The notes under the pieces: generated by a model | Databases searched by the model: none | The model's input: only the letters and a program-made list of their open reading frames with translations | Told to the model about the DNA's origin: nothing | Shown here: one piece after another, positions 1 to 34,110 of the stretch | Numbering within the stretch: the stretch's first letter is position 1 | Layout: every line of letters starts with the position of its first letter | Position numbers and translations under genes: made by a program | Source: an uncultured Clostridia bacterium | GTDB lineage: Bacteria > Bacillota > Clostridia > RUG12999 | DNA: 34,110 nucleotides | Assembly: GCA_946555455.1 (NCBI GenBank) | Contig: CAMNSU010000018.1 | Coordinates: forward strand, 1-34,110 | Direction: 5' to 3'

Positions 1-222
1 TATTTCCACCGAATCGTCAGTTCCTTCTTGCAATATCTCCACTTCATTCACTCCCGCGGAATATTCTCCGATATAATCTTCGTCGCCCGGTTCCGTATCT
101 GTTTCACACACACCTGTAAAAGACCTACATTTTACCTTGAGTCCATTTTTCCATTCAATTATAATCGGATCGAAGTACCTGTTAAACGTTAATAGCATTT
201 TTATATACTCTTCATTGTTCAT
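1..222 (-). CDS. Partial small acidic protein, tandem copy of the next gene; immunity-protein candidate
   Basis: The gene starts at an ATG at 222 and runs off the left edge, so only the first 74 residues are visible. From about residue 18 the translation (PIIIEWKNGLKVKC, then ETDTEPGDEDYIGEYS) is almost identical to the protein encoded at 225-545. The first 17 residues differ between the two. The DNA repeat offset is 317 bp, so this is a recent tandem duplication. The ATG lies 3 bp after the stop of the upstream copy. Its position downstream of a toxin-domain gene, the acidic composition and the duplication suggest an immunity protein family, but I do not recognise a named family. The C-terminus is outside the window. 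Confidence 0.72.
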   Translation of the reverse strand, partial: MNNEEYIKMLLTFNRYFDPIIIEWKNGLKVKCRSFTGVCETDTEPGDEDYIGEYSAGVNEVEILQEGTDDSVEI

Positions 223-224
223 TT

Positions 225-545
225 TCACTTTTCTTCCCGCTGCCACAAAACGGTACCATCCTCCAGCGATATCTTTTCCGGAACGCAGGCTAACGATATT
301 TCAATGGACCCTTCATATATTTCCACCGAATCGTCAGTTCCTTCTTGCAATATCTCCACTTCATTCACTCCCACGGAATATTCTCCGATATAATCTTCGT
401 CGCCCGGTTCCGTATCTGTTTCACACATGCCTGTAAAAGAAACACATTTTACCTTGAGTCCATTTTTCCATTCAATTATAATTGGATCTTTTTCATACCA
501 ATCATCAATCACATAAATTAACGTTTTATATTCTTGTTCATTCAC
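225..545 (-). CDS. Small acidic protein downstream of a toxin gene; candidate immunity protein
   Basis: This is a 106-residue, strongly acidic protein without a signal peptide or membrane segment, so it is probably cytosolic. It starts 18 bp after the stop of the Ntox50-type gene, with a purine-rich AGGAGTGAAAAAAAGTG stretch in front of the ATG at 545. It is followed at once by a near-duplicate gene (1-222). The core (residues 20-75) is what the duplicates share, while the N-termini have diverged. This pattern, a toxin gene followed by one or more copies of a small acidic gene, is typical of polymorphic-toxin immunity genes. I cannot assign a specific Imm family by eye. It could instead be an unrelated small beta-rich protein. 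Confidence 0.75.
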   Translation of the reverse strand: MNEQEYKTLIYVIDDWYEKDPIIIEWKNGLKVKCVSFTGMCETDTEPGDEDYIGEYSVGVNEVEILQEGTDDSVEIYEGSIEISLACVPEKISLEDGTVLWQREEK

Positions 546-563
546 TTTTTTTCACTCCTTCTA

Positions 564-926
564 TTATTCATCTATAAAATCTCTTGGCTTAGCCGGAACA
601 ATATGCGCGTTCCCCTTATAGTCATAATGGATTGTTCCGCGTGTAGTATCGTAATATTTTCCTGTTTTTTCATGATAATATTTCCCAATGACCCTTCCGT
701 AATCAACTACTTCCTTATGCTTTCCATAAAATTCTCCTTTCCCTGCACCTTCTTTTAGCAGCACATGTGGGTCTTCTGTCAAAATACTCGGATGTTTCCC
801 ATTTTTTATTTGCTGCTTATAATTATTGGTTCCTTCAATATGTTTATTTTGTCTCCCTTCATGAATTTTTGCATTACTGCGGCTTCCCTTTGTCCCTTTG
901 AATAAACCGCTTACTCCTTTTCCCAT
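564..926 (-). CDS. Orphan polymorphic toxin domain, Ntox50-like
   Basis: The protein has 120 residues. Residues 24-118 read like the polymorphic toxin type 50 (Ntox50) domain seen at the C-terminus of phage MuF and secreted toxins: KHIEGTNNYK (29-38), an LTEDPHVLL block, EVVDYG and IGKYYHEKTG, then TTRGTIHYDYKGNAHIVP near the end. Members of this domain family are predicted nucleases. There is no N-terminal trafficking region, signal peptide or phage head domain, so this is a detached toxin cassette. ATG 926 is preceded by AGAGGG about 10 nt upstream and by an in-frame TGA. The frame before that TGA codes for about 24 residues and may be the remnant of a longer parent gene. A small acidic gene, duplicated, follows and may be its immunity gene. 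The assignment rests on remembered motifs. Confidence 0.7.
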   Translation of the reverse strand: MGKGVSGLFKGTKGSRSNAKIHEGRQNKHIEGTNNYKQQIKNGKHPSILTEDPHVLLKEGAGKGEFYGKHKEVVDYGRVIGKYYHEKTGKYYDTTRGTIHYDYKGNAHIVPAKPRDFIDE

Positions 927-1068
927 TATGACAACACCCTCTTTCTGTGAGTGCTGTCATGACCTGCTTTGTCCTTGATCATGCGTGTCTCCTTCTTTCT
1001 CATTGATATACGCAGACCAAGCCGGACTTTTTATTATTTTTTTTCATCATTCTTTGTGTCACATTTAT

Positions 1069-1074
1069 ATTATA
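1069..1074 (-). promoter_or_regulatory. Extended -10 promoter for the toxin unit
   Basis: On the minus strand this reads TGGTATAAT, a consensus -10 with an upstream TG extension. No good -35 hexamer is present at 16-18 bp. It lies about 140 bp before the toxin ATG and is the only promoter-like sequence in that gap. Confidence 0.5.
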
Positions 1075-1262
1075 CCATATTGAGGTTTCTGCACGCGGTA
1101 AAAGCGGTAAATGCACCTTCTTAAAATTCGTCGTTTTCCACAAAAATTAAGGCATTTTTGCTGCTGCAAAACGCTCAAAACCGTAAAACAGCGTTTTTCT
1201 TTTGTGGAAAGCGCCAAAAGTGAAATTTTTCAAAAAACGCTGTCATATTTCATTTTTCCCAT

Positions 1263-1297
1263 ACAAAAAACGGCTTAACCCAATCGGTTAAGCCGTC
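1263..1297 (-). terminator. Rho-independent terminator of the LRR gene
   Basis: A perfect 11-bp stem (1270-1280 with 1286-1296) has a 5-nt loop and, on the minus strand, is followed by TTTTTTG. It sits 20 bp past the stop codon of the leucine-rich-repeat gene. Confidence 0.88.
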
Positions 1298-1316
1298 TAA
1301 AATGATAGGCATGAAA

Positions 1317-2447
1317 CTAATTTTTACCAAACGCCAACAGTTCCATTTCCGCCAGCGGTTCCATGGAAGAAAAGGTATTCCATACAAATGCTTTCACATA
1401 CCCCACCGGTTTTTCCTGCGCCGGAACATAAAATCCAAACGAACACGCGCCGTCGGTAACAAATGTTGCTTTTGCATAATCAAGGCTCATAAGCGCGCCA
1501 TCTTTGCCATAGACCGCGACAAACAAATAATCTTTTTCCGCCCGCTGCTCTGTTTTCACAATGTCGGCTTGGACGATGAAACTCTTATTTTCCTGCGGCT
1601 TTTCTATCTCTGCGCCGCTCGTGTCCGTAAGGCGCAAATCCGTGATGTCATACGGATATGTTTTCTCCGGCGTTTCCTGCGGATAATATACGAATCCGGT
1701 TTCCTGATAGTCATACGTTTGCGGCTCGCCCAATTGCATGGTAACCGCCCCATAGCCGATGATGGATTTTTTCGGGTCGCTGTTCATATAATTATGGTCG
1801 CACATCAAAAATTCCAAGTTCGGCTGATTGCTGACGTCCAGTTCCGTTAATTGATTCCAGCTGCAATCCAGATATTTCAAATTTACGTTTTTTGAGACGT
1901 CCAACTGTTTCAACTGCATGTCCCAAGCGTCAAGCACTTCAAGCTGCACATTATTCTCAAGATTCAGTTCGCTTATCTCCGTGCCATAACAAACCAGCCT
2001 TTTTAAATTGATGTTTTTTTTAATATCCAGACGTTCTACAGTCGTATAGTTGCATTCCACCGTCTCCAACGCTGCGTTATGCGAAAAATCCACTGTCTTG
2101 ATATCCACATTATAGGAAAAGTCAATATACGTTAAATTTGTGTTATGCGACAAGTCCATTTCCGAAAACTCGTTAAAATAACAAATGAACGATTTTAAGC
2201 CCGTAAAATATTCCAGACCGTGCAAATCTTTAATTTCTTTGCTGTTAATATCCAGTTTCGTAATCGTTGCAACGTCCGCCGGATAGATAGGTTCGCCGTT
2301 TGTTTTGCCAATGGTCTCCCGCACGGCGGTGAGGAAATGCGCATCAGTAAACTCGTTTTCTATGGATTCCGTTCCCGCGGCACAAACCGCTGAAACCATC
2401 TGCAACCACAACAACAACACAGTGAAAATAGATAGTATCTTTTTCAT
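1317..2447 (-). CDS. Secreted leucine-rich-repeat protein
   Basis: The 376-residue product begins with a clear signal peptide (MKKILSIFTVLLLWLQ..., likely cut near AVCAAG), so it is exported. Residues about 60-230 carry repeated LxxLDxSxNxxL-type units such as LEYFTGLKSF, LDVSKNVNLKYLDCSWNQLTELDVS, the bacterial (internalin-like) leucine-rich repeat pattern that forms a curved binding surface. The C-terminal ~140 residues look like a beta-rich domain with no motif I recognise. There is no LPxTG, SLH or other anchor, so it may be released. The gene has a near-perfect sigma-A promoter overlapping repeated TTTCGCT motifs, lies divergent to an XRE regulator and ends at a strong terminator. It therefore looks like a single-gene unit repressed by that regulator. 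The ligand is unknown. Confidence 0.85.
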   Translation of the reverse strand: MKKILSIFTVLLLWLQMVSAVCAAGTESIENEFTDAHFLTAVRETIGKTNGEPIYPADVATITKLDINSKEIKDLHGLEYFTGLKSFICYFNEFSEMDLSHNTNLTYIDFSYNVDIKTVDFSHNAALETVECNYTTVERLDIKKNINLKRLVCYGTEISELNLENNVQLEVLDAWDMQLKQLDVSKNVNLKYLDCSWNQLTELDVSNQPNLEFLMCDHNYMNSDPKKSIIGYGAVTMQLGEPQTYDYQETGFVYYPQETPEKTYPYDITDLRLTDTSGAEIEKPQENKSFIVQADIVKTEQRAEKDYLFVAVYGKDGALMSLDYAKATFVTDGACSFGFYVPAQEKPVGYVKAFVWNTFSSMEPLAEMELLAFGKN

Positions 2448-2474
2448 ATCAGCAAAATCCTTTCTTTCCTAAAC

Positions 2475-2540
2475 TTTTCGCTATACAACTATTATAAATA
2501 TATTTTTCGCTATTGTCAATACTAAAATATATGTTTCGCT
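2475..2540. promoter_or_regulatory. Three 29-bp-spaced TTTCGCT motifs, candidate XRE operator
   Basis: TTTTCGCTAT occurs at 2475-2484 and 2504-2513, and TTTCGCT again at 2534-2540. The copies are 29-30 bp apart, close to three helical turns. They cover the LRR promoter spacer and start region and continue toward the XRE gene. A direct-repeat operator for the adjacent regulator is the simplest reading. Confidence 0.5.
2491..2519 (-). promoter_or_regulatory. Sigma-A promoter of the LRR gene
   Basis: On the minus strand there is TTGACA (2519-2514), a 17-bp spacer and TATAAT (2496-2491). Both hexamers match the consensus exactly. One of three repeated TTTCGCT motifs lies inside the spacer. Confidence 0.85.
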
Positions 2541-2597
2541 GGTTTTCCCTATAAATAGCCAAAATTGATTATAATATCCTTTGGGAGGTATGATAGT

Positions 2598-2939
2598 ATG
2601 AATACTTTAGGCGAACGGCTTTCTTTTTTGAGAGATAATCTGGAAATGACACAAATGGAACTTGCTGAAAAAATCGGCATAACGCCTATGACGCTGGCGA
2701 AATATACCAAGGATTTAAACGAGCCGCGCAGCAGTACCATTGCCAAAATGGCGCAAGTTTTGAATACTACCTCCGACTATCTTGTCGGTCTTTCGGACGA
2801 CTATACAGCAACTGGTACCGAACTGCCGCCGCTGCAAAACAAGCGTGAACAAGATTTATTGTTTTGCTTTCGTAAATTATCCGAACAAGATAAAATCCGC
2901 GTGGAGGAACGGATTTACACGCTGCTGGAGAACGAATAA
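2598..2939 (+). CDS. XRE-family transcriptional regulator
   Basis: This is a 113-residue cytosolic protein. Residues about 4-60 form a helix-turn-helix domain of the Cro/C1 type: LGERLSFLRDNLEMTQMELAEKIGITPMTLAKYTKD, then an RSSTIAKMAQVLNTTSDYLVG block. The C-terminal half is a short acidic tail. ATG 2598 was chosen because GGGAGG at 2583-2588 is correctly spaced; an in-frame ATG at 2565 lacks a site. The gene is divergent from the secreted LRR gene, and a set of three spaced repeats lies between them, so it probably represses that gene and perhaps itself. A TATAAT at 2570-2575 may be its -10. A terminator follows the stop. Confidence 0.9.
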   Translation: MNTLGERLSFLRDNLEMTQMELAEKIGITPMTLAKYTKDLNEPRSSTIAKMAQVLNTTSDYLVGLSDDYTATGTELPPLQNKREQDLLFCFRKLSEQDKIRVEERIYTLLENE

Positions 2940-2988
2940 ACCGCCTCCCTCAAGTTTCGGAGCATCTGAATTTTTCTTTTGTCGTATC

Positions 2989-3022
2989 AAAAGAACCTGT
3001 CGCATGACAGGTTCTTTTTTTA
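2989..3022. terminator. Bidirectional terminator between XRE and HAD genes
   Basis: A 13-bp perfect stem (2989-3001 with 3006-3018) has a GCAT loop, T-rich on the plus side and AAAA on the left, giving TTTT on the minus strand. It sits between two converging genes. Confidence 0.88.
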
Positions 3023-3033
3023 ATCTCCTTTGC

Positions 3034-3834
3034 TTATATCCGCTTCATATAGCGCAAAAATGCCTGTACGTTTTCGTTTTCCATGGTATATGCGCCGCGC
3101 CGGAACATGGGTAGATACCGCGACCGAAACGCCTGCCATGCCGCCGGTTCCGCGCCCGGCTGAATGGGATAAAACAGCAGTCCGTTTTGCTGCGCCGCGT
3201 CCAAATCGCCCAGCGCGTCGCCCACCATGAGGATTTCCGCACCGGTCTGCGCTTTCAGTTTTGCAAGACACTGCGCCTTAACGCCGCTTTCCTGTCCGTG
3301 AAACCATTTCACGCAGTCCGCCATGCCAAACTTTTGCCATTCCGCACGAATTTGTCCCTCGCGCGCGGAAGATACCACCGCAATATCCGCGCATTCCGCC
3401 GCCGCGTGTACCGCTTCCGCCGCGCCGGAAAACGGCACAATCCTATCCCCGATTTCCCGCGTCATTTGATTCACCCGCCGCGACCATTCCAGCGCCGTTT
3501 CCAGCGTCCGGTTTCCGGCGCTGTCCTGTTCCAGCAGCGTTTCCGAAAGCGCGGGCGCCGTCTCGCACCAATCCCGCAATGCGTCCTGCGCAGGCAGGGC
3601 ATATCCCATCTGCCGCAGATTTTCAAATACCTCTACCAGTCCCGCGAACCGGTTGATGCCGCGGGTCGGCGCATAGAGGTTCACGCGATTCCATTCCGCC
3701 AGAAACGCGTCTTTCATCGTTTCCAGCCCATAGACCTCCACCGCCGCCGGTCCGAAACAATACCGGTGCTTAGGTTCCATGGCGTTGAGCACACAACCGT
3801 CTGAGTCAAAGGCGATAATCCGTTTTTGTTCCAC
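3034..3834 (-). CDS. HAD-superfamily hydrolase
   Basis: The 266-residue product has the HAD motif I near its start (AFDSDGCVL, nucleophile Asp at about residue 9 with a second Asp two residues on). A VVSSAREG stretch could supply the motif II Ser. Downstream a MVGDALGDLDAA block matches motif IV. It is a predicted cytosolic phosphatase; the substrate, probably a sugar phosphate or similar metabolite, is not identifiable. The start is GTG at 3834, with AAGGGG nine bases upstream. It lies 21 bp after the GH3 hexosaminidase gene and is almost certainly co-transcribed with it, so a role in handling a phosphorylated amino sugar is a reasonable guess only. Confidence 0.85.
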   Translation of the reverse strand: MEQKRIIAFDSDGCVLNAMEPKHRYCFGPAAVEVYGLETMKDAFLAEWNRVNLYAPTRGINRFAGLVEVFENLRQMGYALPAQDALRDWCETAPALSETLLEQDSAGNRTLETALEWSRRVNQMTREIGDRIVPFSGAAEAVHAAAECADIAVVSSAREGQIRAEWQKFGMADCVKWFHGQESGVKAQCLAKLKAQTGAEILMVGDALGDLDAAQQNGLLFYPIQPGAEPAAWQAFRSRYLPMFRRGAYTMENENVQAFLRYMKRI

Positions 3835-3855
3835 TGTGAACTGCCCCTTTCCGAT

Positions 3856-5577
3856 TTAGTCCTCAAACGTCATTCGGTAGCGAACCGGATATTGCCCCTC
3901 CGGCTGCATGTCGCCATAGAGCACTTTTGCCGCGCATTTGATGTTGTCGGGCGAGGTTGCCAGCGTCAGCAAAATGTTATGTGCGTTTTTCGGAATGGAC
4001 AGCGGGTAGGGCGTGTTCGTCACCAAAATGAACGTTTTGTCCGCATGGTTCCGCAGCAGCTCTTCCAAATACGCCGCGTTGCCGTTTTTGCCGCGAATGT
4101 AGTAACTGGTAATAACCACCGTATCATACTGCTGCAAATTCGCTTCAAGCGCGTCTTTGTCCTCCTGCGTATAGTCGAAATCCGTCTCCAAATAGTCCAC
4201 GTTCGCGCCGCCCTCCATGCAATAGCGGAACAGCATACCAGGGTGCCAATGAATGTTGTTCGGTGACTGCGTCATTTGTTCCGCCACCAGAATTTTTTCC
4301 TGTTTGCCCAGCGGAAATACGCCGTCCGCGTCCCGCTGAATCAGCACGCTTTTCTTTGCCACAAGCCGGCTCAGCGCCTGAATACGCGCGTCATGGATAT
4401 ATGTTTCCGGCGCGGCGGATTGTTCCGCTTTGGCATGAAACATGCCATATTCATATTTCAGGTTCAGCACGCGGTAGACCTTGTCGTCCAGCGCTTCCAT
4501 GGAAATTCTGCCCGATTCCACAAAACTGCGAATCGCGTCCACCGTCTCGCCAACCAAACTGTTTTCCGCTTTCATCAGCACCAAATCCGCGCCCGCTTCC
4601 AGCGCCATTGCACAGGCATTGGCAACGCCATAGCGCAGGGCAATACCGCCCATGGTCATGCTGTCGGTGGTGATAACGCCTTCAAATCCCATTTTTTCGC
4701 GCAGCAGCCCCTGCAAAATTTTGGGCGATACCGTTGCCACGTTGTCAGGGTCTAATGCCGGAAAGATGGAATGCGCAATCATGATGGAGGGCAGCAGCCC
4801 TTTTTCAATCAACCGGCGGTACGGCAGCAATTCGCGGTTCCACAGTGTATCCCAGTCCGCGTCTATCTGCGGAATGGAAAAATGTGCGTCCTGTGCCGAC
4901 GCGCCGCGCCCCGGAAAATGTTTCCCTGTGGCAATCATGCCCGCCTCCTTGAATCCACGGCAGGATTGTTCCGCATATGCCGCGATTTCCTCCGCGTCGT
5001 CCGAATAGGCGCGGGTATAGATTTCAGGATTATTCGGTTCACAGTTCACGTCCAGAACCGGCGAATGCATCCAGTTAAATCCCACCGCAAGGCTTTGCTG
5101 TGACACGGCTTTTGCCGCTTCATATGCCAGTTTCGGGTCGCCTGTGGCGCGAAGTCCCATGGGTTTGGGGAAAATGTTCACGCCGCCAAAACGGTAGTCC
5201 GCGCTGGTGCCGCCCTCCTGGTCAAACGAAAAATGCAACGGCAGTCCCAGCGGACGGCTTTGCGCCGCTTTTTGCAGTTCCGTCAAAATCGCGCGGTATT
5301 CCGACGGCGTGACCGACGGCGGATTCACCCCCGCTTTATATCCTTTGGTATCCACCACGTTCACCACGTTTTTCCCTGTTTTGGGGTCGACATAGCTCCC
5401 GAACAGCCGCGAACTGGGCGTGAGCCGCAGACCGCCGCAATGATATTTCAAAATTGCGTCATAGATATGCTGCCGCGGTGTGGTGCCGCAAAACCCCAGC
5501 GTCAGCAGCGCGCCGATTTTTTGCTCCAGCGGCATTTTTTGAATCATTTCATTGATACATTGATTTTCCCTTTTCAT
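3856..5577 (-). CDS. Glycoside hydrolase family 3, NagZ-like beta-N-acetylhexosaminidase
   Basis: The 573-residue product has no signal peptide, so it acts in the cytosol. The GH3 N-terminal domain covers about residues 10-380. KHFPGRG (219-225) is followed by the Asp-His pair D230/H232 that distinguishes NagZ-type enzymes. The nucleophile would be D305 in VITTDSM. The remaining C-terminal region resembles the small GH3 C domain found in Bacillota NagZ proteins. By family it should release terminal beta-GlcNAc from muropeptides or imported oligosaccharides. In KHFPG(H)G the usual His is Arg here, a small deviation. ATG 5577 is 13 nt from a strong GAGGAGG site, and the frame is closed just upstream. 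It is first in a unit with the HAD gene and has its own promoter. Confidence 0.88.
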   Translation of the reverse strand: MKRENQCINEMIQKMPLEQKIGALLTLGFCGTTPRQHIYDAILKYHCGGLRLTPSSRLFGSYVDPKTGKNVVNVVDTKGYKAGVNPPSVTPSEYRAILTELQKAAQSRPLGLPLHFSFDQEGGTSADYRFGGVNIFPKPMGLRATGDPKLAYEAAKAVSQQSLAVGFNWMHSPVLDVNCEPNNPEIYTRAYSDDAEEIAAYAEQSCRGFKEAGMIATGKHFPGRGASAQDAHFSIPQIDADWDTLWNRELLPYRRLIEKGLLPSIMIAHSIFPALDPDNVATVSPKILQGLLREKMGFEGVITTDSMTMGGIALRYGVANACAMALEAGADLVLMKAENSLVGETVDAIRSFVESGRISMEALDDKVYRVLNLKYEYGMFHAKAEQSAAPETYIHDARIQALSRLVAKKSVLIQRDADGVFPLGKQEKILVAEQMTQSPNNIHWHPGMLFRYCMEGGANVDYLETDFDYTQEDKDALEANLQQYDTVVITSYYIRGKNGNAAYLEELLRNHADKTFILVTNTPYPLSIPKNAHNILLTLATSPDNIKCAAKVLYGDMQPEGQYPVRYRMTFED

Positions 5578-5617
5578 TCTTTTTCATTTCCTCCTCTAGA
5601 TTCTTTTCTGTGATTCT

Positions 5618-5647
5618 ATTGTAGCAAACCGATAAAATTACTGTCAA
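5618..5647 (-). promoter_or_regulatory. Sigma-A promoter of the GH3-HAD unit
   Basis: On the minus strand there is TTGACA (5647-5642), an 18-bp spacer and TACAAT (5623-5618), about 40 bp before the GH3 start. It is divergent from the promoter at 5751-5779. Confidence 0.8.
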
Positions 5648-5750
5648 TAGAAATTCATGCGTCAAAATGCCATCTGGACAGACAATTTTCGTGATTTTGA
5701 AGTACCCGCTGCCGGAATGTGAAAATTTGATGAAAGTTTGGTGATTTCCC

Positions 5751-5779
5751 TTGATTGTATTGCCGCTTCATAGTACAAT
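5751..5779 (+). promoter_or_regulatory. Sigma-A promoter of the 1081-aa surface protein
   Basis: TTGATT (5751-5756), a 17-bp spacer and TACAAT (5774-5779) lie about 70 bp before the start codon. Confidence 0.75.
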
Positions 5780-5848
5780 AATCACAGAAAGACCCGCTGC
5801 GCAAATTTTGGGAATACACTGTGCAGCTATCACAAAAAGGAGGCAAAA

Positions 5849-8800
5849 ATGATGAACTTGAAAGCAAAAACAGTTTCTTTTCTGCTCACGCTCTGTCTGG
5901 CGCTGGCGCTGGTTCCGGCAGCCTTTGCGGCGGAGGAGCAGACGGCTGTCGTATTATCGGAAATCGGTATCACGGTGGACGGCGCGGCAATTTCGCAGGA
6001 CACGACCGCCGCGGTCTATGTTTCGGGGCGGACGGAAACGCATGAGGACGTATCCGAAGAACTCAAAAACGTGGAAAACACGGTCATTACCATTACCAAA
6101 GCGGGTGATTACCGCATCAGCGGCGCTATGACGGACGCGCAAATTGCCGTTCGCGCGGGCGAAAACGACGCGGTGACGCTGATTCTGGACGGTTTGGATA
6201 TCACCTGCCGCACCGCACCGGCAATCATGGTCTATTCGGCGGCAGAACCGGCAGTCGTGGGCGAAGCGAAGGTATCCATTTTGCTGGCAGAGGGCTCGGA
6301 AAACAAAGTGACAGGTTCGCACACCCGCGCGACAGAGGAAGATTCCGTGAAACATGACGCGGCGATTAGTTCCAACGTTTCCCTGCTGATTGACGGCGAC
6401 GGCGCGCTGCATGTGGTGGGCGACAACGAAGGTATTGAAGTGAAACAAAAACATCTCACTATAAATGGCGGCACGATTTCGGTGGAAAGTCAGGACGACC
6501 CGCTTAACGGCAGCGAGGACGGCGTGGCGCACATCACGATTAACGGCGGCTATGTCTACTGCCGCGCTGTGGGGCCGGAGGGCGACGGTATTGATTCCAA
6601 CGGTTATATCACCATCAGCGGCGGCACGGTCATTGCGCTTGCCAGTACAAAGAGCATGGACAGCGGTCTGGATTCCGACATGGGTACCACCATTGATGGC
6701 GGCACGGTGGTAGGCGCGGGCAATATGTACGACGCGCTGGAAACCGATTCCCGACAGCTTTACATGTTCCTGCAATTCACGCAGGCAACGGACGATTTGA
6801 TTTGCGTGACCGCGGCGGACGGTACGCCGGTCTTTGCCTATGATTTCCCGCTGAGTTATTCCTATATTTCTTTCAGCAATGCACAGCTTGCCGAGGGCAC
6901 CTATCATGTCTACATAGGCGGCGACATTGTCGGCGAGGAGCGGGACGGACTTTATACAAACATTTCTTCCTATACGGGCGGCACGCAAATGCACCACGGC
7001 GGTACGGCGGCAAACATGGGCTTCCCGGGCGGTTTTCCGGGCGGCATGGGTCGCCCTGAAGGCATGGAATTTCCGGAAGGCATGACGCCGCCGGAACCAC
7101 CCGAAGGTATGACGCGTCCTGATGAAATGCAGCGCCCCCAGCGTCCTGACGGCATGACACGACCCGAAGGCATGGAGCCGCCGGAGGGCATGGGGCGTCC
7201 CGAAGGCATGGGCGGCGGCCCGCGTGGCCCGCGCGGCATGGAAAGCAGTTCCGAAACAGAAACCTATGATTTCGTTTTAACGAAAGAAAACAGAAGTTTC
7301 ACCAATGTATCCGGTGCGGAAATCAAACCGGCTGACACCCCTAAATCTTTGCCGTTTACCGACGTGGCGGCGGACGCATGGTATTTTGACGCGGTGCAAA
7401 GCGCCTATACCGCCGGATTGATTGTGGGAAAAACGGACACGCAGTTTATGCCGGAGGACACTGTCACCGGCGCGGAACTGATTACCATGTTCTACCGCGC
7501 AGACGGCGGCAAAACCGCGGCAGCCACGGAAGGCAACTGGTATGACGTACCCAAAACATGGGGCGAACATCACAATATCATTGGCGGCGACTGGACATTT
7601 GCGCCGGATACCGCGCTGACGCGGGAACAGATGATGGATATGCTGTATCGGTTTTTGACCTATCAGAACGCTGGTTTGACGGATTCCGCCGACCTTTCCG
7701 CTTTTGCGGACGGCGCAGCTGTTTCGGGCTATGCACGCGAAGCGGCAGAAAAGCTGGTGGCGGCGGGCATGATTACCGGCGACGAAGCGGGTCTGCGTCC
7801 GTCGGGCACCTTGACCCGCGCGGAGACGGCAACCATTTTAATGCGCGCGCTGCATCAAACAGCGTCCGCCGCGCAAATTTATCCTGTGACGGTAAATCCC
7901 GCGCTGTATACCAAATTTGACGGCAGCGCGGAGGGATATTTTGCGGACGGTCTCAAAACCGGATTCGGTTCCGCCATCACGTTCAAAGGCTATGACGCGG
8001 AGGGTAATCCGCAGTTCTACGGTGCGACTGACCGCGGCCCCAGCTTAGATGTGCCGGAGGACGCGGCGCTCCAAAAAGACTATGACGCGGCGAAAATTTT
8101 CCCTGCGCCGGATTTCACGCCTTCTATCGGCGTTATCACCATCAAAAACGGTGAAGCGGCGGTGGAGGAATCCATCACGCTGAAAAACACGGACGGTACG
8201 CCGCTGACAGGGCTGCCGCTGCCGGCGGGCGACCTCGGCGCAACCGGTGAGACGGCGCTGGACGTGAATTTGCAGGAAATCACGCCGGACGCGGACGGAT
8301 TTGACCCCGAAGGTATTGCTGTGGACGCGGAGGGCAATTTCTGGCTGGCGGATGAATATGGCCCGTTTATCGCGAAATTCAGCGCGGACGGTACGCTGCT
8401 GCAAAAATATGCGCCCGGAAACGGTCTGCCGGAGATTTTAAAATATCGTATCGCGAACCGCGGATTTGAGGGTCTGACGATTGCGCCGTCCGGCAAGATT
8501 TATGCGTCGCTGCAAAGCGTTTTAAATATAAACGGCGAAACCAGCAAAACTGCAACCTTCGTCCGTATTCTGGAACTTGACCCAAAGACGGGCGAAACCA
8601 AAATGTTTGCCTATCCGGTGGACGTGAGCGCCTATAAATCCCCCAAGAACTGCAAACTGGGCGACATTTATGCGCCGGACGATAACACATTGCTGGTGAT
8701 TGAACAGGGCGAACTGGCGGACGGTACGCTTTCCAACATTGTCTACCGCGCAGACCTCACAAATGCAACCGACATCACAAACGTCACCTATGACGGCAAA

Positions 8801-9094
8801 GAATTGGAATATACCGCCGACCCCGCCGCGCTCTCCGGCACGCTGACCTATATGACCAAAACGCAGGCAGTGAATCTGCGTGAAATGGGCTGGACGGCGG
8901 AAAAAGCGGAAGGGCTCTGTATGCTGGGCGACGGAAAAACGCTGGCGCTGATTATTGAGGACGATTTCGGTCTTTCCGGCGCGTCTGTGAATCCGAATGC
9001 CGGCGAAGAAGGACAACCGGCTGTCCGGTTAAACGAAATCTCCGAAGCGGACGCGGCAAAAATCTGGCTGGTACCGCTGAACGCGGCGCAGTAG
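5849..9094 (+). CDS. Cell-surface protein: Cthe_2159-like carbohydrate-binding, SLH and phytase-like esterase domains
   Basis: This 1081-residue exported protein has a signal peptide cut near residue 27 (ALVPAAFAAEE). Residues about 35-375 carry repeated beta-helix rungs (ITINGGYVYCRAVG, ITISGGTVIALAS, TTIDGGTVVGAG) typical of the Cthe_2159/DUF4353 family, whose founder binds cellulose and polygalacturonate. Residues 377-466 are a low-complexity linker with about eight PEGM-like units. Three SLH domains follow (about 500-671), which should attach it to the cell-wall secondary polymer. Residues about 686-1081 resemble the phytase-like esterase domain (FDPEGIAVDAEGNFWLADEYG, NRGFEGLTIAPSGKIYASLQS). 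SLH in the middle rather than at an end is unusual. ATG 5849 follows AAGGAGG. An adjacent in-frame ATG at 5852 is possible. It is probably monocistronic. Confidence 0.88.
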   Translation: MMNLKAKTVSFLLTLCLALALVPAAFAAEEQTAVVLSEIGITVDGAAISQDTTAAVYVSGRTETHEDVSEELKNVENTVITITKAGDYRISGAMTDAQIAVRAGENDAVTLILDGLDITCRTAPAIMVYSAAEPAVVGEAKVSILLAEGSENKVTGSHTRATEEDSVKHDAAISSNVSLLIDGDGALHVVGDNEGIEVKQKHLTINGGTISVESQDDPLNGSEDGVAHITINGGYVYCRAVGPEGDGIDSNGYITISGGTVIALASTKSMDSGLDSDMGTTIDGGTVVGAGNMYDALETDSRQLYMFLQFTQATDDLICVTAADGTPVFAYDFPLSYSYISFSNAQLAEGTYHVYIGGDIVGEERDGLYTNISSYTGGTQMHHGGTAANMGFPGGFPGGMGRPEGMEFPEGMTPPEPPEGMTRPDEMQRPQRPDGMTRPEGMEPPEGMGRPEGMGGGPRGPRGMESSSETETYDFVLTKENRSFTNVSGAEIKPADTPKSLPFTDVAADAWYFDAVQSAYTAGLIVGKTDTQFMPEDTVTGAELITMFYRADGGKTAAATEGNWYDVPKTWGEHHNIIGGDWTFAPDTALTREQMMDMLYRFLTYQNAGLTDSADLSAFADGAAVSGYAREAAEKLVAAGMITGDEAGLRPSGTLTRAETATILMRALHQTASAAQIYPVTVNPALYTKFDGSAEGYFADGLKTGFGSAITFKGYDAEGNPQFYGATDRGPSLDVPEDAALQKDYDAAKIFPAPDFTPSIGVITIKNGEAAVEESITLKNTDGTPLTGLPLPAGDLGATGETALDVNLQEITPDADGFDPEGIAVDAEGNFWLADEYGPFIAKFSADGTLLQKYAPGNGLPEILKYRIANRGFEGLTIAPSGKIYASLQSVLNINGETSKTATFVRILELDPKTGETKMFAYPVDVSAYKSPKNCKLGDIYAPDDNTLLVIEQGELADGTLSNIVYRADLTNATDITNVTYDGKELEYTADPAALSGTLTYMTKTQAVNLREMGWTAEKAEGLCMLGDGKTLALIIEDDFGLSGASVNPNAGEEGQPAVRLNEISEADAAKIWLVPLNAAQ

Positions 9095-9156
9095 ACAAAC
9101 AAAAGTCCGACTCGGAATAGACGGTTCCGAATTCACCTTCATTTCTAAACATAAAC

Positions 9157-9198
9157 AAACGGCGGGAAACCTGTGATATCAGGTTTTCCGCCGTTTTT
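9157..9198. terminator. Strong terminator, probably bidirectional
   Basis: A 17-bp stem with one G-T pair (AAACGGCGGGAAACCTG with its complement) has a 6-nt loop and is followed by TTTTT on the plus strand. It separates the 1081-aa gene from the converging large operon. The minus side has a weaker TTTGTTT tract. Confidence 0.88.
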
Positions 9199-9217
9199 GA
9201 TTTCTTTATCTATCGTT

Positions 9218-10906
9218 TTATTTCTTCTCCGGCGCAGCGGATTCATAGGTCGAAGCAACGCGCAAATCCGCCAGCCAACTGCTGATTTCGGTATTTCTGC
9301 CGCCATAGATACCCCATTTGGGGTCTACATAGTCGCAGTCAAACGTGCGGCAATAAAATTTGGTCTCTCCATTGTTTAATACCTGCAATTCTCCGTCGTA
9401 ATAGAAGGAAATCCAGCCTTTTTGCGTGTCGTCCGATACATGAATCGCCAGCACATAGTCATGCCATTCATTCGGCGCAAACGGAATGTCCCAGCAAAGC
9501 GTCTCCCGTTCGCCGCTTTTTACCACAGGGTTAAACTGCATCAGCCCAAGCTGTCCGTCCGTGGGATTGATGGTGATGGGATAGTTTTGCAGCATGGGAT
9601 TGACCTGTTCCTTGAATGCATATGCCTTCCATTGGAACCATGCATTTGTCGTCAGTTCCTGCGGCATATCAACCTTATACCGCCAGCCCAGATAATAGGT
9701 TTTGTCCTGTTCCACCGTCAACCCTTTCAGTCCGTGCACTTCATTGCGGTTCGCGCCGATATTTTTATGAAACTGAAACACTTTTCCATAAATCGGGTCG
9801 TCCACCACTTCAATGGAACCGCCCGGTTCTGTGTTCAGTTCTTTAAAATCTGCCGTACCGTTCTCCGGATTTGCATAGGCAATCAAATCAGGGCGCTGCG
9901 GATTCGGCGTGGGCGCCGGAATTCCCGCGGGACGCGGCGTGCGCATAGGCGGCGCGGGTGTTTCAATGGTAAACGTTTCACCGCTCACCTCCGGCGCGTC
10001 CGTCTGACCGCTGCGGTTATAGACTTCAAAGGAATAGATACTGACCGCTTGTGCGCCTGTAAACGCCGCGCGGACATATCTTGCTTTCACCGGAGAAAAA
10101 TCAATTTGCGTACCTTGCTCTGAAAGTTTTTCTCCACCGGCAACGCGCATAAAATTGACATTGTCCGCCGAAACCAAGATTTCATAGTTCTCTGTGCGGT
10201 CTTTGTAGTCATACAGCTTCACGGTATCAAAAACGACCGCTTCCTCCAAGTCAACGCACAGCCACATAAATTCCGTCTTGCGGGACGCCCAGCGGGTTGC
10301 TAAATCCATGTCCGCCGCAAATTTGGGGTAATAGGAATCGTTCCAGGAATCACTGGCAGACATCGGTTTTTGATATGCCAAGTTGTCCAGCCCCTCCACC
10401 GGTTCTGTGGGAATCGGGTCGGGCGGCAGCGTGATTTCCACACGGGAAAGCGTGGCGTTCCAATATACCGGAATACCCAGCGCGTCGCCGATTGCTTTGA
10501 GCGGCAGATAGGTGAATCCCTCGATTGTCACGACCGGACGCTCTATGGAAAGCGCAGCGCCGTCCGACAAAATGGGGAAATCCGCCCGCTCTGCGGCGCT
10601 GACGTCAAACGGTTCCGGCACAGAAACCGCCTGCTGTTCTCCCGCCTTCTCCGACGTGATTTCGACCTGCCGCTGCTGTTCGTTCCACGTCACCGTCCTG
10701 TGAAGCGCCGTCCCCAAGCACCGAAGTGGCAAATAGGTATAGTCGTCTACTGTCACGACAGGCATATCTGGCGTATATGCGGCGCGGTTGATTAAAATGG
10801 GAAAATCCGCCGTTTCCACGCGCAGCGGCGCGTCCTGCACGGCGGCAACGCTGCCGCAAATCATAAGCAAACACGCTGCCGTCACAATAGTGATACATCT
10901 TTTCAT
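9218..10906 (-). CDS. Secreted protein with stalk domains, discoidin domain and heparin-lyase-I-like C-terminus
   Basis: The 562-residue product has a signal peptide (1-22). Two repeats at about 33-84 and 108-159 (ADFPIL..., VVTVDDYTYLPLRCLG / VVTIEGFTYLPLKAIG, ending VEIT) are copper-amine-oxidase N-terminal-like stalk domains. Residues about 172-297 form an F5/8 type C (discoidin) carbohydrate-binding domain. A Pro/Thr-rich linker (about 315-340) leads to a C-terminal domain (about 343-555) resembling the concanavalin-like polysaccharide lyase group (PF14099 type, PL13/PL20-related): GWRYKVDMP, WFQWKAYAF, EWHDYVLAIHVSDD, GWISFYYDGE. It would cut a uronic-acid polymer by elimination. I did not locate catalytic residues with certainty. 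It is the last gene of the operon, 21 bp after its neighbour, and the only large one without SLH domains. Confidence 0.8.
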   Translation of the reverse strand: MKRCITIVTAACLLMICGSVAAVQDAPLRVETADFPILINRAAYTPDMPVVTVDDYTYLPLRCLGTALHRTVTWNEQQRQVEITSEKAGEQQAVSVPEPFDVSAAERADFPILSDGAALSIERPVVTIEGFTYLPLKAIGDALGIPVYWNATLSRVEITLPPDPIPTEPVEGLDNLAYQKPMSASDSWNDSYYPKFAADMDLATRWASRKTEFMWLCVDLEEAVVFDTVKLYDYKDRTENYEILVSADNVNFMRVAGGEKLSEQGTQIDFSPVKARYVRAAFTGAQAVSIYSFEVYNRSGQTDAPEVSGETFTIETPAPPMRTPRPAGIPAPTPNPQRPDLIAYANPENGTADFKELNTEPGGSIEVVDDPIYGKVFQFHKNIGANRNEVHGLKGLTVEQDKTYYLGWRYKVDMPQELTTNAWFQWKAYAFKEQVNPMLQNYPITINPTDGQLGLMQFNPVVKSGERETLCWDIPFAPNEWHDYVLAIHVSDDTQKGWISFYYDGELQVLNNGETKFYCRTFDCDYVDPKWGIYGGRNTEISSWLADLRVASTYESAAPEKK

Positions 10907-10927
10907 AAACGTTCTCCTTCCGGCATA

Positions 10928-13900
10928 TCAGTCCGCCAGCATACGGCTCATCACCGCTGCCGCTTCTGCGCGCGTTGCGTTTCTTTTCGGTTCAAAACAT
11001 CCTGTGTCCGTTCCGGTCATCAGTTCATGGTAACTGACATAGCAAACCGCTTCCATTGCCCACAAGCCAATTGCGTCCGTATCCGCATAGGTCGGTCTGC
11101 ATTCCGCCGGCACATCATTTCCAAATCCCAATTTCTTTGCCGCGCTCGCCGCCAGTTTACTCATTTCCTCCCGCGTAATCATGTCATTCGGACGGAACTG
11201 GCGATTCTGTGCAATCAGTCCGGCGTCCAGCGCAGTCTGCACCGCTCCGGCATACCAATCACCTGCCGACACGTCTTGGAATCCGTCCTGATACCGGCTT
11301 TCTTCCAGTTGCAGCAGCCGCACAATCATGGCAGTCCACTGCGCGCGCGTCAGCGTTTCGTCGGGACGGAACGCCCCATCTTCATCTCCGCGCACAATCC
11401 CTGCCGAAGCTACCCGCGTGACAGCGTCTTTTGCCCAGTGTCCCGCCATGTCATAGAAAGAAACCGTTTTGTTCGGGTCTATCTCCGGCGGCCTGGTTGG
11501 GTCGGTGGGTTTGTCGCCGCCCGGCTGTTGTTCCGGCGCTGCTGCAATGTCGTCCGAAACACCGTAGAGCTGCGCTTTGGTATACAAAATCCGTCCGAAC
11601 CGCGAAATCCCTTTGACGCTCGCGCTAATGGCATTGGTGGTGTTGAGGATATGATATACTTCCTCATCATATAATCCCAAAACAATGTTTTCCGGATATA
11701 GCTGCGCCCGAAATCCTTTTCCTGCCCCGCCGTTCACCGCGCCGGAAAACACGTTCGGCGCTTGTTCAGGGTTGTAAATCACATATTTTATGGTGTTTGC
11801 AAACTTTTGCATGTGCTCCTGTGAAATGGTGTCATAGCCATATTTCATGGTGAGATGCAGTCCCGCAATGTCATATGCCATATGTGCGTCCACTGCGTCC
11901 TCCATTTTCCCGCCGTCCTGATGGTAGTTTGTTTCCTTGGGCCAATAATACCAATAATAATAGGTGTTTCCGTCTTTTTCACTTTCCACCATCTGGCTTA
12001 AAAACCAGTCCAGCGACGCCTGCACAATCTCTTTGTATTGCGCCGCTTTTTCAGGTTCCTCTCCCAGCAGTTCATGCGCTTTTGCCATATGAATCGGTCC
12101 GTGGTTAAACATCCATTGCTGGTTCCACGGAAATCCGCTTCCCGCGCGGTCGCCATAGTTGGACGCGCCGCCCATTGCAGCAAATGTCGCGTCGGTCGGA
12201 AACCGTTCATGTTTGGTCTGCGGGTCAATATAATAGGGAATCAAAAATTCCTGCAACGTTTCGTCGCACATTTTCACATAGGTCTTTGCGCGCTCCAGAT
12301 AAGTTTTTCCATAGCCTTTCGGGTCGCCGTCCGGCACTTCTTTCTCCCAAATGTCCGGCGTGTTTAAAATACATTCCGCCACATATGCCACATGTCCCAG
12401 CACCAATCCGTTTTCCGAACCGGCATATTTTTCGTCCGGTTCGCCCAGCGCTTTATTGGGCCACGCTTTTTCCACTCTTCCGGTAAACACCGTTCGCCCG
12501 TCTCCGCCCGGCTGGTCGTTGCGCGCATATAAAATGGAATCCGCGCCTTTCAGCATTGGCTCCAGCAGGCGTGTGTCTTTTGTGATTTCATAGACCATAC
12601 ACATTCCGTCAATGTCCGCACCCGCCGCGCCATATGCCATGGCGTTTCCGACATTGTCTTTTGCCGTCTGATATTTTTTCTTTGTATATGCTGCAAACGA
12701 TTCCAATTCGTCCTTCGACAGCGGCCCGTTCACGTCCGTGAACGCCATGGTTCCCGACGCTGCGCCCGGTTTGGGAAGCTGTGCGCCGTTTTCTTCCACT
12801 GCCGCAGAATGATAGACCTGCAACACCCAAAAACTCGGTTCTCCAGTTGACTCCACTGCCGTCAGTTTCACATACCGCGCTTGTACGGCGTCAAAGAGAA
12901 TCAAGTGCGGCTGGTTCGCCTGATTGCCCAGCGTGCCGCCATCCGCCACTTCCTCCCAAACTTTGCCGTCAACAGACACTTCAACGACATATTTCTGGAC
13001 GCGCAGCGAATAGTCTGCGGCGAGTATTTCGTCAAATTCCTTGACCTCGCCCAAATCGACCTGCACCCATTGGTTTGCCGTTTCTCCTTTTGCTGCGCTC
13101 CACCGCGTTTCAAAATCACCGTCCACGGCTTTATCCGCCGCATAGGTATCGCTCCACTGGGAACTTGCTTCCGCTTTTTTGCCGCGCGCCAAATCCAACT
13201 CTTCCGCCTCTTTTTTCGCGCCGGTCGAACCGGTAGGTGTCTCTTTTTCAGTCGAACCGGTAGATGTCTCTTTTTTAGAAAAATCACTTGAAATTTGTCG
13301 GCTTACTGTCTCTGCAATTGCTTTCGCGCCTGCCGGATTGGGATGAATCTTATCCTCAAAATTCGCCGCCATATTGCTGGTCGCCGTATATACGTCAATA
13401 ACAGGAATATTATTTTTTTCTGCCATCTGCCGAATCGCTGGAATGATTTCGTTTTTGATGACGTCGGGCTGTATTTCATAATTCCCGTCGTCATATGCGC
13501 ACGGCGGCAGCAATGCATATATTTTAGGATTGCTCTGCAGTTTCTGATAATGCTGTATCATTTCCAGATAGGTGTTTGCAAACTCATTTTTCCCTTTTTC
13601 CCAGTTTGCTGTTTTTGCATCATTCGTGCCCAGCATAATCAAAATAACGTCCGGCTGATAGTCTTTCACTTTATCAAAATTTTCATGGTTCCAAAACGGT
13701 CTGTCTGAAGTTTTGAGCATACAATAGCCGCTCGCGCCGAAGTTCTGCACTTCATAGCTATTGCCCAGCAATTTCCCAAGCTGCGCCGGATAACAATCCG
13801 TTGTCCGGTTGGTTAATTTGGAACCATAGGTAATACTGTCGCCGATACATGCCACTTTTATTGCCGCTTTCTCTGCCGATATACTCGGAACAAAGGTAAC

Positions 13901-13942
13901 TGCCATGACAGCGGCAAGACATAGCGCTAATAATTTTTTCAC
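10928..13942 (-). CDS. Multidomain surface enzyme: SGNH esterase, discoidin, toroid module, SLH
   Basis: The 1004-residue protein has a signal peptide (about 1-23). Residues 28-218 form a complete SGNH/GDSL hydrolase with S36 in GDSITYG, G70, the GTND block (105-108) and the D197/H200 pair before PNPAG. Such domains often deacetylate polysaccharides. A Thr-Gly-Ser-Thr repeat linker leads to an F5/8 type C domain (about 249-380). Residues about 395-805 are a helical module with conserved GFPWNQQWM.NHGPIH and HMAYDI segments; I take it for an alpha/alpha toroid carbohydrate-active domain. Three SLH domains (829-1004) anchor it to the wall. The start is GTG 13942 behind AAGGAGGG. It is paralogous to the gene just upstream, which lacks the esterase. 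Confidence 0.85.
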   Translation of the reverse strand: MKKLLALCLAAVMAVTFVPSISAEKAAIKVACIGDSITYGSKLTNRTTDCYPAQLGKLLGNSYEVQNFGASGYCMLKTSDRPFWNHENFDKVKDYQPDVILIMLGTNDAKTANWEKGKNEFANTYLEMIQHYQKLQSNPKIYALLPPCAYDDGNYEIQPDVIKNEIIPAIRQMAEKNNIPVIDVYTATSNMAANFEDKIHPNPAGAKAIAETVSRQISSDFSKKETSTGSTEKETPTGSTGAKKEAEELDLARGKKAEASSQWSDTYAADKAVDGDFETRWSAAKGETANQWVQVDLGEVKEFDEILAADYSLRVQKYVVEVSVDGKVWEEVADGGTLGNQANQPHLILFDAVQARYVKLTAVESTGEPSFWVLQVYHSAAVEENGAQLPKPGAASGTMAFTDVNGPLSKDELESFAAYTKKKYQTAKDNVGNAMAYGAAGADIDGMCMVYEITKDTRLLEPMLKGADSILYARNDQPGGDGRTVFTGRVEKAWPNKALGEPDEKYAGSENGLVLGHVAYVAECILNTPDIWEKEVPDGDPKGYGKTYLERAKTYVKMCDETLQEFLIPYYIDPQTKHERFPTDATFAAMGGASNYGDRAGSGFPWNQQWMFNHGPIHMAKAHELLGEEPEKAAQYKEIVQASLDWFLSQMVESEKDGNTYYYWYYWPKETNYHQDGGKMEDAVDAHMAYDIAGLHLTMKYGYDTISQEHMQKFANTIKYVIYNPEQAPNVFSGAVNGGAGKGFRAQLYPENIVLGLYDEEVYHILNTTNAISASVKGISRFGRILYTKAQLYGVSDDIAAAPEQQPGGDKPTDPTRPPEIDPNKTVSFYDMAGHWAKDAVTRVASAGIVRGDEDGAFRPDETLTRAQWTAMIVRLLQLEESRYQDGFQDVSAGDWYAGAVQTALDAGLIAQNRQFRPNDMITREEMSKLAASAAKKLGFGNDVPAECRPTYADTDAIGLWAMEAVCYVSYHELMTGTDTGCFEPKRNATRAEAAAVMSRMLAD
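13224..13277. repeat. Two 27-bp tandem repeats in the esterase/discoidin linker
   Basis: Units at 13224-13250 and 13251-13277 differ at three positions and encode a repeated (K/T)E-T-(S/P)-TGST linker. Length is a multiple of three, so copy number can change without frameshift. Confidence 0.85.
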
Positions 13943-13961
13943 TGAGGTCGCCCTCCTTTTT

Positions 13962-16319
13962 TTACAGCATTCTACTCATGACCGCCGCCGCTTCCGCGCG
14001 CGTTGCATAGCGCATAGGCGCAAACAAACCGTCATCTGTTCCGGTCATGATTTCCTGATAGGTCACAATGCGAACCGATTCCCGCGCCCATGCGCCGATA
14101 GCGTCCGCGTCCCGATAGAACAGTGTGAATTCTTCCGGTATCTCTTTGCCGGTTCCCAGTCTCACCGCCGCGCTCGCCGCCAGTTTACTCATTTCCTCCC
14201 GCGTGATGGGTTCATTCGGGCGGAAACTTTTGTCCTCTGCAATCAGTCCGGCGTCCAGCGCCGCCTGCACAAAACCGGCATACCAGTCCGCCGCCGACAC
14301 GTCGCCGAACACGCCCAGATACCGTGTTTCTTTCAGTTGCAGCGCACGCGCTACCATTACCGTCCACTCTGCGCGCGTCAGCGTTTCATCAGGACGGAAT
14401 GTGCCGTCCGCATTGCCTTTGACAATGCCCAGCGACACTGCCCGTGCGACAGCGTCTTTTGCCCAGTGCCATTGCATATCGGAAAATTCTATTGTGATAT
14501 TCTGTTCTACCGGCGGTTTCACAACCGGTCCTGTTCCTGCCGGATTATTGTTGTTGTTTTCCGGCTGCTGCTCTTGTTTCACAACGCCGTCCTCTATGCC
14601 AAACATACGCGCTTTGGTATAGATTGTGCGTCCGAACCGCGCAATATTTGACGTAGCTGCGCCGACTGCGGATGACGTATTCTGCGTGTGATAGACCTTT
14701 TCATCATAGATCCCCAAAACAATGGGACATTCGTTCAAATGGGAACGCCGCTCATTATTGCCCATCGCATCTATTTTCCACGCAAACACATTCGGCGCCT
14801 GCGTTTCGTCATAAATGACATAATTGATGGTGTTTGCAATATTTTTCATATGTTCTTCGGAAATAGTGTCATACCCATATTCCAGCGCAAGAAACAATCC
14901 CATGATATCAAACGCCATATGTCCGATATCTTCCTTGGTTCCGCCGTTCATATTGTCCTTTTCCTTGGGCCAATACGGCCAGCTGTAGACCGTGTGTCCG
15001 TCCTTTTCATAGACGTCTAATTGTTCCAAAAACCAGTCCAGCGACACTTGCACAATTTCTTTATATTCCGCTATCATTTCCGCGTCGCCCTGCAACAATT
15101 CATTTGCTTTCGCCAGATGAATGAAACCGTGGTTAATCATCCATTGCTGGTTCCACGGAAACGCGTATCCAGCGCGGGAACTATAGCTTGCAGGGTCTGT
15201 CATGGTGGAGCGTGACGCTTCTTCCGTATAGCGTTCATGTTTCGTTTCAGGGTCGATATAGACCGGAATCATGAATTCCTGCATGGTTTCGTTACACATT
15301 GCCACATAGGTTTTCGCGCGTTCCAGATAGGTTTTTCCGTAGCCCTTGGGGTCGCCGTCCGGCACTGTTTCCTCCCAAACGCTCGGCGTATTCAAAATAC
15401 ATTCCGCCACATACGCCACGTGTCCCAGCACATTGCCGTTTTCCGAACCGGAATAGGTTTCGTTGGGCGCGCCGATTTCTTTGTTGGGCCAGCATTTTTC
15501 CACTTTTCCTGTGAACACCTTGCGCCCGTCGCCGCCCGGCTGGTCGTTGCGCGCATATAAAATGCCGTCCGCGCCGCGCAGCATGGGCGCCAGCAAACGC
15601 GTGTCTTTTGTGATGTCATAGACCATACACATTGCGTCAATCGCCGACTCGTCCTTATATGCCATCTTATTGTCCAGATTGTCTTTCGCCGGCTGATATT
15701 TTTTCTGCGCGTATGCCACAAACGATTCCAGTTCGTCCTTTGTCAGCTTTCCGTTAATATCCGTATATGCCATAGAACCTGTTCCCACGCCCGGTTTGGG
15801 CAGCGACACATTTTGGTCTGCCATTTCCACCGAATTGTATACCTGTAGAACAAACAAACTTGGCTCCGAACTTGCTTCTACTATCGTTAATTTCACATAC
15901 CGCGCTTCCACCGCGTCAAAAGAGATGGCATGAGGCTGGTTTGCCTGATTGCCCAGCGTACCGCCGTCCGCCACTTCTTCCCAAACCTTTCCATCGTTTG
16001 AGATTTCCACCAGATATTTTTGTGTGCGCAAACCATAGTCCGCCGTCAGCACAGTATCAAACTCTGCCGTTTTACCCAAATCGACCTGCACCCATTGATT
16101 TGCTGTTTCACCTTTTGCCGCGCTCCAGCGCGTATCAAAATCGCCGTCCACTGTTTTCCCCGCTGCATAACCGTCGTTCCACTGGGAACTTGCTTCCGCT
16201 TTTTTGCCGCGTGCCAAATCCAAATCATCCGCCGTTACCTCTGCGCGCACGCCGGTACCCATCAGCGTCAGCAACAGCAGCAGCGCCAAAAAAATACCGC
16301 TTCTTTTTGTCTGTTTCAT
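13962..16319 (-). CDS. Discoidin-toroid-SLH surface protein, paralogue of the next gene
   Basis: The 785-residue product has a signal peptide (1-26, ending GVRAE), an F5/8 type C domain (about 34-170), a roughly 410-residue helical module (about 180-590) and three C-terminal SLH domains (about 612-785). It is closely related over its full length to the downstream 1004-aa protein but lacks the SGNH domain. Shared blocks include AYVAECILNTP, GDPKGYGKTYLERAKTYV and a NQQWM.NHG motif. The helical module resembles the alpha/alpha toroids used by several polysaccharide lyases and glycuronyl hydrolases, but no catalytic assignment can be made by eye. ATG 16319 is chosen because AAAGGAGG lies at 16326-16333; the open frame continues 177 bp further upstream, across a hairpin and into the preceding gene. 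The next gene starts 19 bp after the stop. Confidence 0.85.
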   Translation of the reverse strand: MKQTKRSGIFLALLLLLTLMGTGVRAEVTADDLDLARGKKAEASSQWNDGYAAGKTVDGDFDTRWSAAKGETANQWVQVDLGKTAEFDTVLTADYGLRTQKYLVEISNDGKVWEEVADGGTLGNQANQPHAISFDAVEARYVKLTIVEASSEPSLFVLQVYNSVEMADQNVSLPKPGVGTGSMAYTDINGKLTKDELESFVAYAQKKYQPAKDNLDNKMAYKDESAIDAMCMVYDITKDTRLLAPMLRGADGILYARNDQPGGDGRKVFTGKVEKCWPNKEIGAPNETYSGSENGNVLGHVAYVAECILNTPSVWEETVPDGDPKGYGKTYLERAKTYVAMCNETMQEFMIPVYIDPETKHERYTEEASRSTMTDPASYSSRAGYAFPWNQQWMINHGFIHLAKANELLQGDAEMIAEYKEIVQVSLDWFLEQLDVYEKDGHTVYSWPYWPKEKDNMNGGTKEDIGHMAFDIMGLFLALEYGYDTISEEHMKNIANTINYVIYDETQAPNVFAWKIDAMGNNERRSHLNECPIVLGIYDEKVYHTQNTSSAVGAATSNIARFGRTIYTKARMFGIEDGVVKQEQQPENNNNNPAGTGPVVKPPVEQNITIEFSDMQWHWAKDAVARAVSLGIVKGNADGTFRPDETLTRAEWTVMVARALQLKETRYLGVFGDVSAADWYAGFVQAALDAGLIAEDKSFRPNEPITREEMSKLAASAAVRLGTGKEIPEEFTLFYRDADAIGAWARESVRIVTYQEIMTGTDDGLFAPMRYATRAEAAAVMSRML

Positions 16320-16341
16320 ACTTTGCCTCCTTTGACATCTA

Positions 16342-16366
16342 GGCTGACGGGAGTCTCCCGTCAGCC
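16342..16366 (-). promoter_or_regulatory. Intercistronic hairpin without U-tract
   Basis: A perfect 11-bp GC-rich stem (16342-16352 with 16356-16366) with a 3-nt loop lies between the 899-aa and 785-aa genes, 8 bp before the ribosome binding site of the latter. No T-run follows on the minus strand, so it is more likely an mRNA stability or processing element than a terminator. Confidence 0.7.
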
Positions 16367-16377
16367 CAAGACACATC

Positions 16378-19077
16378 TTATTCAAAGAAATAAATCTCCA
16401 TTGCTTTTTCATAGTTCGTCCGTACCAGCATTTTGGTGCCCGGCTGCAATTCCACCACCGAACGTTTGAGAACGTCCATCTTGGAACCTGTACCACTCAC
16501 GGAATAAATATTCGCCTGCGAGAGCGGAACCGGTTTTCCGTCGATAGGACCGCCCGAGAAGAACCCAATACCGTCCACCACTTTGTCCAGCGTCATATAG
16601 CAGCACCGAATCACACGCGCGGTGTCCGACCCGCCATACATGTGGAGCTGTCCGTCAGGCTCCAGCGCACTGATGTAGATTGGTTTGATATAACTCAGTT
16701 CCTGTTTATTGTTGGTGTTATATTCTACAAAATCGCCCACCTTGAGTTCAATGCTGTCGCCGTCTACCTGTCCTTTGGTTTTCGTGAAATACAGTTTCCC
16801 GCCCGCATAGGTCACGTTCATATGGCTGGTGGGGAAATTCGCGCCCGCTTGAACATTGGAGCGGTCTGTCTCCATTTCCTCGCCGGTATAGGCAACCGCT
16901 TCATTGCCGTTCACTTGGAACACCACTTTGTAGCGCACTTCATTGTCCGCGCCCACAGACGGCACAATTTTTTTCAGCAGCGCCAGATTTGCCGATTGGC
17001 TGACCTTGCTGCCGGAACCGCCGTTGCTGTGAATCACCACGCGTGGAATACGTTTTGCCGCGTCCGCGTCATAAACCTCCATTTTATAGGTGGAACGGTT
17101 GGTCAGCAACGATTTGCCGCCCGCCTGAAATCCTTCGTCATCCGTGATGTCGGTAGGGATTTTAAACACTTGTACGTCGCTTGTCACCAAATAGTCTCCG
17201 CCGATATAGTCCCTGTCATATTGCACGGAACTATAGGCTTTGGACAAGCGCAGGCTGTCTGTTTCCGCCTGTCCCGCCGTTTTGATTTCCCGCACTTCGC
17301 CGTCGCCGTTCACGCGGAACAAAATGAGCTGACCTTTTGTTTCGCCCTTTTCGCTGTCCCACAGCGCCGGATTCGTCGCCAAAGTTTCTCCCGAAACTTT
17401 CGTACCATTGAGCGATACGGTGGGCGCGCCGTCATATACCGTCAGTTTCCCGCCTGCCGGCAGGATTTTAAACTGTACTTTGCCCATAGATACCGACGCT
17501 GCGCGCACCAGATACCCATAGATTCCTTCTTCGGTGTCGTCGCTCACGCCCGCAATTTTTCCGTCGCGGTCTAAATAGAAGGTTGCGACCTGTCCGACGC
17601 GGAGCGAAGCCGCACGCTGTCCGTCCTCGCCGCGCGCAACATCATAGCGTGTCCCGTCTATCACAATCACGTCGCCGTCATCTTCCACTGCCTCCACCTT
17701 TTTTGCCTTCAAGGTATTATTCACAATTTCCAGCGTGGTTAGATTGCCGTCCAGACTGCGCATCACGGAAACCGTTGTGTTTGCCGACAGTTTCCCGATT
17801 TCAGACGCTTTCCCGCCGGAAATCACATTCACGCTTGGATTCTTGTTTTGGCTGTTAAACGGAATCGTGTCGTTTGCCACGGTATCCGTCAAACCAAAGC
17901 CCTTCAAATAAATGTTCTGCGCGTTTTGGTCAACGCCTCTGATTTGATACGTCACAAAATCTTCAATGAACACCGTATCATAACTGCCGTCGTTTCCGTT
18001 GTCCAGCAGCGTCACTTTACCGTTGCGCAGCTTCAAATCTTTTTCCGTCAGCGCGATAGCGGTTCTTCCGTTGTAAATGAAAGCGCAGTCCGCCGCAAGC
18101 GTTTCTGTCCGCTGTTTTCCGGCCGTATCGATATATCTGATTTGCGCCACGGAAAAAGCAGTGATATCATCCGCGGAAATTTCCACGGTTGCCGCTCTGT
18201 ACGGCTGCATATATACCACCGTTTGCTCCTCGTTTTCCATGCGCGTGTAGCATTTCACCTGATAGCCCAGCAGATGGTTGTAGTTCACATTGCCCTGCCG
18301 GAACACCGTACCGCCCACTTCAATTTCACCGTCGTTCACACCTGCGCCGCCGCCCAGCGACGTGAATTGGTTTGCGCTTACCACGCCTTGGGTCATCTGT
18401 AAGTCCATGTGTTTGCGCAGCAGCGTATCCCCTTCTGTCGTGATATACTGATAGCTGCCGTTGCCGCTCGCCAGACCTGTCATCAGTTCCACGTCCAGCG
18501 CATTGAACATCATTTGATACAATCCGCCTTTTGCAATGGCGCCGTCCGTCTCCCGCGACACTTTCCCGAGGATTTTTAAATCCGACGCCACTGTTAAATG
18601 TCCGACCGGATATCCGCCATTTACCTCTGCTTTCACGCCGTATCCCAGCAGACAAACCATGATTTTCACAGCTTCCTGATAGGTCAGGCTGTCCTGCGGG
18701 CGAAACAATCCGTCCGCAGGTTCACTAATAATATTTAAATCGCACAGCATACGCACTGCGCCCGCCATTTCCGGTTCTTTCACGTCCAAAAACCGCATAC
18801 CGCCGGCATTTTTGGTATAGTCTGAAATGCCGAGCAGCCGGCACAGCAACAGCGCGGTTTCGCCGCGGGTGATACCTTCCGCCGTGAGCCCATCCACTTC
18901 TTTTTGTGTTAGAATACCAATTCCTGCCAATGTCTGCGCCGCTTCCATATATTTTTCCACAGACTGTTGTCCTGCAGCGGTATCAGGCGTATCCTCCGCC
19001 ATAACCGCGCAGCTTCCGAGCGCAATGACAACCGCCAGGATACAAGGGAGCCAACGTGCTTTTCGTTTCATCATCAT
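16378..19077 (-). CDS. SLH-domain surface protein with large uncharacterised region
   Basis: This 899-residue protein has a signal peptide (ending near SCAVMAED). Residues about 37-205 carry divergent SLH-type units: ITRGETALLLCRLLGI, LFRPQDSLTYQEAVKIMVCLLG and a weaker third. The remaining ~690 residues are beta-rich, with many short strands and DGxxxxV turns (VIVIDGTRYDVARG, KVTLLDNGNDGSYDTVFIED, LVTSDVQVFKIPTD). I recognise no enzyme motif; it looks structural, perhaps an S-layer-like or scaffold protein. Three consecutive in-frame ATGs occur at 19077, 19074 and 19071 behind AAAGGAG. The third has the best spacing, but all give the same mature protein. It sits 17 bp after the 1811-aa gene within the operon. 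Confidence 0.82.
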   Translation of the reverse strand: MMMKRKARWLPCILAVVIALGSCAVMAEDTPDTAAGQQSVEKYMEAAQTLAGIGILTQKEVDGLTAEGITRGETALLLCRLLGISDYTKNAGGMRFLDVKEPEMAGAVRMLCDLNIISEPADGLFRPQDSLTYQEAVKIMVCLLGYGVKAEVNGGYPVGHLTVASDLKILGKVSRETDGAIAKGGLYQMMFNALDVELMTGLASGNGSYQYITTEGDTLLRKHMDLQMTQGVVSANQFTSLGGGAGVNDGEIEVGGTVFRQGNVNYNHLLGYQVKCYTRMENEEQTVVYMQPYRAATVEISADDITAFSVAQIRYIDTAGKQRTETLAADCAFIYNGRTAIALTEKDLKLRNGKVTLLDNGNDGSYDTVFIEDFVTYQIRGVDQNAQNIYLKGFGLTDTVANDTIPFNSQNKNPSVNVISGGKASEIGKLSANTTVSVMRSLDGNLTTLEIVNNTLKAKKVEAVEDDGDVIVIDGTRYDVARGEDGQRAASLRVGQVATFYLDRDGKIAGVSDDTEEGIYGYLVRAASVSMGKVQFKILPAGGKLTVYDGAPTVSLNGTKVSGETLATNPALWDSEKGETKGQLILFRVNGDGEVREIKTAGQAETDSLRLSKAYSSVQYDRDYIGGDYLVTSDVQVFKIPTDITDDEGFQAGGKSLLTNRSTYKMEVYDADAAKRIPRVVIHSNGGSGSKVSQSANLALLKKIVPSVGADNEVRYKVVFQVNGNEAVAYTGEEMETDRSNVQAGANFPTSHMNVTYAGGKLYFTKTKGQVDGDSIELKVGDFVEYNTNNKQELSYIKPIYISALEPDGQLHMYGGSDTARVIRCCYMTLDKVVDGIGFFSGGPIDGKPVPLSQANIYSVSGTGSKMDVLKRSVVELQPGTKMLVRTNYEKAMEIYFFE

Positions 19078-19094
19078 GTTCTCCTTTCCGCGTC

Positions 19095-22000
19095 CTAACG
19101 CTGCATTGCTTCATAAATCATTTTTGCCGCTTCGGCGCGCGTTGCACTGTTTTCCGGCGCAAACCGGTTGCCGCCAACGCCGCCTACCATGCCCGCGCCG
19201 CGCAGTGCGTTCACGGCTTCCGCCGCATAAGGCGCAATTTCCTGCGCGTCGTCAAACGCTGCCGCCGGTATGGTCTCTTCCAGAGAAATTTTCTTTTTCT
19301 GGCACACACGGTAGAGAATCAGCGCCATATCCTGCCGCGTGATTTCCTGTCCCACGCCGAACTGTTTCGCCGTGATACCGCTGACAATACCGTTTTTCAT
19401 GGCGGAAGCAATATAGGAATAGTGCCACATGTCGGGCGTGGTATCCCGCATCTCCGCCTGTGCGTTTTCATCATAATAGCCGAACGCCATGACAATCATT
19501 TTCACAAATTCTTCTCTCGTGACCGTCCTCTGCGGTTCAAACGATTCCGCCGGACTGAGCACCTCTTGATATAACAGGTAATACACAGCGTCTTTTGCCC
19601 ATGCCGCCTGGTCTAAATCTTTGAAATAGGCATTTTCCCAAGCCGGTTTTTGTGAATCTCCGCTGCCGGTCGGCTGACCTGTCGGATTTCCATTGCTGCC
19701 GCCCTGCTGCACAAACGACGTATTGCTGCCGGAACCGGAGGGTCTTGCTCCCCCTCCGCCGCCACCGCCGCCCGTGGTTCCGCTGTTCGTGCCCGGATTC
19801 ATTGACGCCACTTTGGCGGAAAACCGCGCCGTCTGTTTCACGCCGCCCATGGAAACCGTCGCGGTCAATACCGCGGACGCATTCGCTCCTGTCGCTGGAC
19901 GTGTCACGGTTCCGTCCGCGCCCAGCGCCGCCGCGTTGCTGCTTACCCATGTGATGGTGCTGCCTTCAAATCCTTTGGTCGGCAGTGTGATATTTTGCGT
20001 CAAGGCATTTTGCAAAAGTTCTTTCATATAAGCTGCCAGCGCGTCAACATCCGCCTGTACCGCCTCCGCGTCGGGCAGACATTTTTTCACGGTGATTTCA
20101 TAGTCCCATGCCGTTTTTGCTTCGCCCAGTGTGAAAACAGCGTGCAACCGCACGGTTTTGTCCTCCTCCGTATTGGACGGACGCGTGACTTTGCCTATCG
20201 CGCCGTCGATTTCCACCGCCGCAGGGTCGGAGGACGTCCATGTAATGGTAATGCCGCCCGGCAGGGTCTGGTCTAACGGAATATCTCTGTCTATTTTTTC
20301 GCCGTCAAACGGTTTGTATGCTCTCACCGCCGCCAGCAGTTCGTCTGTTCCTTCCGCCTTTGGCACGCCATAGGCATTCGCGCTTTCTACGCGCTGCCCT
20401 TTTAGACCGTTTGCGTCAGCCGGCACAACGGCAAATTTTAGATATTTCCCGCCGTCCGTCTCTTTCACCGTATAGGTTTTTCCTGTTTCGTTTACAATCA
20501 ATTGATATCCGCTGTTTTCCTCAAAGGATTCATACCAGCTATATTCTGATGTACCCTCCGCCACGTCGGGATTGACATAGGTATATTCTCCTGTCAAAAC
20601 GCCGCCGTTTTCCGTCACGGAGACGTTCGCCGCTTTGGGCACAAATCCAGGTTTCAGTTCGTAGTTTTTCACAAACCGCGTGCCGTATGCCGTCACTTCC
20701 ACTTTGCAGCCGGCTGTCACCGCACCGCTTGTCACTTCATTTCCGTCCGCGTCCACAATCCGCATCGCTGCGCCTTCCGCCGCTATCAGTTTGGACAGCA
20801 CCGTCGCCGCGTTTGCCGCGTCCGCAAGGGAAATGTCCGAAATCACGCCTTGCTCCAAATCCACCGCATATTCTGCGGAGGAAACGTTCACACCGCCGCG
20901 CAGGTAAATCCAAAAATGATTCACGCGCCACAGTCCGCCGTCATATGCAGTAACATACAACATGAGATAGCGCGCCCGCACGGGTGCGTCCAAATAGTGC
21001 GTGTTCTCTGTAATCACCTTATCAGACGCAAATCCGCCTTTTGCGGCAAGGATACCGTTCTCCGGCTCGGTGAAATCCTCTGTGGAATAGCGGATTTCAT
21101 AGCCTGCCAGCCGTCCGCTGGTGTCTTTCACGCGGAACATATCCACTTCCTGCACAGAGCCTAAATCCACTTTTGCCCAACTGGCTCCCGCCGTCGTTGG
21201 CGTCCAGCCTTTTTTGTCGCTGGCAGCGTCCTCTTGGAAAATGTTTTGGGGATGGCGCGGCAAGCCGTCGCCTTTATCCACATACATGCTGCTTGCTGTA
21301 TACGCCGATTCGTCCAGCCCTTTGGCAATATTGGGCAATATGGTGAGCTGCACGGTATATTCTTTTGTTGTCACGCCGTCCTCCGCCGTCACTTTCACCT
21401 TCATACTGTCCGCAATGCTGCCGCTTGTGACTTCCGTCACGCCGTCATTTTGCAGCACCGTGATACTCGCACCTGCCGCCGCAGTCAGGTTTTCATGAAA
21501 CTCTGCCACGCTCGGCGCTGCGCCGTCCCGCACCACAATGCGTCCCGCTGCCGCGTCCACCAGATAGACGCCCGAAGAAAGGGTCGCATCCGTGGAAACA
21601 ACTTGCAGCCGAATGGTATACGTTTTTGTCACGTTTCCGTTTTGGCTCGTCAGTTTCAGGCTCATGCCGTCCGCAATATTGCCGCTTGTCACCTGTTCTG
21701 TGCCGTCCAGCACTTGATAGCTTGCGTTGGGAACGTCCAGTTCTCCCGTAAACTCTGCATAGCTGACGGTGGAAGCGGTAGGCACGGTAATGGTTTCCGC
21801 CGCCGCATCAACCATATATTTTCCTGTTTTGGAGGAAACGGAAACGTCGCTGCCCACCTCGCGGAACGTGATGGGATACGCCGCTGTCACTCTTGGCGTT
21901 CCTGTCGTTTTGTCCACTGCCAAAAGCCGCAGCTCCATGCCGGTTTCCACATTGCCGCCTGTCACTTCCCCATTTCCTTGAAACAGCTTTTTCTCCGCTG

Positions 22001-24530
22001 TCTCATTCGGCTGCTGCAACGCGTCAACAATGGTGATATCCTCCAAAAACGTCTCTGCTGTGATAGCATTTTGCGCCACAATGTCAATGGTTTTCGCGCT
22101 GTTGTCAATTTTCGTGTCCGCGCGGTTTGTGGAAATTTCCGCCGCCGCGTCCGCACCGTAGACTTCCCATTCCATGATATCCAGCGACCAGTCTGTCTCA
22201 CTCTTTGTCCATGCTTCTGTAATTTGCAGCATCACATAGCGCGCTGTGAACCATTTAAAATTCTCCAGTTGAATGACTTCGTTTTGTTCACTGTTTTTAT
22301 AGGTTTCATCATTGGTTTTGGAAACTGCAATGGGCCATGTCTCTTCCGTGATATAGTCTTTGGGCATATCGGAGATATAGCAGTTTGCTGACGAATGATT
22401 CTTAATCGCATATTCCGCCGGCAACTCCGTACAATAGCGTAGATTGAACGACTTCAGACGGTTGCGGTCCTCACCCGGCACGCCGGCGCCGGAATATCTG
22501 ACTTGGTTATATTCCTTGATGGCGCTGCTGTGAATCCGTTTCACTTCGCCCAAATCAATGAAAATGTAGCCGCCCGCTTCCACATAAGCTCTTGTCCCCA
22601 AATCTCCGTCCGTCATATTTTTATTCGGACGCGACGCCAACACAACTCTGTTGTTTCCTTCTTTTGTCGCCGCTTTTTTGTCCAGCGCCAAATTTTCGTC
22701 GCCCGCCACTGCGCCGGTTCCGAAGGTATCCGCCGGGTCGGGCGGCGGTGTGCTGTCCGATACGGTAATGGTTACAGCCGGATTCGTTCCGCCGTCCATT
22801 TCAAACGTCAGCGTCTGCTGCCCGTTTGCCTGTTTCGCCAAATAGCTGCTGAGAATGGTATACACGCCACCGCTGACCGTATAGTCTGTTCCTGCCGTCA
22901 ATGGGGTTTCGCCGTTTTTCAGCGCAGCAAGCGTATAGTCGCCTGCGCTTAGCGTCACCGCAATGTCTTTGTGATTGTCGGCGCTTACGTATTTATCATA
23001 GCTTGCCGTATTCGGCGATACGCTCGCGTTTACTTTTGCCGCAAACGCCGCTTCCAACGTCACATTTCCCGCCGGCATGGTGAATGTCAGCGGATTCTCC
23101 GTCTTCTGCGTTTCTGTCAGCGTGAGTCCCGTCGCCGTCCAGCCTGTGAATTTATTACCGGCAGTCGGCGTAGCTTCCACTGTTACATTCACGCCCGCTT
23201 CAAAGGGTCCGCCCGCTGTCGTCACGGCGGCGCTGCCTTTTGCCGCGTCCGCGCCGGCTGCCGTTACGGTATAGGTCGGCGGCGCAACAGGAGAACTGTT
23301 TGCTACGGTAATCGCTACGGTCGGATTCGTCCCGCCGTCCATTTCAAACGTCAACGTCTGCTCTCCGTTTGCCAGCGTATCCAAATAACTGCTGAGAATG
23401 GTATATACATCACCGCTGACCGTGTAGTCTGTTCCTTGTGTCAATTCAGTTTCGCCGTTTTTCAGCGCGGCAAGCGTATAGTCGCCCGCGCTTAGCGTTA
23501 CCGCAATGTCTTTGTGGTTTTCGTGGCTCTCGTATTTATCGTAGCTTGCCGTATTCGGCGATACGCTCGCGTTTGTTTTGGGTGTATTGTCCGCTACGGT
23601 GATGGCATATTCCGCCGTCACGGTTTCGCCTGCTTTGAGCTGCAATTTTTGCCCGCTCGCCAAATTGCCGCTCACTTCACTGCCCGCTCCGTCAACAATC
23701 GCCATTTCCACCGCTTCGCCCGGCTGCTGCAGCGCGTCAATCACGGTGATATCATTCAAAAAGTCTCCCGCCGCAACCGCATTTTCCGCGTCCACGGAAA
23801 TGGTTTTTGCGCTGTTGTCAATCGTGGTATCCGTGCGCTCTGTAGAGATTTTTGCTTCCGCCTCCGCACCATAGATTTCCCATTCCGTCATATGTACAGA
23901 ACCGTCAGCGCTGTCCGCCATCGGTAAGCGCAGCAGTACATACCGCGCTGTGAACCACTCAAAATTATCAATTGTCACCGTTCCGTACGTTGCCTTTGCC
24001 GCAGTCCCTTTACGATATTCCTCGTCCGCCGCGTATGCCGCGCCGCGCGTCCAGTTTGCCGCAAGTTCCGTATCCAGCGCCGTTGCATTAGTTTCTATGA
24101 TACCCTCCATGTTCACCGGCGCTTCGTTTCTATAATAGAGTTCGATTTCCCACAACCGCTTTGCATTCGCTGCCATCACTCTTTCCGAAACCGCTGTGCT
24201 GTGAATGCGGTAGGGTTTTCCCAAATCAATATAAATATAATGAGACGGATGATTGCTCACGCTGCCGGAGTTCTTTTTCCCACTGTATACAACCGCACGC
24301 TGGTTTACTCCCGTTTCTTCATTCCTCGCACCATTTGTTATATATGTAATGTAATAAGCACCATTGACATAGTTTGTCACAGGTGTTTTCCCTTGCGCCA
24401 GATTCGTGTCGCCTTCCACTGCACCCTTCATATTCGTTGTCGGCACCGAAACGCCTGCCGCGCCGGTGTTCACGCCAAAGGCAGCGAACATCATCATGCC
24501 CGCCAGCAGGACTGAAATCCATTTTTTCAT
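19095..24530 (-). CDS. Giant multidomain SLH adhesin with X2, InlB-repeat and Ig-like modules
   Basis: The 1811-residue product has a signal peptide (cut near GVNTGAAG). A discoidin-like domain lies at about 43-232. Two nearly identical X2-type modules (about 318-411 and 499-592) flank an InlB B-repeat-like domain (about 417-497, with FTGWTATGLTLT and MPAGNVTLEAAF). A second discoidin-like domain follows (about 605-790), then cadherin-like beta units, a third discoidin-like domain (about 1063-1210), two atrophied Ig-like domains (about 1396-1576, with ITWTSSDPAAVEIDG and ITWVSSNAAALGADG), a Gly-run linker and three SLH domains (1634-1811). No catalytic motif was seen, so it is probably a polysaccharide-binding scaffold on the cell wall. 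ATG 24530 follows AAGGAGGG. A GC-rich hairpin lies just upstream, separating it from the transporter genes. Confidence 0.88.
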   Translation of the reverse strand: MKKWISVLLAGMMMFAAFGVNTGAAGVSVPTTNMKGAVEGDTNLAQGKTPVTNYVNGAYYITYITNGARNEETGVNQRAVVYSGKKNSGSVSNHPSHYIYIDLGKPYRIHSTAVSERVMAANAKRLWEIELYYRNEAPVNMEGIIETNATALDTELAANWTRGAAYAADEEYRKGTAAKATYGTVTIDNFEWFTARYVLLRLPMADSADGSVHMTEWEIYGAEAEAKISTERTDTTIDNSAKTISVDAENAVAAGDFLNDITVIDALQQPGEAVEMAIVDGAGSEVSGNLASGQKLQLKAGETVTAEYAITVADNTPKTNASVSPNTASYDKYESHENHKDIAVTLSAGDYTLAALKNGETELTQGTDYTVSGDVYTILSSYLDTLANGEQTLTFEMDGGTNPTVAITVANSSPVAPPTYTVTAAGADAAKGSAAVTTAGGPFEAGVNVTVEATPTAGNKFTGWTATGLTLTETQKTENPLTFTMPAGNVTLEAAFAAKVNASVSPNTASYDKYVSADNHKDIAVTLSAGDYTLAALKNGETPLTAGTDYTVSGGVYTILSSYLAKQANGQQTLTFEMDGGTNPAVTITVSDSTPPPDPADTFGTGAVAGDENLALDKKAATKEGNNRVVLASRPNKNMTDGDLGTRAYVEAGGYIFIDLGEVKRIHSSAIKEYNQVRYSGAGVPGEDRNRLKSFNLRYCTELPAEYAIKNHSSANCYISDMPKDYITEETWPIAVSKTNDETYKNSEQNEVIQLENFKWFTARYVMLQITEAWTKSETDWSLDIMEWEVYGADAAAEISTNRADTKIDNSAKTIDIVAQNAITAETFLEDITIVDALQQPNETAEKKLFQGNGEVTGGNVETGMELRLLAVDKTTGTPRVTAAYPITFREVGSDVSVSSKTGKYMVDAAAETITVPTASTVSYAEFTGELDVPNASYQVLDGTEQVTSGNIADGMSLKLTSQNGNVTKTYTIRLQVVSTDATLSSGVYLVDAAAGRIVVRDGAAPSVAEFHENLTAAAGASITVLQNDGVTEVTSGSIADSMKVKVTAEDGVTTKEYTVQLTILPNIAKGLDESAYTASSMYVDKGDGLPRHPQNIFQEDAASDKKGWTPTTAGASWAKVDLGSVQEVDMFRVKDTSGRLAGYEIRYSTEDFTEPENGILAAKGGFASDKVITENTHYLDAPVRARYLMLYVTAYDGGLWRVNHFWIYLRGGVNVSSAEYAVDLEQGVISDISLADAANAATVLSKLIAAEGAAMRIVDADGNEVTSGAVTAGCKVEVTAYGTRFVKNYELKPGFVPKAANVSVTENGGVLTGEYTYVNPDVAEGTSEYSWYESFEENSGYQLIVNETGKTYTVKETDGGKYLKFAVVPADANGLKGQRVESANAYGVPKAEGTDELLAAVRAYKPFDGEKIDRDIPLDQTLPGGITITWTSSDPAAVEIDGAIGKVTRPSNTEEDKTVRLHAVFTLGEAKTAWDYEITVKKCLPDAEAVQADVDALAAYMKELLQNALTQNITLPTKGFEGSTITWVSSNAAALGADGTVTRPATGANASAVLTATVSMGGVKQTARFSAKVASMNPGTNSGTTGGGGGGGGARPSGSGSNTSFVQQGGSNGNPTGQPTGSGDSQKPAWENAYFKDLDQAAWAKDAVYYLLYQEVLSPAESFEPQRTVTREEFVKMIVMAFGYYDENAQAEMRDTTPDMWHYSYIASAMKNGIVSGITAKQFGVGQEITRQDMALILYRVCQKKKISLEETIPAAAFDDAQEIAPYAAEAVNALRGAGMVGGVGGNRFAPENSATRAEAAKMIYEAMQR
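22765..23578 (-). repeat. Internal duplication of X2-type modules
   Basis: The DNA near 23544 and 23001 is nearly identical at an offset of 543 bp (181 codons). It encodes two copies of an X2-type module separated by an InlB-like repeat. The spacing is in frame, so recombination could add or delete a unit without breaking the gene. Confidence 0.8.
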
Positions 24531-24550
24531 TGAGGTTGCCCTCCTTTTCC

Positions 24551-24572
24551 CGGCGGGGCAGCCGCCCCGCCG
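24551..24572 (-). promoter_or_regulatory. Intercistronic GC-only hairpin
   Basis: A perfect 9-bp stem (24551-24559 with 24564-24572) made only of G-C pairs, with a 4-nt loop, lies in the 72-bp gap between the solute-binding-protein gene and the 1811-aa gene, immediately before the latter's ribosome binding site. No U-tract follows. Confidence 0.72.
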
Positions 24573-24602
24573 TGTTCCTGTTCAAAAACAATTCAAATAC
24601 AA

Positions 24603-26219
24603 TTAATGTTTATAGTTCTCGTCATAAACGCTCTGATAGAGCTCCACATAGCGTTTCAGTCCCATATCGTTCAAACGTTTCAGATAGCTGTCCCAGTCGG
24701 TATCCAGCGATTTTTCGCCGCTGATAAACGCCGCGATGCTCTGTTCCAATTCCGAATGGATTTGCGTTTGCAGTTCCGTGAACTCGGTGGATTGCTCCTG
24801 ATTGAAAAACAGTTCCGGAAGACTCTTATCCACGCCATAGGGTTCATAGAGTTCCTTGGTGGTGTTATACAGAATTTTTTCCGTTTCGTCGCTTTCCTCC
24901 GCCGCCATACCCAGACGCATTTTTTCATCTAAACTATATAAACCGGAATTCGTCCAGTTGGAATTTTGCAGAGAACCGAATTTTTGAATAGCTACCCATG
25001 TTGCCGGATTTCCGTCCAGCCCTTTTTGCCCTTCTTCCGCTTTTTTCCAGCCCACGCCTTCTTTGCCGTATTGGCTGGTGAGCGTGCCTTCCATGCTGTA
25101 GAAATAGTCTGCCCAGCGGATTGCCGCAATGGTGTTTTTGCAGTTTTGCGTGATGTTAAACGCATTGCCGGAATATGCCGGTATTTTCTTGGGCGTTTGC
25201 TGCACGCCGTTTGGCCCTTTCAGCGGCGCAATGGCTTTATAGTCTTTATAGCGTCCGCTGTCGCCGCCCGCAATGGTGAACATGCCGAACCACAGCGCCG
25301 GCGCGCTTCCCAAAACCGGCACGCCCGGATTTTCACCCAGCGCGGTCAATGATTTACGATCCATCACCAAGCTGTCCTTGAGCAGCAGTCCTTCATCATA
25401 TAAACGGTGCAGATACCGCAGCCCTTCCCGATATTCTTCTGTGTCGCCGATAAATTTCACTTTGCCGTCCTCCACCATCATGCGGTCGGAGTTGCAATAA
25501 ACAAAGGAATTCATCAAAAAGTCGAACGCGCCGGTGGTGTTCATTGCCGCCAGCGGGATTTCGTCCGCCTGCCCGTTGCCGTTGGGGTCGCGTTCTTTAA
25601 ACGCCTTGAGCATTTGATAATATTCCTCCGTGGTGGTCGGCGTTTTCAGCCCCAATTTATCCAGCCACGGCTGGTATACCCACATTTTTGTGCTGTAGGT
25701 GGAATGGTAAACATCGTTAATCTGCGGCAGTCCGAAAATTTTGCCCTGCGGCGTTTCCAGCCGCTGCCGGATGTCCGGATGGGTTTCCAAAGTTTCTTTG
25801 AGATGTTTGGTATGGTTTTCAATCAAATCCGTCAAATCAACAAAAATGCCCTGTTCGCCGTAGACCAACTGCTCCGAACGGTTAATGTTGCAGTTCAGCA
25901 TGATGTCCGGATAGTTTCCGCTTGCCAGCATCACGTTTTTGGACTGCGACAAATCTCCCGACGCAATTTGCCATTCAATGGCAATGTTTGTTTTTTCTTC
26001 ATACCATTTGGTAAATTCGTTGGTGGAAAAATCCTCCACATACTGCGATTTCGGTGCGAAAACCGAAAGCGTAATTTTTTCCTGTGTGATGGGGTAGTCC
26101 CCCGCGCCGCCGTTTAACGCCGCTTCATTTTGTACTACCGCATTGCTTCCGCAGCCAGCCAACATAGACATTCCCAGCAGCGCCGCAAGTATCGCCGTCC
26201 CTCTTTTTTTGTTTTTCAT
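24603..26219 (-). CDS. Sugar ABC transporter solute-binding lipoprotein (LplA-type)
   Basis: The 538-residue product begins with a lipoprotein signal peptide (LGMSMLAGCG, lipidated Cys at residue 23), so it is tethered outside the membrane. The body matches the large family-1 extracellular solute-binding proteins of the LplA type. Features include ITLSVFAPKSQYVEDF, VMLASGNYPDIML, FVDLTDLIENHTKHLKE and the Ca-loop-like ERDPNGNGQADEIPL at about residue 210. It would capture oligosaccharides and deliver them to the two permeases encoded just upstream (gap 16 bp). GGGAGAGG lies before the ATG at 26219. The ligand is probably an unsaturated uronic-acid oligosaccharide, judged from the neighbours only. 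Confidence 0.92.
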   Translation of the reverse strand: MKNKKRGTAILAALLGMSMLAGCGSNAVVQNEAALNGGAGDYPITQEKITLSVFAPKSQYVEDFSTNEFTKWYEEKTNIAIEWQIASGDLSQSKNVMLASGNYPDIMLNCNINRSEQLVYGEQGIFVDLTDLIENHTKHLKETLETHPDIRQRLETPQGKIFGLPQINDVYHSTYSTKMWVYQPWLDKLGLKTPTTTEEYYQMLKAFKERDPNGNGQADEIPLAAMNTTGAFDFLMNSFVYCNSDRMMVEDGKVKFIGDTEEYREGLRYLHRLYDEGLLLKDSLVMDRKSLTALGENPGVPVLGSAPALWFGMFTIAGGDSGRYKDYKAIAPLKGPNGVQQTPKKIPAYSGNAFNITQNCKNTIAAIRWADYFYSMEGTLTSQYGKEGVGWKKAEEGQKGLDGNPATWVAIQKFGSLQNSNWTNSGLYSLDEKMRLGMAAEESDETEKILYNTTKELYEPYGVDKSLPELFFNQEQSTEFTELQTQIHSELEQSIAAFISGEKSLDTDWDSYLKRLNDMGLKRYVELYQSVYDENYKH

Positions 26220-26235
26220 GTTTCCCTCTCCCTTC

Positions 26236-27144
26236 TTATCCTTTCACGGAACCTACCATGATTCCTTTGACGAAATATTTTTGTACAAATGGATATATCA
26301 TCAGCATTGGAAGGCTTGAAATCACAATCAATGCATTTTTCAACAGTTCGCCCATGAGTTCTTTTCTGCTGGACGTCACCATGTCCGCCATCACGTCCTG
26401 CGTGGTGTTCATGATCAAAATGTCGCGCAGCACCAATTGAATGGGGTGCAGGCTTTGATTCTGCAAATAGAGCAGTGCGGCGAAAAAGGAGTTCCACTGT
26501 CCCACCGCATAGTATAATGCGATAACCGCCAGCACCGGCGTAGAGAGCGGCAGCGCAATTTTCCACAGGAATCCGAAGTCGTCGCAGCCGTCCAGTTTTG
26601 CCGACTCCAGCAGTTCGCCCGCAATGCTGTTTTGGAAATACGTCCGCATGATTACCACGTTCCAAACGCTCATTGCCGACGGCAAAATCATTGCCCAGCG
26701 CGAGTTGAGCAGTCCCAGCGATTTCACCAGCAAATAGTTCGGAATCATACCGCCGCTGAACCACATGGTGAACGCAAACATCATGGAGATGAATCCGCGC
26801 GGGCGGAAATCTTTCCGCGACAGCGGATATGCCGCCAGCACAGTGACCATCATGCTGACAAGGGTTCCGACAATCATATAGTAGAAAGAATTACCAAATC
26901 CCGTCCAAATCCGTTTGTTTTGGAACATAATCTGATATCCTTCCAGCGTCGGGTTCACCGGCCACAGCAGCACCTGCCCTGCCATCAACGATTCCGCGCT
27001 GCTAAAGGAGGCGCTGACCACATAAATAATCGGGTATAATACCAATAGGAAAAAAATGCTGAGCACTGTCAAATTGACAACATGAAATACTTTATCGCCG
27101 GCGGAATCCCGAATCGGCGTGTTTTTATGTACCTTTTGTTTCAT
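26236..27144 (-). CDS. Carbohydrate ABC transporter permease (YtcP/LplC-type)
   Basis: This is a 302-residue integral membrane protein with six predicted transmembrane segments, the first at about 27-48 (VVNLTVLSIFFLLVLYPIIYVV). The cytoplasmic EAA loop that contacts the ATPase reads ELLESAKLDGCDDFGFLWKIALPLS (broadly, EAA-x(3)-G-x(9)-I-x-LP). It ends with the usual YPFVQKYFVKGIMVGSVKG tail of MalG-like permeases. It pairs with the permease encoded 15 bp upstream. No ATP-binding subunit gene is present, as is common for this group, where a shared MsmX-like ATPase encoded elsewhere serves several importers. Confidence 0.94.
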   Translation of the reverse strand: MKQKVHKNTPIRDSAGDKVFHVVNLTVLSIFFLLVLYPIIYVVSASFSSAESLMAGQVLLWPVNPTLEGYQIMFQNKRIWTGFGNSFYYMIVGTLVSMMVTVLAAYPLSRKDFRPRGFISMMFAFTMWFSGGMIPNYLLVKSLGLLNSRWAMILPSAMSVWNVVIMRTYFQNSIAGELLESAKLDGCDDFGFLWKIALPLSTPVLAVIALYYAVGQWNSFFAALLYLQNQSLHPIQLVLRDILIMNTTQDVMADMVTSSRKELMGELLKNALIVISSLPMLMIYPFVQKYFVKGIMVGSVKG

Positions 27145-27159
27145 ATCTGCTCCTCCTTT

Positions 27160-28131
27160 CTACCACAGTCCCGTTTGGGTTAATTTATTGGATATTTTAT
27201 TCACTGCAAATACCATGATAAAGGAAATGACGGAGGTGAACAGCCCGATTGCCGCCGGATAGGAATAGTTGGCAAGCGGCGCCGCGATACCTGTTTTATA
27301 TACATAGGTGCTGATAACCTCCGAAACCTCCAGGTTGGTGGGGTTCTGCATGAGGAAGATTTTGTCGAATCCCACCGACAACACATGTCCGCAATCCCGA
27401 ATGAGGGTAATCATAATGGTTGGCAAAATGCAAGGCAAGTCAATATGCCAAATACGTCTGACCAAACTCGCGCCGTCCATGATTGCCGCTTCATGCAGCT
27501 GCAGGTCTACGCCGCTGAGCGCCGATATGTATAGGATAGAACCCCAGCCCGCGCTTTGCCAAACGCCTGTCCAGACATACAAAGACCGGAAATATTTCGG
27601 TTCGCCCAAAAAGTTCACTTTATGCCCTGTGAACATTTGCAGCAAGCTGTTCACAACACCTGTTTGGTTGTTAAACACCTGCATGATGATACCGACCATG
27701 ACAACCACAGAAATAAAATGCGGCATGTAGGTCACCATTTGCACCGTCTTTTTAAAATGTTTGCTCTTGACATAGTTGAGTCCGATTGCCAGTAAAATAG
27801 GTACCGGCAGTCCCGCAAGCAATGAATAGACGCTGATGGTGATGGTGTTTTTAATCAACAGCCAAAATTGATAGGTTTTCACAAACCGTATAAAATGTTG
27901 AAGCCCTACCCACGGACTGCCCCAGATTCCTTTGGACGGAATGAAATTCCGAAATGCAATCTGTGCGCCATACATGGGAAAATAGGCAAACACCAGAATA
28001 AATGCTACCGGTAATATTATCATTACATACAGCTGCCAATTTTTTTTGAAATCTCCAAATATCCATTCCCGCTTCACTTTTTCTTTTGGTGCGGGCTGCA
28101 TATTTCGAGTTGCCACTGTTTTTTCAGCCAT
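27160..28131 (-). CDS. Carbohydrate ABC transporter permease (LplB-type)
   Basis: The 323-residue inner membrane protein has an N-terminal cytoplasmic stretch, a first membrane segment at about 33-55 (LYVMIILPVAFILVFAYFP), five more segments, and the EAA loop LHEAAIMDGASLVRRIWHIDLP. The KGIWGSPWVGLQHF segment is typical of LplB/YteP proteins, which import pectin or other oligosaccharides in Bacillota. ATG 28131 follows AAGGAGG. It is the first gene of the large operon, with a TATAAT about 80 bp upstream. Confidence 0.94.
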   Translation of the reverse strand: MAEKTVATRNMQPAPKEKVKREWIFGDFKKNWQLYVMIILPVAFILVFAYFPMYGAQIAFRNFIPSKGIWGSPWVGLQHFIRFVKTYQFWLLIKNTITISVYSLLAGLPVPILLAIGLNYVKSKHFKKTVQMVTYMPHFISVVVMVGIIMQVFNNQTGVVNSLLQMFTGHKVNFLGEPKYFRSLYVWTGVWQSAGWGSILYISALSGVDLQLHEAAIMDGASLVRRIWHIDLPCILPTIMITLIRDCGHVLSVGFDKIFLMQNPTNLEVSEVISTYVYKTGIAAPLANYSYPAAIGLFTSVISFIMVFAVNKISNKLTQTGLW

Positions 28132-28203
28132 CGTTATTCCTCCTTATGTTCCCCTCCAGTTCCCTGCGGCGCCGGACGCCGTGAGGCGAAGGGTGTTTTG
28201 GCT

Positions 28204-28241
28204 TATGCATTTATTATACAGTGGTCTGCGCCCAAAAGCAA
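28204..28241 (-). promoter_or_regulatory. Promoter of the large operon, with an element shared with GH105
   Basis: On the minus strand TATAAT (28218-28213) lies 17 bp from a weak -35, TTGCTT (28241-28236). The core TGTATAATAAATGCATA (28220-28204) matches the GH105 promoter core at 16 of 17 positions. The weak -35 fits activation by an AraC protein. Confidence 0.65.
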
Positions 28242-28464
28242 CGCACAACTAGCCATATCGGCACACAAATTTCTTCCTGCCGCCGTAAAAGCGGCTGTCG
28301 GCAGAAAACCCGCACAAATTCGCCCTGTTTCCCGCCATTTTATGGAAAATATTCGCTCCCCATACTCTTTTCCAGATGAAAATACACTTTTCTACATTTC
28401 TTTCCCTGCACGCGCTTCCCCTTCTCCCACGCGCATTTCAGCCGTTTTTCCCCACCGTCTCCGC

Positions 28465-28495
28465 TATTGCGCATTTTGAAGAGATATGATATAAT
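28465..28495 (+). promoter_or_regulatory. Extended -10 promoter reading into the structured gap
   Basis: TTGCGC, a 17-bp spacer and TGATATAAT (TATAAT at 28490-28495, with TG extension) form a good promoter on the plus strand. The downstream sequence contains a series of strong hairpins before the AraC-type gene at 29230. Confidence 0.65.
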
Positions 28496-29229
28496 AAGTC
28501 TATATCGAAAGGGGGACTCATTCCGGCTCGTTTTACTCGCCGTCAAGCCGTCCCCCTTGTCGGAATCCCCCTAAGCAGCGTCCTTCACTCGCGTGTCGTG
28601 TCTCATACTTCGACACTCCGGACGCTGCAGAGTATGCAATCTTCGGCACATGTCCGAAGATTGCATGAATGGAAAGTAGTCCGGTTCCGGTTACTTACCG
28701 TAGAACGCTACAATAAAGACAAGCACTAAAGCTCTCCGCAGGAGCCAAAGGGGGGCAAAGGAGCGGAGGATATTTACCCTCTGGGGCACGCGTCCCTCAG
28801 AAAAAGTAAATGGAGGAGAAAATGGGGGCTCTAAGCGGAGGGTATTTCCCTCAGAAAAAGTAAGAGGGGGAGGATTTGGGCATAGCCCAAATCCGGAGGA
28901 CATTTTTCACGAGGGATATACCCGTAGCGAAATTCGGGGGACATTTTCAAGGGGGAAATATCTGGAACGACATTCGGGGGGCGAAGCGGAACGCCAGAAA
29001 GTTTTTGGTACTTTTTGTCGGCAAAAAGTACATATCAGTCACGCAAGTGACTGGTATCACCCCCCCGCAGGAAAAAAAATCCTTCCGGTAGGGAAAACAA
29101 ATCGTTGCCGGGCAACTATTTATAAGACGTATTTTACAGCCCCTGTGTTCCATGTAAAAAAACGGTATGAAAAACCGTTCTATATCAACTAAAATTCCCT
29201 ATGAAACTATCAGATAGGAGGCAGCGCGC

Positions 29230-31497
29230 ATGTTACATCGAAAATGGAAATCGGATTTGCTTCTTTTGCTAAAATTCGTTTTCCCCTTTCTGCTTGTCAT
29301 TGCCATTCCCATGACGGCAAGCTACGGTCTGAGCAGTTTTATGCTCCGGACGCACCGCAGGGACGTTCTGGATTCCTATTCCGTCATGCTGAAAAACAAC
29401 ATGCATTCCATTGAATATGAATTTTCCCAAATAGAATCCACCATTGACAGCATGGCGCGAAACAAAACTATCACGCATTTTCTGCAAGCAGACAGCTATC
29501 CCATTTCCGAACTTCGTTTGTTGTCCCAAGCGCTCAATTCCTACAACATTCAGGACGATTTGATTCAAAATGTGTTTTTATATAACCCCCGTCTGGATTA
29601 CATTGTCGATATCTGGCGCGGCTATTTAAGCGCCGCGTCTTTTTGGGACGCGCATATGCAAAGCAGCGGCGCCGATTATGACAGTTGGATTGCCGCCTTG
29701 CGCGACATGAAATGGGTGCGTCGGTACGACGGCTATCCCTCTCAGGACGACACAGGTTACCGGACGCTTTCCTACACGCAATCCGTCCCGTTTAAATATC
29801 AGCCGACAGGACATGGAAAAATTGTGATTCTGCTGAATCAGGAAACGTTGCTGCAACGATATGCCGATTTGTTTTCCGGCAATGGAGAAAATCTGTTTAT
29901 TCTGGACTCTGGCGGCAATCTCCTGTTGTCCATGGATCGCGGCGGCGATTTAAACGCCCTGCCGGAATTCGTCCGCGCGGGCAGCGACCCACTTATCAAT
30001 CGTCCTGTCTCTATGAATGGTCAAAAATTTATCGTATCACGGTATGTCAGCAGTTCCGGCAATCGGACTTACATCTATCTCATTCCGGAGCGCGATATCA
30101 TGTCCGGCGCAGATGTCTTGAACCGCGTTGTGATGGTGCTTTGTTTTCTCGCGCTGCTGCTGGGCGTTATCGCCAGCATTGCCGTCGCCTCCAAAAAAGC
30201 CAAAAGTTTTACGCAAGTAACTGCTATGATGGACAAATATGGCGTGCGTATCCGCGAAAAAATGGGGCTTTCCGATATCCGCAAAAACGAATACGATTAT
30301 CTGCGGGACGGCATGGACCAATTGGTGACAGACAATCTGGAATATAAGACGGAACTGGACCAGCGACGCGCCCATTCTGTTTATCAAGTGATGGACAAAC
30401 TGCTGAACGGTAAATATACCTCTTCTGATATTTTGTCGCAAGACCTCGCGCTTGCCGGCATGGATTTGCACGCCCCCAAACACGTCCTGCTTATTTTGCA
30501 GCTGGGACGGGAATACCGGCTGGATATCGGCGGCAAAAATGTGAAAGAATTTATCCGCGACAGTCTGTATCTGACGGTGAACGAATATTTTTACCTGCAC
30601 GAAACCAGCGCGCGCAATCTGGCGCTGCTGTTTTCCTTTGACGCGCCCGACGACGATATCTATCACGCGCTGACGGGCATTGTCTCTAAAATTCGCACCA
30701 GTCTTGCCTATCCCTATGACATTGAAATGACCTTTGGCGCGTCCGATATTTGTTCCTTGGACAATATCGGTCAGGCGCTTTCCCAAGCGATGGTTGTCAT
30801 TGAATATAATGCGCTTGGATATAATACGCAGCTTTTGTTTCACAAAGATTTGCCCAGCGACGCGGACTGGTTTTATTATCCTGTTCAACTGGAAAACAGG
30901 CTGTATAACTATGCGGTTATCGGCGACAAGGCGGAGGTGCAAAACACGCTGGACGAAATTTATAATGAAAATTTTGTCCGCCGCAGCCTTTCTGTTGTGA
31001 GTGCGGAAAAGCTCATCCATTCCCTGCATTCCACCACAAGCAAAATTGTCGGCAGCAGCGGCAACGCGCTTTCCTTGCAAGACGGCAACTCCATCACAGA
31101 GGTCTTTTGGAATGTCAACGATATTTTGCAAAAGCACTGTGACGGCGTTTTGGCGCAAAACAAGCAGGAAAACAAAAATACCACCGAAAAAATAAAAGAG
31201 TATATCGACAGCAGTTACACCAATCCCGATTTATCCCTTTCGGATTTATCCATTCGCTTTAACCTCAACGAAAAATATCTTTCCTCTTTGTTTAAAGAGA
31301 ATATGGGGCAAAAATTTTCCACCTATGTGGAAAATCTGCGCATGGACGCCGCGTGCCGTCTCATTGCGGAAGGTCAGCACCAAATCCGCGATATCGCGCA
31401 AATGATAGGCTATACCAACGACGTCAGCTTCCGGCGCGCGTTCCGCCGCTGCAAGGGTATCACGCCCTCCGCCTATGCGGAAAAACTGAAACAGTAA
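29230..31497 (+). CDS. Membrane-bound AraC-family regulator with extracellular sensor
   Basis: The 755-residue product has a membrane segment at about 10-38, a large predicted extracytoplasmic sensor region (about 40-290, dCache-like, with DDLIQNVFLYNPRLDYIVDIW and GENLFILDSGGNLLLS), a second membrane segment at about 295-316 and a cytoplasmic part. The last ~105 residues (652-755) are an AraC-type double helix-turn-helix: SLSDLSIRFNLNEKYLSSLF and IRDIAQMIGYTNDVSFRRAF. This layout is typical of one-component regulators beside LplABC importers, sensing extracellular sugar directly. It is divergent from the importer operon and most likely its activator. AGGAGG lies before ATG 29230. A hairpin terminator follows. 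The ligand is unknown. Confidence 0.92.
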   Translation: MLHRKWKSDLLLLLKFVFPFLLVIAIPMTASYGLSSFMLRTHRRDVLDSYSVMLKNNMHSIEYEFSQIESTIDSMARNKTITHFLQADSYPISELRLLSQALNSYNIQDDLIQNVFLYNPRLDYIVDIWRGYLSAASFWDAHMQSSGADYDSWIAALRDMKWVRRYDGYPSQDDTGYRTLSYTQSVPFKYQPTGHGKIVILLNQETLLQRYADLFSGNGENLFILDSGGNLLLSMDRGGDLNALPEFVRAGSDPLINRPVSMNGQKFIVSRYVSSSGNRTYIYLIPERDIMSGADVLNRVVMVLCFLALLLGVIASIAVASKKAKSFTQVTAMMDKYGVRIREKMGLSDIRKNEYDYLRDGMDQLVTDNLEYKTELDQRRAHSVYQVMDKLLNGKYTSSDILSQDLALAGMDLHAPKHVLLILQLGREYRLDIGGKNVKEFIRDSLYLTVNEYFYLHETSARNLALLFSFDAPDDDIYHALTGIVSKIRTSLAYPYDIEMTFGASDICSLDNIGQALSQAMVVIEYNALGYNTQLLFHKDLPSDADWFYYPVQLENRLYNYAVIGDKAEVQNTLDEIYNENFVRRSLSVVSAEKLIHSLHSTTSKIVGSSGNALSLQDGNSITEVFWNVNDILQKHCDGVLAQNKQENKNTTEKIKEYIDSSYTNPDLSLSDLSIRFNLNEKYLSSLFKENMGQKFSTYVENLRMDAACRLIAEGQHQIRDIAQMIGYTNDVSFRRAFRRCKGITPSAYAEKLKQ

Positions 31498-31509
31498 CTT
31501 TTCCAAAAC

Positions 31510-31562
31510 ACAGGCAGCCATGTTCAGGAATTTTTCCTAAAACCGGCTGCCTGTTTATTTAA
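31510..31562 (+). terminator. Terminator of the membrane AraC gene
   Basis: A 10-bp stem (31510-31519 with 31545-31554) with an inner AGGAA...TTCCT stem is followed by TTTATTT. The minus side has TGTTTTG, so it may also act on the converging GH105 gene. Confidence 0.75.
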
Positions 31563-31620
31563 AAACCGCGCGTTATGATAAGCGATTCTTTTCCCAAAAA
31601 GCACATATCTTTTGAGAGAG

Positions 31621-31674
31621 ACGTGTGCCCCAGAGGGTACGTGTGCCACGGATGGTGCGCGTGCCCCAAAGCGA
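31621..31674. repeat. Three imperfect 18-bp tandem repeats
   Basis: Units begin at 31621, 31639 and 31657, each with an (A/G)CG(T/C)GTGCC core. The first unit contains GTGCCCCAGAGGGTA, found inverted at 28775-28789 upstream of the AraC gene. Confidence 0.75.
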
Positions 31675-31735
31675 TATGAAAAGCGGTTTGCAGGCGCGGC
31701 ATTTGCGAAAAATTTTCCCTGCATGGCGCAAGCAT

Positions 31736-32870
31736 ATTCAACTTTTGTTTGCCTATCCGCGGCTGACCTCCGTACACATCAGCAGAAACGCGCCCATGCC
31801 ATGCAAATCGTTTGTCACAATGGGACGGTCAAAATAATAATCGAGATAGTTCACGTTGGTACCAACGCATACGCCTGTGACATTCAGCATACCGCCGTCA
31901 AAATTTGTTTTGTTGATGACGCCGCGGTATCCTGCTTGCAGCATATCGTCAAATTCCGCGCCAATGATGCCGATATTCCGCGCTTTGGCAATGGCATAGG
32001 TAAACAGCGCGGTACAGGAAGTTTCCTCCCAGTTCCGGCTCTCATCTGTGAGATTCAGCACTTGGTACCACATTCCCGTTTTGCTGTCCTGATATTTCCT
32101 GATTGCGTTTAAGTATTTTATTTCTGTGTCGATAAAATCCTGCCGGCAGGGACAATCCTGCGGCATATGCTCCAGAATTTCCGCCAGCGCAATGACATAC
32201 CAGCCCATGGCTCTGCCCCAATGCACCGGCACACACCCTGTTTTCTTATCGACAAATTCCACTTCCTTTGAATCGTCCCACATATGATATAACAGTCCCG
32301 TTGCGGGATTGGTCATGTGGTCGCGCATTAACACCATTTGCGTGTGTATTTTTTGATACAAATACGGATTGTCAAAAAAATTGGCACACATTGCGGTTAT
32401 CACGCCCATCATATACATGGAATCCAGCCACATTTGGTTTTTCTTGGAATATTTGTGCCAAATTCCGCCATATGCGTTCGTGGGCCATTTCTCCAGCGCG
32501 TCATGGATTCTTTGCAGCACGGTTTTGTAGCGCTCGTCACCCGTTTCCTCATATAACCGGAACAACAGCATTGCCGGTTGCATGTCGTCAAACTCCGTGA
32601 GATAACACCGCGGTGCGTTGCCTTCCTCATCAATGTTATAATCCACCCACGCTTTGATATACTCTTTATATTTCGTGTCACCGGTTAGCTGATACAGCCG
32701 TTCAACGCCCAGCAGAAAAATCCCCTGATGATAGTGGAACCGATGATTTGGCGGAAGTTCCTCCGGCTTGAATTTGTTCATGATGGCATCTGCTCCGGCT
32801 TTTGCATATTCCAATGCTTTCATATGTTCCAACTCCTTCCGTTTATTTTTTAGGCAAACAAAAGTTAAAT
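31736..32870. repeat. Inverted repeat flanking the GH105 gene
   Basis: Arms at 31736-31755 and 32851-32870 are complementary at 19 of 20 positions (ATTYAACTTTTGTTTGCCTA), with a perfect 16-bp core. The left arm overlaps the GH105 stop codon; the right arm lies just upstream of its ribosome binding site. Confidence 0.7.
31753..32823 (-). CDS. GH105 unsaturated glycuronyl hydrolase (YteR/YesR-like)
   Basis: The 356-residue cytosolic enzyme (no signal peptide) has an alpha/alpha barrel pattern. Family GH105 hydrolyses the unsaturated uronic acid left at the non-reducing end by polysaccharide lyases, classically on rhamnogalacturonan oligosaccharides. Characteristic blocks are HYHQG, GGIWHKYSKKNQMWLDSMYM (D134 by analogy with the catalytic Asp of YteR) and HWGRAMGWY (201-209). 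ATG 32823 was chosen because AAGGAG at 32833-32838 is 9 nt upstream; a TTG at 32832 would overlap that site. It has its own promoter, sharing a core element with the importer operon. An imperfect 20-bp inverted repeat brackets the gene. Substrate specificity (rhamnogalacturonan, other glycuronans) cannot be read from the sequence. Confidence 0.92.
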   Translation of the reverse strand: MKALEYAKAGADAIMNKFKPEELPPNHRFHYHQGIFLLGVERLYQLTGDTKYKEYIKAWVDYNIDEEGNAPRCYLTEFDDMQPAMLLFRLYEETGDERYKTVLQRIHDALEKWPTNAYGGIWHKYSKKNQMWLDSMYMMGVITAMCANFFDNPYLYQKIHTQMVLMRDHMTNPATGLLYHMWDDSKEVEFVDKKTGCVPVHWGRAMGWYVIALAEILEHMPQDCPCRQDFIDTEIKYLNAIRKYQDSKTGMWYQVLNLTDESRNWEETSCTALFTYAIAKARNIGIIGAEFDDMLQAGYRGVINKTNFDGGMLNVTGVCVGTNVNYLDYYFDRPIVTNDLHGMGAFLLMCTEVSRG

Positions 32871-32904
32871 CTCATGCCTACAGGTCTCGCCCTCATATCT
32901 TATC

Positions 32905-32921
32905 TATGTATTTATTATACA
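32905..32921 (-). promoter_or_regulatory. GH105 promoter core
   Basis: On the minus strand TGTATAATAAATACATA contains TATAAT (32919-32914). It matches the operon promoter core at 28204-28220 in 16 of 17 positions. No good -35 is present, consistent with an activator-dependent promoter. Confidence 0.6.
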
Positions 32922-32972
32922 ATAGATTTTTCTATCTTTCATGGGGAAAAATAAAAAAGTTTTTTCATTTTC

Positions 32973-33001
32973 TTGAAAAAACTACGATTATTTGATACAA
33001 T
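32973..33001 (+). promoter_or_regulatory. Promoter of the cupin AraC gene
   Basis: TTGAAA (32973-32978), a 17-bp spacer and TACAAT (32996-33001) with a TG extension lie 20 bp before the start codon. The 5' leader would be very short. Confidence 0.78.
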
Positions 33002-33021
33002 AAAAATATCTGGAGGAAACG

Positions 33022-33855
33022 ATGATGGAAACGCCCAAATTTCAAAAAACCAGAGAGTTCATGTTCGTAACGACAGTCCGTGATGTGTCCGGCTCGCCCA
33101 GATATCACATTCACGAGAGTTACGAAATGCTGTATTTAATCTCGGGAAAACTGAACTTTTTTATAGAAGACCGCGTTTATGCTGTGTCGCCCGGAAACAT
33201 GATTTTGATTCCAAAAGGCGCGATTCATAAAAGCTATAACAGCGCCGCAAAATATAGACGGGTTGTGTGGAACTTTACGGATACCGTTATCGACAAAACA
33301 ATGCAGCCCATGCTTGCAGAATTGTTTGCACATCAGGTCTACGCGCCGACTGATACACTTTTTATGCAAAACATGCTGAAATTTTTCATGCTGGAATCCC
33401 AGCGGAGCCGCGGCGGCGACCTACTGGCAGACACTGCTTCAAAGCACTATCTGAATATTTTGCTGCTTCACCTGATACGCAACCGGGAGACATACCGCGT
33501 GACAGATACAAACATTACCAATCCCACCATTGAACGGTTGATTCGGGAGGTGAACCGGCAATATCATCTGCCCATCACATTAAAAGACGTCGCACACCGG
33601 CTTCAGCTTACCCCAAACTATCTCTCAAAACTGTTTCACGAAAACACAGGTATGCGGTTTAAAGAATATTTAACGGACGTGCGCATGAAACATGCGCGGA
33701 GTTTGCTGGAATATACAGAAAAATCTATCAGTGAAATTGCGGACGCATGTGGATTTAACGACAGCAACTATTTTTCTACCGCTTTTAAGTCCGCCGCAGG
33801 CGTTTCGCCGAAACAATATCGCAAAAACCTTTTCGCGAAAATAGAAAAACGATAA
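33022..33855 (+). CDS. AraC-family regulator with cupin sensor domain
   Basis: The 277-residue cytosolic protein has an N-terminal cupin of the AraC-binding type (about 20-110: YHIHESYEMLYLISGKLNFFIEDRVYAVSPGNMILIPKGAIHKS) and a C-terminal AraC double helix-turn-helix (about 175-273: ITLKDVAHRLQLTPNYLSKLF, then SISEIADACGFNDSNYFSTAF). It should bind a sugar directly and switch a nearby promoter. It is divergent from GH105 and its likely regulator. GGAGG (33012-33016) is 5 nt from ATG 33022 and 8 nt from the adjacent ATG 33025, so the second may be used. Confidence 0.93.
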   Translation: MMETPKFQKTREFMFVTTVRDVSGSPRYHIHESYEMLYLISGKLNFFIEDRVYAVSPGNMILIPKGAIHKSYNSAAKYRRVVWNFTDTVIDKTMQPMLAELFAHQVYAPTDTLFMQNMLKFFMLESQRSRGGDLLADTASKHYLNILLLHLIRNRETYRVTDTNITNPTIERLIREVNRQYHLPITLKDVAHRLQLTPNYLSKLFHENTGMRFKEYLTDVRMKHARSLLEYTEKSISEIADACGFNDSNYFSTAFKSAAGVSPKQYRKNLFAKIEKR

Positions 33856-33860
33856 AAAAA

Positions 33861-33888
33861 GAAAAGCCGTTTTGAAACGACTCTTCTT
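33861..33888 (-). terminator. Terminator on the minus strand
   Basis: On the minus strand a 7-bp stem (AGTCGTT with AACGGCT, one G-T pair) and TCAA loop are followed by TTTCTTTTTTT. It lies just past the stop of the small minus-strand frame at 33895 and may also stop the cupin AraC transcript weakly. Confidence 0.55.
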
Positions 33889-33894
33889 AAAAAA

Positions 33895-33999
33895 TTACAA
33901 GTTTTTTATATAAACGTCAATGATTTCATTGATAGCTTTCCGTTGCCTTGGCGTAAGTGTCTCCAGCTTTTGTATAGGCATAAGAGAGACGAATCTCAT
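33895..33999 (-). CDS. Short ORF or C-terminal gene remnant
   Basis: From ATG 33999 the frame gives 34 residues (MRFVSLMPIQKLETLTPRQRK... ending IIDVYIKNL). It continues open upstream as FNKAYGKICPRDR until a TAG near 34052. The peptide is helical and charged and reads like the C-terminal tail of a larger protein, possibly a small DNA-binding protein. It is followed by a terminator-like hairpin, and its upstream part overlaps a palindromic element, so it may be what is left of a gene after insertion. No family recognised. Confidence 0.35.
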   Translation of the reverse strand: MRFVSLMPIQKLETLTPRQRKAINEIIDVYIKNL

Positions 34000-34002
34000 G
34001 CG

Positions 34003-34107
34003 GTCCCTAGGGCAGATTTTCCCGTATGCTTTGTTAAAAATACTTGAAATACGCTAGTATTCCTGCGTATTTTTGCCTTGCCTACAGAAAAATCTGCTCC
34101 TAGGGAC
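34003..34107. repeat. 105-bp palindromic element, MITE-like
   Basis: The outer arms GTCCCTAGGGCAGATTTT (34003-34020) and its imperfect complement (34090-34107) begin and end with GTCCCTAGG. Inside, AAAAATAC and ATACGC pair with GCGTAT and GTATTTTT. The whole unit could fold as one long hairpin. No transposase is present, and flanking duplications cannot be judged because the window ends 3 bp later. Confidence 0.6.
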
Positions 34108-34110
34108 TTC

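Follow-up and report, generated by a model that had tools for sequence, protein, structure and literature searches.

The hairpins behind a promoter upstream of an AraC-type gene in a Clostridia genome look like a patchwork of short folded repeats

Upstream of a gene for an AraC-type regulator in the window, i.e. the whole analysed stretch of 34,110 nucleotides from an uncultured Clostridia bacterium, a promoter reads into a chain of strong hairpins, and the question arises whether these hairpins make up the leader of that gene, a separate small RNA, both of which the preliminary description had considered, or something of another kind. On the other side, the stretch is bordered by a minus-strand ORF of 323 aa (27160-28131), which reads like, and is presumably, an ABC sugar-transporter permease. 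For the AraC-type gene itself, no strong nucleotide match was found in two genomes of the genus, G001 and G002, among the 40 candidates scored per genome (for the genes of this locus, none in G002 and weak short ones in G001).

The promoter-like site and the strong hairpins at 28465-29060 proved to be real, with an exact extended -10, z-scores of about -6, and the 13-bp, the nested two-level and the GCAA-capped stems all located where they had been described. Arms were 100% complementary in the 13-bp stem (28634-28646/28654-28666) and 91% complementary in the GCAA-capped stem (29032-29042/29047-29057), and both levels of the nested stem were recovered from the sequence and from the predicted fold. 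The predicted fold of 28505-28677 reached -70.7 kcal/mol (z -5.96) on the plus strand and -78.6 kcal/mol (z -6.23) on the minus strand, and that of 28500-29060 had a z-score of -7.73 on the plus strand; no dinucleotide shuffle folded as well as either stretch. A two-hexamer promoter scan left the site at 28467-28495 unlisted, its -35 being poor at the 17-nt spacing. In the terminator scan of the window, no terminator-like site closed the element, and just two weak ones were located near 29104-29116, at a frequency not above that of shuffles; a discrete transcript is thus left undefined.

A structure private to this locus is refuted by copy number. When 28465-29230 was searched in its own genome, 71 matches were returned across many contigs, including the query itself, and the coverage by other copies had sharp edges, which mark out the units 28505-~28677, 28750-28990 and 28990-29035. 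Nearly all of 28505-29035 is high-copy repeat, the very observation that the preliminary description had named as contrary to its proposal, and neither a locus-specific leader nor a private small RNA survives it. The hairpins are a patchwork of short folded repeats, and the first unit, here called element A, has the look of a DNA element dispersed through the genome rather than of a leader private to one gene.

Features of the promoter and hairpin region and of the downstream gene, in window positions.
Feature	Positions	Strand	Description
Sigma-A-like promoter	28467-28495	+	Weak -35 TTGCGC (28467-28472), 17-nt spacer, perfect extended -10 TGATATAAT (28487-28495)
Element A, dispersed structured repeat of ~171 nt	28505-28677	-	Copies, covariation, strand-wise wobble
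Helix P1 around P2	28509-28558	-	P1, AAGGGGGAC (28509-28517) with GTCCCCCTT (28550-28558); P2, 28524-28527/28539-28542
Helix P3 with inner P3a	28576-28627	-	P3, 28576-28583/28620-28627; P3a, 28598-28602/28612-28616; nested two-level stem of the preliminary description
Helix P4, 13 bp	28634-28666	-	Conserved loop; 13-bp stem of the preliminary description
Tail module	28678-28745		GTAGTCCGGTTCCGGTTACTTACCGTAGAAC...; behind A in several copies, not all; flanks, coverage
Repeat B, partial copy	28752-28820	-	With 18-nt micro-insert (28776-28793)
Repeat B, full copy, ~118 nt	28824-28941	-	Outer stem and inner hairpin around conserved internal-loop strands
Repeat B, second partial copy	28929-28982	-	
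Repeat C	28990-29060		GTACTTTTTG/CAAAAAGTAC hairpin (29008-29031) and GCAA-capped palindrome (29032-29057)
AraC-type regulator gene, 755 aa	29230-31497	+	ORF; HTH_18 and HTH_AraC

Among the loci retrieved, element A gave 93 profile matches. By the covariance model R1, 47, 52 and 24 copies were counted in the three genomes of the genus (G000, G001 and G002), and some of these 123 matches lie outside the loci studied, which are those that a search matched. The same model found A in none of the six other genomes of the family, and an order-level search gave nothing beyond the genus, the order comprising the same nine genomes as the family. In the class, 9 of 291 genomes had matches to A, namely the three of the genus and another six that belong to three further families (E-values down to 1.6e-15). 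The 291 genomes are a sample drawn from a larger group, and with nine candidates scored per genome the class-wide copy numbers are lower bounds. Distant homologues of A numbered 21 matches among the loci retrieved from those genomes. Copies at different sites within one genome were up to 97.4% identical, and 18 of the 62 in-genome copies had a neighbour at an identity of at least 90%. Element A is accordingly present as many similar intergenic copies at unrelated sites, as is typical of BOX and BIME repeats. A phage or plasmid origin was rejected, with no match in phages or plasmids and no exact 23-nt pattern in viral contigs. No published description of the element was found in the open-licence PubMed Central literature.

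The check for compensatory changes that had been proposed turned up many of them among the copies. Over five helices and 39 pairs in 34 copies, 98.9% of the cells were paired and 26 of the 39 pairs were changed on both sides; respective values for the single helices were 98.4% and 4 of 9 pairs (P1), 97.8% and 3 of 4 (P2), 98.2% and 7 of 8 (P3), 100% and 3 of 5 (P3a), and 99.8% and 9 of 13 (P4). Double-changed cells amounted to 176 versus 44.9 in a shuffled control that ignores relatedness. When the partner was slid by 1-3 columns, a control that keeps relatedness, pairing fell to 40-44%, with the caveat that a structure read from one aligned sequence is, in pairing alone, apt to outscore its slid versions. 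The 34 copies are subset A2 of an alignment of 62, subset A1 having 37; copies with an 18-nt loop insert or other large inserts and several close orthologues were left out of both subsets, and L071 (arm shifted by the aligner), L033 and L056 were additionally left out of A2. In the homologues from distant families the helices were kept with other sequences, and the loop and joining motifs were similar. A candidate switch, in which a second CCCCCT strand pairs with the P1 arm, was poorly kept (x:z G.U 38, A.C 39) and was rejected. The window had no Rfam match at gathering score, and a known RNA family is not supported; at E-values up to 5 there were weak matches alone, in the window that of Clostridiales-2 over repeat B (14 bits versus a gathering score of 58.6).

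When a pair drifts by way of G.U on one strand, the opposite strand shows A.C at that pair. In element A, read along its minus strand, the wobble cells were G.U in 58 cases versus A.C in 7, cells that are not independent, as about 15 pair columns hold G.U and 7 hold A.C (read from listings). The excess was seen in promoter-proximal copies (36 versus 3; 21 of the 34 rows, by a slightly looser -10 criterion), in the other copies (22 versus 4) and in the distant homologues (10 versus 3), and an earlier plus-strand count with poorer P3 pairing had given G.U 18 versus A.C 75. Because G.U far exceeds A.C there, promoter-proximal copies included, the fold of A is constrained on the minus strand of the window, which is the template strand of the 28467-28495 promoter. 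A cis-regulatory leader RNA is expected to be constrained on the sense strand, and the wobble excess is antisense; no other observation speaks as strongly against a leader RNA and in favour of a function at the DNA level or of a minus-strand RNA.

Of 74 copies (two of the 76 had less than 200 nt upstream and were not counted), 34 had a TATAAT that ended no more than 20 nt ahead of the P1 end, against an expectation of 0.75, and in 29 of these 34 it was the extended -10, TGnTATAAT. A reverse-strand -10 motif was there in 2 of the 74. Spacings from TATAAT to A clustered at 4-5, 9 and 14-16 nt, and a -35 hexamer matching at 5-6 of 6 positions accompanied 10 of the 34 promoter-proximal copies versus ca. 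2.5% in shuffles. The upstream sequences were otherwise mostly unrelated. With respect to gene context, both neighbours ran along the element in 24 of the 76 copies, were divergent in 23, ran both against it in 18, were convergent in 6, and were incomplete in 5; in 10 of the 76, a gene running in the opposite direction had its start codon no more than 20 nt from P1. Pfam searches on ten downstream proteins, scanned out of 32 mechanically picked ORFs (the pick in the window being a short ORF, not the AraC gene), returned ten different functions: EPSP/MurA-type, phosphoglucose isomerase, alpha-L-fucosidase, RsmD (Cons_hypoth95), ATP synthase alpha/beta family, AsnA, MatE, deaminase, PLP enzyme and FtsK. 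Since these functions are unrelated, the genes behind promoter-proximal copies are not a regulon.

Part of the leader proposal stands nevertheless: the promoter-plus-element arrangement recurs in 34 of 74 copies, which makes co-transcription of the hairpins as a leader plausible, whereas the element is a dispersed high-copy repeat with the opposite strand constrained. Judging from the sequence, the AraC-type gene would carry the repeat mosaic in its leader if transcribed from 28490.

The distant copies abutted a terminator-like hairpin on the P1 side in 7 of 21 cases (background 2.1%); such hairpins as a general target of A were rejected, with 0 of 74 copies in its own genus. In seven homologues of one distant family, f51 (L141, L143, L146, L148, L149, L153 and L154), another hairpin (CGAAAGGGAACTCCCTTTCG and variants) lies ahead of the element. 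At another locus, L081, A lies in the spacer between a DnaA-like gene, whose stop codon it directly follows, and a DnaN-like gene (read from the translation); L071 is its orthologous locus.

Modules are combined, nested and exchanged around A, again in the manner of BOX and BIME repeats. The promoter and the tail at rsmD are shared between G000 and G002, and what they flank is A in the former and a different hairpin module of ~90 nt in the latter. The orthologous loci L014/L070 and L050/L088 share one promoter and differ in the subtype of A, and repeat B was nested inside A in L057 and L066. The remaining differences between the species resemble the outcome of recombination, either from copy to copy or in the vicinity of XRE genes. 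Among the loci compared no clean empty site of A was seen, the differences being replacements or recombination-like; dispersal and module exchange are shown in outline, and insertion itself would be a putative further step. The ends of the 62 aligned copies are not mutually inverted, i.e. they lack the terminal inverted repeats of a MITE.

Repeat B gave 54 matches among the loci retrieved, and in the 22 of these that were covered by an arm test, with 14 distinct left arms, the match to the own partner was 0.96 versus 0.77 when shuffled (0/1000). Repeat C was covered by about 8-10 other copies over 28990-29033 and by at most three beyond 29041. The micro-insert of ~18 nt (ACCCTCTGGGGCACGCGT and variants that keep the small hairpin) recurs in loops of A and B copies: besides its site in the window (28776-28793), it was located in the P4 loops of L010, L019, L083, L085, L027, L080, L081 and L078, and in the P1 region of L059, and its ends may bear a TA repeat. 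Intergenic regions also share a short palindrome, ATTATACCA...TGGTATAAT, which has an extended -10 on both strands; it stands upstream of A in L056, L083, L024 and L087, and 29032-29057 of the window is similar. Hairpin module D (CTCCGCCTCGCCGCGCATAA...GGCGGAGATGCATGAATAAAA) was found in the G002 rsmD leader (L182), where A stands in G000, and a module similar to D follows A in the downstream flanks of L023 and L025.

Taken together, the region is probably a cluster of non-coding, non-autonomous interspersed repeats lying side by side, BOX/BIME-like in kind, with A as the main unit and with a strand-specific fold. From its anatomy we infer how A might have spread. It would have been dispersed as a folded single strand, either ssDNA or a minus-strand RNA copied back, by an enzyme; the P1 end would join DNA that is open at a promoter or exposed in some other way; and the modules would later be shuffled as copies recombine with one another. 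Behind a promoter, A would be a passively carried folded 5' leader, which may modulate expression.

The fixed promoter spacing could instead reflect a selected leader function. Should A be a plus-strand cis-regulatory 5' leader RNA, a genus-specific attenuator class copied to many promoters, it would be natural that TATAAT precedes 34 of 74 copies by 4-20 nt, with P1 as the leading end, that the reverse motif is rare (2/74), and that the plus strand folds well (z -5.96). This is unlikely, however, as wobble pairs are retained on the opposite strand in the promoter-proximal copies too (36 versus 3), the downstream genes are unrelated, 40 of 74 copies are without an exact -10 there, P1 lies at most 20 nt from the start codon of an opposite gene in 10 of 76, and modules are exchanged at orthologous promoters. 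Palindrome correction by template switching might also have produced the compensatory changes, in repeats that are inert and whose fold is not selected; such a process suits the near-perfect palindrome of P4 and the many distinct stems. It does not predict the strand-specific asymmetry of the wobble excess, and the arms of P1 and P3 are separated by nested structure, while loop and joining sequences are conserved even in distant families; of all the explanations weighed here we give this one the least credence.

The genes beside A offer two further explanations. Genes with two HTH_3 stretches (double-HTH) are a large family in the genus, and of 32 double-XRE genes, 8 have A starting -1 to +24 nt from where the protein match ends, in every case on the coding strand, which is also the constrained strand. 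Element A could on these grounds be a minus-strand structured RNA, or the structured 3' end of a gene, stemming from a unit of a double-HTH gene and A, with the other copies as dispersed descendants. Yet 24 of the 32 genes (strong matches) have no adjacent A, the eight are partly orthologous or duplicated and so not independent, a recombination remnant is visible at L059, and in the ORF listing no distant homologue is beside such a gene, which makes this origin distinctly improbable. One double-XRE match has a single in-frame TAG in both species (G000:C93:3496-3927 and G002:C56:292-723). That A is a REP-type element moved by a RAYT would agree with a RAYT-like gene in G215 (L142 2220-2729, minus strand; NF047646 59 bits, below the cut-off of 80; no Pfam model at 0.001), located ~43 nt from an A homologue, and with a GTAG 5' of P3a in 16 of the 21 distant homologues, namely all 16 from f51, as in REPs according to PMC6006769. 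The own-genus copies, however, are without GTAG before P3a, RAYT (NF047646) had no match at E<=1 in G000, G001 and G002, no Y1_Tnp (PF01797) was present in G000, and no A lies beside the RAYTs of G153 and G195. RAYTs occur in 157 of the 291 class genomes versus 5 of the 9 that bear A, i.e. class-wide without relation to A. A RAYT or Y1 transposase is not supported as the mover of A, and a REP-type origin is very hard to credit.

Beyond the repeat-cluster reading, a bolder synthesis is conceivable, which we hold to be doubtful as a whole: A would represent, within Clostridia, a new class of mobile elements with a strand-specific fold. Its P1 end would be targeted to transcription starts in its own genus or beside terminator-like hairpins in distant families, a double-HTH protein encoded beside a subset of copies would carry or control it, and housekeeping promoters would use it as a leader cassette that can be interchanged. 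If the main reading of the region is right, tens of genes in this gut lineage would carry exchangeable folded cassettes at their first transcribed bases, some of them housekeeping genes (MurA/EPSP-type, RsmD, V-ATPase A-type, TadA-like deaminase). Such loci would form a natural series in which one could study the tolerance of structure close to a promoter, the factors that recognise a strand-specific set of hairpins, and the question whether mobile single-stranded DNA targets open promoters. As a caution, strong covariation and a promoter alone do not make a regulatory RNA, and counting wobble strand by strand can reveal which strand is constrained.

Several known systems share traits with element A. 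Integron attC sites are folded single strands with a strand preference; A resembles them in its strand-preferring folded strand and in its position behind the gene end at 8 of 32 XRE genes, and differs from them in that most copies are not beside such a gene. With the structured RNAs of Rfam, A has in common a covarying, RNA-like multi-helix fold, without a match at gathering scores. REP, BIME and REPIN sequences are, according to PMC6006769, extragenic folded repeats of mosaic make-up, with GTAG at the foot of the hairpin and a length of 21-65 nt for REPs, and the f51 homologues of A likewise have GTAG before a hairpin. Unlike a REP, A is ~171 nt long with several helices, has no RAYT in its own genus, and shows no class-wide association with one. 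A parallel in described features is the BOX element of Streptococcus pneumoniae, which according to PMC3049150 is likewise composite, modular, strongly folded, intergenic and present in many copies, clustered with and inserted into other repeats, and at times co-transcribed in leaders. The main novelty, as far as can be read from sequence, would be a composite repeat of the BOX/BIME kind that is multi-helix, strand-specific and promoter-clustered: unlike BOX, element A has a multi-helix fold that covaries on one strand, its copies cluster where transcription starts, and further families of the class have homologues of it.
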